Assembly: GCF_002954325.1 (NCBI RefSeq)
Contig: NZ_MQVX01000001.1
Span: 625,546-689,545 of the forward strand
DNA length: 64,000 nucleotides
Reading direction: 5' to 3'
Source: Aureicoccus marinus
GTDB taxonomy: Bacteria; Bacteroidota; Bacteroidia; Flavobacteriales; Flavobacteriaceae
The position numbers and the translations under genes are program-made. Of this stretch, positions 1-64,000 are shown in pieces; position 1 is the first letter of the stretch, and every line of letters begins with the position of its first letter. The notes beneath the pieces were generated by a model. The model did no database searches and was not told the DNA's origin. It worked only from the letters and a program-made list of their open reading frames with translations.

Positions 1-2078
1 TGAATGATGAAGAGTATTTGATCTGGGATGCACTTAAGATTCGCGAAAGGCTCGAGATTGCAGAACTCTCAGAAATTACAGGCCGAAAACGTCCCTTAAA
101 AGCTATTGAGAAGCTCCTGCAGCAAAAGAAGGTCCTCTTGGAGGAAGACCTCAAGGCGAAATACAGCACCAAGAAGGAGAGAAGGTTAGGCCTGGGTGTA
201 GACTATCAATTGGATTCAGGTCTGGAGCGCTTACTTCAGGACCTGGAAAGAGCACCTAAGCAAAAAGAAATCTTAATGCAGTTCTTCCAGATGCAGGGAG
301 GGAGTCAAGAAGGTGTTCCTCGGGTCCAATTACTCAAACGAAGTACAGCTGGAGCTGCTTCTCTCAAGTCGTTGATTGATAAAGGAATACTACAGGAATT
401 TGAGGTGGATGTGGATCGATTGCCCTTAAGAAGCAATAGAGGACCAGAAGCCGTAGTGGAGCTAAGTCCTAAACAACAAGAAGTACTTGAAACTATTAAG
501 CGGGGAATAGAAGAAGGCAGGCCAGCTCTTCTTCATGGGGTGACGGCCTCCGGTAAAACAGAAGTCTTCGTCAAATTGGCAGAAGAAGTCATTGAGCAAG
601 GGAAACAAGTACTCTATCTGGTCCCCGAAATAGCCCTAACCGTCCAATTGATTGAACGATTAAAGCGGTACCTCGGCGGAAAGGTAGTGGTCTATCATTC
701 CCGCTTCTCCCGAAATGAGCAGGTAGAACTCTGGTTAAAGACCCACGCGGGAGGGGAGCAAGTATCCGTAATCGTTGGAGCTCGTTCGTCTCTTTTCTTG
801 CCTTTTAAGAATTTGGGACTTATTGTCGTAGATGAAGAGCACGAAAGTAGTTTTAAGCAGTTTGATCCAGCTCCTCGATACCACGGTAGGGATGCAGCGG
901 TTTACCTGGCTCACATTCATCGTTGTGGTATTGTGCTGGGTTCAGCCACTCCGAGCCTCGAAAGCTACTTCAATGCCCAGAACAACAAATACCTGTACAC
1001 GGCGCTTTTAGAACGCTACAGACCTGTTGCTATGCCGGAGATCCAGATGATCTCCCTAAAAGAGGCCCAACGGAAAAAACAAATGAAGGGGCATTTTAGC
1101 CCTGTTCTTTACGAGGCCATTCAAGACCGCCTTGCCCGAAAAGAGCAAATCATTCTGTTTCAAAACAGAAGAGGATATTCTCCTGTATTGGAATGTACAG
1201 TCTGTGGACACAGCCCAGGCTGCCCTAACTGCGATGTCAAATTGACCTATCACCAGAACCGCAATCAATTGCGGTGTCACTACTGCGGATTTAAATCACC
1301 CGTCCCTAAACAGTGCGAAGCTTGTGGAACACCAGGGGCTTTGCCCAAGGGATTGGGGACCCAACAGGTAGAAGAGGAGGTGAAGGAGTTCTTTCCGGAG
1401 GCCAGAGTACAACGAATGGACCAGGATACCACCCGCGGTAAAACGAGTCTACAAAAAATAGTTCGACAGTTTGAACAGCAGGAGATCGATATCCTTATAG
1501 GGACGCAAATGGTCACCAAAGGCCTGGATTTTGAGCGATTAGGCCTTGTGGGGGTTATGAATGCGGATAGTTTGATGAATTTTCCGGATTACAGGGCGCA
1601 TGAACGGGCTTTTCAGTTGTTGATGCAAGTCGCAGGGCGAGCGGGTCGTGCCTACGGTCAAGGCCAAGTACTTATTCAGACCTACCAGCCTGAACACCCC
1701 TTACTGCAACAACTCAGTATGTATCAATACTTGCCTTTTTACGAACAGCAACTACGAGAAAGGCAACAGTTTGCCTATCCGCCTTTTGTGCGACTTGTTA
1801 AACTCAGCCTTAAATCAAGAGACTACAACAAGGTTATTGAGGGAGCACGATGGATGGGAGAAGCTTTGAGACAACTCAAAGGCTGTACTGTTTTAGGACC
1901 GGAGTTTCCCTTAATTCCGAGGATCCGCAACCAATATATTCAGCAAATCTTGGTGAAGTCGGCTCCAGGCTCATCTACCGCTCAAACAAAACAAAGCGTG
2001 AAAAGAATTGTGCATTCCTTTCACGCTATTGCTGCTTTTCGCAGTATTCGGTTGGTATTTGATGTTGATCATATCTGA
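1..2078 (+). CDS. priA: Primosomal protein N' (replication restart helicase PriA), 5' end cut off by the window
   Basis: PriA is a 3'-5' superfamily 2 helicase that recognises stalled forks and reloads the replicative helicase. The frame is open from base 3, so the N-terminal DNA-binding part lies outside the window; about 690 residues remain of a usual 800 or so. Counting from the TTG at 18, the Walker A motif GVTASGKT is at about 174-181 and the Walker B DEEH at about 272-275. A cysteine-rich zinc region (CTVCGHSPGCPNC, then CHYCG and CEACG) splits the two helicase lobes, which is the PriA hallmark. Helicase motifs GTQMVTKGLDF and QVAGRAGR follow. The TTG at 18 is not the true start because coding continues upstream of it. 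It converges with the LytTR gene across a 39-base gap. Confidence 0.97.
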   Translation, partial: NDEEYLIWDALKIRERLEIAELSEITGRKRPLKAIEKLLQQKKVLLEEDLKAKYSTKKERRLGLGVDYQLDSGLERLLQDLERAPKQKEILMQFFQMQGGSQEGVPRVQLLKRSTAGAASLKSLIDKGILQEFEVDVDRLPLRSNRGPEAVVELSPKQQEVLETIKRGIEEGRPALLHGVTASGKTEVFVKLAEEVIEQGKQVLYLVPEIALTVQLIERLKRYLGGKVVVYHSRFSRNEQVELWLKTHAGGEQVSVIVGARSSLFLPFKNLGLIVVDEEHESSFKQFDPAPRYHGRDAAVYLAHIHRCGIVLGSATPSLESYFNAQNNKYLYTALLERYRPVAMPEIQMISLKEAQRKKQMKGHFSPVLYEAIQDRLARKEQIILFQNRRGYSPVLECTVCGHSPGCPNCDVKLTYHQNRNQLRCHYCGFKSPVPKQCEACGTPGALPKGLGTQQVEEEVKEFFPEARVQRMDQDTTRGKTSLQKIVRQFEQQEIDILIGTQMVTKGLDFERLGLVGVMNADSLMNFPDYRAHERAFQLLMQVAGRAGRAYGQGQVLIQTYQPEHPLLQQLSMYQYLPFYEQQLRERQQFAYPPFVRLVKLSLKSRDYNKVIEGARWMGEALRQLKGCTVLGPEFPLIPRIRNQYIQQILVKSAPGSSTAQTKQSVKRIVHSFHAIAAFRSIRLVFDVDHI

Positions 2079-2117
2079 GGAAGTGACCAGCACATTCCTC
2101 CTTTAACCCCCATAGTA

Positions 2118-2810
2118 TTATACGTTAGCCAGGGCTTCCGCCAACTCGCTCTTTTTGTTGCGACTCAATGGAATCTGACGTCCGCCAACTTCAACATTCT
2201 TGCTGTTGAATTTTTCGATCTTCTCCAGGTTCACAATATAGGACTTGTGAATTCGCAAGAACTTTTCGGCAGGAAGTTGCTTTTCAAAGGATTTCATCGT
2301 CGATAAAATCACAATGTTTGCTTCGTCGGTCACCAGCTTGATGTAATCACCAAGGGCTTCAATCCATTTGATGTCATTGAGGATAACCTTACGTTTTTTA
2401 AGGTTACTCTTAACGAAGATGTGCTCTTCGTCCTCATCTGTTTTGTGCATTTGCTCGTACTTACCAACTGCACGGCGTACAGAGGCTTCAAAACGGGCAA
2501 GTGTGATGGGTTTGTGTAGGTAATCCGTCACATCGTAATCAAACGCCTTTAATGCGTAGTCCGGCTTTCCGGTAATCAAGATTACTTGAGGGGGATTTTC
2601 AAGGGCTTCCAGCAAGTCAAAACCATTAATGATCGGCATTTCAACATCGAGGAAAATCAAGTCTACCTCGTTGTTTTTCAAGCCGTTCTTGGCTTCTATG
2701 GCGTTGCTGTACTCCGCCACTAGGGTCAGATGCGGATGATTGTTGACCAATTTCGCCACTGCCATGCGCTGCATGGACGAGTCATCAACAATGATACTTT
2801 TAAGCTTCAT
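2118..2810 (-). CDS. LytTR-family response regulator (orphan)
   Basis: Two-domain transcription regulator. A receiver domain occupies roughly residues 1-120, with acidic pocket DD at 9-10, phosphoacceptor Asp55 in FLDVEMP and the conserved Lys in LHKPI. A LytTR DNA-binding domain occupies roughly 130-228 (WIEALGDYIKL, KFLRIHKSYIVNL, IPLSRNKKSEL). Such proteins are normally paired with a 7TM or LytS-like histidine kinase, but no kinase gene is adjacent: priA is on one side and the rpsF operon on the other. The ATG start is followed at once by a typical receiver N-terminus (KSIIVDDS). The target genes cannot be told from the sequence. Confidence 0.93.
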   Translation of the reverse strand: MKLKSIIVDDSSMQRMAVAKLVNNHPHLTLVAEYSNAIEAKNGLKNNEVDLIFLDVEMPIINGFDLLEALENPPQVILITGKPDYALKAFDYDVTDYLHKPITLARFEASVRRAVGKYEQMHKTDEDEEHIFVKSNLKKRKVILNDIKWIEALGDYIKLVTDEANIVILSTMKSFEKQLPAEKFLRIHKSYIVNLEKIEKFNSKNVEVGGRQIPLSRNKKSELAEALANV

Positions 2811-3092
2811 AGATGGGGTGATTTGTGGGGTTAAATCATCGCTAAACTACACAAAATCCTCGATAAACGGCAACAAAAGATGTCAACTGGGCCTAGGGTG
2901 TTGTGTATTGTCGAATTAGCAGGATTAAACGAAAAAACCGCCATTTCTGTCATCCTTTTTTGGCTTATTCTCGACAAAATCGACCGAAAAGCACCTCATA
3001 ATATACAAAACGTTTCTTATATGCAGGTATTATCCCTTGCCAGGCAATGGAAAGTCTTATTAATTTGCATTCTCCTCTTACCTAAATTATTA
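2811..3092. other. Gap between the divergent LytTR and rpsF genes
   Basis: This A+T-rich stretch has no convincing gene. It must hold the minus-strand promoter of the LytTR gene; a near-match TAGTTTAG lies about 40 bases upstream of that start. A plus-strand open frame of 84 codons (2880-3134) runs through the terminator and promoter described next, has no recognisable domain, and is not called. A short palindrome TTGCCAGGCAA lies at about 3037-3047. Confidence 0.5.
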
Positions 3093-3115
3093 GCGGAAAT
3101 CTTCCGCCTTTTTTT
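3093..3115 (+). terminator. Intrinsic terminator-like hairpin with no upstream gene
   Basis: A six-pair stem GCGGAA/TTCCGC with loop ATC is followed by C and seven T. This is a compact rho-independent terminator reading rightwards. No annotated rightward gene lies upstream, because LytTR is on the other strand, so it either ends an unrecognised small transcript or insulates the ribosomal promoter. Its T-tract overlaps the -33 element of the rpsF promoter. Confidence 0.6.
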
Positions 3116-3143
3116 GGTTAGCCTCATAAAATGATTAATTTTG
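3113..3143 (+). promoter_or_regulatory. rpsF operon promoter (Bacteroidota consensus)
   Basis: TTTG at 3113-3116, a 19-base spacer, then TAATTTTG at 3136-3143. This is an exact match to the TTG-N19-TAnnTTTG consensus of the Bacteroidota primary sigma factor. Transcription should begin near 3148, giving a leader of about 30 bases. The leader contains a hairpin AAAAAGTTA/TAAC(A)TTTTT at 3152-3177 ending directly against the ATG. It could mask the start, and S6:S18 autoregulation is conceivable but unproven. Confidence 0.8.
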
Positions 3144-3177
3144 CCGACCTTAAAAAGTTAACTGATATAACATTTTT

Positions 3178-3513
3178 ATGAATCATTACGAAACTGTTTT
3201 CATTCTGAATCCCGTTCTATCTGATCAGCAGATAGAGGAAACAGTCAAGAAGTTTGAGGATTACCTCAAGAAAAATGGAGGCAAGATGGTCTCTAAGGAA
3301 AACTGGGGGCTAAAGAAATTGGCCTACCCAATCCAGAATAAGAAGAGTGGTTTTTACCACCTTTTTGAATTCACTGCTCCCGGTGAGGCGATCGGTGGAT
3401 ACGAACTGGAATTCCGCAGAGACGAACGCATCATGCGCTTTTTGACTGTCAAGTTAGACAAGCACGCCATTGAATGGGCGGAAAAAAGAAGAACTAAACT
3501 TAAAACTGCCTAG
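3178..3513 (+). CDS. rpsF: 30S ribosomal protein S6
   Basis: S6 binds the 30S platform as a heterodimer with S18. The 111-residue product has the S6 fold signatures: the N-terminal strand NHYETVFILNPVLSD, a central KENWGLKKLAYPI segment, and the C-terminal RRDERIMRFLTVKLDKHA strand. Length is normal. It is the first gene of rpsF-rpsR-rplI, reads from a perfect consensus promoter, and abuts rpsR with no intergenic base. Confidence 0.99.
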   Translation: MNHYETVFILNPVLSDQQIEETVKKFEDYLKKNGGKMVSKENWGLKKLAYPIQNKKSGFYHLFEFTAPGEAIGGYELEFRRDERIMRFLTVKLDKHAIEWAEKRRTKLKTA

Positions 3514-3810
3514 ATGTCATCCATTGAGCAACAAGCAAAATCGAAGAAAGATGGAGAGATTCGCTATCTAACTCCGTTAAATATTGAAACCCAAAAGCAG
3601 AAGAAATACTGCCGTTTCAAAAAATCAGGCATCAAGTACATCGATTACAAGGATCCTGATTTCTTGATGAAGTTGGTAAACGAACAAGGAAGAATTCTTC
3701 CCCGTAGATTGACCGGTACTTCTTTGAAATATCAAAGAAAAGCGGCCCAAGCGATCAAGCGTGCTCGTCACCTTGCCTTGATGCCGTATGTTGGGGACAT
3801 GTTGAAATAA
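3514..3810 (+). CDS. rpsR: 30S ribosomal protein S18
   Basis: S18 is the partner of S6 on the 30S platform. The 98-residue product carries the basic S18 core [19 protein letters not shown] followed by [19 protein letters not shown] and the C-terminal [12 protein letters not shown] short N-terminal extension of about 25 residues precedes the core, as in other Flavobacteriia. The ATG follows the rpsF stop codon directly, suggesting translational coupling. Confidence 0.99.
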
Positions 3811-3825
3811 TAGAAGGACGAACAA

Positions 3826-4278
3826 ATGGAATTGATTTTAAAACAGGACGTCCAAGATCTAGGATTTAAAGACGACATTGTAACGGTAAAGAACGGCTAC
3901 GGACGAAACTACCTGATTCCTCAGGGCTTGGCTGAATTGGCAACACCATCAGCAAAGAAAGTTTTGGCCGAAAATTTGAAACAAAGAGCTCACAAAGAGA
4001 AGCAACTGATCGCAGAGGCCCAAGAGGTGGCTGACAAGCTTAAAGCGATGGAGATCAAAATTGCGGCTAAAGTGGGTGCTGGAGATAAATTATTTGGATC
4101 AGTGACGCACATTGATTTGGCCGAAGCGATCCAAAAAGAAGGCGAGATGATCGATCGTAAGTACATCAACATCCAAGGTGGTTCCGTGAAGCGCGTTGGA
4201 CCTTACCAAGCGAAAATTCGCTTACATCGTGAAGTGGTACTTGATTTCCCATTCGAGGTGATCGCTGAGGCCAAATAA
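3826..4278 (+). CDS. rplI: 50S ribosomal protein L9
   Basis: The 150-residue L9 has two globular domains joined by a long helix. The N-domain begins MELILKQDVQDLGFKDD and contains the conserved VKNGYGRNYLIPQGLA. The connecting helix is charged and rich in Lys, Glu and Ala (about 45-75). The C-domain contains KLFGSVTHIDLAEAI. Normal length. Last gene of the S6-S18-L9 operon, followed within about 20 bases by a strong terminator. Confidence 0.99.
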   Translation: MELILKQDVQDLGFKDDIVTVKNGYGRNYLIPQGLAELATPSAKKVLAENLKQRAHKEKQLIAEAQEVADKLKAMEIKIAAKVGAGDKLFGSVTHIDLAEAIQKEGEMIDRKYINIQGGSVKRVGPYQAKIRLHREVVLDFPFEVIAEAK

Positions 4279-4298
4279 TCTTCAAGTGAACAAAGATC

Positions 4299-4329
4299 AA
4301 AAGGCCGTGTGAGAACATGGCCTTTTTTT
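4299..4329 (+). terminator. Terminator of the rpsF-rpsR-rplI operon
   Basis: Hairpin with arms AAAAGGCCGTG and CATGGCCTTTT (one G-T wobble), loop TGAGAA, followed by a T-run. Placed about 20 bases after the rplI stop. Confidence 0.85.
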
Positions 4330-4350
4330 GTACCCTAAATTAAAAGCCAA

Positions 4351-4821
4351 GTGAAGTATACCCGCTTGACCAAAGAGCAGCTCGAAGAACTGCACCCGGA
4401 ATTCATCAATTTTTTGGCCACCCAGTCCATTACGGCTGAGGAGTGGAAATCTATTAAGGAGGAAAAACCTGCGGTAGCAGAAGAACAGTTGGATGTCTTC
4501 AGTGATTTGATCTGGGAAGGGGTGTTGCAACGGGTTGAATTTCTCGAGAAAATTGAACCACTTCAGATGCACCTTTTTTCCATGGCCGAAAAAGAGATGC
4601 GCTTAATCTCCGTGCGATTGCGTCAACCAGAGATTGACTTGACCACCCAGGAAGGGTTTCAGTGGTTCAAGAAAAATTACCTGGCCGATTCCGTGGAGTA
4701 TTTGACCGCAAGCAAGAGCTACGGGGAAGATCCAAAGGTTGATATTTTTGGTTTGATACAACAGGGCGCGGTCATCACGAAAGGAGATCTCTTCAATTGG
4801 TTTGACGAGATAATCCAGTAA
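4351..4821 (+). CDS. DUF6495 family protein
   Basis: A 156-residue soluble, acidic protein starting at GTG with MKYTRLTKEQLEELHPEF. I recognise the overall pattern, including EFINFLATQSIT and SDLIWEGVL, as the flavobacterial DUF6495 family of unknown function, often found just upstream of hisS as here (24-base gap). No signal peptide, membrane segment or catalytic motif is visible. The family name comes from memory, so domain assignment is moderate; that it is a real gene is supported by length, codon use and conserved context. Confidence 0.75.
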   Translation: MKYTRLTKEQLEELHPEFINFLATQSITAEEWKSIKEEKPAVAEEQLDVFSDLIWEGVLQRVEFLEKIEPLQMHLFSMAEKEMRLISVRLRQPEIDLTTQEGFQWFKKNYLADSVEYLTASKSYGEDPKVDIFGLIQQGAVITKGDLFNWFDEIIQ

Positions 4822-4845
4822 TTTTATAGGCCGATACGCATTACT

Positions 4846-6240
4846 ATGGGGCAAAAGCCGAATATTTCTAAAGGAACCAGAGACTTTAATCCAGAACAGG
4901 TTCGCCGCCGTGACTACCTCATGGGGGTCATTCGCAAGCATTTTCAGTCCTTTGGTTTTCAACCTATCGAAACCCCCAGCTTTGAGCAACTATCCACTTT
5001 GATGGGGCAGTATGGGGAGGAAGGAGACCGGTTGATTTTCAAAATTTTGAACTCTGGAGATTACCTCTCCAAAGCCAATGAAAAAGCGCTGGACGAGCGT
5101 GATTCAAGAGGCTTGCTGAGCAGTATTTCTGAAAAGGCCCTGCGCTATGACTTGACGGTACCTTTTGCACGCTATGTGGTCATGCACCAGAACGAGTTGA
5201 CCTTGCCATTTAAACGGTATCAAATTCAGCCGGTCTGGAGAGCGGATCGTCCTCAGAAAGGTCGTTTCCGTGAGTTTTACCAGTGCGATGCCGATGTTGT
5301 CGGTTCTAATTCCCTTTGGCAAGAAGTAGAATTACTGCAGATTTACGATGCAGTTTTTACGGAGCTCGGTATGCCTTCGATAAAGGTGAAGCTGAATCAT
5401 AGGCGATTACTGGCCGGAATTGCTCAACTTATCGGAGAAGAAAAGAATGTGGTCGCCTTTACGGTAGCGCTTGATAAACTGGATAAAATCGGCAGGGAAG
5501 GCGTCGAAAAAGAAATGCTTTCGAAAGGGATCGATGCTGAGGCCTTAGCAAAGCTTGCCCCCGTATTTGAACTGCAGGGAACAGGCTTGGAGAAATTGGC
5601 TTCTTTAGCGGATATGTGTCCTAAGGACTCTCCGGCTCAGCAAGGGATTGAGGATTTAAAATTCCTCTACCAAACCCTAAATGGTTTACAACTAAAAACC
5701 ATCAGCTTAGACATCGATCTGACGCTGGCAAGAGGCCTCCATTATTATACCGGAGTCATTTTTGAAGTATCGGCACCGGAAGGAGTGAAGATGGGTTCTA
5801 TCGGAGGAGGTGGCCGTTATGACGACCTCACCGGGCAGTTCGGTTTAAAAGACTTGAGTGGAGTCGGAATTTCCTTTGGCCTTGATAGAATCTATCTTGT
5901 TTTAGAAGAACTCTGCTTGTTCCCAGAGGCTTTGGACAACACCCTTGAGGTACTCGCCCTGAACCTGGGAGAGGAAGAAGCCATGAGTGCAATGAAACTG
6001 CTTGGGGTGTTCAGGGCTGCTGGATTATCGGCAGAGCTTTATCCGCAGGTCGCGAGAATGCAGAAGCAATTCAAGTACGCCGATAAAAGAGGTGCCCAAT
6101 GGGTTTTAATTCTCGGGACAGAAGAACGCGAACAGAACCGTTTTTTACTCAAGGACATGGCTAAAGGGGAGCAGCATGAATTCGCACTGGATTCAGACCA
6201 GGGGTTAAAGCATTTACTCAAAGTGCTTCGCAACGATTAG
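4846..6240 (+). CDS. hisS: Histidyl-tRNA synthetase
   Basis: Class II synthetase that charges tRNA-His. The 464-residue product shows motif 1 around IRKHFQSFGFQPIETPSFE, motif 2 FREFYQCDADVVG, the histidine-specific LARGLHYYTGVIFEV loop and motif 3 GISFGLDRIY. A C-terminal anticodon-binding domain spans about 370-464 (VLALNLGEEEA ... LRNA-contacting strand VLILG). Its 3' end overlaps the convergent NUDIX gene by 23 bases, so no independent terminator can lie between them. Confidence 0.98.
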   Translation: MGQKPNISKGTRDFNPEQVRRRDYLMGVIRKHFQSFGFQPIETPSFEQLSTLMGQYGEEGDRLIFKILNSGDYLSKANEKALDERDSRGLLSSISEKALRYDLTVPFARYVVMHQNELTLPFKRYQIQPVWRADRPQKGRFREFYQCDADVVGSNSLWQEVELLQIYDAVFTELGMPSIKVKLNHRRLLAGIAQLIGEEKNVVAFTVALDKLDKIGREGVEKEMLSKGIDAEALAKLAPVFELQGTGLEKLASLADMCPKDSPAQQGIEDLKFLYQTLNGLQLKTISLDIDLTLARGLHYYTGVIFEVSAPEGVKMGSIGGGGRYDDLTGQFGLKDLSGVGISFGLDRIYLVLEELCLFPEALDNTLEVLALNLGEEEAMSAMKLLGVFRAAGLSAELYPQVARMQKQFKYADKRGAQWVLILGTEEREQNRFLLKDMAKGEQHEFALDSDQGLKHLLKVLRND

Positions 6241-6775
6241 CAAAACGATACAGTTTTTTATAGTAATTGGGATGATGACTGACCCAGCAATTGGGTTGTT
6301 CTTGCCATTCGGAGAGCAATTGCTTCGGGCGGACAAATCGCAATTCACTGACTTCTTCTTTTTGAGGGACTAAAGTCCCGAAATCAATCTTTCCGGAGTA
6401 CCCAAAGATTTGGTTGTATTCTCGGTCAATAAGGTTAGGAGGGTAGTGGTTCTCCGAAACATGAACACCCAAATAACGCAGTTCACTCTGCTCTACAGAC
6501 AAGGCAGTTTCTTCCTCTAATTCTCGAACGGCAGCCTCTAGAAGAAATTCTCCGGCTCCGATGTGACCTGCGGCCGAAAAATCCCAAAGCCCCGGATTCA
6601 TCTGTTTATCTTCTGCGCGTTTTTGGCAGAGTAGTCCCAGCTGTGGATCGCAAACCCAAAGGTGAACGGTGGCATGCCAGAGTCCCTCTTGATGCGCTTG
6701 CTTCTTTGGCCTAATCAGGCCACTCCTCAGACCTGCAGGAGTCAGTACGTCCAGTAATTCCTCCTTGTCGGCCAT
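6218..6775 (-). CDS. NUDIX hydrolase, isopentenyl-diphosphate isomerase-like subgroup
   Basis: A 185-residue NUDIX protein of the Idi/YfcD type. It starts with a short lead, then HATVHLWVCDPQLGLLCQKR, SPGLW-like NPGLWDFSAAGHIGAGE, and the NUDIX box GHIGAGE-x7-RELEEETAL, where the usual Gly before the last residue is Ala. Members hydrolyse nucleotide or prenyl diphosphates; the real substrate is unknown. It sits 12 bases downstream of the M42 peptidase on the same strand, so the two are probably co-transcribed. Confidence 0.9.
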   Translation of the reverse strand: MADKEELLDVLTPAGLRSGLIRPKKQAHQEGLWHATVHLWVCDPQLGLLCQKRAEDKQMNPGLWDFSAAGHIGAGEFLLEAAVRELEEETALSVEQSELRYLGVHVSENHYPPNLIDREYNQIFGYSGKIDFGTLVPQKEEVSELRFVRPKQLLSEWQEQPNCWVSHHPNYYKKLYRFANRCEAL

Positions 6776-6787
6776 AGCGGCATTAAA

Positions 6788-7873
6788 TTAATCGAAATAG
6801 CTAAAAGTCTCGCCGGTCTGAATATTTTGCAATGTCTGGTAGATCAAACGGATGACGTTTTCAAGGTCTTCGCGGTGAACCGTTTCGACGGTGGTGTGCA
6901 TATAACGCAAGGGCAAGGAGATCAATGCTGACGCTACACCACCATTACTGTAGGCGAAGGCATCCGTATCAGTTCCTGTATAACGAGACGAAGCCAGTCG
7001 CTGGAAAGGAATATCGTTATTTTCTGCGGTTTCCAAAATACGCTCACGCAACCTGTTCTGGATGGCAGGGGCATAAGAAACAACAGGACCTCTTCCAATA
7101 GCCGTATCACCCTCTTTCTTCTGCTCAATCATCGGCGTTGTGGTATCGTGACATACATCGGTGACAATGGCCACGTTGGGTTTGATGCGTTGGGTGATCA
7201 TTTCCGCTCCGCGCAGCCCAATTTCTTCCTGAACAGAATTGGTGATGTATAAACCGAAAGGGAGTTTGATGTTGTTTTCGTGCAGCAGGCGGCCCACTTC
7301 GGCAATCATAAAACCACCAGCGCGGTTGTCCAGTGCACGGCAAACAAATTTATCTTTATTCAGGACCTGAAATTCATCAGGGTAGGTAATTACACAGCCT
7401 ACATGGACGCCCATGGCTTCCACCTCTTCCTTGTCCTTGGCCCCGATATCAATAAAGATGTTATCGAGCTTCGGGGGTTGTTCCTTTTCTCCTTTTCGCG
7501 TGTGAATCGCAGGCCAACCAAAAACACCTTTGACAATACCATTTTTGGTGTGGATGTTTACCCATTTGGAAGGAGCGATTTGGTGATCAGAACCTCCGTT
7601 TCGAATCACATAAATCAGGCCCTTGTCTGTGATGTAATTGACGTACCAGGAGATCTCATCCGAGTGGGCCTCAATAACGACTTTATACTCTGCTTCAGGA
7701 TTAATCACCGCAACGGCTGTTCCGTAAGTATCGGTGATGAACTTATCCACATAGGGTTTGAGGTAATCCATCCAGATCTTTTGGCCTTCCCATTCATAAC
7801 CCGTTGGTGAAGCGTTATTCAGGTATTTTTCCAAAAATGCCATGGACTTTTCGTTCAACAGAGACGTAGACAT
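6788..7873 (-). CDS. M42 family metallopeptidase (glutamyl aminopeptidase/endoglucanase M family)
   Basis: Cytoplasmic di-metal aminopeptidase of the M42 (TET-forming) family, 361 residues. Metal and catalytic residues can be read: EAHSDE (first His/Asp), CRALDNRAGG (bridging Asp), SVQEEIGLRGAE (catalytic Glu pair), DVCHDTTTP and the terminal metal His in RYMHTTVETVH. The PDZ-like insert characteristic of M42 lies at about 70-165. Divergent from DUF4294 and first in a likely two-gene unit with the NUDIX gene. Confidence 0.96.
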   Translation of the reverse strand: MSTSLLNEKSMAFLEKYLNNASPTGYEWEGQKIWMDYLKPYVDKFITDTYGTAVAVINPEAEYKVVIEAHSDEISWYVNYITDKGLIYVIRNGGSDHQIAPSKWVNIHTKNGIVKGVFGWPAIHTRKGEKEQPPKLDNIFIDIGAKDKEEVEAMGVHVGCVITYPDEFQVLNKDKFVCRALDNRAGGFMIAEVGRLLHENNIKLPFGLYITNSVQEEIGLRGAEMITQRIKPNVAIVTDVCHDTTTPMIEQKKEGDTAIGRGPVVSYAPAIQNRLRERILETAENNDIPFQRLASSRYTGTDTDAFAYSNGGVASALISLPLRYMHTTVETVHREDLENVIRLIYQTLQNIQTGETFSYFD

Positions 7874-7904
7874 AGATATTGAGTTTTATTTATGTGAAGA
7901 AGAA

Positions 7905-7912
7905 CAAACTTA
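7905..7912 (-). promoter_or_regulatory. -7 element upstream of the M42 peptidase
   Basis: TAAGTTTG on the minus strand matches TAnnTTTG and lies about 32 bases before the start codon. The -33 position reads ATT rather than TTG, so the match is partial. Confidence 0.5.
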
Positions 7913-7956
7913 ACAATTATCACCTTGAATTAATAGTAAAGCCCCCCGCGATTTTT

Positions 7957-7964
7957 TAAATTTG
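7957..7964 (+). promoter_or_regulatory. -7 element upstream of the DUF4294 gene
   Basis: TAAATTTG matches TAnnTTTG about 25 bases upstream of the ATG. No TTG is present at the expected 19-base spacing; a TTG lies 29 bases upstream. Confidence 0.45.
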
Positions 7965-7989
7965 GAACTGTTTTTGTGGCTGTTTTCTC

Positions 7990-8670
7990 ATGAAAAAATA
8001 CCTCCTTCTCCTTTGTTTTAGTGTCGGCTTGATAGCTCAGGCCCAGGTTGTCGAAAATGACAGCTTGACGGATTACATGGTTAAAATGCCACAAGACTCT
8101 CTGTTTTCCAGCTCTATACCCCTTGATGAGGTCTACCTCTTTGGTAAGCTGGAATTCGCAGACAGAAAGGAACGCCTGCGCTATTACGTTCTTCGGCGCA
8201 AGACCTTGAAGGTGTATCCCTATGCGAAATTAGCCGCTGATCGCTTGGTTGAACTCAATGATAGTTTGAAGAAGATCACCAAGTCCCGAAAAAGAAAAAA
8301 GTACACCAAAGAAGTGCAGAAGTACATTGAGGGAGAGTTTTCGGAGGAACTGAAAAAATTGACCCGTACCGAGGGTCAGATCCTGATCAAGCTTATACAT
8401 CGTCAAACCGGCAAAACGGCTTTTGAGCTGGTTAAAGAATTGCGAAGTGGGTGGAGAGCTTTCTGGTACAGTACCACTGCAAGGGCGTTTAAAATTCGGA
8501 TGAAGGAAGAGTTTCAGCCGGAACTCATTCACGAAGACTATTTAATCGAAGATATCTTACAGCGGGCCTTTGCCTATAACCGCTTGGAGCGCCAAAAATC
8601 CAAGCTCAATTATGACTACGCGAGTTTGAGTAACAAATGGAAGAAAGCCCTTCCAAAGGCTCCGGAATAA
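7990..8670 (+). CDS. DUF4294 domain-containing exported protein
   Basis: 226 residues with a cleavable signal peptide (MKKYLLLLCFSVGLIAQAQ) and a DUF4294 core: DEVYLFGKLEF, then YYVLRRKTLKVYPYAKLAADRL and EGQILIKLIHRQTGKTAFELV. Basic, helix-rich and with no catalytic motif that I recognise. It is presumably periplasmic. DUF4294 next to an M42 peptidase gene is a recurring arrangement in Flavobacteriia. Function unknown. Confidence 0.9.
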   Translation: MKKYLLLLCFSVGLIAQAQVVENDSLTDYMVKMPQDSLFSSSIPLDEVYLFGKLEFADRKERLRYYVLRRKTLKVYPYAKLAADRLVELNDSLKKITKSRKRKKYTKEVQKYIEGEFSEELKKLTRTEGQILIKLIHRQTGKTAFELVKELRSGWRAFWYSTTARAFKIRMKEEFQPELIHEDYLIEDILQRAFAYNRLERQKSKLNYDYASLSNKWKKALPKAPE

Positions 8671-8696
8671 ATAAAGGAAACTTCCGTTTATTTTTT
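8669..8696. terminator. Bidirectional terminator between DUF4294 and DUF6095
   Basis: Arms AAATAAA-GGAA and TTCC-G-TTTATTT form a hairpin followed by T on the plus strand and by A/T-rich sequence on the minus strand. It overlaps the stop codons of both convergent genes. Confidence 0.7.
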
Positions 8697-8915
8697 CTTG
8701 CCGAAGAAAGCGTCTACTACTGTTTTCACACCGACAAAACCCAGGACTATTGCAGCAATAGCCAAAGATAACCCCAATACGAGTACGGGCCAGAACCATT
8801 GGTGAGTGGTATTTTTGAAGGCTTGCGAGAGCACCAGTGGCCCCGCTACCATACAAGGTAGACTGATCAATAGGCGTTGGAAGCCTTTTACCAAGAGAGC
8901 GCGATCGGTGTGCAT
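8688..8915 (-). CDS. DUF6095 family small membrane protein
   Basis: 75 residues with two hydrophobic segments, about 14-33 (LLISLPCMVAGPLVLSQAF) and 41-66 (FWPVLVLGLSLAIAAIVLG), and a short Lys-rich C-terminal tail. It matches my recollection of the flavobacterial DUF6095 two-helix inner-membrane family. Function unknown. Convergent with DUF4294, sharing a terminator that overlaps its stop codon. Confidence 0.8.
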   Translation of the reverse strand: MHTDRALLVKGFQRLLISLPCMVAGPLVLSQAFKNTTHQWFWPVLVLGLSLAIAAIVLGFVGVKTVVDAFFGKKK

Positions 8916-8965
8916 AATGTAAAATTACCTATATTTTCGATCTTCAGGACCCTAACATTCCTTTT

Positions 8966-10318
8966 ATGCCCTATTCTTTACTCGTCATTGTCTCTTTGGT
9001 GGCCTTGATCATATTTTGCAGTCTTCGCCTAAAATGGCACCCGGTATTTAGTCTGTTGACAGCTGCTCTCTTAGGAGGATTGGTCCTGGGGTTAAATCCA
9101 AAGGAATTAAGTAAGACCATCGCAGCAGGCTTTGGTTCCACCCTGGGAAGTATCGGTTTGGTTATTGCCCTAGGAACCGTCATTGGTCACTATTTGGAAC
9201 AAACGGGAGGCACGCGCTATATCGCAGATAAATTACTACAGTGGACCGGTCCAGCGAGGGCTCCGTGGGCACTAAACATTGCGGGGTTTGTCATCTCTAT
9301 ACCGGTTTTTTGTGACTCTGGCTTTATCGTGCTATCCCCGCTGACCAAATCTCTGGCTCAACGGTCGAACTGGTCCCGCTTGGTTTTAAGCATTGCTTTA
9401 GCAACGGGCCTGTATGCCGCTCATGTATTTGTTCCACCGACACCCGGTCCTTTGGCTGCAGCTGCCTTGCTCGACGCCAACTTGGGATTATTACTGGGAT
9501 GGGGGCTCGTCGTTGGATTAATAGCAGCCACCACGGGTTATCTCTGGGCACATTACGGATTATCTTCTCAAAAGGCAAAAGAAGATTTACAGGAACTTAA
9601 GAGCGAAGAACTAATTCAATCGTCCCATTCGGCTGGAGGAACGGGTCATTTTTTGCCGGTCCTGATCCCCGTCCTACTTATCGGCTTGGGATCCGTGGCC
9701 AATTGGCCGGGAAGCGCCTTGGAATCTGCTGGAATGTTTACCTTCGTGTTGCAATTCCTGGGATCTCCTGTAATAGCTTTGGGTGTTGGCTTGTTGTTTA
9801 GTTTTCTTCTAGCAAAACGCTATGCGGTGAAAGAACAGCAATCTTGGATTCTGAAGGCATTTGAACAAGCTGGGGTTATTCTCTTGGTCACCGGAACGGG
9901 TGGAGCCTTTGGAGCTGTACTAAAGACCGTCGATTTGGCTTCCATGCTTCCCTTGTCAGGGGATTCGGCCTGGGGAGCCCTGTTGGTCTTTTTTGCTTTG
10001 GCCGCCCTTTTGAAATCGGCCCAGGGATCTTCTACGGTGGCCATCTTAACGGTGAGCTCGATCGCAGCACCTTTACTAGGGGAAGTGGGATTGGCTAACT
10101 CTCTTGGCCGGGTGTGTGCGGTATTGGCTATCGGTGCTGGGGCGATGACTGTTTCTCATGTAAACGACAGTTATTTCTGGGTGGTGAACCAGTTTAGTGG
10201 CTTGACGGTCAAACAAAGCTTGAGGTCCCTGACACTGGCCACTGGATTACAAGGCGTGGTGAGTATTGCCTGTGTAATCGCTCTTTACTTGGTTCTGGGA
10301 TCTACTTTTGAATCGTGA
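8966..10318 (+). CDS. gntP: GntP-family gluconate:H+ symporter
   Basis: 450-residue integral membrane permease with about 12-14 hydrophobic segments across the whole length. Family signatures: GLGLNP-type loop VLGLNPKELSKTIAAGFG, the GTVIGHYLEQTGGTRYIA segment, FCDSGFIVLSPL, FVPPTPGPLAAA and the C-terminal HVNDSYFWVVNQF. The family moves gluconate or related aldonates with protons. It stands alone, with no kinase gene beside it, but a gluconokinase domain occurs elsewhere in the window fused to MiaA (C-terminal part of 49710-51110). Its last 17 bases overlap the convergent DUF4249 gene. Confidence 0.94.
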   Translation: MPYSLLVIVSLVALIIFCSLRLKWHPVFSLLTAALLGGLVLGLNPKELSKTIAAGFGSTLGSIGLVIALGTVIGHYLEQTGGTRYIADKLLQWTGPARAPWALNIAGFVISIPVFCDSGFIVLSPLTKSLAQRSNWSRLVLSIALATGLYAAHVFVPPTPGPLAAAALLDANLGLLLGWGLVVGLIAATTGYLWAHYGLSSQKAKEDLQELKSEELIQSSHSAGGTGHFLPVLIPVLLIGLGSVANWPGSALESAGMFTFVLQFLGSPVIALGVGLLFSFLLAKRYAVKEQQSWILKAFEQAGVILLVTGTGGAFGAVLKTVDLASMLPLSGDSAWGALLVFFALAALLKSAQGSSTVAILTVSSIAAPLLGEVGLANSLGRVCAVLAIGAGAMTVSHVNDSYFWVVNQFSGLTVKQSLRSLTLATGLQGVVSIACVIALYLVLGSTFES

Positions 10319-11168
10319 GGTTGGCTTTGAACTCCTGTACGACCGCAAAGTACCCCAACGGAAATACGTCCGGTTGAGAAACATTATCAACCACTTGATC
10401 ATTGTCCAAATCGGTGACATCGAAGATGTTCCCCCTTACCGTAGCAACTGGGGTCTCAAAGATACCACCGTCGTTTTGTGTCTGTTCAATAAGCAGGGTC
10501 ATGTAGTCGAAAAAGCCTTGATCGGCGCCCATAATACTCACCTGCAGCTCTTGACCAGTCTCCAATTCTTCATCATAGAAATAAGAAAACTCAAAGGTTT
10601 GCCCATTGAAGAATTGATCCTGAACGGTTAAGAATTCGCTGAAACCAAAATCAAAGACATAGAAATTTTCTTGATCTGCTGTGTCCGTAATCTCGACAAT
10701 GACCTCGGTATCGTCTTCACTAAAAAGGGTATCATCTCCTTGTTCCAAGCGATTGATTTCTACACTGGGAACAAATTCAGTTCGAGCAAAGTAAAGTCGA
10801 TTTTCGTGTTCGATTTGTAAAATTAGTGGCCCCGAAAGGAGGGTGTCTACCGGAAAAGGTTCCGGATCTTGATAGATCCCTGAACCGGGCTCCGTTTCTT
10901 CCAGCACCATGAATTCTTGTCCAGTTCCGTTCTCATTCAAAGCGGCCAAGGTCATTTGGGTGATATTGGAAACCGGCTGCACTCCATCGAAGAAGGAGGC
11001 GGTTTGCGTTACCCGAATTTCCGGTTGAATAAAGGCTTGACGGGTGTCTACTCGAATGATGGCATCAATAACTAGGCGAGGAGCTTCAGAAGGCACCTCC
11101 ACTTCAATGACATCTTCACAAGCCGTGACAACACCGGCTAACAATACTAAGGCTAGAATACGGCGCAT
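10302..11168 (-). CDS. DUF4249 domain-containing lipoprotein
   Basis: 288 residues with a lipoprotein signal peptide ending in VVTAC (lipid-bearing Cys at about 17), then the DUF4249 core CEDVIEVEVPSEAPRLVIDA with its recurrent T-Q-x-A-S-F-F segment and a beta-rich body. DUF4249 proteins are surface or periplasmic partners encoded immediately downstream of CarboxypepD_reg-type TonB receptors, as here (3-base gap). By analogy with SusD-type partners it may help capture the receptor's ligand, which is unknown. Confidence 0.92.
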   Translation of the reverse strand: MRRILALVLLAGVVTACEDVIEVEVPSEAPRLVIDAIIRVDTRQAFIQPEIRVTQTASFFDGVQPVSNITQMTLAALNENGTGQEFMVLEETEPGSGIYQDPEPFPVDTLLSGPLILQIEHENRLYFARTEFVPSVEINRLEQGDDTLFSEDDTEVIVEITDTADQENFYVFDFGFSEFLTVQDQFFNGQTFEFSYFYDEELETGQELQVSIMGADQGFFDYMTLLIEQTQNDGGIFETPVATVRGNIFDVTDLDNDQVVDNVSQPDVFPLGYFAVVQEFKANLTIQK

Positions 11169-11171
11169 AGC

Positions 11172-13604
11172 TTAGAATTTAAAGTTATAAGTGACTGAGG
11201 GTATGATTCCAAAAATCGAAGTCCTGATCGCTTCGTTGGCTCCCGTTTCATTGTTTTGTCGGAAGTTGATGGAAGCTGCATTCATGCGGTTGTAGGCATT
11301 GTATATACTGAATACCCATTCGCCCTGAAAGGAGCTGCCCGGTTTTTGTTTGGTCAGCAGCTTGGCGGATAAGTCCAAACGGTGGTAGTCTGGTAGTCTT
11401 TCCTGGTTTCTGAAACCATAAATCGGCACACTCAGGCCTTGAAATTCAAACTGGCCCACCGGATAATTGGTGGGTTGACCAGTCTGGTAGACAAAGTTGG
11501 CATTCAAACTGAATCGTGGACTGAGTTCTAAATTTCCGAAAAGGGAAAGGTCGTGGGTCTTATCGAAAGGAGTGACGTACCATTCGCCCCGGTTTATTCC
11601 CGTTTCTAAGCCGGATCGACCGTTATCAATACCCAGGTCGCGACCCGGAGTCCTTTGTTCTGAACGAGACAAGGTATAGGCTAACCAGCCGGTAAAAGAA
11701 CCGGTATTTTTTCGAAGCAAAAACTCCAAGCCGTAGGCGCGGGCTTCTCCATTGAGAATCACCCGTTCAATGGCTTCATTAGCGATAAGGTCAGCCCCGT
11801 CTATGTAGTCGATTCGGTTATCTATATCCTTATAAAACCCTTCTATTTCAAGGGAATAAGCTCCGTCATTAATATTTCGGAAATACCCCGCCGCATATTG
11901 ATTTACCAACTGGGGCTCTACAAAAGGACCACTGGGCGTCCAAACGTCCAAAGGAGTAGGGGAGCTGGTATTAGAGAGCAAATGCAGGTACTGGGCCATT
12001 CGGGTGGCACTGGCTTTTATGGCTGTTTTTCCGTTAAAACTCCACGAAACCGAAAGGCGAGGTTCCCAATTGAAGAAGCGTTTTAAACTTCCGCCTCGAC
12101 CGGGACTCAAGGTATCGATCGGTGTGGCCTCTTGGTATACCAATAGAAAGGGATCAAACTCTACTGGATTATCATTCTCATAGGTAAAGAACTCTTCTTG
12201 ACCTAGTCGATCAAAATGGGAAGCACGTATACCGTAGTTGACGCTGAGCCCCTCTGTAATTTCTTGTTCTATATCGATATAAGCGGCGGTCTCGTTGGCA
12301 TATTTTTTAGTCAATTGCTCTTGAATAATTCCAGAGTCTGCTCGGTTGGGTTCGATTTCGCCAGGATTAAAGACATAGTAAATGTTATTTAACCCATAGT
12401 TGATCTGTAATTTGTCATTGACATAATGCTTTAAGTCGTACTTTAAATTGAAATTCTGAATTCCTGAATTCCAGCGGAAACCGACGAAATCCAATTCCAG
12501 ACCGTAGTAGTAATCGGAATAGATCAACGATAGGTTAGAAAAGAGACGATCTGAAAAGAGGTGCGTCCAACGCAGGTTACCTACGGCATTGCCGTACTCG
12601 TTGATAAAGCGTTCGTTAATGCTGAATAAATCCCGGCCAAAGTAGCCCGAGATATACAGGTTGTTGCGCTCGTTGAGCTTGAAGTTCAGCTTCGTATTTA
12701 AATCGTAAAAATAAGCTCGGTTGTCAATATCAAAGAGGGGTAGAAACAAATGCGCATAAGAACCGCGACCTCCAACCAAAAAGGAGCTTTTATTCTTATT
12801 GATCGGTCCTTCCATTAAAAGGCGGCTGGCCACGGCACCAATACCTCCTTGAACTTTAAGTTCTTTGCTGTTTCCTTCTTTCTGAAAAATTTCAAGAACA
12901 GAAGAAACACGGCCACCATATCGGGCAGGAATACCTCCTTTGTAAAGTTTGATGTCCTTGATCGCATCTGGGTTAAAAACAGAAAAGAAGCCAAACAAGT
13001 GGGAGGAATTAAAAATGATGGCTTCGTCCAACAGGATCAGGTTTTGATCGGTCGCACCTCCCCGAACGTTGAATCCTGAAGAGGCTTCTCCGGCATTGGT
13101 AACTCCGGGAAGCAACACCAGCGATTTAATCACATCTGCCTCTCCCAGAACAACTGGGATTTGTTTTATAGTACTCACAGCCAAGGTGTTTACACTCATT
13201 TGAGGTTTGCGGATATCCAGTTTTTCAACATCTTCGGTTACCACGACTTCCTCCAGTTGTTCCGCCGCTTCATCCATAAAGAGGTTAAGGCTAACATTCT
13301 TATCGAGTTCAATGGTTCGTCTAATGTCTTGAAACCCCAAGGAACTAATCCATACTGCATATTCGCCAGCCGGAAGAGTGATGGAATAGAATCCGTACTC
13401 GTTGGTCGTGGTTCCGGTTTGGAGTTCGGGGATGGCAATGGTCGCGCCGATTAAGGTTTCGTTACTAGCCGCTTCTCGAATAGTACCGCTCAGTGTAAAA
13501 CGTTCTTGCGCTTGTGTCATGTTGGGCAATATGCATAAGGCAAATAAGCCCAACACCAAGATATTTCTCATGCTTGGCCGCAGAGAATGAGTAAAGTGTT
13601 GCAT
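11172..13604 (-). CDS. TonB-dependent outer-membrane receptor with N-terminal carboxypeptidase-regulatory-like domain
   Basis: About 810 residues. Signal peptide (RNILVLGLFALCILPNMTQAQ region), a CarboxypepD_reg-like beta-sandwich (FTLSGTIREAASNETLIGAT) at about 35-115, a plug domain (GEADVIKSLVLLPGV, GFNVRGGATDQNLILLDEA), then a large beta-barrel ending in aromatic SVTYNFKF. It imports an unknown ligand across the outer membrane using TonB energy and is paired with the downstream DUF4249 lipoprotein. I place the start at the ATG at 13604; a TTG at 13610 is also in frame, and the ATG at 13571 would give a more typical signal peptide. A perfect inverted repeat lies just upstream. Confidence 0.95.
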   Translation of the reverse strand: MQHFTHSLRPSMRNILVLGLFALCILPNMTQAQERFTLSGTIREAASNETLIGATIAIPELQTGTTTNEYGFYSITLPAGEYAVWISSLGFQDIRRTIELDKNVSLNLFMDEAAEQLEEVVVTEDVEKLDIRKPQMSVNTLAVSTIKQIPVVLGEADVIKSLVLLPGVTNAGEASSGFNVRGGATDQNLILLDEAIIFNSSHLFGFFSVFNPDAIKDIKLYKGGIPARYGGRVSSVLEIFQKEGNSKELKVQGGIGAVASRLLMEGPINKNKSSFLVGGRGSYAHLFLPLFDIDNRAYFYDLNTKLNFKLNERNNLYISGYFGRDLFSINERFINEYGNAVGNLRWTHLFSDRLFSNLSLIYSDYYYGLELDFVGFRWNSGIQNFNLKYDLKHYVNDKLQINYGLNNIYYVFNPGEIEPNRADSGIIQEQLTKKYANETAAYIDIEQEITEGLSVNYGIRASHFDRLGQEEFFTYENDNPVEFDPFLLVYQEATPIDTLSPGRGGSLKRFFNWEPRLSVSWSFNGKTAIKASATRMAQYLHLLSNTSSPTPLDVWTPSGPFVEPQLVNQYAAGYFRNINDGAYSLEIEGFYKDIDNRIDYIDGADLIANEAIERVILNGEARAYGLEFLLRKNTGSFTGWLAYTLSRSEQRTPGRDLGIDNGRSGLETGINRGEWYVTPFDKTHDLSLFGNLELSPRFSLNANFVYQTGQPTNYPVGQFEFQGLSVPIYGFRNQERLPDYHRLDLSAKLLTKQKPGSSFQGEWVFSIYNAYNRMNAASINFRQNNETGANEAIRTSIFGIIPSVTYNFKF

Positions 13605-13618
13605 TGTCAAATGGTGAT

Positions 13619-13656
13619 CATTAATTTGGCAAACAAAGCTTTAGACCAAATTAATG
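13619..13656. repeat. Perfect 11-base inverted repeat upstream of the TonB receptor
   Basis: CATTAATTTGG at 13619-13629 and CCAAATTAATG at 13646-13656, separated by 16 bases. Placement 15 bases before the receptor start suggests a dimer-binding operator or an mRNA hairpin in the leader. No regulator is obvious nearby. Confidence 0.6.
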
Positions 13657-13774
13657 CTCCATTGAAAGAAATCAGCGGGCATGACCTTCAAAGAAGTCGA
13701 TTAGTGCTAAATGGTCTTCCTCTAAGGTAAAGAAAGATGGTCTAACCTCCTTGAAATTAACAGTTCCTTAAAGT

Positions 13775-16013
<2,239 letters not shown>

Positions 16014-16023
16014 TTAAGCGGTG

Positions 16024-16031
16024 CAAATATA
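16024..16031 (-). promoter_or_regulatory. -7 element of the icd promoter
   Basis: TATATTTG on the minus strand matches TAnnTTTG, 22 bases upstream of the icd ATG. The base triplet at the -33 spacing is CCA, so only the -7 half is convincing. Confidence 0.5.
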
Positions 16032-16080
16032 CAACATTTGCCGCGCCTTTTGGGTAGGAATTGCGGCTTAAGCCCCATAA

Positions 16081-16130
16081 ATAAAAGGAAAAGCCATACG
16101 CACGGGATTGAACACGAGCATATGGCTTTT
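16081..16130 (-). terminator. Terminator-like hairpin downstream of rplS
   Basis: Perfect 10-base-pair stem AAAAGCCATA/TATGGCTTTT. Its 22-base loop can pair further with mismatches. On the minus strand it is followed by CCTTTTATTT. It would end either the rplS transcript or a separate RNA before the icd promoter. Confidence 0.65.
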
Positions 16131-16345
16131 GAAAGAGGCCTTGCCTCTTCTGGAATAGTCCTCACCTAAGCTCTTACCATAGTAAGTTAAAGTTTGGACT
16201 ATCGGTTACGAAGAACTTTTGATTCTTGTCAGGAGATACTACATGGGTACTCCGCTCACAGACCAAAATCTTCTGAAGTGTTGATCACCCTACTAGGTTG
16301 ACCACTAAATCTTACAGCAATTTAGAGAAAAATACTCTTCGCAAA
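16089..16345 (-). ncRNA. Candidate structured non-coding RNA between rplS and icd
   Basis: The 432-base gap 16002-16433 has no supported gene but is full of hairpins, best read on the minus strand. In 5'-3' order: TGGTCA(A)CC/GGTGATCA (16282-16304); GGAG-TAC/GTA-CTCC with an internal bulge (16232-16253); AAGAA/TTCTT (16211-16227); ATAGTCC/GGACTAT (16155-16202) enclosing CTTAC/GTAAG (16173-16186); AAGAGGC/GCCTCTT with a 3-base loop (16133-16149); and a terminator hairpin (16089-16130). I could not match it to tmRNA, RNase P RNA or SRP RNA signatures; the flavobacterial 6S class is worth testing. The 5' boundary is a guess and no consensus promoter was found. Confidence 0.4.
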
Positions 16346-16433
16346 AGGAAAAGAAATTAACTAGAAATAAACAGCTTATCCACAAGTGTTATAAACAATT
16401 GTGAACAGCAAAAATGAAAATGCAGAGTGTGGG

Positions 16434-16784
16434 TTACTTGCGAACCTCTTTGATACGGGCTTTCTTACCCGTAAGTCCTCGGAAGTAGAAGATACGAGCG
16501 CGACGTACTTTACCTTTCTTGTTGATCTCAATCTTTTGAAGTGCCGGCATATTGATAGGGAAGATACGTTCTACACCTACCGTTCCTGACATCTTACGGA
16601 TTGTAAAGGTTTCGGTCGCTCCGCTACCACGACGTTGAATAACCACCCCTTTGAAGAACTGGGTTCTGGTTTTTTCACCTTCCTTAATTTCGTAGTATAC
16701 TGTAATGGTGTCTCCCGCTGAGAATTCAGGAAAGTCTTTTTTCTCTACAAATTGTTCTTCTACGAAATTGATCAAAGAATCCAT
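16434..16784 (-). CDS. rplS: 50S ribosomal protein L19
   Basis: L19 sits at the 30S-50S interface. The 116-residue product has the conserved FSAGDTITVYYEIKEGEKTR, FKGVVIQRRGSG, TFTIRKMS, GVGVERIFP and KKGKVRRARIFYFRGLTGKKARIKE blocks. Normal length. It lies 98 bases downstream of trmD on the same strand but has its own perfect consensus promoter, so it can be expressed independently. Confidence 0.99.
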   Translation of the reverse strand: MDSLINFVEEQFVEKKDFPEFSAGDTITVYYEIKEGEKTRTQFFKGVVIQRRGSGATETFTIRKMSGTVGVERIFPINMPALQKIEINKKGKVRRARIFYFRGLTGKKARIKEVRK

Positions 16785-16802
16785 GGTCGTCTATTTTTCG
16801 AA

Positions 16803-16814
16803 GCACCGAAGTGC
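16803..16814 (-). promoter_or_regulatory. UUCG hairpin in the rplS leader
   Basis: GCAC-UUCG-GUGC, a short stem closed by a stable tetraloop, about 18 bases before the rplS start and within the roughly 47-base leader. It could be part of an L19 autoregulatory leader; this is inference only. Confidence 0.35.
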
Positions 16815-16835
16815 GGCTTAATCTTAAATTGACTG

Positions 16836-16865
16836 CAAAATTAATTCTTTATTTTAATACGGCAA
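16836..16865 (-). promoter_or_regulatory. rplS promoter (Bacteroidota consensus)
   Basis: On the minus strand TTG (16865-16863), a 19-base spacer, then TAATTTTG (16843-16836). Exact match to TTG-N19-TAnnTTTG, with predicted transcription start near 16831. Confidence 0.8.
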
Positions 16866-16882
16866 CCTTTTTTTGAATGATT

Positions 16883-17562
16883 TCACTCCTTATCGAGTAA
16901 ATCTGGTCGTCGTTCTTGCGTCCTTTTTAAGGCTTGTTCTTCTCGCCAGGCATCAATCTTGGGTGTATTCCCACTGAGGAGTATTTCGGGAACCTTCCAA
17001 TCCTTGTATTCAGCAGGGCGGGTATACACAGGTGGAGCGAGTAATCCATCCTGAAAACTGTCCGTCAGGGCAGAGGTTTCGTCATTCATCACCCCCGGAA
17101 TCAAACGAATAATACTATCAGATACGACGCCGCGGCCAACTCTCCTCCAGAAAGAACATAATCTCCAATCGAAATTTCGTGGGTAATCACATGATCCCTT
17201 AACCGTTGATCGACCCCTTTATAATGTCCACAGAGAAGGATGATGTTTTCAAAAAGACTATAGCTGTTGGCATCACTTTGTTCCCAGGGTTTTCCGTCCG
17301 GGGTAAGATAGGCCACCGCCTGATACTCTCGTTGACTTTTGAGTTCTTCAATGCATCGGTCCAAAGGCTCTATCATCATCACCATACCGGCTCCACCGCC
17401 AAAAGCGTAGTCATCTACCTGCCGGTAATTACCGGTTGCATAGTCCCTGGGATTGTGAAAGTGAATTTCCACCAATTCATTTTGGATAGCCCGTTGAAGA
17501 ATGGAGGCTTCGAACGGACTCTGAATCAGTTCAGGAAGTAAGGTGATGATATCGATACGCAT
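16883..17562 (-). pseudogene. trmD: tRNA (guanine-N1-)-methyltransferase, frameshifted
   Basis: TrmD methylates G37 next to the anticodon and is normally essential. The first frame ([17 protein letters not shown] ... [16 protein letters not shown] ... [12 protein letters not shown] ... [13 protein letters not shown]) is the SPOUT knot-forming domain. The second frame resumes with [16 protein letters not shown] and runs to the normal C-terminus. The join is at about 17127-17132, where GCGGCGTCGTA needs one more base to read [11 protein letters not shown] one-base loss in a short C or G run explains it. Restored length would be about 225 residues, normal for the phylum. Located 20 bases downstream of the GNAT gene and upstream of rplS, the common trmD-rplS order. 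Confidence 0.92.
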
Positions 17563-17582
17563 AGTGCAGTGCTGAAATCGCT

Positions 17583-18035
17583 CTAGTTCTTTTCCGGATT
17601 AGTCCAAAAATAGTGAAGCATCGCTTCGTCTTTGATCCAACCCAGGGATTCGTACAATTTCTGAGCCGGATTGTCGAGGGCTGTTTCTAAAGACAAACCT
17701 TTATTCTTTTCAAAGATACAGTGTGTCTTAGCTTCTTCCAGCAGTGCTTTTGCCACTCCTTTATTCCGGTAATCGGGATGCACAAAAAGATCATTCAGAA
17801 TTAGCAGGGGTTTTAGGCTAACCGTAGAATAACTGGAGTAGAGCTGGGTAAAACCCACGGGCTTCCCTTCATAGGTTCCTATAAAGATGACGGAATCCTT
17901 CTTTTGTAACCGCTCTTTGAGAAAGCGCTTGCAGTTTTTTTTATTGGAATCCTGGCCGTAAAACAGCCGGTATTCATGAAGGAGCTCGGTAAGCTCTTTC
18001 AAAAAATCTGGAGTCGCCCTGCGGATTCCGATCAT
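17583..18035 (-). CDS. GNAT family N-acetyltransferase
   Basis: 150-residue GNAT enzyme. It has the substrate-side half at about 1-70 and the acetyl-CoA-binding motif A at about 85-110 ([23 protein letters not shown], with the R/Q-x-x-G-x-G/A loop NKGVA). Motif B follows as [19 protein letters not shown]. Substrate unknown. It lies between the membrane coiled-coil gene and trmD on the same strand with gaps of 17 and 20 bases, suggesting one transcript. Confidence 0.9.
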
Positions 18036-18052
18036 AAACTGGACAAGCTAGG

Positions 18053-18655
18053 TTATTTCTTCTTCTTGTTGTTGCGTTCGTCCAGCAATTCTCTGCTCAG
18101 CTTTTGTTCTCTGTCCAACGCCCATCTGCGGTGTTGTTCAAATTCTTGTTCCATTTCTTCCAAGGCGGACTTGGCTTGTTGAGTGAGGAAATTGCTGTTT
18201 CTAAATTTAAAAATAAAAAACAACAGGCCTCCGAGAAGACTTAGAATCAAGGTCCAGCTGATCACCCGGTAAGATGATTTCGTGCTTGGAATACCCAAAA
18301 AGGCCATGGAGTTTTTTTCTTTCTCCAGGGTTACATTGGTTTGCGTTATCGCGTTATACAGGGCCTGTACAGAATCGGTTTTTTGAATTTGAGCACTCAA
18401 TTGCTTGTCCAAACTGCGTCGGTGTGCTGTCGCCTTGTCCATAGAGTCTTGAATAACCTCCTTAAATCCAATTAGTTGCAACTCGCGAATGGTCCGGTAG
18501 CGAACCCCGCGGTTTTTATACAAACTGTTCTTTTGGGTCATCAAGGAGTCCAATTGTTCCGTTAAGCTCTTAGGAGCCACAGATACTTGTTCCTGGGCGT
18601 GGAGTGGTGCGCTAAGGGCCAAGAAGAGTAGACCCAAAAACATGGGGTATTTCAT
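18053..18655 (-). CDS. Exported single-pass coiled-coil protein of unknown function
   Basis: 200 residues: a signal peptide (MKYPMFLGLLFLALSAPLHAQ), a charged, helix-prone periplasmic part at about 25-125 with coiled-coil character, one transmembrane helix at about 133-153 (VISWTLILSLLGGLLFFIF), and a cytoplasmic coiled coil ending in a poly-Lys tail. I see no enzyme motif. Related flavobacterial proteins are sometimes labelled tRNA (guanine-N1)-methyltransferase, apparently only because trmD is next door; nothing here supports that. First gene of the likely unit leading through GNAT to trmD. Confidence 0.8.
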   Translation of the reverse strand: MKYPMFLGLLFLALSAPLHAQEQVSVAPKSLTEQLDSLMTQKNSLYKNRGVRYRTIRELQLIGFKEVIQDSMDKATAHRRSLDKQLSAQIQKTDSVQALYNAITQTNVTLEKEKNSMAFLGIPSTKSSYRVISWTLILSLLGGLLFFIFKFRNSNFLTQQAKSALEEMEQEFEQHRRWALDREQKLSRELLDERNNKKKK

Positions 18656-18704
18656 AGGTAATCGATTTAGAGCAGAGCGAAGGTAGTCGTTTCTATAGAA
18701 TCAC

Positions 18705-18712
18705 CAAAGATA
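18705..18712 (-). promoter_or_regulatory. -7 element upstream of the coiled-coil gene/trmD unit
   Basis: TATCTTTG on the minus strand matches TAnnTTTG. At 19-base spacing the -33 triplet is TAG (one mismatch to TTG). It would give a leader of about 45 bases. Confidence 0.5.
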
Positions 18713-18731
18713 GGTAGGCTTACTTTAACGT

Positions 18732-20180
18732 CTAGTAGTACGTAAATCTCCTCACTTTTGCGATGTACTTGGCCAGTCGAATCACCTGGTGCGAATACCC
18801 GTATTCGTTGTCGTACCAGATATAAAGCACCAATTGTTTCCCATCCTGAGAGACCAAAGTCGCCTTGCTGTCATAAATAGAAGGCGCTGAGGCACCAACA
18901 ATGTCAGAAGAAACGAGTTCGTTGCTCAAGGAGTACTTGATCTGCTCTACCAAATCGCCCTCCAGGGCATACTTCTTTAGTAAAGTATTAACCGTTTCTT
19001 TGGTGGTCTTTTTCTTCACCTCCAAATTCAAGATGGCCAAAGAACCATTCGGTACAGGAACGCGGATGGCATTGGAAGTCAATTTGCCTTCTAAAACAGG
19101 CAGGGCTTTTGAAACAGCTTTTCCCGCACCCGTTTCTGTGATCACCATATTCAAGGCCGCTGCACGTCCACGTCTGTACTTACTGTGCATATTATCGACC
19201 AGGTTTTGGTCATTGGTGTAGGCGTGAATGGTCTCGATATGTCCTTTTTGAATACCCAAAGAATCCTCGATCACCTTGAGTACTGGGGTAATCGCATTGG
19301 TGGTGCAAGAAGCTGCGGAGTAGATCTTGTGGTCTTCCGGCGGGAAGTTCATTTGGTTTACCCCGTGAACAATATTGGGGATCTCTTTCCCCGGAGCGGT
19401 AAGGAGAACCTTGCCAGCTCCTTTGGCTTCCAAATGACGCGAAAGGGCTTTTTTATCGCGGAAGGCTCCGCTGTTATCAATAATGAGGGCGTTGAAAATC
19501 CCGTATGCGGTGTAGTCAATGGTTTCTGGTGCAGAGGATGAAATCAGATAGACGGTGGTTCCGTTGATGACCAGCGCCTTCTTTTTCTTGTCTACTTCCA
19601 CTGTGCCGCTAAAAGGACCGTGCACGGAATCTGTGCGCAAAAGGGCTGCACGCTTCTCCATATTGTCAGGAGTCAGTTCACCGCGCAAGACAATGGCACG
19701 GAGACGCATTTGGTTGCCTTTTCCTGTTTTGGCCATGAGTTCTCGGGCAAGAATTCGACCAATCCGTCCAAAGCCATACAGGACGACATCTTTGGGTTGA
19801 ATCTCTTTGGATTTTTCTGCGCCTTTAAGCTTTTCTAATACGAAGGCTTTGACATTGAGATGCGTGTGGTCTTGGGAGTGGTATTCGTAAGTGAGCTTTC
19901 CGATATCCAGTTTAGCAGGAGGGAGGCTAATGTCATTAATCGCCCGCAGGATTTCTACAGAATCAAAAATCGAAATCGGCTTTTGAACAAATTCTCCCGC
20001 ATATTCGTGCAGGTGGATAATGTCGCTCACATTGAGATCGATGACCTGATTTTTGAACAATACGATCTCGATGGATTTGTCGTACCAGAGATCGCTGGTA
20101 ATTTTAATGAATTCTGTTGAAGCTTTTCTTCTGTCGGCCTGAAAGGCCAATTCCTTCTCGTAATTAGAAAGATCGCTCAT
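18732..20180 (-). CDS. gap: Glyceraldehyde-3-phosphate dehydrogenase, long N-terminally extended form
   Basis: 482 residues instead of the usual ~335. The canonical GAPDH begins at about 132 with the NAD-binding VVLYGFGRIGR. The catalytic Cys is at about 292 in SAASCTTNAITPV, the His lies within IHAYTNDQNLVDNMH, and the terminal WYDNEYGYSHQV motif is present. The first ~130 residues form an extra helical region (ELAFQADRRKAS, WYDKSIEIVLF) found in a subset of bacterial GAPDHs. It interconverts glyceraldehyde-3-phosphate and 1,3-bisphosphoglycerate. The extension's role is unknown. It has its own near-consensus promoter. Confidence 0.95.
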   Translation of the reverse strand: MSDLSNYEKELAFQADRRKASTEFIKITSDLWYDKSIEIVLFKNQVIDLNVSDIIHLHEYAGEFVQKPISIFDSVEILRAINDISLPPAKLDIGKLTYEYHSQDHTHLNVKAFVLEKLKGAEKSKEIQPKDVVLYGFGRIGRILARELMAKTGKGNQMRLRAIVLRGELTPDNMEKRAALLRTDSVHGPFSGTVEVDKKKKALVINGTTVYLISSSAPETIDYTAYGIFNALIIDNSGAFRDKKALSRHLEAKGAGKVLLTAPGKEIPNIVHGVNQMNFPPEDHKIYSAASCTTNAITPVLKVIEDSLGIQKGHIETIHAYTNDQNLVDNMHSKYRRGRAAALNMVITETGAGKAVSKALPVLEGKLTSNAIRVPVPNGSLAILNLEVKKKTTKETVNTLLKKYALEGDLVEQIKYSLSNELVSSDIVGASAPSIYDSKATLVSQDGKQLVLYIWYDNEYGYSHQVIRLAKYIAKVRRFTYY

Positions 20181-20212
20181 AAAAGATGAAAAAAGGGTTA
20201 GATTTTCGATGG

Positions 20213-20220
20213 CAAAAGTA
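20213..20220 (-). promoter_or_regulatory. -7 element of the GAPDH promoter
   Basis: TACTTTTG on the minus strand matches TAnnTTTG. The 19-base-spaced -33 triplet is TTA (one mismatch), about 30 bases upstream of the start. Confidence 0.55.
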
Positions 20221-20258
20221 CTTGTTTCAAACGTTTTCGTAAAATATTTCGTGTAAAG

Positions 20259-20286
20259 AAAACCCCAGCCTTTAAGCCGGGGTTTT
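20259..20286 (-). terminator. Terminator of the Deg protease gene
   Basis: Arms AAAACCCC and GGGGTTTT with an inner GC pair around CTTAAA give a strong hairpin, followed on the minus strand by CTTT. It lies between the protease stop and the GAPDH promoter. Confidence 0.75.
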
Positions 20287-20323
20287 ATTTCTTCTTCTGG
20301 ACTGTTAGAAGCCCGTGAATTAT

Positions 20324-21703
20324 CTACTGGATTAAACGTTCTCGATCTCCATCCTTATTAATGAAGGTAATGGATCGAAGCTCGTATTGTGATAGTCCTG
20401 ACATAATGCGATTGGCGTCCTCAATATTTCGGATAGGCTCATCATTCACTTCTACAATGACTTTATTGAGAAAGCTTTCTCTTTGGTTTCTGGCAATAGC
20501 GACGACTTTCACGCCTTTGCTGACCCCAAAGGTTTTGCGATCGCTTTGGGTTAGGTTCTTTACCCGTAGACCCAAAGAGTTGATGTCTACATAAGAGGCC
20601 TTTTTAAGCGTAACCGGCAAATTGAGAACCTTTCCTTCCCGTTCGAGACTAACTTCAATCTGATCTCCAGGTCGTTTGGAGGCCAAGTAACCCGTCAGTT
20701 CTTCAAATTTACGGACCTGAATTTCGTCCACCCCTTTGATAATATCGCCTTCTTGTAGTCCGGCCTCGTCGGCCCCCGATTCTTCTTCAACTGTAGAGAC
20801 GTAAACGCCTTCAATTTCATTCAAGCCTAGCTCAATTGCTCTGGTCGTATTAAGTCGGGGAGCACTAATACCCAATAGTCCTTTTTGAACATTTCCAAAT
20901 TCCATGAGGTCTTCAACGACTTTCTTGGCAATATTAGAAGGGACGGCAAAAGAGTAACCCACATAGGATCCCGTTTGAGAGGTGATCGCAGTATTGATAC
21001 CAATAAGATCCCCATTGGTGTTGACTAGGGCTCCACCGCTATTTCCCGGATTAACAGCTGCATCCGTCTGAATGAACGACTGGTTTCGAACACGGGACAA
21101 AGAGCGCGCTTTGGCACTGATAATACCTGCGGTAACCGTAGAAGTTAGGTTGAAAGGGTTCCCAACAGCGAGCACCCATTCGCCGATTTGAGCCTGATCG
21201 GAATTTCCAAAGGCCAAATAGGGCAGGTCTTCTTCCGCATCAATCTTTAGAAGCGCAATATCGGTATTGGGATCGGCTCCGATGATTTCGGCTTCGTAGA
21301 TTTTGTTGTTGTTCAGCGTAACCTGTAGTTGTACGGATTTGTCAATCACGTGGTTGTTGGTGACAATGTATCCATCAGGAGATATAATGACACCTGAACC
21401 AGTGCCTACTTGAGGACGCTGACGTGCTTGGTTTCCGTACCAAAAGTCAAGAAGCCCTCCAGAACCACTGTTGCCAGCGGTGACGTTTTTTACGTGCACA
21501 ACAGCATGCACTGTTTTTTGGGCAGCGATCGTAAAGTCGGCCCCGGAATTGTTGGCGACTCCCGCGCGGGTTGGGACAAATGAACTTTGGTCATCTGTAC
21601 CGATAAAGCGATAAGTGGGTTGATCAAAAAAGAGTTTATAGGCCCCTAGCGTGACGGCTCCCGCCAAAAGGGCGACCAAGAATAATCCGGCTGCTTTTTT
21701 CAT
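20324..21703 (-). CDS. degQ: Do/DegQ-family periplasmic serine protease with PDZ domains
   Basis: HtrA-family protease/chaperone, 459 residues, anchored or exported by an N-terminal hydrophobic segment (GLFLVALLAGAVTLGAY). The trypsin-like triad is His118 (TNNHVID), Asp148 (NTDIALLKI) and Ser222 (NPGNSGGAL). A first PDZ domain spans about 265-370 (GLLGISAPRL, VYVSTVEEESGADEAGLQEGD). A second, more degenerate PDZ follows at about 375-459. It degrades or refolds misfolded envelope proteins. Whether it is DegP-like or DegQ-like cannot be decided. It diverges from dapF. Confidence 0.94.
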   Translation of the reverse strand: MKKAAGLFLVALLAGAVTLGAYKLFFDQPTYRFIGTDDQSSFVPTRAGVANNSGADFTIAAQKTVHAVVHVKNVTAGNSGSGGLLDFWYGNQARQRPQVGTGSGVIISPDGYIVTNNHVIDKSVQLQVTLNNNKIYEAEIIGADPNTDIALLKIDAEEDLPYLAFGNSDQAQIGEWVLAVGNPFNLTSTVTAGIISAKARSLSRVRNQSFIQTDAAVNPGNSGGALVNTNGDLIGINTAITSQTGSYVGYSFAVPSNIAKKVVEDLMEFGNVQKGLLGISAPRLNTTRAIELGLNEIEGVYVSTVEEESGADEAGLQEGDIIKGVDEIQVRKFEELTGYLASKRPGDQIEVSLEREGKVLNLPVTLKKASYVDINSLGLRVKNLTQSDRKTFGVSKGVKVVAIARNQRESFLNKVIVEVNDEPIRNIEDANRIMSGLSQYELRSITFINKDGDRERLIQ

Positions 21704-21812
21704 GGGAAATTAATTTATAGTAATGAATACTGTTAAAATTAAATTTTCCATTGGATCCTTCTCTTTTGTTTAACGCTGCTTTAACTGTCAAAAATTCCTT
21801 AAAGATTCCCAG

Positions 21813-21820
21813 TATCTTTG
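21813..21820 (+). promoter_or_regulatory. -7 element of the dapF-GNAT-mltG operon
   Basis: TATCTTTG matches TAnnTTTG and ends only 10 bases before the dapF ATG, implying a very short leader. No TTG at 19-base spacing. Confidence 0.5.
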
Positions 21821-21830
21821 CAGTCCAAGC

Positions 21831-22637
21831 ATGGCAACAATAGACTTTTTCAAATACCAGGGGGCCGGAAATGACTTTGTGATCGTTCGTCCCGAGTTCA
21901 ATAAAGCAGTTAAAGACAAGACAGCTTTGATTGAGCGTTTGTGTGATCGCCGCTTTGGAATCGGAGCTGATGGTCTGATTCTATGGGAAAAAGGCCAAGA
22001 GGAGGGAGAAGATTTTCAGATGGTTTACTACAATTCCGATGGGAGAGAAAGCACCCTATGCGGGAATGGAGGGCGCTGTATTGCTGCTTTTGCTTTTCAG
22101 GTGCAGGAATTACCCCAAAGCATGCAGTTCACAGCCATCGATGGTCCACATCAGGCCGAAGTCGAGGAGCAATCGCCCGGGAATTATTGGGTGCGTTTGC
22201 AAATGCCTGATGTAAAGGAGGTTAAAACTACGAATAAGGGGATGTGGATGGACACAGGATCTCCACATCATGTCGAGTTTGTTAAGAATCTCGCTACCTA
22301 CCCGGTCGAGGACAGAGGGCGAGAGATTCGCAACAGTTACGGAACCGCGGGCAGTAATGTAAATTTTATTGAGTTTGATGCCCAAGGAGAATTGGGTATT
22401 CGCACCTACGAAAGAGGGGTGGAGGGAGAAACCCTCGCCTGTGGTACTGGTGTGACGGCGGCAGCGCTGGCCGCTTATCAGCAGGGCTTGACTGCAAAAA
22501 ATAAAATTGGGTTGCAAGCCCAAGGCGGAAAACTGCAAGTAGAGTTCGAACCCCATGAAGGGGGATTCAAGAATGTCTGGTTAAGTGGCCCGGCTAAGTT
22601 TGTATTTAAGGGAACCATTGATCTCGAAAAACCATGA
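21831..22637 (+). CDS. dapF: Diaminopimelate epimerase
   Basis: PLP-independent epimerase that makes meso-diaminopimelate for peptidoglycan and lysine. 268 residues, two mirror-image alpha/beta halves, each giving one catalytic Cys: Cys77 in STLCGNGGRC and the second in ETLACGTGVTAAA. Substrate-binding QGAGNDF and SNVNF motifs are present. Normal length. Its stop codon overlaps the next ATG in ATGA, so it is translationally coupled to the GNAT gene. Confidence 0.98.
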   Translation: MATIDFFKYQGAGNDFVIVRPEFNKAVKDKTALIERLCDRRFGIGADGLILWEKGQEEGEDFQMVYYNSDGRESTLCGNGGRCIAAFAFQVQELPQSMQFTAIDGPHQAEVEEQSPGNYWVRLQMPDVKEVKTTNKGMWMDTGSPHHVEFVKNLATYPVEDRGREIRNSYGTAGSNVNFIEFDAQGELGIRTYERGVEGETLACGTGVTAAALAAYQQGLTAKNKIGLQAQGGKLQVEFEPHEGGFKNVWLSGPAKFVFKGTIDLEKP

Positions 22638-23158
22638 GTCTTTTTCAGGGAGAACATATTCGTTTACGACCACTCGAGCCACAGGATTTAACCTTTTTGG
22701 AGGAAGTCGAGAACAACCCGGAGTTTTGGGAGATCAGCCATACCGTCGCTCCCTTTGCCCGATATACCCTAGAGCGATATCTAGAACATTCGACTAAAGA
22801 TATATACGAGGTACGGCAGCAGCGTTTTGTCATTGCCTTGCAGGACAAGCTGTTGGGCTTTGTTGATCTTTTTGATTTTGATCCCTTTCATAAAAGGGCT
22901 GGGGTAGGGATAGTTATTGCAGATCCAGAAGACAGAGGAAAGGGCTACGCAAAAGAAGCACTGAACCTTTTGATGGAATACGCTTTTGTTCAGTTGGACC
23001 TGCACCAGCTCTTCGCCAATATTCTGGAAGAAAATCAAAAGAGCATCGCCTTGTTTGAAAATTTAGGTTTTAATGCCGTTGGGCTCAAAAAAGATTGGGT
23101 ATTTTACCAGGGCTCTTTTAAAAACGAACTCTTGTTCCAAAAACTAAAGAAGTCATGA
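22634..23158 (+). CDS. GNAT family N-acetyltransferase (RimJ/SpeG-like)
   Basis: 174-residue GNAT protein of the RimJ/RimL/SpeG type: IRLRPLEPQDLTFLEEVENN at the start, acetyl-CoA loop GIVIADPEDRGKGYAKEA at about 95-112, then LHQLFANILEENQKSIALFENLGF. Substrate unknown (a ribosomal protein N-terminus, polyamine or envelope amine are all possible). It sits inside dapF-GNAT-mltG with 4-base ATGA overlaps at both ends, an arrangement seen repeatedly in Bacteroidota. Confidence 0.92.
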   Translation: MSLFQGEHIRLRPLEPQDLTFLEEVENNPEFWEISHTVAPFARYTLERYLEHSTKDIYEVRQQRFVIALQDKLLGFVDLFDFDPFHKRAGVGIVIADPEDRGKGYAKEALNLLMEYAFVQLDLHQLFANILEENQKSIALFENLGFNAVGLKKDWVFYQGSFKNELLFQKLKKS

Positions 23159-24198
23159 ATTTAAAACGCGTTGTTTGGGCCGTGGCCCTCTTGGGATTGG
23201 TCATTTGTGGATTTATTTCATACCAGATTTACCAAGCAGTTTTTGCAGTCAACACGAATTTTGAGAACGAGCGCAGGGCGATTTACCTGCCAACCGGTGC
23301 AAACCTGGCAGATCTGGAGCAGCAGCTCTCGCCCAATATTAAGAACTGGAATTACTTCTTGGCCGTTGCACAGCGCAAAGGTTATGTAAGCAGAATTAAA
23401 CCGGGCAAGTATGTCTTGCTCGCTGGAATGAACAACAACGAAATCGTCAACACCCTGCGCTCACAAAATACTGCGGTCCGGGTGACCTTTAACAACCAAG
23501 AGACCCTCGGAAGTTTAGCCGGGAGAATCAGTGCGCAAATCGAGGCCGATAGTCTATCCTTACTCGAGGAATTTACATCAGGTGAGTGGGTAGATGATCT
23601 GGGATTAGATGAAGACACCGCTCTTTCCGCCTTCTTACCGAACAGCTACGAGTTCTTTTGGAATACATCCGCCGAGGAATTCTGCAAGCGAATGATCAAG
23701 GAACACAAGACTTATTGGACTGAAGAGCGCATCGAATTGGCCAAGAAGCAGGGCCTAACTCCGGTTCAAGCGTATACTCTGGCTTCGATTGTCCAAAAAG
23801 AAACAGCCAAAGCTAGTGAAAGACCTCGCGTCGCTGGGGTGTATTTGAATCGCTTAAAGAAAGGGATCAAATTACAAGCCGATCCAACCGTGATCTATGC
23901 GGTAAAGCAGTACAGTGGTAATTACGATACCATAATCAAAAGAGTACTGAACAGAGACTTGGCGGTAGATAACCCTTACAATACCTATAAATACAAAGGC
24001 CTACCCCCGGGACCCATTGCGATGCCTGATTTGAGTGCCCTAAATGCTGTACTAGAGCCGGAGGAGCACGACTACTACTACTTTGTCGCGGATATGGAGC
24101 GTCCAGGCTTTCATATGTTTGCCAAAACATTGGCTCAGCACAGCCGAAATGCACAGCAATATTACAAGTGGATTAACGCCCAAGGGATCCGACGGTAG
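23155..24198 (+). CDS. mltG: Endolytic murein transglycosylase
   Basis: MltG cleaves nascent glycan strands and sets their length. 347 residues: one N-terminal membrane helix (VVWAVALLGLVICGFISYQI), a LysM-like subdomain at about 45-110 (KPGKYVLLAGMNNNEIVNTL), and the YceG catalytic domain with TLASIVQKETAKASERPRVAGVY (catalytic Glu in QKE), LQADPTVIYA, YNTYKYKGLPPGPI. Anchored facing the periplasm. Last gene of the dapF unit. Confidence 0.97.
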   Translation: MNLKRVVWAVALLGLVICGFISYQIYQAVFAVNTNFENERRAIYLPTGANLADLEQQLSPNIKNWNYFLAVAQRKGYVSRIKPGKYVLLAGMNNNEIVNTLRSQNTAVRVTFNNQETLGSLAGRISAQIEADSLSLLEEFTSGEWVDDLGLDEDTALSAFLPNSYEFFWNTSAEEFCKRMIKEHKTYWTEERIELAKKQGLTPVQAYTLASIVQKETAKASERPRVAGVYLNRLKKGIKLQADPTVIYAVKQYSGNYDTIIKRVLNRDLAVDNPYNTYKYKGLPPGPIAMPDLSALNAVLEPEEHDYYYFVADMERPGFHMFAKTLAQHSRNAQQYYKWINAQGIRR

Positions 24199-24346
24199 TT
24201 ATTCGTCGGTAAAAAATGTCCCTTAATCGTTAAACCATTCGTCGAGAAAAGTGTCATTGAACCGTTTTTCTTTCCTCTTGGACGAAGATCAGGCACAATT
24301 CGGTTAATTTTTGCCCAAATCTTACACCCGAAAAAAGAGGGCCTTC

Positions 24347-24354
24347 TATATTTG
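24347..24354 (+). promoter_or_regulatory. -7 element upstream of the lysozyme-fold gene
   Basis: TATATTTG matches TAnnTTTG, 47 bases before the ATG. No TTG at the expected spacing. The rest of the gap 24199-24401 shows only a small hairpin (CCGACG/CGTCGG) at 24189-24209 without a T-run. Confidence 0.4.
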
Positions 24355-24401
24355 GTCACGGAAATATAATCTCTAGCCCCAAGGAGATTGAAAACCTTTC
24401 T

Positions 24402-25088
24402 ATGAGAAAATGGATATGGATGTATTTTCACATCGGACTAATGGTTATTGCGACCCTTCACGGGTTGGCGAACCGACCTGCCCAAGAAAATTTAGTACAA
24501 CTTCCCTCGTCTTTAGAGGTCGTTGATCCTGTTGCATTAAAATACCCCGCCTGTCCTGAAGACTACACGGACTGGCGAGAAACCATCCCAAAAATTGTTG
24601 TTGTGCCCGCTTTAGAAAAAGACCTTGTTGGTTTTAAAGAAGCGCTTGGTTTTAAGGAGTCTCGCGGAGATTACTTTACCATCAACACCTTGGGTTATAT
24701 GGGCAAATACCAGTTTGGTAATTCTACCCTGGGCTCTTTGGGCGTCTACGATGCCGAGCGTTTCATGAAAAATCCAAAGATGCAAGAAGAGATCTTTGTG
24801 ATGAATCTTTCTCGAAACAAATGGATCTTACGGCGTTACATCGCGGCTTACGATCAAAAATGGGTAGAAGGACATCGAATTACAGAGTCTGGTATTCTGG
24901 CTGCAGCTCACCTCGCGGGGGCTGGAAATGTCAAGAAGTACCTGAGCTCATTAGGCGAGCAAGACACCTATGACGCCTATGGAAGCTGTATTTCGGATTA
25001 TATTCAGGAGTTTTCTGGATACGATTTGGAGGATTTGCCAGCTATTCACAATCCTCGTTGGAATAAGTCTGCTATCGTAGGGCAGTAG
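24402..25088 (+). CDS. Exported lysozyme-fold (transglycosylase-like) protein
   Basis: 228 residues with an N-terminal hydrophobic signal/anchor (WIWMYFHIGLMVIATLHGL). Residues ~70-130 resemble the start of a lytic-transglycosylase/lysozyme fold: FKEALGFKESRGDYFTINT (candidate catalytic Glu in KESRGDY), LGYMGKYQFGNSTLGSLG. Then a helical part with GILAAAHLAGAGNVKKYL, which resembles the AAHLGGAG motif of such enzymes. Likely a periplasmic peptidoglycan-active protein; homologues may be labelled LysM/peptidoglycan-binding, but I see no LysM repeat. It follows mltG, though with a 203-base gap. Confidence 0.75.
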   Translation: MRKWIWMYFHIGLMVIATLHGLANRPAQENLVQLPSSLEVVDPVALKYPACPEDYTDWRETIPKIVVVPALEKDLVGFKEALGFKESRGDYFTINTLGYMGKYQFGNSTLGSLGVYDAERFMKNPKMQEEIFVMNLSRNKWILRRYIAAYDQKWVEGHRITESGILAAAHLAGAGNVKKYLSSLGEQDTYDAYGSCISDYIQEFSGYDLEDLPAIHNPRWNKSAIVGQ

Positions 25089-25089
25089 G

Positions 25090-25797
25090 CTAAGCCTGAA
25101 TCACGTAGATAGTAGGGCGTTTGTTGAGGTCCCACAAATTGGATTCCCACTCCGCTATGGACCGGGTTTTGATTTGCTCACTTTCTAGGGTAATATCTGT
25201 TGCGATGCAAAGCATGGTTTCTGGGTGTAGGAACTTGATCAAGTCTCCGACCATCTTGTCGTTCCGATAAGGAGTCTCCATAAAGATCTGTGCCTGGTCT
25301 TCTTCTCTCGATTTTTTCTCGAGTTGTTTGATAGCTTTCTTTCGGTCTGCACTCTCAATAGGCAAGTACCCATTAAAAGCAAAACGTTGGCCATTCAATC
25401 CTGAGGCCATCAAAGCTAGTAGAATGGAGGAGGGCCCGACCAAAGGAACCACTTGAATGCCTTTTTGGTGAGCAATGCGAACAATATCTGCACCGGGATC
25501 TGCTACCCCTGGACAGCCTGCTTCGGACATCAGACCAATGTCATGGCCTTCTAAGCAGGGATTTAAGAATTCCGGTAAGATGGTGGGTTCCGTAAACTTG
25601 TTCAGCTGCTCAAAGTGCAAATCCCCTTGAGCTTTACCAGAACTCAGTCTTTTGATAAAGGCCCGAGCCGTTTTTTCATTCTCGGCGATATAGTGATCAA
25701 TCTCTTCAATCGCTCTTTTATTTGAAATCGGAAGGACCTCTAAAGGGGCGCTGTCACCCAGGGTGATGGGTATCAAATAGAGTTTACCTTGTTTCAT
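25090..25797 (-). CDS. RsmI-like SAM-dependent methyltransferase (tetrapyrrole methylase fold)
   Basis: 235 residues of the COG0313/RsmI superfamily. It keeps LYLIPITLGDS (a variant of the usual VGTPIGN start), GLMSEAGCPGVADPGADIV, VPLVGPSSILLALMASGL, the F-x-G-Y-L-P motif, MFETPYR-like IFMETPYRNDKM and a C-terminal RPTIYVI. The divergent N-terminus marks the Bacteroidota variant. RsmI proper 2'-O-methylates C1402 of 16S rRNA; whether this one does is uncertain. Starts within a 4-base overlap with the phosphatase gene. Confidence 0.88.
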   Translation of the reverse strand: MKQGKLYLIPITLGDSAPLEVLPISNKRAIEEIDHYIAENEKTARAFIKRLSSGKAQGDLHFEQLNKFTEPTILPEFLNPCLEGHDIGLMSEAGCPGVADPGADIVRIAHQKGIQVVPLVGPSSILLALMASGLNGQRFAFNGYLPIESADRKKAIKQLEKKSREEDQAQIFMETPYRNDKMVGDLIKFLHPETMLCIATDITLESEQIKTRSIAEWESNLWDLNKRPTIYVIQA

Positions 25798-26249
25798 GCG
25801 GTTTCAAGTTTCTTTACGATCACTTGGCTGGCTGCAAGAACCAAATCGTAAACATACTGAAAGCCCTCTTCGCCGCCGTAATAGGGATCTGGGACTTCCT
25901 CAACTGAATTCTTTAAAACGGATAAAAAAAGCTTGGCTTTTTTAGCGGTTTCTGCATCAGGTGCGAGCCTTCGAACATCCGCCAAGTTCTCTTTATCCAT
26001 GGCAAAGATATGATCGAATAACTGAAAATCCTGGGCTTTGAATTGACGGGCTCTTTGCTGGCTGATATCCAATCCGTTTGCTTTCGCAATGGCTATGGAT
26101 CTTCTGTCAGGTGCTTTTCCGACGTGGTAGGCTCCTGTTCCTGCAGAATCCACTACGACTTTGTTGGAGTCAACTAGATGTTCTAAAACACCATGTGCTA
26201 AGGGCGAACGGCAAATGTTTCCCAGACAAACCAAAAGTACTTTCTGCAT
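25794..26249 (-). CDS. Low-molecular-weight protein tyrosine phosphatase
   Basis: 151 residues. The P-loop C-x5-R-S is at 8-15 (CLGNICRS) right at the N-terminus, and the general acid Asp is in VPDPYYGG near 116. It dephosphorylates phosphotyrosine or phosphoarginine on proteins. It lies 9 bases after dnaA and overlaps the RsmI-like gene by four bases, so dnaA-LMWPTP-RsmI-like form one unit, a known flavobacterial order. Confidence 0.95.
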   Translation of the reverse strand: MQKVLLVCLGNICRSPLAHGVLEHLVDSNKVVVDSAGTGAYHVGKAPDRRSIAIAKANGLDISQQRARQFKAQDFQLFDHIFAMDKENLADVRRLAPDAETAKKAKLFLSVLKNSVEEVPDPYYGGEEGFQYVYDLVLAASQVIVKKLETA

Positions 26250-26258
26250 AGAAATGAC

Positions 26259-27683
26259 TTAGACGAACTTTTTATTTAAGTCTTCGATGTATTTGCGGAA
26301 CTGTTTGTCGGTTTCCGCCAGGTTATCAACGGTTTTACAAGCGTGTAAAACGGTAGCGTGGTCTCTTTTTCCTATTTGCGAACCTATACTCGCCAGAGAA
26401 GCCTTGGTGTATTTTTTCGCAAAGAACATGGCCAATTGACGAGCCTGTACAATGTGTCTTTTACGGGTTTTCGACTGCAGCGTGGCCACATCCATCTCAA
26501 AGTACTCGGCTACCATTTTCTGAATGTAGTCGATGGATACTTCGCGTTTGGTATTCTTGACGAATTTATCAACCACCTCCCTGGCCAATTCCAGGGTGAT
26601 GTCCTTCTTGTTGAAAGAAGACTGAGCCATCAGTGAGATGAGTGCGCCTTCTAATTCTCGAATATTGGACTTGATATTCTTGGCGATGTAGTCGATAATT
26701 TCTTCCGGCATCTCTGTACCATCTCGGTACATCTTATTTTTGAGGATCGAAATCCGTGTTTCGTAATCTGGACTTTGCAGCTCAGCGGAAAGTCCCCACT
26801 TAAAGCGTGAGAGGAGGCGTTGCTCGATGTCCTGCATATCAACCGGTGCCTTATCAGAGGTCAGGATCACTTGCTTTCCGTTCTGATGAAGGTGATTGAA
26901 TATGTGGAAAAATACATCCTGAGTACCAGCCTTACCGGACAAGAATTGAACGTCATCAATAATCAGCACATCGATGAGCTGGTAGAAATGAATAAAGTCA
27001 TTTCGGGTATTCTTTTTGACAGAATCAATGTACTGTTGCGTAAATTTTTCTGCCGAAATGTAAAGAACAGTTCGTTCCGGGTGTTTGTCTTTTATTTCAA
27101 CACCAATCGCGTGTGCCAGGTGTGTTTTACCTAATCCTACTGCACCAAATATGAGCAAGGGGTTAAAAGAAGTTCCTCCTGGTTTGTTGGCGACCGCCAT
27201 TCCTGCCGAACGCGCAAGTCGATTGCTGTCTCCTTCCAAAAAGCTGTCAAACGTATAGGTCGGATTGAGCTGCGATTCAATTTTGATATTTCGGATACCC
27301 GGGATCACAAAAGGATTCTTGAGTTCTGGATTTTTGGAAGCCACGGGGACGTCAAGCTCCTGTGAAGGTACCGCCGAGCGGTTTGCACTCGGAATTTTTT
27401 CGGTGTACGGATGTTTGTTTCCATAGCGGTTTTCCATCTTAATAATGTACACCAATTTTGCATTTTCTCCCAATTCTTTTCTCAGAGCCACTTTGAGCAA
27501 CTTGACGTAGTGTTCCTCTAACCACTCATAGAAAAATTTGCTGGGTACTTGAATGCTTAATGCGCTCTCCGTAAGCCGAACCGGTTTGATTGGTTCGAAC
27601 CACGTTTTGAACGCCTGCGGCTGGATATTGTCCTCTATAAAAGCCAAACAATTATTCCATACCGAAGTAGCAGAAGCAGTCAT
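26259..27683 (-). CDS. dnaA: Chromosomal replication initiator DnaA
   Basis: 474 residues. Domain I at 1-85 (NNCLAFIEDNIQPQAFKTWF), a short linker, and AAA+ domain III with Walker A GAVGLGKT at 180-187, Walker B LIIDDVQF and sensor regions. Domain IV carries the DNA-binding signature GKRDHATVLHACKTV near 445. It opens the origin. No cluster of TTATNCACA boxes is visible upstream (27684-27877), so oriC does not seem to be adjacent, as is common in the phylum. Confidence 0.99.
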   Translation of the reverse strand: MTASATSVWNNCLAFIEDNIQPQAFKTWFEPIKPVRLTESALSIQVPSKFFYEWLEEHYVKLLKVALRKELGENAKLVYIIKMENRYGNKHPYTEKIPSANRSAVPSQELDVPVASKNPELKNPFVIPGIRNIKIESQLNPTYTFDSFLEGDSNRLARSAGMAVANKPGGTSFNPLLIFGAVGLGKTHLAHAIGVEIKDKHPERTVLYISAEKFTQQYIDSVKKNTRNDFIHFYQLIDVLIIDDVQFLSGKAGTQDVFFHIFNHLHQNGKQVILTSDKAPVDMQDIEQRLLSRFKWGLSAELQSPDYETRISILKNKMYRDGTEMPEEIIDYIAKNIKSNIRELEGALISLMAQSSFNKKDITLELAREVVDKFVKNTKREVSIDYIQKMVAEYFEMDVATLQSKTRKRHIVQARQLAMFFAKKYTKASLASIGSQIGKRDHATVLHACKTVDNLAETDKQFRKYIEDLNKKFV

Positions 27684-27877
27684 ACACGTAATCTCTTTAA
27701 TTAGGTGGTTAGTGAGTAAGTCCTAAGGTTCAAAACTTATTTGGGGGTATCTCCGAATGAGATGAGGCAAATATGTAAACAATAATTTGAAAAAAAAAGC
27801 GGCTACCTCATTGAATAATTTGTTTTTTTTTCAGAAGTTATTGACCCGCTCAAAACTTTCCTTTAACAATAAGCTAA

Positions 27878-28300
27878 ATGTCACGTAATACCCTGTATTC
27901 CCACGAAATAAGTCTCCGTACGCGTTATGGCGAAACAGACCAGATGGGGATTATATACCACGCTAACTATCTGAAATACATGGAGATGGGCCGCATTGAG
28001 TGGCTCCGGAGCTTGGGTGTTTCTTACCGGGATTTAGAAGAGCAAGGGTGGTTGCTTCCGGTCATAAAGGCCGAGATGGACTTCAAAAAATCCGCTTATT
28101 ACGACGAGTGCTTATCAGTGCGAACCTACCTGCTCCAAATGCCACTGGTTCGCATCTCCTTTGGGTACGAAATCCTGAACAAAAAAGAAGAACTTTTGGT
28201 GGAAGCAAAAACCACTTTAGCCTTCATGGATAAATCAACTTTTAGTCCTGTTCGGTGTCCGGATTTTTTAATGGAAAAATTAAAAGCGCAGCAATCTTAA
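27878..28300 (+). CDS. ybgC: Acyl-CoA thioesterase, YbgC/4-hydroxybenzoyl-CoA type
   Basis: 140-residue hotdog-fold thioesterase with RTRYGETDQMGIIYHANYLKYMEMGR at the N-terminal helix (catalytic Asp in ETDQMG) and YDECLSVRTYL, ISFGYEIL strands. It hydrolyses acyl-CoA thioesters; in Proteobacteria YbgC belongs to the Tol-Pal locus, but no tol genes are here. Divergent from dnaA. Its last four bases overlap the convergent YigZ gene. Confidence 0.92.
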   Translation: MSRNTLYSHEISLRTRYGETDQMGIIYHANYLKYMEMGRIEWLRSLGVSYRDLEEQGWLLPVIKAEMDFKKSAYYDECLSVRTYLLQMPLVRISFGYEILNKKEELLVEAKTTLAFMDKSTFSPVRCPDFLMEKLKAQQS

Positions 28301-28908
28301 TCCACCTGCTTGGATCGAAGAGGGGGGTATTTAGCCGTTTCATTTTGCCAACGACCAGATTGAGACTGAGCGAATCGGACGAGGTAGTGGCATTCGGTGC
28401 CGAAATCCCGTTGCAGGATCTCTCCTCCAACAGAATGTACCAACCGATCGGCACGACTCTGTTGATCGTACGAAAAGTACAAAGTCCATTTCTCCTGGAT
28501 AACATAGGGTATTTTATGAGCGCTTTGCAGGGTTTCTGCAGCGCAATCCCCGTAGGCTTGTATAAGGCCTCCAACACCGAGCTTGGTGCCTCCAAAGTAC
28601 CGCACAACCACCACTAAGGCTTGGGTGATGTCTTGGCCTTGGAGTTGACGGTAAATGGGCATACCGGCAGAATTACGGGGTTCTCCGTCATCGTTTGCCC
28701 TAAAGTGATTGTCATCTCTTCCCAATCTCCAGGCGTAACAATGGTGATTGGCTTGAGGGTGCTGCTCTCGCAAACTACTCAACGCCTGTTGAATATCGTC
28801 TTCATCTTGAACAGGAAAAGCAAATCCCAGGAATTTGCTCTTACGCTCCTTTAGCTCTACAGGACCGATCTGATTTTCAATGGTGTAAAAGGCTACTTCT
28901 TCTATCAT
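28297..28908 (-). CDS. IMPACT/YigZ family protein
   Basis: 203 residues matching the YigZ/IMPACT N-terminal domain: KERKSKFLGFAFPV, HPQANHHCYAWRLG, the nucleic-acid-binding loop RANDDGEPRNSAGMPIYRQL, and VVVVRYFGGTKLGVGGLIQAYGDCA. A small C-terminal ferredoxin-like DUF1949 part follows. Family members interact with translation or protease factors; the exact role is unknown. Last of the ribD-HAD-EamA-YigZ block, 2 bases after EamA. Confidence 0.95.
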   Translation of the reverse strand: MIEEVAFYTIENQIGPVELKERKSKFLGFAFPVQDEDDIQQALSSLREQHPQANHHCYAWRLGRDDNHFRANDDGEPRNSAGMPIYRQLQGQDITQALVVVVRYFGGTKLGVGGLIQAYGDCAAETLQSAHKIPYVIQEKWTLYFSYDQQSRADRLVHSVGGEILQRDFGTECHYLVRFAQSQSGRWQNETAKYPPLRSKQVD

Positions 28909-28910
28909 TA

Positions 28911-29771
28911 CTATAACGCCAAGAGCACAATACTGGTTAAGGCCAGAAGAATTCCCAGACTTTGCATAAGACGTAAGCGTTCTTTAAAAAGGAATATACC
29001 TATGAGTGTTGTAAGAACGACAATGGCCACATTGTTTAGGGTAAAGATCGTTGCACTGCCCCAATCATCCATATTCAACGCCCGAAGTAAAAAGTAAATC
29101 GAGAAGTAATTGGGAATACCCAAGGCTATACCCCCGGCTAAATCCCGGAGCTTTGGGCGGGGCAGATGGCCCCTTTGCAATCCAGAAAAGACGATCCCGG
29201 AGACAGCAGCAACCGCAAAGACCAGACAAGAGAAAAGCGGGAACAAGGTATCGGTCAAATAACCTTCTCTGATAAAGTTGATACTGGTATCAATGACGCC
29301 TGAACCCAAGAAAATCAAGAGAGGGAGCCAAAGTGTTTTAGAAGATACTGACTGTTTGGTACTTCCTGGTGCAGTGATCATATAAACGGCAGCCAAAGCC
29401 AAAACAATTCCTCCAATTTGAATCGTTGAAACCGTTTCTTTTAAGAAGATTAATCCGAAGAGTACAGGAATCACCAAGGACATTTTGGTCGCTACGGAGG
29501 CGATACCTACCCCGATTTCTTGGGCCGTTCGCGCCATTAAATTAAAGATGACAATAAAGAGGACCCCAAGGACCAGACAGCCCCAAATCCAGGGCATGGA
29601 CTCCGGCCAAGCCGTTTGTTCTTCCTGAAAGTAAAACAGCAATCCCAAACTCGCCGCCGTAGCGTAATTCACAATAATTCCATAAAGGGTATATACTTTG
29701 TATTTGGGAAAAAGCTTAAAGGCGATAAAAATGCAAGCGGAGCTGAGGACACTAAAAAGAAGATCAAGCAT
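28911..29771 (-). CDS. EamA/DMT-superfamily transporter
   Basis: 286 residues with ten predicted transmembrane helices in two five-helix EamA repeats (each repeat closing with motifs like FLKETVSTIQIGGIVLALAA and FLFKERLRLMQSLGILLAL). A drug/metabolite exporter or permease of unknown substrate. It overlaps the HAD gene by 8 bases and reads in the same operon from ribD. Confidence 0.92.
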   Translation of the reverse strand: MLDLLFSVLSSACIFIAFKLFPKYKVYTLYGIIVNYATAASLGLLFYFQEEQTAWPESMPWIWGCLVLGVLFIVIFNLMARTAQEIGVGIASVATKMSLVIPVLFGLIFLKETVSTIQIGGIVLALAAVYMITAPGSTKQSVSSKTLWLPLLIFLGSGVIDTSINFIREGYLTDTLFPLFSCLVFAVAAVSGIVFSGLQRGHLPRPKLRDLAGGIALGIPNYFSIYFLLRALNMDDWGSATIFTLNNVAIVVLTTLIGIFLFKERLRLMQSLGILLALTSIVLLAL

Positions 29772-30393
29772 GGTCTAATTGTTTAGGTAGGTCAATAATA
29801 TCTTGTTGTCCTACCTGTAAGTGCCAGGTTTGAATACCCAAAAGTCCGGCGGAATCCGTGTTTTCTTTTGTGTCGTCTATAAATAGGGTTTCTTCAGAAC
29901 GCAAGGCTTGCTCGGTAAGTACTTGTTCATAAATCTCTGCATCGGGTTTGCGCATGCCCATTTCGTAGGAAAGGTAAAAACCCTTAAAAAAGCCTTTAAA
30001 CTCTGCGTAAGCAAGCTTTCCCATAGCTTCTTTTACAAAATCGATGTGCCATTCGTTGGTGTTGCTCAGCAGAAAGAGCTCGAACTGTTCGTTGGTTTTT
30101 AGTTTTCTGAGAAATTCCAATCGGTAAGCTGGAATATCCTTCAGGATCGCATTCCATGCGTCTTGTATTTGGCTCGGTTGAGCCTTGGGAATCATTCGCT
30201 GGAGTTCTTGGGCGAAAAAAGCGGTACTTACGGTACCTTTTTCGTAAGCCATAGCCAGTTGACTCATTTCTTCGGTGGGTTGATCATACCCAAAACGTTG
30301 CAGTTCCTTCAGAGTGGCCGGCTTGTCTAAATCGATAAAAATATCTCCGAAATCAAAGATGATGTTCCGAATTTTTTCGGGTTTGGTAATCAT
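29764..30393 (-). CDS. HAD-superfamily hydrolase
   Basis: 209 residues, subfamily IA-like. Motif I is FDFGDIFIDLD (nucleophile Asp at the first D), motif II FLLSNTNEWH, and motif IV LFIDDTKENTDSA; a helical cap lies at about 25-95. Probably a phosphatase on a small phosphometabolite. In Bacteroidota a HAD phosphatase often follows ribD and might dephosphorylate the riboflavin intermediate, but this is inference. Four-base overlap with ribD and eight with EamA. Confidence 0.9.
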   Translation of the reverse strand: MITKPEKIRNIIFDFGDIFIDLDKPATLKELQRFGYDQPTEEMSQLAMAYEKGTVSTAFFAQELQRMIPKAQPSQIQDAWNAILKDIPAYRLEFLRKLKTNEQFELFLLSNTNEWHIDFVKEAMGKLAYAEFKGFFKGFYLSYEMGMRKPDAEIYEQVLTEQALRSEETLFIDDTKENTDSAGLLGIQTWHLQVGQQDIIDLPKQLDHA

Positions 30394-31460
30394 ATAAGAA
30401 AGCTGTTTTGGGTGTTTTTGTAGAATTCCAATTGGTTATTTCCGATGGCTTCCTGTCGGATAAAATCGGCTTTAAATTGGGGAGCAGCAACACCATCCCC
30501 TAATTCAACAGGAGAACGGAAAAGGCGAATTTCGTCCCATTGGCCGGAATGGAGGTAGGTACTCAAGGTGAAAGCCCCTCCTTCCACCAAGAGACTGTTG
30601 CACTGTTTACGGTGTAAATAGCCAGCGACTTGCTTCGGAAGCTCATTAACAGAGCCTCGAATCTGCTCAACTTCGATAGGAGCTAGAGCAGCGTAGGTCA
30701 TGCCTTGGTTGACAAAAAGGGTGGTGGGGGCACTTTGATCAAAAATAGGAGAGTGAGGGCTGGTTTTTCCCTGAGGATCAATCAGGATTCGTCTCGGTGA
30801 AGGGCCCGCCCAATCTCTGGCGGTTAATTGGGCTTGGTCTTCTTCTGCTGTTTTCCACCCAATAAGAATGGATTGAATTTCTGTCCGGTATTGGTGAACC
30901 CGTTGTCGTGCCGCTCGGTTGGTTAGCCAAACTGGAGTTTTCTCGGTACGGGTACTGGCCAAAGGAGCGATAAAACCATCGGCACTCTGCGCCCATTTTA
31001 ATACCGTGTAGGGTCTTTTTTGCTCCTGTGCGGTCAAAAAGAACCGCAGCTCACTGCGAATTTCTTCTTCCAAAACGCCTACGTGAACCTGGCGACCCGC
31101 CTCCAGCAAGCGGTGAATCCCTTGGCCAGCCACCTGAGGATTGGGGTCCAATATCCCCACCACAACTCGTGGAATACCGGATTCAAGTATCCTATTTACA
31201 CAAGGGGGAGTCTTACCATAATGGCTGCAGGGTTCCAAACTCACATAAATCGTGGCTTTAGAAAGCACGTCTTGGTTTTTTACGGAAGACAAGGCCATTA
31301 CTTCGGCATGAGGCCCCCCAAAAGCCTGGGTGTATCCTTCTCCGATCACCTGCCCATCGCATTCGATAATACAGCCAACTGCGGGGTTTGGAGAGGCGGC
31401 CGGAAAGCCCATTCGCCCGAGCTGTATACAGCGCTTCATGAATTTTTCCTGTATCTTCAC
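30390..31460 (-). CDS. ribD: Bifunctional riboflavin deaminase/reductase RibD
   Basis: 356 residues. The N-terminal deaminase domain shows PNPAVGCII, the zinc ligands in GGPHAEVMAL and LEPCSHYGKTPPC, and GILDPNPQVAGQGIHRL. The C-terminal reductase domain (about 150-356) has VLKWAQSADGFIA, GWKTAEED and LLVEGGAFTLSTYL. It catalyses two early steps from the pyrimidine intermediate toward riboflavin. Start is GTG at 31460 (MKIQEKFMKRCIQLG), supported by alignment of the first helix. The -7 element ends only 5 bases upstream of it. Confidence 0.97.
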   Translation of the reverse strand: MKIQEKFMKRCIQLGRMGFPAASPNPAVGCIIECDGQVIGEGYTQAFGGPHAEVMALSSVKNQDVLSKATIYVSLEPCSHYGKTPPCVNRILESGIPRVVVGILDPNPQVAGQGIHRLLEAGRQVHVGVLEEEIRSELRFFLTAQEQKRPYTVLKWAQSADGFIAPLASTRTEKTPVWLTNRAARQRVHQYRTEIQSILIGWKTAEEDQAQLTARDWAGPSPRRILIDPQGKTSPHSPIFDQSAPTTLFVNQGMTYAALAPIEVEQIRGSVNELPKQVAGYLHRKQCNSLLVEGGAFTLSTYLHSGQWDEIRLFRSPVELGDGVAAPQFKADFIRQEAIGNNQLEFYKNTQNSFLI

Positions 31461-31465
31461 AAGCC

Positions 31466-31473
31466 CAAAAATA
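31466..31473 (-). promoter_or_regulatory. -7 element almost on the ribD start codon
   Basis: TATTTTTG on the minus strand matches TAnnTTTG and ends 5 bases before the GTG, so the transcript would be leaderless or nearly so. The -33 triplet at 19-base spacing is GAA, so support is partial. Confidence 0.45.
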
Positions 31474-31481
31474 CAGCAATA

Positions 31482-31979
31482 ATGCCTGATAATTCTGCCC
31501 CCGTTTTACGCTCTATTCAAGCCAAAGACAACCAAAAAATGGCGACTTTAATCCGTTCTGTTCTGGAAGAGTTGAATGTCCCTAAGGTAGGAACAGCTTA
31601 TGAAGACAAAGCCTTGGACGATTTAACCGAAGCCTATAGAGAAGAGAAAGGAGACTATTTTGTGGTAGAATCCCAGGGAGAGCTGGTTGGAGGAGCGGGT
31701 ATTGGTTCGCTTCCCAATGCCAAAGCCGAAGTGTGCGAATTGCAAAAGATGTACTTTTCTCCTGCCGCTCGCGGTAAAGGCTGGGGGGATCTGATGATGA
31801 ATAAATGCCTAGAAGCTGCCAAGGATTTAGGGTATAAACAAGTGTATATTGAGACCATGCCCTACATGAAGGCCGCACAGAAATTGTATGTACGTCATGG
31901 GTTTGAATACATCGATGCTCCTTTGGGAAATACGGGTCATTATTCCTGCCCGGTTTATTTATTGAAAACATTGGATTAG
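31482..31979 (+). CDS. GNAT family N-acetyltransferase
   Basis: 165 residues from the ATG at 31482 (MPDNSAPVLRSIQAKDN). Motif A is CELQKMYFSPAARGKGWGD (R-x-x-G-x-G/A loop) and motif B VYIETMPYMKAAQKLYVRHGF. Close to the acetyltransferases that precede prmC in Flavobacteriia. The same frame stays open about 460 bases upstream, but that part is antisense to ribD and is not coding. It overlaps prmC by one base. Confidence 0.9.
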   Translation: MPDNSAPVLRSIQAKDNQKMATLIRSVLEELNVPKVGTAYEDKALDDLTEAYREEKGDYFVVESQGELVGGAGIGSLPNAKAEVCELQKMYFSPAARGKGWGDLMMNKCLEAAKDLGYKQVYIETMPYMKAAQKLYVRHGFEYIDAPLGNTGHYSCPVYLLKTLD

Positions 31980-32854
31980 TGCTTCTAAAAGATATAGAGC
32001 AGATTTTCTTAAAGGAATTATCGGACGTCATGCCTTTAGAAGAGATCAAGACGGCCTTTGCCTGGTTGATGGAGGATTACTGTGGCCTGGCGCGATTCGC
32101 TTTGGTGATGGATCCAGGTTACACCGTCGATAAACCGACAGAAACCCTCTTTTTTAATGCCCTGAATCAACTTAAGGAAGGCGAGCCTATTCAGTATGTA
32201 TTGGGTTATGCTTCTTTTCTCGGTGATGTATACGACCTAAATAGAGCGACTTTAATCCCACGTCCAGAGACGGAGGAGTTGGTGGAGTGGGCCGCCTTAT
32301 TCCTAAATGAACTAGGGGCCGCCGAGTCAATGCAGCACCCGCCTTTGCACATCCTTGATGTAGGTACAGGCAGTGGGTGTATAGCCACTCAATTGGCTAA
32401 AAAATTCCCGGAGAGTGTGGTGAAAGCGATAGACTATTCACCGGAGGCACTCCAAATGGCTCGGGTCAATGCAGATAAACTCGAGGTGCATGTCGACTTT
32501 CTGCAAGAAGATGTCTTGGGGGAACATTGGAAACACCAGACCAAATACCACCTCATTGTTTCTAATCCGCCTTATGTCCTGGAATCCGAAGCAGAATCCA
32601 TGGCGACCAGGGTAAAGGAATACGAGCCTTATGCGGCCTTGTTTGTATCGGACGAAGATCCCTTGGTTTTTTACCGAGCCATTGCCCTTTTTGCAAAACA
32701 GCATCTGTATCCTGGTGGAGGATTGTATTTTGAAATTAACGCTTTGAAGGAGGCCCCCCTTCTATACCTATTGAAAGAAATGGGGTTCACGGGAATCGAA
32801 TCCAGAGCTGATTTTCGAGGCAAGGCTCGTTTTATCCGAGCCCAAATCCCTTAA
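31979..32854 (+). CDS. prmC: Release factor glutamine N5-methyltransferase
   Basis: PrmC methylates the Gln of the GGQ loop in release factors 1 and 2. 291 residues: a helical N-domain (1-95) and a SAM methyltransferase domain with LIPRPETEELVEWA, ILDVGTGSGCIATQLA and the catalytic NPPYV in LIVSNPPYVLESEA. Starts at GTG 31979 within the upstream TAG, so it is coupled to the GNAT gene; followed by ligA after 9 bases. Confidence 0.97.
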   Translation: MLLKDIEQIFLKELSDVMPLEEIKTAFAWLMEDYCGLARFALVMDPGYTVDKPTETLFFNALNQLKEGEPIQYVLGYASFLGDVYDLNRATLIPRPETEELVEWAALFLNELGAAESMQHPPLHILDVGTGSGCIATQLAKKFPESVVKAIDYSPEALQMARVNADKLEVHVDFLQEDVLGEHWKHQTKYHLIVSNPPYVLESEAESMATRVKEYEPYAALFVSDEDPLVFYRAIALFAKQHLYPGGGLYFEINALKEAPLLYLLKEMGFTGIESRADFRGKARFIRAQIP

Positions 32855-34870
<2,016 letters not shown>

Positions 34871-34874
34871 GTAT

Positions 34875-35516
34875 TTATCCTCCCTGTTTTTGGATCAAAC
34901 TTTTCCTTTTAAGAATTTCGGCGTTTCTCACCTTTATTTTTGTTTCAAGTTTACCTTGAAGATTTTGAAGGTTTAAAGTTTTAGAATTACTCGCTCTGGT
35001 TTTTAGCGCCATTCTAGACTTTATTGTTTTTAGTATTGATTCCGCGGAGTCAGAATCATTGATAGGATTTAAAATTTCTTCATCCAATAGGTTTAGCTGG
35101 GTATTTCTGGTGTTTTCCTCATAGATTTCGAAGAATCGGTCCGGTTCTACTGCTATAGTTCGGTGAATTAATTCGTTATACATCTGTCGAAATTCGGCAT
35201 TTGTTTTGCACTGGATTTGATTGGTGCAAATTGCGTTTTTGATTTCTTTTTTTGTTAAAGATTCTTTTTGCAGCAGTTGAGCGATGTAACGGGTATCACA
35301 AGGAGTACATTTCTCAAAACGGTAAGAGTATTTGATTTTTGGCTGACTTTGAAGTTTCTTTCTTGATTCTTGATATTTCACCGCGTTTTTATTCCTCAAA
35401 TTATTGAGTAAAGGGCGTTGAATTGAATCTTTTTGGTCATTGTCTTTTTGCTGAGCATTCAGGTTGAGGCTAAAACAAAAAACAAGAGCGAACAGGATTG
35501 TGGCTAAATTATTCAT
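34875..35516 (-). CDS. Secreted four-cysteine protein of unknown function
   Basis: 213 residues with a signal peptide (NLATILFALVFCFSLNLNAQ). The mature part is Lys/Asn/Gln-rich and helical, with four cysteines as C-x2-C at 70-73 (EKCTPCDTRY) and Cys97/Cys103 (AICTNQIQC), which could make disulfides or bind metal. I do not recognise the family. Sequence is clearly more A/T- and Lys/Asn-rich than neighbouring core genes, suggesting recent acquisition. It overlaps the L,D-transpeptidase-like lipoprotein gene by 8 bases. Confidence 0.7.
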   Translation of the reverse strand: MNNLATILFALVFCFSLNLNAQQKDNDQKDSIQRPLLNNLRNKNAVKYQESRKKLQSQPKIKYSYRFEKCTPCDTRYIAQLLQKESLTKKEIKNAICTNQIQCKTNAEFRQMYNELIHRTIAVEPDRFFEIYEENTRNTQLNLLDEEILNPINDSDSAESILKTIKSRMALKTRASNSKTLNLQNLQGKLETKIKVRNAEILKRKSLIQKQGG

Positions 35517-36276
35517 ACAGTGTTTCTATTTCGTTAATTAATTGATTTCGGGTCTCTTCATTTTCACGAAAGATATAAACGATACCTTCTGAATTCCCGG
35601 TGGTATATTTTGGTGGATCTTCCCAATTGGGTATACTAAAATCAAAAAGAGCCATAAAGTCGTCAACTTGGTCGGGGTGTATCGTTGGGCATCCTTGAGA
35701 ACCTCGACTGTTATAGTTTCCCTTATCAGAAAATCCAGTATGAACGTTGGCGTACTGCACTTCTGTGTTTTGTAAGCTCCAGCTGTAGCCTGGAACGATT
35801 CGCACTGCATCCGTATTTACCAGATTTAACCCTTGTTTTGTCTGCCCTTTATGTCCACTTAAATTATTGAAATAATGAGGGCCTTCTGAAACTCGATTTG
35901 GCCGATCAGATCCTGACGGATTCTCTTGAGAGTTAGGATAAGTACTGCCGTTGAATGGGCCATATCGGCGTTTATTGGTGTTGTCCAGAACATAAACTAA
36001 AGCGGTATAAGAGGTTCCGGCAATACCCGCATCATCAGGTAGGTTTTCTTGATCTATGAAGAAGACTTCTATTGGAGGGAGTAATTCCTCGGGAGCAGGC
36101 TCCACAGGATCAATGGGTGTGAGTTCCTCTGAAGAATCATCTTCAGTAGGTTCGATTACCTCTACGGGGGGGGTATTGTCCTCCTGTTCTTGAGGTGTTC
36201 GGTCTAAAGACTTGCATGAGGACTGCAGAAGCAGTGCAAGCATTAAAAGAATTCCATGTAATCGGTAGTGTTTCAT
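35509..36276 (-). CDS. Lipoprotein with an L,D-transpeptidase-like domain
   Basis: 255 residues. Lipobox LQSSC (Cys21), then an acidic Pro/Glu linker (about 28-68) suited to reaching away from the membrane. The C-terminal domain holds VHTGFSDKGNYNSRGSQGCPTIHPD, with His179 and Cys196 spaced like the H...SxGC site of YkuD-type L,D-transpeptidases and resembling the secreted DUF5675-like subgroup. The partial match means another thiol or peptidase-like activity remains possible. It overlaps both the unknown secreted gene (8 bases) and the DUF4349 gene (4 bases), so the three are one operon. Confidence 0.75.
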   Translation of the reverse strand: MKHYRLHGILLMLALLLQSSCKSLDRTPQEQEDNTPPVEVIEPTEDDSSEELTPIDPVEPAPEELLPPIEVFFIDQENLPDDAGIAGTSYTALVYVLDNTNKRRYGPFNGSTYPNSQENPSGSDRPNRVSEGPHYFNNLSGHKGQTKQGLNLVNTDAVRIVPGYSWSLQNTEVQYANVHTGFSDKGNYNSRGSQGCPTIHPDQVDDFMALFDFSIPNWEDPPKYTTGNSEGIVYIFRENEETRNQLINEIETLYE

Positions 36277-37091
36277 GAGTTTTTCGATTTAATTCGTGTT
36301 ATTTGTTTTCTTATTATAAGGATCGCAAATCCACTCAGGAGAAGGAAGGGCCAGATGTTGACTAAGCCAACCAAAAACCAGACCAGATTTCTCCACCCTG
36401 AACGGAATCCATTGCTGAATTCTTTGCCGAAGGCAGTGACCTTGGGGGTTTCTTTGTAATACGTAATCTGAATGGAAGAGAGGCTCACCTGATTCTTGAG
36501 GTAATTCAGTCGGCCTTCCATAGATTCGATATCGCTTCTCAAACTGTTGATTTCGCGTTCAATCTCCAGAATTTCCTTAACATTCTGGGCTTTTTTGAGG
36601 ATTTCCTGGTACCGGGCTTCCAGTTCTTTTTTGTTCTTCATACGGGCTTCCACATCCAGGAACTCTTCAGTGACATCTCGTGCGCTGATGTCTTTGACAT
36701 CAAATTGTTCAACACCGCCAGAAATGTCTTCAATAAAGCCGTCAAAAGAACGAGAAGGGATACGTACGTTGACGGTTGTGGATTGTCTTCTTTCTGTATT
36801 GTAGCTCTGCTCAGAACCCATATACCCTTGGTACTTCTTTACCGCTGATTGGATTTGCTGGCTGGTGGCCTCGAGATTCTCGGTTTCGAATTCCAGTCGA
36901 CCATTGCGGATGAGCATGCGTTCGGACTGTACTACCTGATCGGTTTCTTGAACAGGTGAATTCGACGGAGCCTTAAATTCCTCTACCATGGAAATTTCGG
37001 AATTGGGAACACCTTCGGAGCTACCACCTCCGCAGGCCAAGGCCAATAAAGAAATCCCGATGGCAATTGTAAAGGACTGAATATATTGCAT
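36273..37091 (-). CDS. DUF4349 domain-containing lipoprotein
   Basis: 272 residues: lipoprotein signal ending LLALACGGG, a DUF4349 core with RMLIRNGRLEFETENLEAT and VNVRIPSRSFDGFIEDI, a long coiled coil at about 150-205 (EARMKNKKELEARYQEIL ... SLRSDIESMEGRLNYL), then a membrane helix near the C-terminus (NLVWFLVGLVNIWPFLLLSG). Topology suggests a periplasmic domain tethered at both ends. Function unknown. First gene of the three-gene unit that ends near ligA. Confidence 0.9.
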   Translation of the reverse strand: MQYIQSFTIAIGISLLALACGGGSSEGVPNSEISMVEEFKAPSNSPVQETDQVVQSERMLIRNGRLEFETENLEATSQQIQSAVKKYQGYMGSEQSYNTERRQSTTVNVRIPSRSFDGFIEDISGGVEQFDVKDISARDVTEEFLDVEARMKNKKELEARYQEILKKAQNVKEILEIEREINSLRSDIESMEGRLNYLKNQVSLSSIQITYYKETPKVTAFGKEFSNGFRSGWRNLVWFLVGLVNIWPFLLLSGFAILIIRKQITRIKSKNS

Positions 37092-37318
37092 ACCAAATCT
37101 TTCCTCTAATATAAGGAAACCAAAAAAGGGGCTAGGCAGAAAGGTGTGAATGGTCCATTTGTGTACTTTAATGGTCGGGCGAAAGCACCGTTAATCTGAG
37201 AAAATTAGTTAGAAAACGCACAAATCTCTCTTAATTTATGAACAATACTTATCTTACCTTCGCAACAGCTTTCGGCGGTCTAAAAACTGTCGGGAGAATC
37301 CGTAAATTTTAAGACCAG

Positions 37319-37852
37319 ATGGTATTTAGGGCGCTTCAGGAAAAATTGAAGGTTAATTCGGGACGCAAACTTCTTAAAAAGCTCATCGCCCAACCGAAAG
37401 AACCGACCAACAGAACCAAAGGCTTACACAGCATTGGGATCATTGTTGATATGGATAACTTCCCTGAAGCGGACACCTTCTACGGTTTGCGCAACGATTT
37501 TGCGTTGCGCCCCAATGGAGTGCAGATCATTGGTTACAAAAGAGAGTACGACAAAACATCGCCTTTTGGTATTCAGTTTTTTACCGATCGGGATCTCGGT
37601 TGGAATGGCCAAATTGAAAACGGCCACGTCACTGAATTTTTAAGCCGAGAATACGATGTGTTGATCAACTACTACGAAAGAGAGACCCTGTTGCTCAAAC
37701 TGCTCACTTTAAGTACTACCGCCCGTCTACGTGTTGGCTTCTCTGAAGTTGACAACCGGTTAAATGACCTGATCCTGGACACCACTCTGGAAGAAATTGA
37801 GGCATTTAAACTGGAACTAAAAAAATACTTGACGGTACTTGGAGAATACTGA
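37319..37852 (+). CDS. DUF6913 family protein
   Basis: 177 residues, soluble, starting MVFRALQEKLKVNSGRKLLKK and containing SIGIIVDMDNFPEADTF and YDVLINYYERETLLLKLLTL. This corresponds to my memory of the DUF6913 family, which is regularly placed just upstream of dapA in Flavobacteriia. No catalytic motif. The stop overlaps a possible dapA ATG in TGATG. Confidence 0.8.
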   Translation: MVFRALQEKLKVNSGRKLLKKLIAQPKEPTNRTKGLHSIGIIVDMDNFPEADTFYGLRNDFALRPNGVQIIGYKREYDKTSPFGIQFFTDRDLGWNGQIENGHVTEFLSREYDVLINYYERETLLLKLLTLSTTARLRVGFSEVDNRLNDLILDTTLEEIEAFKLELKKYLTVLGEY

Positions 37853-38741
37853 TGCACGAGGGTGGACCGGAGTAGGTGTTGCACTAATCACCCCCTTTCT
37901 AGACAATTACAACATTGATGATCAAACCTTGTCTCGACTTGTCGAGCACTGCATTGATGGCGGATTAGACTATTTGGTTGCCCTGGGCACTACCGGAGAA
38001 GCGGTCACGCTTAACCGGGAAGAAAAGCAGCGGGTAATGGACATTATTCGCGAAGCCAATAAAGGGCGCTTACCACTCATGTTGGGGTATGGTGGAAACA
38101 ACACCCAGCAGATGATCGAAGAACTACCACATTTCAATTTAGAAGGATACAGTGCATTTTTATCGGCCAATCCTGCTTACAATAAGCCGACACAGGAAGG
38201 TTTACTTGCTCATTACGGCGCCTTGGTCGAAGCCGCATCTTTGCCTATACTCTTATATAATGTACCCGGTCGATCGGCTTCCAACATGGAAGCCTCTACA
38301 ACGGCTGCCTTAGCCAACAGGTATCCGAGTTTGATCGGAATCAAGGAAGCTTCAGGCAATCCTTTGCAGCAGACCAAAATCGTTCGGGATGCCCGGGACT
38401 CCTTCTTGTTGATTTCGGGGGATGATATCAGTGCACCGGCGACCATTTTTGCAGGAGGAAAAGGGTTGATCAGTGTTTTGGGTCAGGCTTTGCCAAAAGA
38501 AGTAGGGGCCATGGTTCGTGCTGCACTTGACGGAGATATAGAGAAGGCCAACCGTATTCACCGAACCCTTTTGACCCTGATCGAGCTGCTCTTTGAAGAA
38601 GGAAATCCGGCCGGGGTCAAAGCCCTGCTTCAGCAATTGGGAATTGGAGGATTGCAGGTGCGTTTGCCTTTAGTGCCCGCCTCAAGTGATTTACAAGAGC
38701 GAATCGCTGCAGAATACCAACAGATCAAGAACCTGCTCTAG
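37839..38741 (+). CDS. dapA: 4-hydroxy-tetrahydrodipicolinate synthase
   Basis: DapA condenses pyruvate with aspartate semialdehyde in lysine/DAP synthesis. About 300 residues, TIM barrel: GVGVALITPF, LVALGTTGEAVTLNREEK (Thr-Thr-Gly), LYNVPGRSASNM (catalytic Tyr), SLIGIKEASGN (Schiff-base Lys), LISGDD. The in-frame start is TTG at 37839, overlapping DUF6913 by 14 bases. An ATG at 37852 lies in a TGATG overlap but one frame off; a single lost G in the following GGG run would restore it. So the exact N-terminus is uncertain. Confidence 0.95.
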   Translation: MENTDARGWTGVGVALITPFLDNYNIDDQTLSRLVEHCIDGGLDYLVALGTTGEAVTLNREEKQRVMDIIREANKGRLPLMLGYGGNNTQQMIEELPHFNLEGYSAFLSANPAYNKPTQEGLLAHYGALVEAASLPILLYNVPGRSASNMEASTTAALANRYPSLIGIKEASGNPLQQTKIVRDARDSFLLISGDDISAPATIFAGGKGLISVLGQALPKEVGAMVRAALDGDIEKANRIHRTLLTLIELLFEEGNPAGVKALLQQLGIGGLQVRLPLVPASSDLQERIAAEYQQIKNLL

Positions 38742-38799
38742 CGTTAAAGGCCTCTAAAAAAATTGCTCAGCTTGCGAAAGGAGTTTATTTTTCGCTGTA

Positions 38800-38829
38800 T
38801 TGTTTATCTCAGGTGAAATCTTAACTTTG
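38800..38829 (+). promoter_or_regulatory. bamD promoter (consensus, predicted leaderless)
   Basis: TTG at 38800-38802, 19-base spacer, TAACTTTG at 38822-38829. Exact consensus match, and only four bases separate the -7 box from the ATG at 38834, so transcription should begin at or within a base or two of the start codon. Confidence 0.75.
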
Positions 38830-38833
38830 CAAA

Positions 38834-39664
38834 ATGCTTCAAAAACAAGGGTATATTCTGTTAGTCGGCTGTTTGGCCATCCTTTTGGGCTCCTGTAACG
38901 AGTACCAAAACGCTCTTAAAAGTACGGACATCAAAGAGAAGTACGAATTGGCCGAGCGCTACTACAACGAAGGAGATTTTAAAAGAGCTCAGCGCTTGTT
39001 TGAGCAGATCGCACCCAAATACCAAGGGAAACCTCAAGGGGAACGCGTAATGTTCTTTTTGTCGTCTACCCAATTTAAGAACCGATCCTACTATTTGTCA
39101 GGTTACTCTTTTGAGCGCTTTTTGAAGTCCTACCCGAATTCAGACAAGAAGCAGGAAGCGGCTTTCTACACGGCAAAGAGTTACTATATGCTTTCGCCAA
39201 AGTATTCTTTGGACCAGACCGACACGGACAAGGCCCTGTCTAAATTGCAGGACTTTATCAACGGTTTCCCGGAATCGGAATATTTTAATGAAGCCAATGA
39301 AATGGCGTTGGAGTTGACGCGTAAAAAAGAACAAAAGGCCTTTGAAATTGCGAAGCAGTTTGATCGATTGGGAGAATTTAACCTTCCTCTATTGATCTCT
39401 TCTATTACGGCCATGGATAACTTTTTGATCGAACACCCTGGTTCAGAGTTTAGAGAAGACGCCTACTACTACAAACTTAAATCAGCGACTATCCTCGCTT
39501 TGAATAGTACGATTCAAAAAAAGGAAGAGCGCATAAACGAAGCCAAGGAGGCTCATCGTTTACTATTTAAATATTTTCCGGAAACAAAATACTCCAAGGA
39601 GGCACAAACCCATTTGGAATCTCTGGAAAAGGAACAAGAGTTAGTTACTAATTTGTCGAAATAA
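38834..39664 (+). CDS. bamD: Outer membrane assembly lipoprotein BamD
   Basis: 276 residues. Lipoprotein signal ending in LAILLGSC, then TPR-like helical repeats: ELAERYYNEGDFKRAQRLFEQI, SGYSFERFLKSYPNSDKKQEAAFY, KLQDFINGFPESEYFNEANE, ITAMDNFLIEHPGSEFREDAYY. BamD helps BamA insert outer-membrane beta-barrels. It heads a flavobacterial cluster with rpoZ, coaBC and porD, separated by two bases from rpoZ. Confidence 0.95.
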   Translation: MLQKQGYILLVGCLAILLGSCNEYQNALKSTDIKEKYELAERYYNEGDFKRAQRLFEQIAPKYQGKPQGERVMFFLSSTQFKNRSYYLSGYSFERFLKSYPNSDKKQEAAFYTAKSYYMLSPKYSLDQTDTDKALSKLQDFINGFPESEYFNEANEMALELTRKKEQKAFEIAKQFDRLGEFNLPLLISSITAMDNFLIEHPGSEFREDAYYYKLKSATILALNSTIQKKEERINEAKEAHRLLFKYFPETKYSKEAQTHLESLEKEQELVTNLSK

Positions 39665-39666
39665 GT

Positions 39667-39993
39667 ATGATTGATTTAAAGTCATCACAAGCACCGGTCT
39701 CAACCATTACCTTTAACCGTAACGAGTTTGATGCTCCTACAGAGAACATCTATGAGGCTATTTCCATTACTGCCAAAAGAGCCATTCAGATTAATTCTGA
39801 GATTAAAAAGGAGTTGCTTGAAAAATTAGAAGAGTTTGCTACCTACAGCGACAGCCTGGAAGAGGTATTCGAAAACAAAGAGCAAATCGAAGTTTCTAAG
39901 TTTTACGAAAAACTACCCAAGCCACACGCCTTGGCCATTGAAGAATGGTTGAACGACAAGATTTACCACCGCAATACTGAGAAAGACGAGTAA
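39667..39993 (+). CDS. rpoZ: RNA polymerase omega subunit (Bacteroidota type)
   Basis: 108 residues. The conserved omega/Rpb6 helix is seen in TENIYEAISITAKRAIQINSEIKKEL; the rest, including a long acidic C-terminal half (EEVFENKEQIEVSKFYEKL), is specific to Bacteroidota. It aids assembly and stability of RNA polymerase. Located between bamD and coaBC, abutting coaBC directly (TAA followed by ATG). Confidence 0.9.
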   Translation: MIDLKSSQAPVSTITFNRNEFDAPTENIYEAISITAKRAIQINSEIKKELLEKLEEFATYSDSLEEVFENKEQIEVSKFYEKLPKPHALAIEEWLNDKIYHRNTEKDE

Positions 39994-41202
39994 ATGCTCC
40001 GGTCTAAACGGATACTCGTTGGGGTCACGGCTGGAATAGCGGCTTACAAGATTCCATTTCTTATCCGTCTCTTAATGAAGGAAGGGGCAGAGGTCCGGGT
40101 TGTAATGAGCAAAGCTGCTGCTGAGTTCGTTGCACCGATTACCTTGGCGACCCTTTCCAAGAACCCGGTACATACCGACTTCATCAACGAGGAAGAAGGC
40201 AAGGTCGACTGGAACAACCACGTCGAGCTGGGCCTTTGGGCTGATTTGATGATTGTTGCCCCGGCTACGGCAAACACCTTGGCTAAGATGGCCAATGGTC
40301 AATGCGATAATTTGCTATTGGCTACTTATTTTTCTGCCAAAAGTACCGTCTTCTTTGCTCCAGCCATGGATTTGGACATGTATGCACATCCCACGGCTCA
40401 GGCTTCCATTGAAAAGCTCAAGTCTTTCGGAAATATCGAAATCCCGGCCGAGGAAGGGGAACTCGCTAGTGGTCTAGAAGGCAAAGGCCGTATGGCTGAA
40501 CCCGAAACCATGATTTCCCGTATAAAGACCCATTTAGCGTCAGAGGCGCCTTTACGCAATCAAACGGTACTCTTGACCGCCGGACCAACCCGGGAACCCA
40601 TTGATCCGGTTCGTTTTTTGAGTAACCGGAGTACAGGCACCATGGGTTATGCTTTAGCAGCAGAAGCCGCAAAAAGAGGGGCTCGTGTCATTTTGGTCAG
40701 TGGACCCTCGAGCTTGCCCAATCCCGATCCTTCAATTGAACTTATTCGGGTCGAAACAGCAGCGGAGATGCTGGAGGAGTGTTTAAAGCACTTTGACGCT
40801 TCAACCGTTTTTATTGCCTCTGCGGCTGTTGCGGATTACCGTCCGGAACAAGTACACGATCAAAAGGTCAAAAAGAAAGCCGGAGACTGGTCTATTGGAC
40901 TGGAACGTACAGCCGATATCCTCAAAACCCTTTCGGAACAAAAATCAAATCAATTTTTGGTGGGATTCGCTCTGGAAAGTGAAAATGGCTTAGAAAATGC
41001 TCAAGCTAAGCTCGAGCGTAAGAACCTGGATGCAATTGTTTTAAACACTTTGGAAGACGCCGGTGCCGGATTTGGAGCCGGAACCAACAAAGTCACCTTT
41101 TTGGATAACAAAAAGAGGCAAATTCCGTTCGAATTGAAGCCAAAGGCTGCAGTGGCCAAGGACATCTGGAACGAAATTCAAAAGAGACTCGATGAAATTT
41201 AG
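39994..41202 (+). CDS. coaBC: Bifunctional phosphopantothenoylcysteine decarboxylase/phosphopantothenate-cysteine ligase
   Basis: 402 residues, two steps of coenzyme A synthesis. CoaC flavoprotein domain at 1-180 (ILVGVTAGIAAYKIPFLIR, active His in VDWNNHVELGLWADLMIVAPATANT, then FAPAMDLDMY). CoaB domain at about 185-402 (VLLTAGPTREPIDPVRFLSN, ASAAVADYRPE, KRKNLD-like, NTLEDAGAGFGAGTNKVTF). Normal length. It overlaps porD by 11 bases. Confidence 0.98.
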   Translation: MLRSKRILVGVTAGIAAYKIPFLIRLLMKEGAEVRVVMSKAAAEFVAPITLATLSKNPVHTDFINEEEGKVDWNNHVELGLWADLMIVAPATANTLAKMANGQCDNLLLATYFSAKSTVFFAPAMDLDMYAHPTAQASIEKLKSFGNIEIPAEEGELASGLEGKGRMAEPETMISRIKTHLASEAPLRNQTVLLTAGPTREPIDPVRFLSNRSTGTMGYALAAEAAKRGARVILVSGPSSLPNPDPSIELIRVETAAEMLEECLKHFDASTVFIASAAVADYRPEQVHDQKVKKKAGDWSIGLERTADILKTLSEQKSNQFLVGFALESENGLENAQAKLERKNLDAIVLNTLEDAGAGFGAGTNKVTFLDNKKRQIPFELKPKAAVAKDIWNEIQKRLDEI

Positions 41203-42091
41203 CGTCCGTTTTACTCTACTTCTCGTGGCTTTATTGGTCATCAACACGACCAATGCGCAGGAACTCAATTGTTTGATAACGGTTAATTCTGATCAGGTTA
41301 GCCAAACCAACCAGCAGGTCTTCAAGACACTAGAGCGCTCCCTTACGGATTTTGTAAACAAGACGAAGTGGACCAATCGCCCCTATAAAGAACAGGAACG
41401 CTTAGAGGCCCGAATCTTTATCAACGTTACGGCTTATGATTCGGATCGCTTCCAAGCCAGTATCCAATTGCAGAGTAACCGACCGGTCTACAATACCTCG
41501 TATCAAAGTCCCATTTTAAATTACCGGGATGGGAATTTCAATTTCCGTTACCAGGAATTTGAACCCTTGGTGTATAATCCGAATAACCTGGAATCCAACC
41601 TGATCGCTGTGGTTTCTTATTACGTCTACATCATGTTAGGTCTAGACGCAGATACCTTTAGTCTGCAAGGAGGAGATCCTTATTACCGTCAAGCACAGCG
41701 AATTGTCACTCAGGCACAAGGAAACGGTCTCGCCGGTTGGCAGCAAGAAACGGGAGCGCGCACCCGTTTTGAATTGGTCGATAATTTGTTGTCAAACACC
41801 TTCAGAGAATACCGCATCGCTCTTTATAATTACCACCGCAAGGGGTTGGATATCATGGCCGATAACAACAGCACCGGGAAGCAAGTGATTGCCGGAAGTA
41901 TTCGGCTTTTTGAAACCTTGATCAAAAGAAGACCTAACGCCTTTTTGATTCAGACATTCTTTGATGCCAAGTCAGAGGAAATTCGTAGTATTTTTTCGGA
42001 TGGGCCTCAGGTAGACTTGGTCCGATTGGCCGAAACCCTGAATCGGGTAGCTCCATTTTACTCGGATACCTGGAAGAAAATCTCCAAATAA
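41192..42091 (+). CDS. porD: DUF4835 family protein, type IX secretion system protein PorD
   Basis: 299 residues with signal peptide (FSVRFTLLLVALLVINTTNAQ) and the DUF4835 pattern: ELNCLITVNSDQVSQTNQQVFKTLERSL at the mature N-terminus, QLQSNRPVYNTSYQSPILNY, SYYVYIMLGLDADTF. NCBI-style naming links the family to the T9SS as PorD; this rests on my recollection and on its conserved place after coaBC and before recN. Periplasmic. No catalytic motif. Confidence 0.85.
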   Translation: MKFSVRFTLLLVALLVINTTNAQELNCLITVNSDQVSQTNQQVFKTLERSLTDFVNKTKWTNRPYKEQERLEARIFINVTAYDSDRFQASIQLQSNRPVYNTSYQSPILNYRDGNFNFRYQEFEPLVYNPNNLESNLIAVVSYYVYIMLGLDADTFSLQGGDPYYRQAQRIVTQAQGNGLAGWQQETGARTRFELVDNLLSNTFREYRIALYNYHRKGLDIMADNNSTGKQVIAGSIRLFETLIKRRPNAFLIQTFFDAKSEEIRSIFSDGPQVDLVRLAETLNRVAPFYSDTWKKISK

Positions 42092-42132
42092 TTTTTCGTC
42101 CCTGACGACCTTTTTCAGTCGCTTGTTGTAAG

Positions 42133-42161
42133 TTGTAATTCTTCAGACTCTTTTATCTTTG
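42133..42161 (+). promoter_or_regulatory. recN promoter
   Basis: TTG at 42133-42135, 18-base spacer, TATCTTTG at 42154-42161; near-perfect consensus, 20 bases before the GTG start. A weak hairpin (TCGTC/GACGA) followed by CCTTTTT just after porD may separate the two units. Confidence 0.65.
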
Positions 42162-42181
42162 AGGACTAAACTTAGCGAAGC

Positions 42182-43855
42182 GTGTTGCATTCTTTGTCCA
42201 TCTCGAATTATGCCTTGATTGATTCTCTGGAATTGGATTGGGAACAGGGCTTGACGACCCTAACCGGGGAAACAGGCTCAGGTAAGTCCATTTTACTAGG
42301 CGCCCTTTCTTTGGTGTTAGGGAAGCGGGCAGACACCTCTGTTTTAAGAGATCCAGGCAAGAAATGCATCATTGAAGCCAGCTTTAAGATTGGGCATTTA
42401 CCACTGCAGTCACTTTTTGAAGAAAACGACTGGGATTGGGAGGACATTAGTCAACTTCGACGCGAAATCCTTCCTTCCGGAAAATCCCGCGCCTTTATCA
42501 ATGATACACCGGCACCCATTCAGCAAATACAACAGCTCAGCGTTCACCTGATTGACATCCACTCCCAACACCAGAGTTTGGATTTGTTTTCTAAAGACTA
42601 TCAGCGTCAGGTGCTTGATGTATTCGCCGGAAATCTCCCCACCTTGACCGCTTACCAAGCCGAATACCGGAAGTTTAAGGCCTTGCAAAAAGAGTTGGAA
42701 GAAAAGCGACTTCAGCGACAAGAAAAAATACAAGAAGAAGATTACAAGAGCTTCTTGCTCAAAGAATTGGAAGAAGCCGATTTGGATCAGGCCGATCCAT
42801 CGGCATGGGAGGAAGAGTACGAACTGCTCAGCAGTCAGGAGAGAATCAGCGAGATTCTCTCGGGTCTTCAGCAACTACTGCAGCACGAAGGCAGTGGTGT
42901 CTTGGATCAAATGGCCCAGTACAAAGGAGCTCTCCATAGCTTGACTTCTTTGGGTAAGCGTTTTGAAGAACTCGCTCAACGTTTCGAATCTTCTTATATA
43001 GAATTGGATGATTTGGCCGTAGAGGCCGAGAATCAACTCAATCAACTGGAAGGTGATCCTGGGCGCCAACAATGGCTAAGCGAGAGGTTACAATTGCTCT
43101 TGGATTTGCAGCGGAAGCACTTGGTGGATGATGTTGCGGCCCTTGTCGAGAAGCGAGATGCCTTGGCTACCGAGCTGTACGATACGGCTCATTTGGATCA
43201 GCGGATTGAAGCACTGGAAGGCTTGATTGAAGAAGCGAAGACACGTCTCGAAAATCTGGCGACTCAGCTGACTGAGCAGAGACAAGCAGTGGTGCCCCAA
43301 CTCAAGCAGAAGCTAAGCGAGGACTTGAGTTTATTGGGTATGCCCTCTGCGCAGTTTAAGGTTGAGTTTCATGCGAGTGATGACTTCTTGGCTGGTGGAA
43401 AAGAAGAAATTGAATGGCTGTTCTCGGCCAATGTCGGAGGAGATTTCGGCAGTCTAAAAAAGGTAGCCTCTGGCGGAGAACTTTCCAGAATTATGCTGGT
43501 GGTCAAGGCCCTATTAGCTGAACATCAACAATTACCTACCCTGATCTTCGATGAAATTGACACGGGAGTTTCTGGCGAGATTGCCGATCAAATGGGGCGT
43601 ATCATGAAAACCATGTCGCGTTTTATGCAAATTATTGTGATTACCCACTTGCCTCAAGTAGCGGCTAAAGGTCAGCAACACCTCAAGGTCTATAAACGGG
43701 AATCAGGAGGAGAAACCTTCACGGGCGTGGAAGTTCTTGGGCGTGAAGAACGTTTGCAGGAGTTGGCCTCCATGATTAGCGGCAAAGACAGAAGCGAAAC
43801 AGCTCTTCGTCACGCAGAAGAATTACTTACGACTCAGGACTCCGTCGACCGTTGA
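42182..43855 (+). CDS. recN: DNA repair protein RecN
   Basis: SMC-like ATPase of double-strand break repair, 557 residues. Walker A LTGETGSGKSILLGAL near 30-45, a long coiled coil from about 160 to 370, the ABC signature SGGELSRIMLVVKALL and Walker B LIFDEIDTGVSGEIADQMG. Normal length. The start is taken as GTG 42182 (MLHSLSISNYALIDSL); TTG 42185 is the alternative. It follows porD and precedes fabI by 39 bases. Confidence 0.97.
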   Translation: MLHSLSISNYALIDSLELDWEQGLTTLTGETGSGKSILLGALSLVLGKRADTSVLRDPGKKCIIEASFKIGHLPLQSLFEENDWDWEDISQLRREILPSGKSRAFINDTPAPIQQIQQLSVHLIDIHSQHQSLDLFSKDYQRQVLDVFAGNLPTLTAYQAEYRKFKALQKELEEKRLQRQEKIQEEDYKSFLLKELEEADLDQADPSAWEEEYELLSSQERISEILSGLQQLLQHEGSGVLDQMAQYKGALHSLTSLGKRFEELAQRFESSYIELDDLAVEAENQLNQLEGDPGRQQWLSERLQLLLDLQRKHLVDDVAALVEKRDALATELYDTAHLDQRIEALEGLIEEAKTRLENLATQLTEQRQAVVPQLKQKLSEDLSLLGMPSAQFKVEFHASDDFLAGGKEEIEWLFSANVGGDFGSLKKVASGGELSRIMLVVKALLAEHQQLPTLIFDEIDTGVSGEIADQMGRIMKTMSRFMQIIVITHLPQVAAKGQQHLKVYKRESGGETFTGVEVLGREERLQELASMISGKDRSETALRHAEELLTTQDSVDR

Positions 43856-43894
43856 ATTTAGATATCTTTACGGCTCAAAATTGAGAATTACACT

Positions 43895-44674
43895 ATGGCA
43901 AATCAATTATTATCGGGAAAGAAAGGGATCATTTTTGGAGCCCTTGACGAAAATTCCATCGCCTGGAAAACTGCGGAACGCGTTTTCGAAGAAGGGGGTC
44001 AGTTTGTGTTGACCAATGCGCCTATCGCCATGCGCATGGGTAAAATCAACGAATTGGCAGAAAAAACCAACTCCATTGTCATTCCTGCTGATGCGACGAG
44101 CGAAGAGGACTTGGCCAAGCTGGTTGAGCAAGCTACGGAGCATTTGGGAGGTAAATTGGATTTCGTATTGCACTCTATCGGTATGTCGGTAAACGTGCGA
44201 AAGGGGAGAGCTTATACCGATGAGAAATATGACTTTACAGCCAAAGGATGGGATGTATCCGCTTTGTCTTTTCACAAAGTGATGCAATCCCTTTACAAGG
44301 CCGATGCCATGAATGAGTGGGGGAGTATTGTAGCCCTGACCTATATGGCTGCTCAGCGCACCTTCCCGGACTACAATGATATGGCGGACAACAAGGCTTA
44401 TCTGGAATCAGTAGCCAGAAGTTTTGGTTACTTCTTCGGCAAAGAAAAGAAGGTTCGCGTGAATACGATTTCACAAAGCCCGACTCCGACTACAGCTGGT
44501 CAAGGAGTAAAAGGATTTGATGCTTTTATCAATTATGCCGAAAAAATGTCTCCACTAGGAAATGCTACGGCAGCGGAGTGCGCGGATTATACGGTGAGTC
44601 TCTTCTCTGATTTGACCCGCAAGGTGACCATGCAAAACTTATTTCATGACGCGGTTTCTCCAATACAGGAGTGA
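43895..44674 (+). CDS. fabI: Enoyl-ACP reductase (NADH)
   Basis: Final step of each fatty-acid elongation round. 259 residues, FabI-type short-chain reductase: GKKGIIFGALDENSIAWKTAERV nucleotide-binding segment, VLHSIGMS, active-site Tyr-x6-Lys in DYNDMADNKAYLE, and VNTISQSPTPTTAGQG. Tyr spacing matches FabI, not FabL. Normal length. Confidence 0.97.
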   Translation: MANQLLSGKKGIIFGALDENSIAWKTAERVFEEGGQFVLTNAPIAMRMGKINELAEKTNSIVIPADATSEEDLAKLVEQATEHLGGKLDFVLHSIGMSVNVRKGRAYTDEKYDFTAKGWDVSALSFHKVMQSLYKADAMNEWGSIVALTYMAAQRTFPDYNDMADNKAYLESVARSFGYFFGKEKKVRVNTISQSPTPTTAGQGVKGFDAFINYAEKMSPLGNATAAECADYTVSLFSDLTRKVTMQNLFHDAVSPIQE

Positions 44675-44705
44675 GCCAGGAAGTAGTCGATATTTTCGCT
44701 GATTC

Positions 44706-45720
44706 ATGAGTGCCCGCCGGTACTCAATTGTAATTCCGGTATACAACCGTCCAGAAGAGTTATTAGAACTACTGAAGAGCCTGGAGGTGCAGGAGTCACC
44801 TCCATGGTTCGAGGTGGTGGTCATCGAAGATGGCTCCACCAAAGATGCTCGGCAGATTGCCGAGTCCTTCCAATCCAAATTTCCAGTCCAATACCATTTT
44901 AAAGAGAACACCGGCCCGGGGGACTCCCGCAATTTTGGGATGTCCAAAGCCGAAGGGGATTACTTTATCATTCTGGATTCTGACTGCATTCTTCCTCCGA
45001 AATACCTGAAGGAAATCGAAAGAGAGTTGACTGCGGACTATTGTCCTCTGTTCGGAGGGCCAGACCGGGCACGAAAAGATTTTAATTCCTGGCAAAAGGC
45101 GGTGAGCTACAGCATGACAAGCCCCTTGAGTACCGGGGGAATCCGGGGTCGGAAGAAAAGTGTTGGTCGCTTTCAGCCCAGAAGCTTCAACATGGGAATT
45201 TCGGCTGAACTGTTCCGAGAATCAGGCGGTTTCGGGGACCTTCATCCCGGGGAAGATCCGGATTTAAGTCTTAGGATATTTAAAGAAGGACACCAGAGTC
45301 GACTTTTTCCAGAAGCTTACGTCTACCACAAACGCCGTATAGACACCAAGGGTTTTTTAAAGCAAGTCTATCTCTTTGGTCTGGCACGTCCCTTACTCAG
45401 TCAATGGCACCCTTCTTCAGCGAAACTTGTTTTTTGGCTACCGAGTATGTACCTCTTGGGAGGTGTGACTGCTATGATCCTGGTTCTGCTTGGATTCTAC
45501 GGGCCACTTTATCTGGTGATTGGATACGGCTTGGCTGTTTTTGTTCACGCCTTGGCCACAACCAGCTCTCTAAAGATTGCTTTGCAGTCTGTTTACGCGG
45601 TGAATGCCCAGTTGATTGGGTACGGCTGGGGGTTTTTAAAATCCAAATTCTTACTTACATTTAGAAAAGAAAGCCCAGAGCGCCTATTGCCTGAGCTTTT
45701 CCGATTCAAAAAGAGAGAAG

Positions 45721-45731
<11 letters not shown>
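44706..45731 (+). CDS. Family 2 glycosyltransferase with C-terminal membrane segments
   Basis: 341 residues. GT-A fold: YSIVIPVYNRPEELLELLKSL, nucleotide-sugar acid VVIEDGST, DxD-type ILDSDCILPPKYL, and a catalytic GEDPDLSLRIF region. Hydrophobic helices lie at about 240-300 (LVFWLPSMYLLGGVTAMILVL and following). A membrane-bound glycosyltransferase for a lipid- or envelope-linked sugar; acceptor unknown. Overlaps the YbbR gene by 11 bases. Confidence 0.93.
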
Positions 45732-47293
<1,562 letters not shown>

Positions 47294-47365
47294 AAAACAC
47301 ATTTCCTCCTTGAATTTTAACATTTCTGTTAAGGATTGGTTAAACGCCAAAGCTCTAAATGTTAA

Positions 47366-48988
47366 ATGTCTAATTTTACTTCAATGAACAAGAAATTGTT
47401 TGTTCTTCTGGTTGTTTTGATGAGCCTATCACTGGTCGGCATCATTTTTGTGCAGGGGTACTGGATACGGACTTCTGTGCAGAATAACGAAGAACAATTT
47501 TCCAATGTAGTGGCCGAAGTACTCAACAATGTTGTTGAGAAAGTGGAGCAGAGAGAGTTACAAGATTACTACAGTCAGGTCTCTGAGCTTGTCGATAGTG
47601 TCAAGAGACCCAAATCAAGCGAGTTACAGAACTTCTTTTTTATCGACCGGGATATCAGTTCCAATGAGATCATGTTTTATTCTCATGGAATATTGGAAGA
47701 GAAGTACGATGTCAGCTCAACGCTCTTTGAAAACGGAAATGAAATTGCAGACGGTAGTGCTAATTCGTCAAGTGATGCAACGGTAAGTAATTACACGACA
47801 AAGCGGACCAAGGCGATTTACAGAGAAGAGTATGGTCTGGACGGAAAACCCAGCCAGCTTTTACCGATCCAACGCTGGGAAAAGATTGGGAATCTTTCGC
47901 AGGGCGAAAAACTCATGATGGACGATGTCTTCATGCAGTATGCCAAGCGACGTCCTATTCACAAGCGAGTGGAGACCCAGGAACTGGATCTGCTTATTGG
48001 CAATGAATTGCAGCGATTGGGACTTGATCTGGACTACGAGTACGGTATCGTCAGTGAAGGCTATCCGACAAGGATACGTTCCAAGTATTTCAGCTACAAC
48101 GAGAAGTCGGAATACAAGGCGCCTATTTTCCGGGATATGGATTCCAATACAGCTTTCGCGCTGATGGTCAATTTTCCTAAGAAAAGGGGCTTTCTGGTCA
48201 ACAGTATTTTAGGGATGGCGATGCTTTCATTGGCTTTTACACTAATTATTGTTTTGGCCTTTGTCAGTGCCATTTACCAATTGATTCGCCAAAAGCAAAT
48301 TTCGGAGATCAAGTCCGACTTCATCAACAATATGACGCATGAGTTCAAGACGCCTATCGCCACGATCAATCTGGCCGTTGAGGCTATTCGAAATCCCTCG
48401 TCTATTGGAGATCAAGAAAAGGTACTTCGCTATCTAGGAATGATTCGGGAAGAGAACAAGCGGATGCATGCACAGGTCGAAAATGTCCTTCGGATTTCCA
48501 AGCTCGAAAAAAATCAGCTGGACATCAAGAAAGAACGCATGATGATGCACGACTTAATTCAAACAGCAGTCGACCATATTCAACTCATTGTGGACGATCG
48601 CCAAGGAAAGATCGAGGTGCATTTGGAGTCTGATCGAGACGAAGTCTTGGCTAACGAGACCCATATGACCAATGTGCTGGTCAATATTTTGGACAATGCG
48701 GTGAAGTATTCTCCGGAATCACCCAAAATTGAAGTGAAGACCGAATTGCTCAAGAACCAAATCCTGATCAGTATTAAAGACGAGGGAGCAGGGATGAGCA
48801 AAACCGTTTTAAAGAAAGTATTTGAAAAGTTTTACCGGGAACATACCGGGAACATACATAATGTAAAGGGGCACGGCTTAGGCTTGGCCTACGTTAAAAA
48901 AATTGTTGAAGATCATCAGGGTGAGGTGTATGCAGAGAGCGAACGCGGAAAAGGCAGCACGTTCTACATCAAGCTCCCGTTAATTTAG
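47366..48988 (+). CDS. Two-component sensor histidine kinase
   Basis: 540 residues. Two membrane helices, about 9-30 (KKLFVLLVVLMSLSLVGIIF) and about 275-305, flank a large periplasmic sensor region of ~240 residues with no recognised domain. HisKA: NNMTHEFKTPIATINLAVEAI (phosphoacceptor His). HATPase: NVLVNILDNAVKYS, DEGAGM, GHGLGLAYVKKIVEDHQG. No HAMP domain. The true start may be the ATG seven codons in (MNKKLFV). Five bases separate it from its response regulator. Confidence 0.95.
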   Translation: MSNFTSMNKKLFVLLVVLMSLSLVGIIFVQGYWIRTSVQNNEEQFSNVVAEVLNNVVEKVEQRELQDYYSQVSELVDSVKRPKSSELQNFFFIDRDISSNEIMFYSHGILEEKYDVSSTLFENGNEIADGSANSSSDATVSNYTTKRTKAIYREEYGLDGKPSQLLPIQRWEKIGNLSQGEKLMMDDVFMQYAKRRPIHKRVETQELDLLIGNELQRLGLDLDYEYGIVSEGYPTRIRSKYFSYNEKSEYKAPIFRDMDSNTAFALMVNFPKKRGFLVNSILGMAMLSLAFTLIIVLAFVSAIYQLIRQKQISEIKSDFINNMTHEFKTPIATINLAVEAIRNPSSIGDQEKVLRYLGMIREENKRMHAQVENVLRISKLEKNQLDIKKERMMMHDLIQTAVDHIQLIVDDRQGKIEVHLESDRDEVLANETHMTNVLVNILDNAVKYSPESPKIEVKTELLKNQILISIKDEGAGMSKTVLKKVFEKFYREHTGNIHNVKGHGLGLAYVKKIVEDHQGEVYAESERGKGSTFYIKLPLI

Positions 48989-48993
48989 AAAGC

Positions 48994-49707
48994 ATGGAAA
49001 CAGTAAACAAGAAGATTCTTTTGGTGGAAGATGATCCCAATTTCGGGATTGTTTTAAAGGACTATTTGCACATGAACCAATTCGATGTGGTTCTGGCAAA
49101 GAATGGAATGGAGGGTTTCGAGAAGTTCAAAAAGGACCAATTTGACGTGTGTATTTTGGATGTGATGATGCCCTATAAAGACGGGTTCACCTTGGCCAAA
49201 GAAATCCGTGAAAAAGACGATCAGATTCCGATCGTATTCTTGACGGCCAAGACCATGAAGGAAGACGTGCTGAAGGGATATAAGGTAGGGGCAGATGACT
49301 ATTTGAACAAACCATTTGATTCTGAAGTGCTTCTGCTTAAGCTTAAAGCGATCTTGCAGAGAAAAGCATCTAACAGTCTGGTGGACAGTAAACAACATGA
49401 GTTTCAAATTGGAAATTTCCACCTCAACTCCAAATTGAGATTCTTGACTTATAAAGAAGATGAGCCCATTAAGCTTTCGCCTAAAGAAAACGAACTCCTT
49501 CGTCTTTTGGCCTTGCATGAAAATGACCTTATGCCACGGGAGTTGGCTCTGACTAAGATCTGGAGAGATGACAATTACTTCACTTCAAGAAGTATGGATG
49601 TTTACATTGCTAAACTTCGAAAGTACTTGAAGAAAGATGGCGTGGTTGAAATTCTGAATATCCATGGGGAAGGATTCCGTTTAGTGATTCATCAGGAAAA
49701 CGAATAA
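48994..49707 (+). CDS. OmpR/PhoB-family response regulator
   Basis: 237 residues. Receiver: ILLVEDDPNFG, phosphoacceptor Asp56 in CILDVMMPYKDG, VFLTAKTMKEDVLKGYKVGADDYLNKP. Winged-helix output domain at about 135-237: KLSPKENELLRLLALHEND and SRSMDVYIAKLRKYLKKDG. Cognate of the adjacent kinase. The signal and target genes are unknown. Ends 2 bases before the convergent miaA-gntK gene. Confidence 0.96.
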   Translation: METVNKKILLVEDDPNFGIVLKDYLHMNQFDVVLAKNGMEGFEKFKKDQFDVCILDVMMPYKDGFTLAKEIREKDDQIPIVFLTAKTMKEDVLKGYKVGADDYLNKPFDSEVLLLKLKAILQRKASNSLVDSKQHEFQIGNFHLNSKLRFLTYKEDEPIKLSPKENELLRLLALHENDLMPRELALTKIWRDDNYFTSRSMDVYIAKLRKYLKKDGVVEILNIHGEGFRLVIHQENE

Positions 49708-49709
49708 GC

Positions 49710-51110
49710 CTAATGCTCTAGTTGATCTAGCGCATTCTCAACGGCCTCTTCGAGAGGCCATTCAACCGATATTCGAATGGCATCTTCAGGTTCTTCCAAG
49801 GCCTGAAATTGTGATTGAAGTAATTCAGGAGGCATAAAATGACCCTTTCTCTTGTTTAGCCTTTGGTAGAGATAGTCAAAGTTTCCTTGCAGGTAAATTG
49901 TTTGTACCCGAAGGTATTCATTGAGCAAGTCTCGGTAACTGCCTTTTAAAGCAGAGCAGGCGAGTACTACCCCCTTATCCTGATGGTCAAGTAGAACCAA
50001 GGCTAATTTCTGTAGCCAGGGCAATCGGTCCTTGTCATTTAAGGGTTTACCCGATTTCATTTTTGCGATGTTTTCTTCAGGGTGATAGTCATCGGCGTCT
50101 AGGTATGTAATATCCAACCGCTGGGCTATGGCGTTGGCTAGACTACTCTTCCCACATCCCGAAACACCCATAACCAATAGAACCGGAGCCGCTTGTTTTT
50201 TTTGAATCCAAGAATCGACTTGTGCCAGTTTGCGTTCATTGCTCCAACCCGTGGGCAACCAGTTGATTTTTTTGTTCTTTCGGTACCAGGTCAATTGTCT
50301 TTTAGCGAATCGACGGGTGTTCGTCTTTATGGCATCCACCGCTTCTTCCAAAGAGCACTCTCCAGAAAGATGAGAGAATAATTCTTTATAACCGACCGTA
50401 TTGAGCGCATTCAATTTCCGGTGTTCATAAAGATTTCGAGCCTCTTCCAACAGTCCTTCATCCATCATGAGGTCTACGCGTTGTTCAATTCTAGCGTAAA
50501 TCTGTGAGCGTTCTGCAGCTAATCCAATGTAGAGCTTGTTTTTGAGAGAAGGATCAGGTCCTTTTCTAAACGTACTGTAGGGTTTTCCTGAGGCCAGACA
50601 AACCTCTAGGGCCCTCATAAGTCTCATTGGATTCTGAAAATCGACCTGCTGGGCATACTCGGGGTCCAATTCATTTAATTTCATTTGCAGCCCTTCCAGC
50701 TCCTTTTCGGCAAACAGCTCACGAACTTCTTTTCGTATCTTTTCAGGAATCGCTGGAAAATCATTCAGGCCCTGAATCAAGGCATCAGTATACAAGCCGC
50801 TGCCGCCAACCACCAAGGCCTTGCCTTTGGTTTGGAGTAATTCTTGCACCAAGGGCTCGGCTTCTTGAGCGAATTGAGCTGCGCTGTATTCCTCTGAAAT
50901 GCTGCGGTGTTGAATAAAGTGATGCGGCACTTGTCGGAGTTCTTCTGTGCTGGGAACAGCAGTTCCAATGCGCATTTCGCGATAAAATTGACGGGAATCA
51001 GCAGAGATGATTTCGGTCTTCCAATGTTGGGCTAAGGCAATGGAAAAGGCCGTTTTACCAATCGCTGTAGGTCCAACTAAAGCGGCAAGGGTTGTAGAAT
51101 TCTTTTCCAT
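49710..51110 (-). CDS. miaA: Fused tRNA dimethylallyltransferase (MiaA) and gluconokinase
   Basis: One uninterrupted 466-codon frame. Residues ~1-290 are a complete MiaA: P-loop GPTAIGKT (13-20), ISADSRQFYREM, VGGSGLYTDALIQGL, the C-terminal IKTNTRRFAKRQLTWYRK and INWL. Residues ~308-466 are a complete gluconokinase of the GntK type: P-loop GVSGCGKS (315-322), DADDYHPEENIAKMKSGKPL (338-357), ACSALKGSYRDLL, and GHFMPPELLQSQFQALEEP. A ~20-residue linker (SNERKLAQVDSWIQKKQ) joins them. The first half prenylates A37 of UNN tRNAs; the second would phosphorylate gluconate. Last gene of a seven-gene minus-strand operon. Confidence 0.92.
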   Translation of the reverse strand: MEKNSTTLAALVGPTAIGKTAFSIALAQHWKTEIISADSRQFYREMRIGTAVPSTEELRQVPHHFIQHRSISEEYSAAQFAQEAEPLVQELLQTKGKALVVGGSGLYTDALIQGLNDFPAIPEKIRKEVRELFAEKELEGLQMKLNELDPEYAQQVDFQNPMRLMRALEVCLASGKPYSTFRKGPDPSLKNKLYIGLAAERSQIYARIEQRVDLMMDEGLLEEARNLYEHRKLNALNTVGYKELFSHLSGECSLEEAVDAIKTNTRRFAKRQLTWYRKNKKINWLPTGWSNERKLAQVDSWIQKKQAAPVLLVMGVSGCGKSSLANAIAQRLDITYLDADDYHPEENIAKMKSGKPLNDKDRLPWLQKLALVLLDHQDKGVVLACSALKGSYRDLLNEYLRVQTIYLQGNFDYLYQRLNKRKGHFMPPELLQSQFQALEEPEDAIRISVEWPLEEAVENALDQLEH

Positions 51111-51934
51111 TAAAGAAGGTCACCGCAGTTATAACAGTATTTGGCGCCATCCCGGTGATTTTCTACGGAACAGTTGGGACAGGCCTGTGTATTGGTATGG
51201 ACATAGGATTCGCTACTGGTCTTTTTCTCGCCGGAATGCTTGGCGTATTCCACGGTCACTATTCCGGTTGGAACGGCGATTATACCGTAACCCATGACCA
51301 TGATTATGGTGGCAATAAATTGCCCTAAGGTGGTTTGGGGGGCAATGTCTCCGTACCCCACGGTAGTCAAGGTAACGATGGTCCAATAAATACTTCTGGG
51401 AATACTAGTAAAACCCGATTCTTCTCCTTCAATCTGGTACATAATGGTCCCCATGATCACCGATAAGATCAATACCGTATAGACAAAAACTAAAATCTTG
51501 GCCCGACTTGCTCGGAGTGCCTTGCTGAGTTGGGATGCCTCTCCCAGAAATTTAACCAACTTGAGAATTCGAAACACCCTCAACAAACGGAAAGCCCGCA
51601 CGGCCAAGAGAACCTGTGACCCCGCAAAAATATAGGAGAGGTACAAGGGGATAGTCGCCAATAAATCAATAAGCCCGTAAAAACTAAAAATGTAGCGAAA
51701 GGGCTTTTTGACACTGACGATCCTCAGGATGTATTCCAGGGTAAAAAACAGGGTAATTCCCCATTCAATCTTCAGAAATAAGTCGTGGTACTTGGCGTCA
51801 ATATGCCCAACGCTTTCGAGCATGACCACTACCACACTGAGTAAAATCAAAAAGAAGAGAACCAGATCGAATAACTTGCCCATGGGCGTATCGGCCTCAT
51901 AAATAATCTCATGTAGTCGGTTGCGTAGTCCCAC
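51110..51934 (-). CDS. Voltage-gated potassium channel-like protein with C-terminal zinc ribbon
   Basis: 274 residues. Six membrane segments of the Kv type: S1-S3 in about 22-105, an S4 with regularly spaced Arg (VRAFRLLRVFRILKLVK, 112-128), and S5-pore-S6 with selectivity filter TVGYGD at 191-196. The C-terminus carries a four-Cys zinc-ribbon (CPNC at 252-255 and CYNC at 267-270), which is unusual for bacterial channels. Inner-membrane K+ channel, probably tetrameric. Overlaps miaA by one base (TAATG). Confidence 0.94.
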   Translation of the reverse strand: MGLRNRLHEIIYEADTPMGKLFDLVLFFLILLSVVVVMLESVGHIDAKYHDLFLKIEWGITLFFTLEYILRIVSVKKPFRYIFSFYGLIDLLATIPLYLSYIFAGSQVLLAVRAFRLLRVFRILKLVKFLGEASQLSKALRASRAKILVFVYTVLILSVIMGTIMYQIEGEESGFTSIPRSIYWTIVTLTTVGYGDIAPQTTLGQFIATIIMVMGYGIIAVPTGIVTVEYAKHSGEKKTSSESYVHTNTQACPNCSVENHRDGAKYCYNCGDLL

Positions 51935-51936
51935 CT

Positions 51937-53256
51937 TTAGTCTTTAAATTCAATCCGCTTAGCCTCGGGTTTCTGCAGAAGATGGTACTCCAACAGGTAA
52001 CGGGTGTTGTGGTCATCTTTAACCGGGCTGAGCAACTTTTCTAAGATACTTAAATTATTAATCTGCCTTTCGAGCTCCGTAAAGCCGTAACCGATAAGTT
52101 GTCCGGATCGGACCAGGATCACGCTTTTTTCGCCCAGTTTTCGACCCTTATCGACCAGGGCAAAGGTTTTATTCCCGAGGCGTAGCTCTTCTAAAGCCTT
52201 TCCCCAACGTTTATTGTACTCCTCTGGGGCTTCGCTGAATTCGGATTCCTTATATTTTTTATCGGCTCGAAAGGGAAGGTTGTGGAGCTCTTGCCATTGG
52301 TTTAAGGCTTGTTGAGCAGCCAGGTAAGAAGGGAAGTAGAGCAAGCCATGTTCTTTCTTAACCGATTTGCGTATGCGTATGGCGCAGTAGCCCTGAACCG
52401 TATCTTCTACCCACTCATAACTGTAAAGCGGCTTGGATTTAAGAGGGTTGTGCCGAGGTCTTAATTTTTTGCGAAGCTGATACTCCCGCAATAGAGCGAT
52501 GAGTTCTGTACCGCTCAGCTCGAAGGTGACCTCCCGGGTTTCTTTTTGCAAGCGTAAAGCGAGTTCTCCGGCATTGGTGAAGTGTTGGTTGACGCGCTTT
52601 TGAATGTTCTTCGTCTTGCCGGTAAAAATGACTTCACCGTCTTTGTTGTGTAAAAAGTACACCCCGATTTCGGCAGGCAAATTTTCGACGATATCCAGTT
52701 GTCGTTGAGAGAGTTCTCCGTACTCTTCTGCACGAATGACCGATTGTAGAATGGACTTGTTCTGGTCCTTGTTCAATAGAATTTCAAAAAGCTTCAGTGT
52801 GGCTAACGCATCTCCCTGAGCTCGATGCCGATCACTGACGGCTATGCCCAGGGAACGAACTAGTTTGCCCAGGCTGTGGCTTTCTGCATCGGGGATCAAT
52901 CGCTTAGAAAGCTCTACGGTACACAAGGTTTTTCGTTGAAAATCGTAGCCCAATCGCCTAAATTCTGTTCTTAGAATTCGGTAATCAAATTGAGCATTGT
53001 GCGCAACAATGGTGGTGCCTTCTGTAATCTCAATGATTCGCTTGGCGAGTTCATAAAATTTCGGTGCTCCTTTTAGCATCTTTTCGTTGATGCCCGTGAG
53101 CTTGACCACAAAGGGCTGAATCCTCCTTTCGGGGTTAATCAGGCTACTGAACTGGTCGGTTACTTCTCTGCCATCAAAACGGTAGATGGCAATTTCCATG
53201 ATTCCTTCCTCATTGAACTTGCCTCCGGTACTTTCAATGTCAAGTATGGAATACAT
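51937..53256 (-). CDS. DnaQ-like 3'-5' exonuclease fused to a GIY-YIG endonuclease domain
   Basis: 439 residues. DEDDh exonuclease at 1-165 (Asp6 and Glu8 in ILDIESTGG, Asp91 in AHNAQFDYRIL, His144/Asp149 in DRHRAQGDALATLK), like the epsilon proofreading subunit. GIY-YIG nuclease domain at about 193-270, reading GVYFLHNKDGEVIFTGKTKN (GIY as GVY, YIG as FTG). A UvrC-like C-terminal part of unknown role follows, rich in basic residues. The Epsilon/UvrC fusion is known in bacteria as a repair-type nuclease (Cho-like). Between YggS and the channel in a tight operon. Confidence 0.93.
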   Translation of the reverse strand: MYSILDIESTGGKFNEEGIMEIAIYRFDGREVTDQFSSLINPERRIQPFVVKLTGINEKMLKGAPKFYELAKRIIEITEGTTIVAHNAQFDYRILRTEFRRLGYDFQRKTLCTVELSKRLIPDAESHSLGKLVRSLGIAVSDRHRAQGDALATLKLFEILLNKDQNKSILQSVIRAEEYGELSQRQLDIVENLPAEIGVYFLHNKDGEVIFTGKTKNIQKRVNQHFTNAGELALRLQKETREVTFELSGTELIALLREYQLRKKLRPRHNPLKSKPLYSYEWVEDTVQGYCAIRIRKSVKKEHGLLYFPSYLAAQQALNQWQELHNLPFRADKKYKESEFSEAPEEYNKRWGKALEELRLGNKTFALVDKGRKLGEKSVILVRSGQLIGYGFTELERQINNLSILEKLLSPVKDDHNTRYLLEYHLLQKPEAKRIEFKD

Positions 53257-53258
53257 AG

Positions 53259-53927
53259 TTAGGTGTAATTGCGGGCACCAAATATACTGCTTCCAATGCG
53301 TACCATGGTGCTGCCCTCCTCTAATGCGATCGGGTAATCTCCGCTCATGCCCATCGAGAGGGTATGCAGGAACATCCCCTCGGCCTTCAGTTGGTCGAAG
53401 AGTTCTTTTAGGCCTCTAAATTCTTGGCGGATCTGTTCTTTGTCATCAGTTAGGCTGGCCATCCCCATCAATCCTTCAATACGCGCAAACGGCCACTTTT
53501 CAGGACCATTTGTCAAGAGAATGTCTCGGACTTCTTCGATGTCCAAGCCGAATTTTGTCGTCTCTTGGGCAATATGGACCTGTAAGAGGCAGGGGATCAC
53601 CCGATTGATTTTTCTTCCTTGTTTATCAATTTCATTGAGCAGGCGCAAACTATCTACGCCATGAATTAAGCTGATATAGGGAGCGATGTATTTGACTTTG
53701 TTGCGCTGGAGGTGACCGATCATATGCCATTCTGTGTCATCGGGCATGACCGGTTGTTTGTTTTGGAGTTCTTGAACTTTGTTTTCTCCAAATACACGTT
53801 GGCCTTGGTCGTATGCGATCTGCAGATCCTCGAGGGGTTTGGTCTTCGAAACGGCAACCAGGGTGGCGCGCTGTTGTAGTTCGGTCTGGAATTTTGTGAG
53901 AGCTTGAGCAATAGGGTGCATAGGCAT
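53259..53927 (-). CDS. yggS: YggS-family pyridoxal phosphate homeostasis protein
   Basis: 222 residues, alanine-racemase-like PLP barrel: PLP Lys in LVAVSKTKPLEDLQ (about residue 29), FGENKVQELQNK, WHMIGHLQRNKVKYI, SMGMSGDYPIALEEGSTMVRIGSSIFGAR. It maintains PLP pools rather than catalysing a known reaction. Located in the same-strand operon, 9 bases after the DUF1015 gene and 2 before the nuclease. Confidence 0.97.
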   Translation of the reverse strand: MPMHPIAQALTKFQTELQQRATLVAVSKTKPLEDLQIAYDQGQRVFGENKVQELQNKQPVMPDDTEWHMIGHLQRNKVKYIAPYISLIHGVDSLRLLNEIDKQGRKINRVIPCLLQVHIAQETTKFGLDIEEVRDILLTNGPEKWPFARIEGLMGMASLTDDKEQIRQEFRGLKELFDQLKAEGMFLHTLSMGMSGDYPIALEEGSTMVRIGSSIFGARNYT

Positions 53928-53936
53928 GACCGATAA

Positions 53937-55157
53937 TTAAAGTTCGTAAATCGTCAATCCACTGAGCAATTTAGGCTCGATATAGGTGCTTTTAGGGGGC
54001 ATAAGTAAGGACTGATCAGCGATCTCTTTGAGTTGGTTAAATTCTACGGCTTTTAGAATAAAGGCGACAGCGAACTCCCCGCTGTCCACTTTTTCTTTGG
54101 CTTTGAAAAGGTTTTCTTTCTCTTTGCCGTAGGCGATGCGTTTGTCTTTGCGCAAATCCTCTATATTAAAAAGAGGCCGCAGAATCGTTTTATAAAGGAT
54201 GTAGGAATCCAAAGAGTGAAGACCTCCTTCTTTTGGCAGGGCCTTTTTTCTCAAGGATAGGCGGTAGAACTCCCCTTCCAGGTACATGCCAAATTCGTGT
54301 TTGTTCTCGGGATATTCCAAGCCTTGTTGGGGGGGCGAAATCAGGTAGTTTTCGTCCAGTGCAATGAGCAGTTCTTCTTTGGTCAGGTTGCTCATATCTC
54401 GTAAGAGACGACTGAAACTGTACATGCCAATGTCGGATTCCGGAATGAGGTAGCTCATAAAATAGGCCGTTTTAGAATCTGGACCCGCCTTTTGATTTTG
54501 CGCTAACAGTGCCGAGGAGGCGCAGCGGTGATGCCCGTCGGCGATGTAGAGGGCCGGTATCTGCTCAAAGGCTACTTGGATCTCGGCCTGTACCGCAGGA
54601 TCCTGGATAGGCCACAGCTGGTGCCGATTACCTTGGGTACAACTAAAGTCATAGACCGGTTTCTTCTTTGCCTGGCGCTCCAAAATTTTCTTGAGTCCAG
54701 CTTGATTGGGGTAGGTGAGTAGAACAGGTTCCGCGTTGAAACCTACACTTTCCAGATAACTCGCAAACATATCTTCGCGCTTTTGGATGGTTTCTTCGTG
54801 TTTGCGAATAAAACCGCTCTCGTAATCCGCCACCGCTGTTGCAGCGAAGAGGCCTGTGCAGATGAATTGTCCAAAATGAATGCGGTAGAGGTAAAAACAA
54901 GGTGCTTCATCCTTTAGGAATACCCCGCTCTGGAGGAATTCTTCATACCGGTTATGGACCAATCGGAAACGCTCAGGACCTGAGATATCCCGGTTGAATT
55001 TGAAGCCCGGATTCAGGATGTGCAAAAAAGAAAAAGGATTGAATTTAAGTACCGCCTGGCGTTCCTCTTCGCTGTACTCTTCGTAGGAGCGTGATGCCAC
55101 CAGGCTGACCTTGTCTTCTGCGGGTCGAATAGCACGAAAAGGACGAATTCGGCTCAT
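53937..55157 (-). CDS. DUF1015 family protein
   Basis: 406 residues of the DUF1015 (COG4198) family: IRPFRAIRPAEDKVSLVASRSYEEY at the start, FLHILNPG, YLYRIHFGQFICTGLFAATAV, and the diagnostic ALYIADGHHRCASSALLA plus FMSYLIPES. Function unknown; often linked to PLP/serine metabolism by genome context in other phyla. Soluble. 3 bases downstream of the 3-hydroxyacyl-CoA dehydrogenase gene. Confidence 0.92.
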   Translation of the reverse strand: MSRIRPFRAIRPAEDKVSLVASRSYEEYSEEERQAVLKFNPFSFLHILNPGFKFNRDISGPERFRLVHNRYEEFLQSGVFLKDEAPCFYLYRIHFGQFICTGLFAATAVADYESGFIRKHEETIQKREDMFASYLESVGFNAEPVLLTYPNQAGLKKILERQAKKKPVYDFSCTQGNRHQLWPIQDPAVQAEIQVAFEQIPALYIADGHHRCASSALLAQNQKAGPDSKTAYFMSYLIPESDIGMYSFSRLLRDMSNLTKEELLIALDENYLISPPQQGLEYPENKHEFGMYLEGEFYRLSLRKKALPKEGGLHSLDSYILYKTILRPLFNIEDLRKDKRIAYGKEKENLFKAKEKVDSGEFAVAFILKAVEFNQLKEIADQSLLMPPKSTYIEPKLLSGLTIYEL

Positions 55158-55160
55158 ATC

Positions 55161-56048
55161 TTAAGCAAATTGAGCTGAAACGACCTCGGCCTTTTTACTA
55201 TCGCTGTAATCGTAGAAACCTTCTCCTGATTTAACCCCCAATTTGCCCGCTCTGACCATATTAACCAGCAGGGGACAAGGGGCGTATTTTGGGTTCTTAA
55301 AGCCTTCGAACATCACTTCCAAAATGGAAAGGCAGACATCCAAACCAATGAAGTCAGCCAATTGCAAAGGGCCCATGGGGTGAGCCATCCCCAATTTCAT
55401 GACCGTGTCAATTTCTTGAACACCAGCTACACCATGAAAGAGGGTTTCTATACTCTCATTGATCATGGGCATTAGAATGCGGTTGGCCACAAAGCCGGGG
55501 TAATCGTTTACCTCGGTCGGGATTTTCCCCAGTTTTTTTGACAGGTCCAGGACGGTAGTGGTTGTTTGGTCAGAGGTGCTGTATCCTCGAATGACTTCCA
55601 CCAATTTCATCACGGGAACGGGATTCATAAAGTGCATACCAATGACCTGTTCCGGGCGCTGAGTGGCGGCGGCGATTTGCGTAATCGAAATCGAGGAGGT
55701 ATTGGTTGCTAAAATACAGTGCTCCGGGGTGGACGCGTCTAATTCAGCAAATAGTTTCAGCTTGATATCTAAACGTTCACTCGCCGCTTCGACAACAAGA
55801 TCTACATCAGCAACGGTCTTTTGAAGCTCGCTGGAGGTCGCAATTCTGCCCATGGTTTCAGTAACCGTACTCTCTTCAATACGGCCTTTAGAAAGCAAAC
55901 GCTGCAGGTTCTTTTCGATAGTGGCCAGGGCATTGGCAAGGGCCTCTTCTGAAAGATCAACCAGGCGAACCTGGTATCCACTTTGAGCAAAAACGTGGGC
56001 AATTCCATTGCCCATAGTACCGGCACCGATAACGGCTATTGTATTCAT
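55161..56048 (-). CDS. 3-hydroxybutyryl-CoA dehydrogenase
   Basis: 295 residues. NAD-binding GAGTMGNGIAHVFAQSGYQV, catalytic LATNTSSISITQIAAATQRPEQVIGMHFMNPVPVMKLVE (His in GMHFMNP), and the C-terminal GFVANRILMPMINESI. Normal length for the single-domain HBD type. Oxidises or forms 3-hydroxyacyl-CoA in fatty-acid or butanoate metabolism. 9 bases after the Gfo/Idh gene. Confidence 0.95.
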   Translation of the reverse strand: MNTIAVIGAGTMGNGIAHVFAQSGYQVRLVDLSEEALANALATIEKNLQRLLSKGRIEESTVTETMGRIATSSELQKTVADVDLVVEAASERLDIKLKLFAELDASTPEHCILATNTSSISITQIAAATQRPEQVIGMHFMNPVPVMKLVEVIRGYSTSDQTTTTVLDLSKKLGKIPTEVNDYPGFVANRILMPMINESIETLFHGVAGVQEIDTVMKLGMAHPMGPLQLADFIGLDVCLSILEVMFEGFKNPKYAPCPLLVNMVRAGKLGVKSGEGFYDYSDSKKAEVVSAQFA

Positions 56049-56057
56049 ATGACTTAT

Positions 56058-57029
56058 TTAGGAGGGGGAATTAAACGATTCAATAATTTGTAAAGCCACT
56101 TCTAAGGCTTGCTTTCCTTGCTTTAAGGAGACCACAGGGGTCGTGTTGTTTTCGATAGCGTTAGCCAGGCTGTTTAGCTCATCAAGTATGGCATTGTTGG
56201 GGGCGACATCAGGGTTTTCAAAATAAATCTGTTTTTTGATGCCTTCCGCATTTTGAAGGATCATATCAAATTGCCCTGGTTCGGTTGGCGCGTCCTTCAT
56301 TTTGACCACTTCGACCTTCTTCTCGAGGAAATCAACCGATATGTAGGCATCTTTTTGAAAGAATCGCGATTTGCGCATGTTCTTCAAGGAAATCCGGCTC
56401 GCGGTTAGATTCGCCACACATCCGTTTTCGAATTCAATACGGGCGTTCGCGATATCGGGGGACTGACTAATCACAGACACCCCGCTGGAGCTGATTTTTT
56501 TAACAGGAGAGTTGACTACACTGAGTACGACGTCGATGTCGTGGATCATCAAGTCCAGGACCACAGGTACATCGGTACCGCGAGGGTTGAATTCTGCCAA
56601 GCGATGTGTTTCGATGAACATGGGTTGATCCAATTGGTCTTTCACCGCCAGAAAAGCAGGATTGAAACGCTCTACATGACCCACCTGACCTTTAACATGC
56701 TTTTGATCGGCTAAATCAATGAGGCCTTTGGCTTCTTCGAGGGTATTGGTAATGGGCTTTTCAATAAAAATATGCTTGCCCTTTTCAATTGCTTTGATAG
56801 CGCATTGATAGTGGGAAAGAGTGGGTGTTACAATATCAATAACATCGACCTGATCAATCAACTCATTTAGATTGTCAAAAGCCCGGAATCCGAATTCATC
56901 TGCAACCCGTTTTGCGTTAATCGCGTCTTCATCATAGAATCCGACCAATTCGTATTGATCCGATTCTGCGAGTAGTCTCAGGTGGATTTTGCCCAGGTGG
57001 CCAGCACCTAGAACTCCGGCTTTCAGCAT
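56058..57029 (-). CDS. Gfo/Idh/MocA-family oxidoreductase
   Basis: About 323 residues. N-terminal Rossmann GVLGAGHLGKIHLRLLAESD, then the family EKP motif in HIFIEKPITNTLEEAKGLIDLA, and a C-terminal alpha/beta domain (HDIDVVLSVV). NAD(P)-dependent; substrate unknown, possibly a sugar or UDP-sugar. I place the start at the ATG at 57029 (MLKAGVLG): the in-frame TTG at 57047 falls inside the -7 promoter box. First gene of the operon that ends in miaA-gntK. Confidence 0.93.
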   Translation of the reverse strand: MLKAGVLGAGHLGKIHLRLLAESDQYELVGFYDEDAINAKRVADEFGFRAFDNLNELIDQVDVIDIVTPTLSHYQCAIKAIEKGKHIFIEKPITNTLEEAKGLIDLADQKHVKGQVGHVERFNPAFLAVKDQLDQPMFIETHRLAEFNPRGTDVPVVLDLMIHDIDVVLSVVNSPVKKISSSGVSVISQSPDIANARIEFENGCVANLTASRISLKNMRKSRFFQKDAYISVDFLEKKVEVVKMKDAPTEPGQFDMILQNAEGIKKQIYFENPDVAPNNAILDELNSLANAIENNTTPVVSLKQGKQALEVALQIIESFNSPS

Positions 57030-57044
57030 GCTAAAGAATTTGTG

Positions 57045-57074
57045 CAAAAATACGGAAGTAAAAGTGTTTTGCAG
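57045..57074 (-). promoter_or_regulatory. Promoter of the seven-gene Idh-to-miaA operon
   Basis: On the minus strand CTG (57074-57072, one mismatch to TTG), 19-base spacer, TATTTTTG (57052-57045). It lies 15 bases before the ATG at 57029 and excludes the upstream TTG as a start. Confidence 0.65.
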
Positions 57075-57140
57075 GGGTCATTTTGGGTGCGTTTTCCTGA
57101 TAGAAGTTCTTAAATTCGCAAGCGTTGCCAGTCACTAACA

Positions 57141-57782
57141 ATGAACGACAGTCTCAAACACCAAGGATTAAGAAACCAATTAGTCAAGCTCCTTCAAGAG
57201 AAAGGTATTAAGGAGCACAAGGTATTAGAAGCCATAGGGGCCATTCCCCGACACTTGTTTCTCGATAGTAGCTTTGAAGCGCATGCCTACCAAGACAAGG
57301 CCTTTCCTATTGGGGCTGAACAGACTATATCTCAACCCTACACCGTGGCTTTTCAAACTGAACTACTGCAGCTGAGCCCGGGACAGACTGTTCTAGAGAT
57401 CGGTACCGGAAGCGGGTACCAAACCGCGGTATTATGCCATTTAGGAGCCAAGGTCTACAGTATTGAACGCCAGCGTGAATTATTCAAAAAAGCCGAACGT
57501 TTTTTTAAGGAACTTCCCTACAGGCCAAAGAAACTCATCTTCGGGGACGGCTACAAAGGCTATCCGGAACAGGCACCCTTTGACCGAATTTTAGTAACGG
57601 CTGGCGCACCGGAACTACCGCGCGCTTTGCTTTCTCAATTGAAAATTGGAGGGCGATTGGTCATCCCTATTGGAAGAGATACGCAATTGATGACCTTGTA
57701 TACCCGGAAGTCCGAGAAGGAATTTGAAAAGGAAGATCACGGCAATTTCCGCTTTGTACCTCTTTTAGAAAACAAGAACTAA
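57141..57782 (+). CDS. pcm: Protein-L-isoaspartate O-methyltransferase
   Basis: 213 residues. AIGAIPRHLFLDSS, AFPIGAEQTISQPYTVAFQTELL and the SAM-binding VLEIGTGSGYQTAVLCHLG, then FDRILVTAGAPELPRAL and GGRLVIPIG. It methylates isoaspartyl residues as a first step of repair. Its stop codon abuts that of the convergent smpB with no intervening base. Confidence 0.96.
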   Translation: MNDSLKHQGLRNQLVKLLQEKGIKEHKVLEAIGAIPRHLFLDSSFEAHAYQDKAFPIGAEQTISQPYTVAFQTELLQLSPGQTVLEIGTGSGYQTAVLCHLGAKVYSIERQRELFKKAERFFKELPYRPKKLIFGDGYKGYPEQAPFDRILVTAGAPELPRALLSQLKIGGRLVIPIGRDTQLMTLYTRKSEKEFEKEDHGNFRFVPLLENKN

Positions 57783-58244
57783 TTAGTTGTTGAAATTCTT
57801 CTTGATGCGGGAAAGCTGACGATCGCTGTCCTGTTTTTTAAGGCTCTCTCGTTTGTCGTATTCTTTTTTCCCTTTCGCTAATGCAATGGCCATCTTGGCC
57901 AGGCCTCTTTCGTTGATGAAAAGACGCAACGGAATGATGGTAAGGCCTGATTGTATGACTTCTCTGCGGAGTTTCTTTAATTCTCGACGCTGTAAAAGAA
58001 GCTTTCTTGTCGCCTTAGGGCGGTGGTTGTAGTAACCGCCGTGGCTGTACTCTTCAATCTGCATATTGACAACAAAGAGTTCGCCACGTTCATTAAACTC
58101 GCAGAAACTTTGAGACAAAGAAGCCTTTCCCAGACGAATCGACTTTATTTCGGTTCCGCCCAGAACAATACCCGCTACGTATTGATCGAGAATTTCGTAA
58201 TCGAATCGAGCCCTTCTGTTCTTTATGTTGATCTGCTTTTGCAC
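57783..58244 (-). CDS. smpB: SsrA-binding protein
   Basis: SmpB carries tmRNA to stalled ribosomes. From the GTG at 58244, 153 residues: [48 protein letters not shown] region, [14 protein letters not shown] and a basic C-terminal tail, all typical. A further 12 codons to 58280 stay open, but that ATG-like start sits inside the -33 promoter element, so GTG at 58244 is the likely start. The tmRNA gene itself was not found in the window. Confidence 0.97.
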
Positions 58245-58250
58245 AGCCTG

Positions 58251-58281
58251 CAAAGTTACTCGCAAAAAAAGTTTAAACAAA
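58251..58281 (-). promoter_or_regulatory. smpB promoter (consensus, predicted leaderless)
   Basis: On the minus strand TTTG (58281-58278), 19-base spacer, TAACTTTG (58258-58251). Exact consensus. Only six bases separate the -7 box from the GTG start, so transcription should begin about on the start codon. Confidence 0.75.
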
Positions 58282-58327
58282 TGCCAGAGAAAATGAAAGA
58301 ATAGAGGAGAAGTTACAATGCTTCATC

Positions 58328-58335
58328 TATATTTG
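58328..58335 (+). promoter_or_regulatory. -7 element upstream of the first PorP/SprF gene
   Basis: TATATTTG matches TAnnTTTG, 41 bases before the ATG; no TTG at 19-base spacing. Confidence 0.45.
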
Positions 58336-58376
58336 TCAAATGTCCGCTGCCTCAAACAGACAGGGCGTAACTACTT

Positions 58377-59801
58377 ATGAAACAGGTCATTCACCCCACT
58401 TGGTCGCTGTCAAAAGGGATTTTTGCCTGCTTGTTGGTTTTTTGCCTGACAAGTATGCAACTCCGCGCCCAGATCGCTTATTTGCCCGATGGGTTGCGCC
58501 AGCACAACCTGACCCGCTACAACGCCAGTTTGATCAACCCCGTTTATTCTTTTGATTGGAACCAGCCCAACTCCTTTGCAGCCTGGACCCGTTGGCAATG
58601 GAATACCCTGGACGGAGCTCCTACGACCAGTTATTTCAGTTACTCCCACATGCTGGGCTACGATGCCACCGTTGGTGTAGGCTATTTTGAAAACAATACG
58701 GGGACTCTTACTCGAAAAGGAGGTTTGGCCAATTATGCCCACGCCCTTTATTTTACCGATAGCTTTAAATTGGTTTTCGGGGTCAATGTTTTTGCTTTCT
58801 CAGAACAACTTTCCGATATCAACTTTCCGACTTTGATTCCGCTTACTGCAAATCAACTCTCGGGGGAATCAAACTTTTTACTGTACATCACGCCAGGAAT
58901 TCGAGCAGACATCGGAAAGTTTAGCCTAGGACTAGCTTTAGAAAACGCTATCGATTACAATTTGACTCAGGGAGAAAGGGCAGAGGTTGCTCGTTTGTTT
59001 TCGGCCATTGGCTCCTATGATTTTAGACTGGGCGGACCCGATGATTTTCCGACCTATTTAAGGCCTTTGGCTTACTTCCGTTCCGATCCCTTTTACGATT
59101 CTCAATACGGCTTGAATATGTTCTTCGCTCACCGCAATTTTTGGGTGCAGGGGGGATATAACAGCTATTACGGAGTATCTGCTGGCGTCGGCGCGACGGT
59201 GTTTGATCGCCTTTCTTTAGGGGCAACCATGGAATGGGGAGCTATGGATCCCATAACGGAACAAGGTTCCACTCTGGAGCTTCAATTGGCTTACCGAATA
59301 GGAAAACTTAAGCGACCTGCTCCTCCGGCGGAAGAAGAGCCGGAAGAAATAGAGGAGGATCCAGAAGCGGCGAAGAGAGCAGCAGAAGAGGCCGCCGCCG
59401 CAGAGGCAGAACTTCGAAGAAAGATGTTGGCCCAACAGGATTCTATTCTCAATGCACGCCTTAGGGAACAGCGCCGTTTGGATTCTATTGCAGAAGCGAA
59501 CAAGAAGGTGGAGTACCGTTCTGATGAAAAATTTGAGGAAGTCGCCACCATGGAAGGCTTGCAACCCGGGTTCTACTTAATTGCCAATGTATTTGGAACC
59601 CAGAGGTATTACGAGACATTCATGAGCTCTTTACAGAATCGCGGCTTGAATCCACAGTCGTTTAAGCGCGGTTTGAACGGATACAACTACGTTTACCTCA
59701 AGCGTTTCGATACGCTCGAAGAAATCCGCGAAGCCAGAGATACCAAGTTCTATGGAAAATACAGTGGACCAACTTGGATATTTAGGGTAAAGGAGGAGTA
59801 A
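58377..59801 (+). CDS. PorP/SprF-like outer-membrane barrel with coiled coil and SPOR-like C-terminal domain, copy 1
   Basis: 474 residues. Signal peptide, then a PorP/SprF-type barrel (LPDGLRQHNLTRYNASLINPVYS, FAAWTRWQWNTLDGAPTTSYF, FWVQGGYNSYYGVSAGVGATVFDRLSLG) to about 305. A Glu/Ala-rich coiled coil with EQRRLDSIA follows at about 315-375. The last ~75 residues (PGFYLIANVFGTQRYYETFM ... NGYNYVYLKRFDTLEEIREAR) look like a SPOR peptidoglycan-binding domain. PorP/SprF proteins belong to or ride on the type IX secretion/gliding apparatus. Paralogue of the next gene, 119 bases downstream. Confidence 0.85.
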   Translation: MKQVIHPTWSLSKGIFACLLVFCLTSMQLRAQIAYLPDGLRQHNLTRYNASLINPVYSFDWNQPNSFAAWTRWQWNTLDGAPTTSYFSYSHMLGYDATVGVGYFENNTGTLTRKGGLANYAHALYFTDSFKLVFGVNVFAFSEQLSDINFPTLIPLTANQLSGESNFLLYITPGIRADIGKFSLGLALENAIDYNLTQGERAEVARLFSAIGSYDFRLGGPDDFPTYLRPLAYFRSDPFYDSQYGLNMFFAHRNFWVQGGYNSYYGVSAGVGATVFDRLSLGATMEWGAMDPITEQGSTLELQLAYRIGKLKRPAPPAEEEPEEIEEDPEAAKRAAEEAAAAEAELRRKMLAQQDSILNARLREQRRLDSIAEANKKVEYRSDEKFEEVATMEGLQPGFYLIANVFGTQRYYETFMSSLQNRGLNPQSFKRGLNGYNYVYLKRFDTLEEIREARDTKFYGKYSGPTWIFRVKEE

Positions 59802-59920
59802 TTACCTGTTAAAAGCTAGTGGATAAAAAGTAAAAGCGAAGCCTAGCTCCGCTGTATATTTCAATATCTTAGCCCACAAAACCTCTTATAAACGCTTATT
59901 CAGTCTAGAAGAATAGGACT

Positions 59921-61312
59921 ATGAAGAAAACCTTTGTCGCTTTTTGCGCTCTATTTTTATTGGTAAGTAGCTTTTCTTTTGCACAAGGACTCGATTTACC
60001 AACCGATTTTAGACAACACAACATCACACAGTTTAACGCCAGTTTGTTTAACCCGGCTTATTCCATTGACCGGGATGATCCGGCTTCCCTCTCCGTATGG
60101 TCCAGGTGGCAGTGGCAAATGATTGATGCCGATTTCACCACACTTTACGCGAACTACAGCCAACAACTTGGGGAGAGAGCATCCTTTGGAGTGGGATTTC
60201 TGCAACACAGCACTGGTGTCTTTGTGAATCGCGGTGGAGTATTGAACTTTGCTTATGCCTTTCCTTTGGGAGGGAACAGTCAACTGATTTTGGCGACCAA
60301 TATCATTGGAAGCCACAAAGAGTTGGACGATGAAGAGGATCGCTTTGTACCAACAGCAGCATTGGATATCCCTGCACTTGAAGCCACAACCGGTTTAGTC
60401 TTCGCGATCAATCCAGGGATTCGCCTAAAATTGAACCGCTTCGATTTGGCGCTGTCCAGCGAAATGGCCTACGATTACAACTTCGAAACAGAAGCGCGCG
60501 AGACTACCGATATGCAGCGTATTTTTGCGGGAGCCATGAGTTATGAATTCCCTCTTGGGGGTAACGGAGCCATTTTACGCCCACTGGCTTATGCGCGTTA
60601 CTCTGAAGTGATGGACGTGAGCTATGGGGGAACGCTTCTTTTTTCTACTCCTAAGTTTTGGCTGCAGGGAGGCTATAATGATTTTTATGGCGCCTCAGGA
60701 GGTGCCGGGGTAACCTTGTTTGGAAAGTGGTCTGTCGGTGGTTTGGTCGAGTTCGGATTAGATAGTCCGGTGAGTGACGCCGACCCAACCATTGAATTGG
60801 TTACTTCTTATCGTTTTGGTCCTCGCAAGGCCAGAGCCAAAAAAGAGGAAGCGGAGGATCAAGATGAATTGGACCGTATTGCCCGGGCAGAAGAAGAAGC
60901 CAGAAAGAGAGAGGAGGAGCGCCAAAAGGCCATTGCTAAACAAGATTCTATTTATAAAACTAGACTGGCCGAACAGAGACGTTTAGATAGTATCGCTCGA
61001 GCGCAAAGAGATGCAGAAGAGCTCAACTTGAGAACTGGCGAAAAATACGAGGAGGTGACCAATGCGGATGGCTTGGCCCCGGGATACTATTTGATTGCCA
61101 ATGTGTTTGCGACTCAGAAGTACTTTGAGCGCTTTATGACTCGCCTGCAGCGAGACGGATTGGATCCCAAGTCGTTCTACCGTGGATTGAACGGCTACAA
61201 CTACGTTTACCTCGATCGATTCAATACCTTAAGTGAGGCTCGGGAAGCCAGAGACACCCAATATTTTGGAAGGTACTTTGGCGAAACCTGGATCTTCAGA
61301 GTGAGGCAATAA
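59921..61312 (+). CDS. PorP/SprF-like outer-membrane barrel with coiled coil and SPOR-like C-terminal domain, copy 2
   Basis: 463 residues, tandem paralogue of copy 1 over its whole length: signal peptide (KTFVAFCALFLLVSSFSFAQ), barrel (LPTDFRQHNITQFNASLFNPAYS, LSVWSRWQWQMIDADFTTLY, FWLQGGYNDFYGASGGAGVTL), coiled coil with the shared EQRRLDSIA, and the same C-terminal SPOR-like part (PGYYLIANVFATQKYFERFM ... NGYNYVYLDRFNTLSEAREAR). Nothing indicates decay. A terminator follows at once. The pair probably anchors an outer-membrane complex to peptidoglycan; inference from domains. Confidence 0.85.
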   Translation: MKKTFVAFCALFLLVSSFSFAQGLDLPTDFRQHNITQFNASLFNPAYSIDRDDPASLSVWSRWQWQMIDADFTTLYANYSQQLGERASFGVGFLQHSTGVFVNRGGVLNFAYAFPLGGNSQLILATNIIGSHKELDDEEDRFVPTAALDIPALEATTGLVFAINPGIRLKLNRFDLALSSEMAYDYNFETEARETTDMQRIFAGAMSYEFPLGGNGAILRPLAYARYSEVMDVSYGGTLLFSTPKFWLQGGYNDFYGASGGAGVTLFGKWSVGGLVEFGLDSPVSDADPTIELVTSYRFGPRKARAKKEEAEDQDELDRIARAEEEARKREEERQKAIAKQDSIYKTRLAEQRRLDSIARAQRDAEELNLRTGEKYEEVTNADGLAPGYYLIANVFATQKYFERFMTRLQRDGLDPKSFYRGLNGYNYVYLDRFNTLSEAREARDTQYFGRYFGETWIFRVRQ

Positions 61313-61314
61313 AG

Positions 61315-61344
61315 AAAAAAGCCAGGTGAAGAACCTGGTTTTTT
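61315..61344 (+). terminator. Terminator after the PorP/SprF pair
   Basis: Stem CCAGGT/ACCTGG with loop GAAGA, preceded by an A-run and followed by six T, so it can work in both directions; it lies between convergent porP-like copy 2 and tetR. Confidence 0.8.
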
Positions 61345-61370
61345 ATGCATTAAAAAGGCCTTTACCGGTA

Positions 61371-61973
61371 TCAAGAGGTCATTCTCAATTCTTTTTTGGT
61401 GAGGTGTTCTAGGTAAGAAACAGTGTTGATGAGGTATTTTCGATCACGGGTTAAGGTGGCCATTACCACTCCACCTTGCAGTATGGTGAAAAACTGTTTT
61501 GCAAATTGCAGTGGAGGCAGAAGGATGTGAAATTCATTTCCTTTGACCCCTCGATCCAAAATTCCTGCAATTCGGGTCTCAATTTCTTTGACGGTTTGTT
61601 TGGCTGCTTTAGCGAGTTCAGAATTGTTGTTCTGTGCATCCACGCCAACATTAACCAATGGACAGCCTCCCATAGGCATGGTGAAGGCGTCGTAATGCCG
61701 GTAGAAGTGCAGTAGCCCGAAAAGTTGGTTTACGGCTTTTGGATCGTCATTACTAACCCGATCCAATTCACTAAGCAATAGCTGGCTGTTGTATTCAAAA
61801 GCCGCAAGGGCCAAGGCTAGTTTATTTTCGAAGTTTCCGTAAATCGCCCCTTTAGTTAGCCCAGTGGCCTGAGTCAACTGACTCATGCTCGTTCCTATAT
61901 ATCCGTGCTTATTAAAAATGGGTGCTACGGTCTCAATGATAAACTGGGTGGTTCTTTCGGCTTTTCCGGACAT
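61371..61973 (-). CDS. TetR/AcrR-family transcriptional regulator
   Basis: 200 residues from the ATG at 61973 (MSGKAERTTQFIIETVAPIF). N-terminal helix-turn-helix at about 28-50: GTSMSQLTQATGLTKGAIYGNF. The rest is the ligand-binding/dimerisation part, with GGCPLVNVGVDAQN, resembling the TetR_C regulators of efflux or lipid genes. No efflux pump or other obvious target is adjacent, so it may act only on its own promoter or on distant genes. An upstream open stretch to 62009 is not used. Confidence 0.9.
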   Translation of the reverse strand: MSGKAERTTQFIIETVAPIFNKHGYIGTSMSQLTQATGLTKGAIYGNFENKLALALAAFEYNSQLLLSELDRVSNDDPKAVNQLFGLLHFYRHYDAFTMPMGGCPLVNVGVDAQNNNSELAKAAKQTVKEIETRIAGILDRGVKGNEFHILLPPLQFAKQFFTILQGGVVMATLTRDRKYLINTVSYLEHLTKKELRMTS

Positions 61974-62000
61974 AGGTGGACAATTTACGCTAATATATAA

Positions 62001-62016
62001 TATACTCAATGGTATA
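62001..62016. promoter_or_regulatory. Candidate TetR operator
   Basis: Inverted repeat TATAC-TCAATG-GTATA, 27 bases upstream of the tetR start and inside its promoter region; typical size for a TetR dimer site. Function inferred from position only. Confidence 0.45.
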
Positions 62017-62017
62017 C

Positions 62018-62046
62018 AAAAAAGGGAGTCAACGACTCCCTTTTTT
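62018..62046 (-). terminator. clpB terminator
   Basis: Perfect 13-base-pair hairpin with arms AAAAAAGGGAGTC and GACTCCCTTTTTT and loop AAC, just after the clpB stop; T-run on either strand. Confidence 0.85.
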
Positions 62047-62051
62047 ACTGC

Positions 62052-64000
62052 TTAAGCTTGCTCCAAGCTCGGCTGATTCCGAAAGACCAACTCTTCTTCA
62101 AATTCATCCAAGAGCAAGACCGCATTGGGCTGAATCCTTCCCGCAAGCAATTCTTTGGACAAGCGATTTAAAACCTGTTTTTGAATCAAACGTTTAATGG
62201 GTCTAGCGCCAAATTGAGGGTCAAATCCTTTTTGAGCCAAATGGGCTAAAGCTTCTTCTGTAGCTTCCAATACAAGGCCTTGACCTTCTAATCGTTTATT
62301 GATCAAGCGCAATTGTAAGCGAACAATATCGCGAATGTGTTCATGTCCGAGCGGCGTAAAGAGAACGATATCATCTATGCGGTTCAAGAACTCGGGGCGT
62401 ATTGTCTTTTTAAGTAAGTCCATGACTTCCGTTCGGGCTCTTTTCAGCTGAATCTCATCGGTTCCTTCTCCGAGGATTTCCTGTATGATCGGACTTCCCA
62501 AATTACTAGTCATGATGACAACGGTATTGCGAAAATCAGCTGTACGACCTTTGCTGTCCGTTAATCGTCCTTCATCCAAAACCTGAAGCAAGACATTGAA
62601 GGTGTCTGGATGGGCCTTCTCGATCTCATCTAACAGAATAACGGAATAAGGCTTACGTCTTACAGCCTCTGTCAATTGTCCGCCTTCGTCATACCCCACA
62701 TAACCAGGAGGAGCCCCAATCAATCGACTTACCGAGTGACGTTCCTGGTATTCACTCATATCGATTCGGGTAAGTGCCGACTCATCGTCAAACAGGTATT
62801 CTGCCAGGCTCTTGGCCAATTCTGTTTTACCGACCCCGGTAGACCCCAGGAAAAGGAAGGAGCCTATAGGTCGGGCTGCATCCGCTAAACCGGCACGGCT
62901 GCGGCGGATAGCATCCGAAATGGCTTCAATCGCTTCCTCTTGACCAATAACCCGCTTGTGAAGGACATCTTCCAAGTGTAGCAATTTTTCCCGCTCGCTT
63001 TGAAGCATTTTTTGAATGGGAATCCCCGTCCATTTTGCAACCACTTCAGCGATATCTTCTTGTCCGACTTCTTCCTTGATCAAGGTTTCGCTGTCTTCCT
63101 GTTGCTGTTTCATACTTCTCTGCAATTCCTGAAGCTCTTCATCGAGTTGCTGAAGTTTTCCGTAGCGGATTTCTGCCACCCGTCCATAGTCACCATTGCG
63201 CTCCGCTCGTTCGGCTTCCAACTTGAGTTCTTCTTGTTCTTTTTTCTTTTTCTGGATTCCGTCAACCACCGCGCGTTCCTTTTCCCACTGGGCAAAAATG
63301 GTATTGCGGTTCTCTTTAAGTTGAGCGATTTCTAGGTGAAGGGACTTGAGTTTCTCTTGATCGTTTTCCCTTTTGATTGCTTCAATTTCAATTTCTAGCT
63401 GGAGAATTTTTCGGTCCAAAGCGTCAAGTTCTTCTGGTTTGGAGTTGATTTCCATCCGAAGTTTAGAGGCTGCTTCATCCATCAGATCTATTGCTTTGTC
63501 CGGTAAGAACCGGTTGCTGATATAGCGCTGTGATAACTCTACCGCGGCAATCACTGCCTCATCCTTGATGCGAACTTTGTGATGAGATTCGTATTTCTCT
63601 TTGATTCCTCTTAAAATAGAGATGGCGCTTTCGGTATCCGGTTCATTTACCGGTACCTTTTGAAACCTTCTTTCAAGCGCTTTATCCTGTTCAAAATACT
63701 TTTGAAATTCATCTAAAGTCGTAGCTCCAATAGCTCGGAGTTCCCCACGTGCTAGTGCTGGCTTTAGGATGTTGGCTGCATCCATGGCACCTTGACCCCC
63801 TCCGGCACCCACCAGGGTGTGTATCTCGTCAATAAAGAGGACGATTTGCCCTTCTGCACCCGTTACTTCTTTAATAACAGATTTCAGGCGTTCTTCGAAC
63901 TCCCCTTTGTATTTAGCTCCGGCGATCAGGGCTCCCATGTCCAGGGAGTACACCTGCTTCTCTTTTAAATTTTCGGGAACATCACCTTGGACTATACGGT
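62052..64000 (-). CDS. clpB: ATP-dependent chaperone ClpB, 5' part beyond the window edge
   Basis: Protein disaggregase of the Hsp100 family. About 649 residues are present of roughly 865; the frame is open through base 64000, and coding upstream of the GTG at 63953 (RIVQGDVPENLKEKQ) shows the real start is outside. Seen: end of the first AAA+ domain (LDMGALIAGAKYKGEFEERL, GGGQGAMDAANILKPALARG), the middle coiled-coil propeller (about 185-315), second AAA+ domain with Walker A GSTGVGKTELAKSLAEYLF, Walker B VILLDEIEKAHPD and the C-terminal FGARPIKRLIQKQVLNRLS. Works with DnaK. Ends in a strong terminator. Confidence 0.98.
   Translation of the reverse strand, partial: RIVQGDVPENLKEKQVYSLDMGALIAGAKYKGEFEERLKSVIKEVTGAEGQIVLFIDEIHTLVGAGGGQGAMDAANILKPALARGELRAIGATTLDEFQKYFEQDKALERRFQKVPVNEPDTESAISILRGIKEKYESHHKVRIKDEAVIAAVELSQRYISNRFLPDKAIDLMDEAASKLRMEINSKPEELDALDRKILQLEIEIEAIKRENDQEKLKSLHLEIAQLKENRNTIFAQWEKERAVVDGIQKKKKEQEELKLEAERAERNGDYGRVAEIRYGKLQQLDEELQELQRSMKQQQEDSETLIKEEVGQEDIAEVVAKWTGIPIQKMLQSEREKLLHLEDVLHKRVIGQEEAIEAISDAIRRSRAGLADAARPIGSFLFLGSTGVGKTELAKSLAEYLFDDESALTRIDMSEYQERHSVSRLIGAPPGYVGYDEGGQLTEAVRRKPYSVILLDEIEKAHPDTFNVLLQVLDEGRLTDSKGRTADFRNTVVIMTSNLGSPIIQEILGEGTDEIQLKRARTEVMDLLKKTIRPEFLNRIDDIVLFTPLGHEHIRDIVRLQLRLINKRLEGQGLVLEATEEALAHLAQKGFDPQFGARPIKRLIQKQVLNRLSKELLAGRIQPNAVLLLDEFEEELVFRNQPSLEQA

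Follow-up and report, generated by a model that had tools for sequence, protein, structure and literature searches.

A single reading frame joins MiaA to a GntK-type gluconokinase in Aureicoccus marinus

Two enzyme domains in one frame

The window, a 64,000-nucleotide stretch of the Aureicoccus marinus genome, contains a miaA–gntK gene on its reverse strand (positions 49710..51110) that begins with ATG and encodes 466 amino acids in one frame. Domain scores, motifs and structure matches support the original prediction that MiaA and a GntK-type gluconokinase are genuinely fused here. The explanation we put forward as the best, and regard as very probable, is that it specifies a bifunctional protein formed by recurrent, nearly neutral fusion of overlapping neighbour genes that were probably translationally coupled.

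The 466-codon frame holds two full enzyme domains, as first read from its translation, and both match Pfam and NCBIfam models over their full length and above the curated cut-offs. The MiaA part comprises residues 1–306 (50193..51110, reverse strand), delimited by the TIGR00174 match at residues 11–285 (272.7 bits against a cut-off of 148.65; model positions 4–283 of 288), alignment A2 and a predicted model, and includes a C-terminal helix at 291–306. Its P-loop GPTAIGKT (residues 13–20; 51051..51074, reverse strand) shows little or no variation in alignment A2, which has 30 rows (four fused proteins, six in-frame neighbours read through the stop codon, and 20 MiaA proteins). Residues D42 and R217 of Escherichia coli MiaA, which we take to have roles in the enzyme, align to D38 and R211, and T19 and T24 align to T15 and T20; all four are invariant across the alignment. 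The effects of T19A and T24A in the E. coli enzyme have been described (PMC9303304). The solved MiaA structures 2qgn and 2zm5 are matched by sequence, and 3foz_A and 2zm5_A by predicted fold (Foldseek TM 0.80 by target length).

The GntK part (residues 310–466; 49713..50183, reverse strand) is likewise defined by a profile match, a match to 1knq and its fold. TIGR01313, the GntK/IdnK-type gluconokinase model, is matched at residues 312–463 with 173.2 bits against a cut-off of 113.75, covering positions 2–161 of 164. The second P-loop GVSGCGKS (residues 315–322; 50145..50168, reverse strand), read in the same frame, and the motifs DADDYHPEENIAKM, PLNDKDRLPWL, CSALK..YRD and RKGHFMPPELLQSQF all align to 1knq; each domain thus has its own P-loop, as noted at the outset. 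The predicted fold matches 1knq_A (TM 0.82) and 3t61_B (TM 0.83), both by target length. The half does not reach the cut-offs of two equivalogs, scoring 147.4 bits with NF008583, the E. coli-type gluconokinase (cut-off 265), and 125.1 bits with NF007336 (cut-off 304), and the other flavobacterial GntK proteins scanned also fall below that of NF008583. Judged from these alignments, both halves keep the residues expected of working enzymes.

A whole-genome profile search finds a single match to PF01715 and a single match to TIGR01313, both within the fusion, so that both functions would rest on this one gene. Directly upstream is a voltage-gated potassium-channel-like gene (51110..51934, reverse strand) that overlaps miaA by 1 nt and is a conserved neighbour in relatives, preceded by a DnaQ/DEDD exonuclease-like gene (51937..53256, reverse strand) in an operon-like run with the channel gene and miaA–gntK. 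Downstream, a convergent two-component response regulator gene (48994..49707, forward strand) lies 2 bases from the end of the fused frame; it too is a conserved neighbour, and the same protein is also encoded beyond gntK in L037, L040, L041 and L042.

Gluconate use through the pentose phosphate pathway, suggested earlier from a GntP permease in the window, remains plausible given that permease and, elsewhere in the genome, zwf, pgl and a gnd whose frame is broken. The GntP-family permease gene (8966..10318, forward strand) is not linked to the fusion and its product, at 268.9 bits, falls just below the TIGR00791 cut-off of 292.75; gluconate uptake is a plausible function for it. The genes zwf and pgl, named from their translations, are grouped with gnd ~30 kb outside the window. 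The gnd gene (L097:4451–5958; G000:C1 at about 592–594 kb) is in two frames beside intact-looking zwf and pgl, and its break could be either a sequencing error or a real loss. GntP-like permease genes lie downstream of miaA–gntK in L038, L039 and L002, which suggests a gntK–gntP cassette placed behind miaA in some relatives; that of the window is 40 kb off.

The junction

An AlphaFold2 model built with an alignment of window and locus proteins has a mean pLDDT of 89.8 and a pTM of 0.63, and its best Foldseek matches form two sets, MiaA structures and gluconate kinase structures. The pTM implies that the relative placement of the halves is not confidently predicted. By DSSP on this model the final MiaA helix spans residues 291–306 and the first GntK strand 310–315. 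Since the helix reaches 306 and the strand begins at 310, the predicted linker is about three residues (307–309; 50184..50192, reverse strand), and the ~20 residues originally estimated are too many. The sequence spanning the join is SWIQKKQAAPVLLVMGVSGCGK. A run of eight adenines on the reverse strand just before the junction (50196..50203) is a candidate site of a fusing indel or of a sequencing error. Programmed slippage on this run, which reads A AAA AAA in frame, was considered; a −1 slip would yield MiaA with a 17-residue tail, and it found no support.

The only possible internal kinase starts are TTG312 and ATG314. Both lie inside the first strand of the modelled kinase, and initiation at either was rejected as it would delete most of strand 1 (310–315). 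The kinase is therefore probably produced solely as the tail of the fused protein.

Arrangement in relatives and origin of the fused frame

Fused frames occur in four of 397 sampled genomes of the family, each in a different genus and including that of the window, and a scan of 395 Bacteroidota genomes returned no further fused frame among the matches listed. The fusion is not conserved within genera, being present in one of four and one of eleven species of two multi-genome genera; both figures are for genera other than that of the window. A set of 77 loci, taken as best matches and hence enriched in relatives of the query, comprises 35 in which gntK immediately follows miaA, four that are fused and 38 that lack gntK inside the fetched flank. 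In a less biased set with one genome per genus, gntK is directly behind miaA or fused to it in 10 of the 23 genera that have a GntK-type kinase (our own count).

The unfused adjacent pairs are mostly out of frame (29 of 35), and in most of them gntK begins, with an ATG, 1–14 nt inside the end of miaA; in all 35 the miaA stop codon lies 13–48 nt before the GntK MGVSG motif. Short stop-to-start distances have been used as a criterion for translational coupling (PMC3711429), and those seen here suggest that miaA and gntK are probably coupled in the relatives. The remaining six pairs (L002, L040, L041, L042, L043 and L067) share a frame and are parted by a stop codon, so that stop loss would fuse them.

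On the MiaA tree nearly all cases of the neighbour arrangement belong to a single group of 40 rows (SH-aLRT 94). Four changes are required to explain the fused state there, and well-supported branches force at least two of them. The poorly resolved GntK tree requires three. The window lineage has a long branch and an uncertain place on both trees. Pairwise identities of MiaA and GntK correlate across pairs (r = 0.69), which fits joint descent. Absence from close relatives had been named as grounds for rejecting the fusion; it is indeed absent from most of them, but it stands, because fusions recur independently.

One natural case shows how the frame is made. The fused gene of L037 is near-identical around the join to the gene pair of L062, its closest sister, and L037 has one base fewer just before the gntK ATG, a deletion that turns an 11-nt out-of-frame overlap into a single frame. 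In silico, a single-base indel could fuse every one of the 29 out-of-frame pairs. The earlier view that an indel would hardly produce two intact domains in one frame thus does not hold. The fusion would go back to an ancestor in one flavobacterial clade in which gntK came to lie immediately after miaA, the two genes overlapping slightly in different frames and presumably being translationally coupled. A small indel or a stop loss would then have merged the frames, and GntK would have lost its separate start.

Both partners are also found in other fusions. GntK–Gnd fusions of ~626–630 aa occur in several flavobacterial genera (L043:2437–4320, L100:128–2014, L102:89–1969 and L103:149–2041), and five further genomes have open frames of GntK–Gnd length at the gntK match. 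MiaA is fused to a C-terminal GNAT region (FR47/Acetyltransf_1) in both examined genomes of one genus (L099:1272–2870 and L098:1465–2907).

Alternative explanations

Because other genes of the window contain indels, the original prediction had asked whether the join might be a sequencing error. The concern is justified by frameshifted genes in the assembly: monomeric NADP-isocitrate dehydrogenase (window 13775–16001) is in two overlapping frames covering model positions 6–442 and 441–742, and the TrmD frame (window 17101–17562) ends at model position 143 of 221 with the remainder in another frame, both probably through assembly indels, and gnd is broken as described above. The genes could then be separate and overlapping in reality, joined in the assembly by an indel, perhaps in the A8 run that sits at the junction. 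We consider this very unlikely, and it fails to explain the junction itself. With seven or nine adenines in place of eight, the MiaA frame would end 29–34 nt beyond the point where the GntK MGVSG motif begins; in all unfused pairs examined it ends before that motif. A scan of every single-base indel in the junction covered 228 changes, of which just one distinct change gave an ordinary gene pair. It removes a base from the GG of codon W301 and would require a TTG start where nearly all relatives start gntK with ATG. The sequence of the MiaA C-terminal helix moreover stays in frame to residue 306, and the same kind of fused frame is present in three other genomes of three other genera. A kinase of GntK fold acting on a small substrate other than gluconate would be in keeping with the failure of both equivalogs, which are E. 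coli-centred, the GntP score below its cut-off and the broken gnd, but it too is unlikely: the half exceeds the cut-off of the gluconokinase subfamily, it has the motifs and fold of gluconate kinases, and relatives fuse the same kinase family to 6-phosphogluconate dehydrogenase, the next step of gluconate use.

The join could also reflect selected coupling of tRNA A37 modification to carbon state, for instance if GntK dimerisation organised MiaA or gluconate binding altered it. The miaA–gntK pair is retained across a large flavobacterial group, and the four recurrences of the fusion could be read as selection. In E. coli, MiaA has been reported to multimerise and, through its level, to affect the proteome like a rheostat (PMC9303304); since MiaA level matters there, an effect of the GntK tail on MiaA is possible by analogy. 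Selected coupling nevertheless seems quite unlikely. That only one of four and one of eleven species within genera have the fusion is evidence against the join being under strong selection. MiaA and GntK share no substrate or pathway, and the pTM gives no confident domain interface. The GntK–Gnd and MiaA–GNAT fusions suggest that the ends of both proteins are simply permissive. A more specific proposal, that fusion and loss of the GntK start were selected so that the gluconokinase half controls how MiaA oligomerises or how active it is, is highly improbable; were it true, pentose-phosphate carbon flow would alter the decoding of UNN codons. The suggested tie between tRNA A37 modification and gluconate metabolism is not supported, as fused frames turn up sporadically within genera and single-base changes in overlapping neighbour genes account for them. 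The two genes have been joined repeatedly and independently among relatives, which makes the fusion look like a chance product of gene order and not a new regulatory link.

A bifunctional protein without cross-talk is the simplest account of the fusion. The N-terminal half would act as a standard MiaA, adding a dimethylallyl group to A37 of UNN-reading tRNAs, and the C-terminal half as a standard GntK-type kinase, converting gluconate to 6-phosphogluconate for the oxidative pentose phosphate pathway. With the neighbour genes probably coupled in translation already, the fusion would add only a fixed 1:1 ratio.

Significance and comparison with known systems

The interest of the miaA–gntK gene lies in the mechanism of fusion rather than in a new activity. 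It offers a clean example of how overlapping, probably coupled genes give rise to multidomain proteins by single-base changes, repeatedly in one bacterial family. It is also a warning that fusion of unrelated enzymes need not mean a functional link, as gene order here joins proteins of unrelated pathways, and that in annotation a fused gene may carry the name of one half only. A search of the open-access literature, with most subscription papers outside its scope, found no paper on a miaA–gntK fusion.

Each half is an ordinary member of a known family, and the combination of the two is a recurrent variant. Compared with MiaA proteins (TIGR00174; 2zm5, 3foz and 3exa), the N-terminal half has the same full-length domain, P-loop, fold and aligned counterparts of T19, T24, D42 and R217, and differs in the second enzyme added at its C-terminus. 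Relative to GntK/IdnK-type gluconokinases (TIGR01313; 1knq, 3t61 and 4eun), the C-terminal half has the same full-length domain, P-loop, substrate-site motifs and fold, but lacks a usable start codon and is probably produced only as a MiaA tail. The adjacent or overlapping miaA–gntK pairs of Flavobacteriaceae (e.g. Allomuricauda, L031) have the same genes in the same order, with the same flanking channel, exonuclease and response regulator genes, but encode two separate proteins, and the genes usually overlap over a short stretch in different frames. The fused genes of L037, L038 and L039, in three other genera, have the same single frame (463–477 aa) and both domains; they retain an internal ATG at the position of the separate GntK start, which the window gene lacks, and may still produce a separate GntK. 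In the GntK–Gnd fusions (L043, L100, L102 and L103) the same type of kinase is fused to another enzyme, but that partner is on the other side of GntK and, unlike MiaA, belongs to the kinase's own pathway as its next enzyme.
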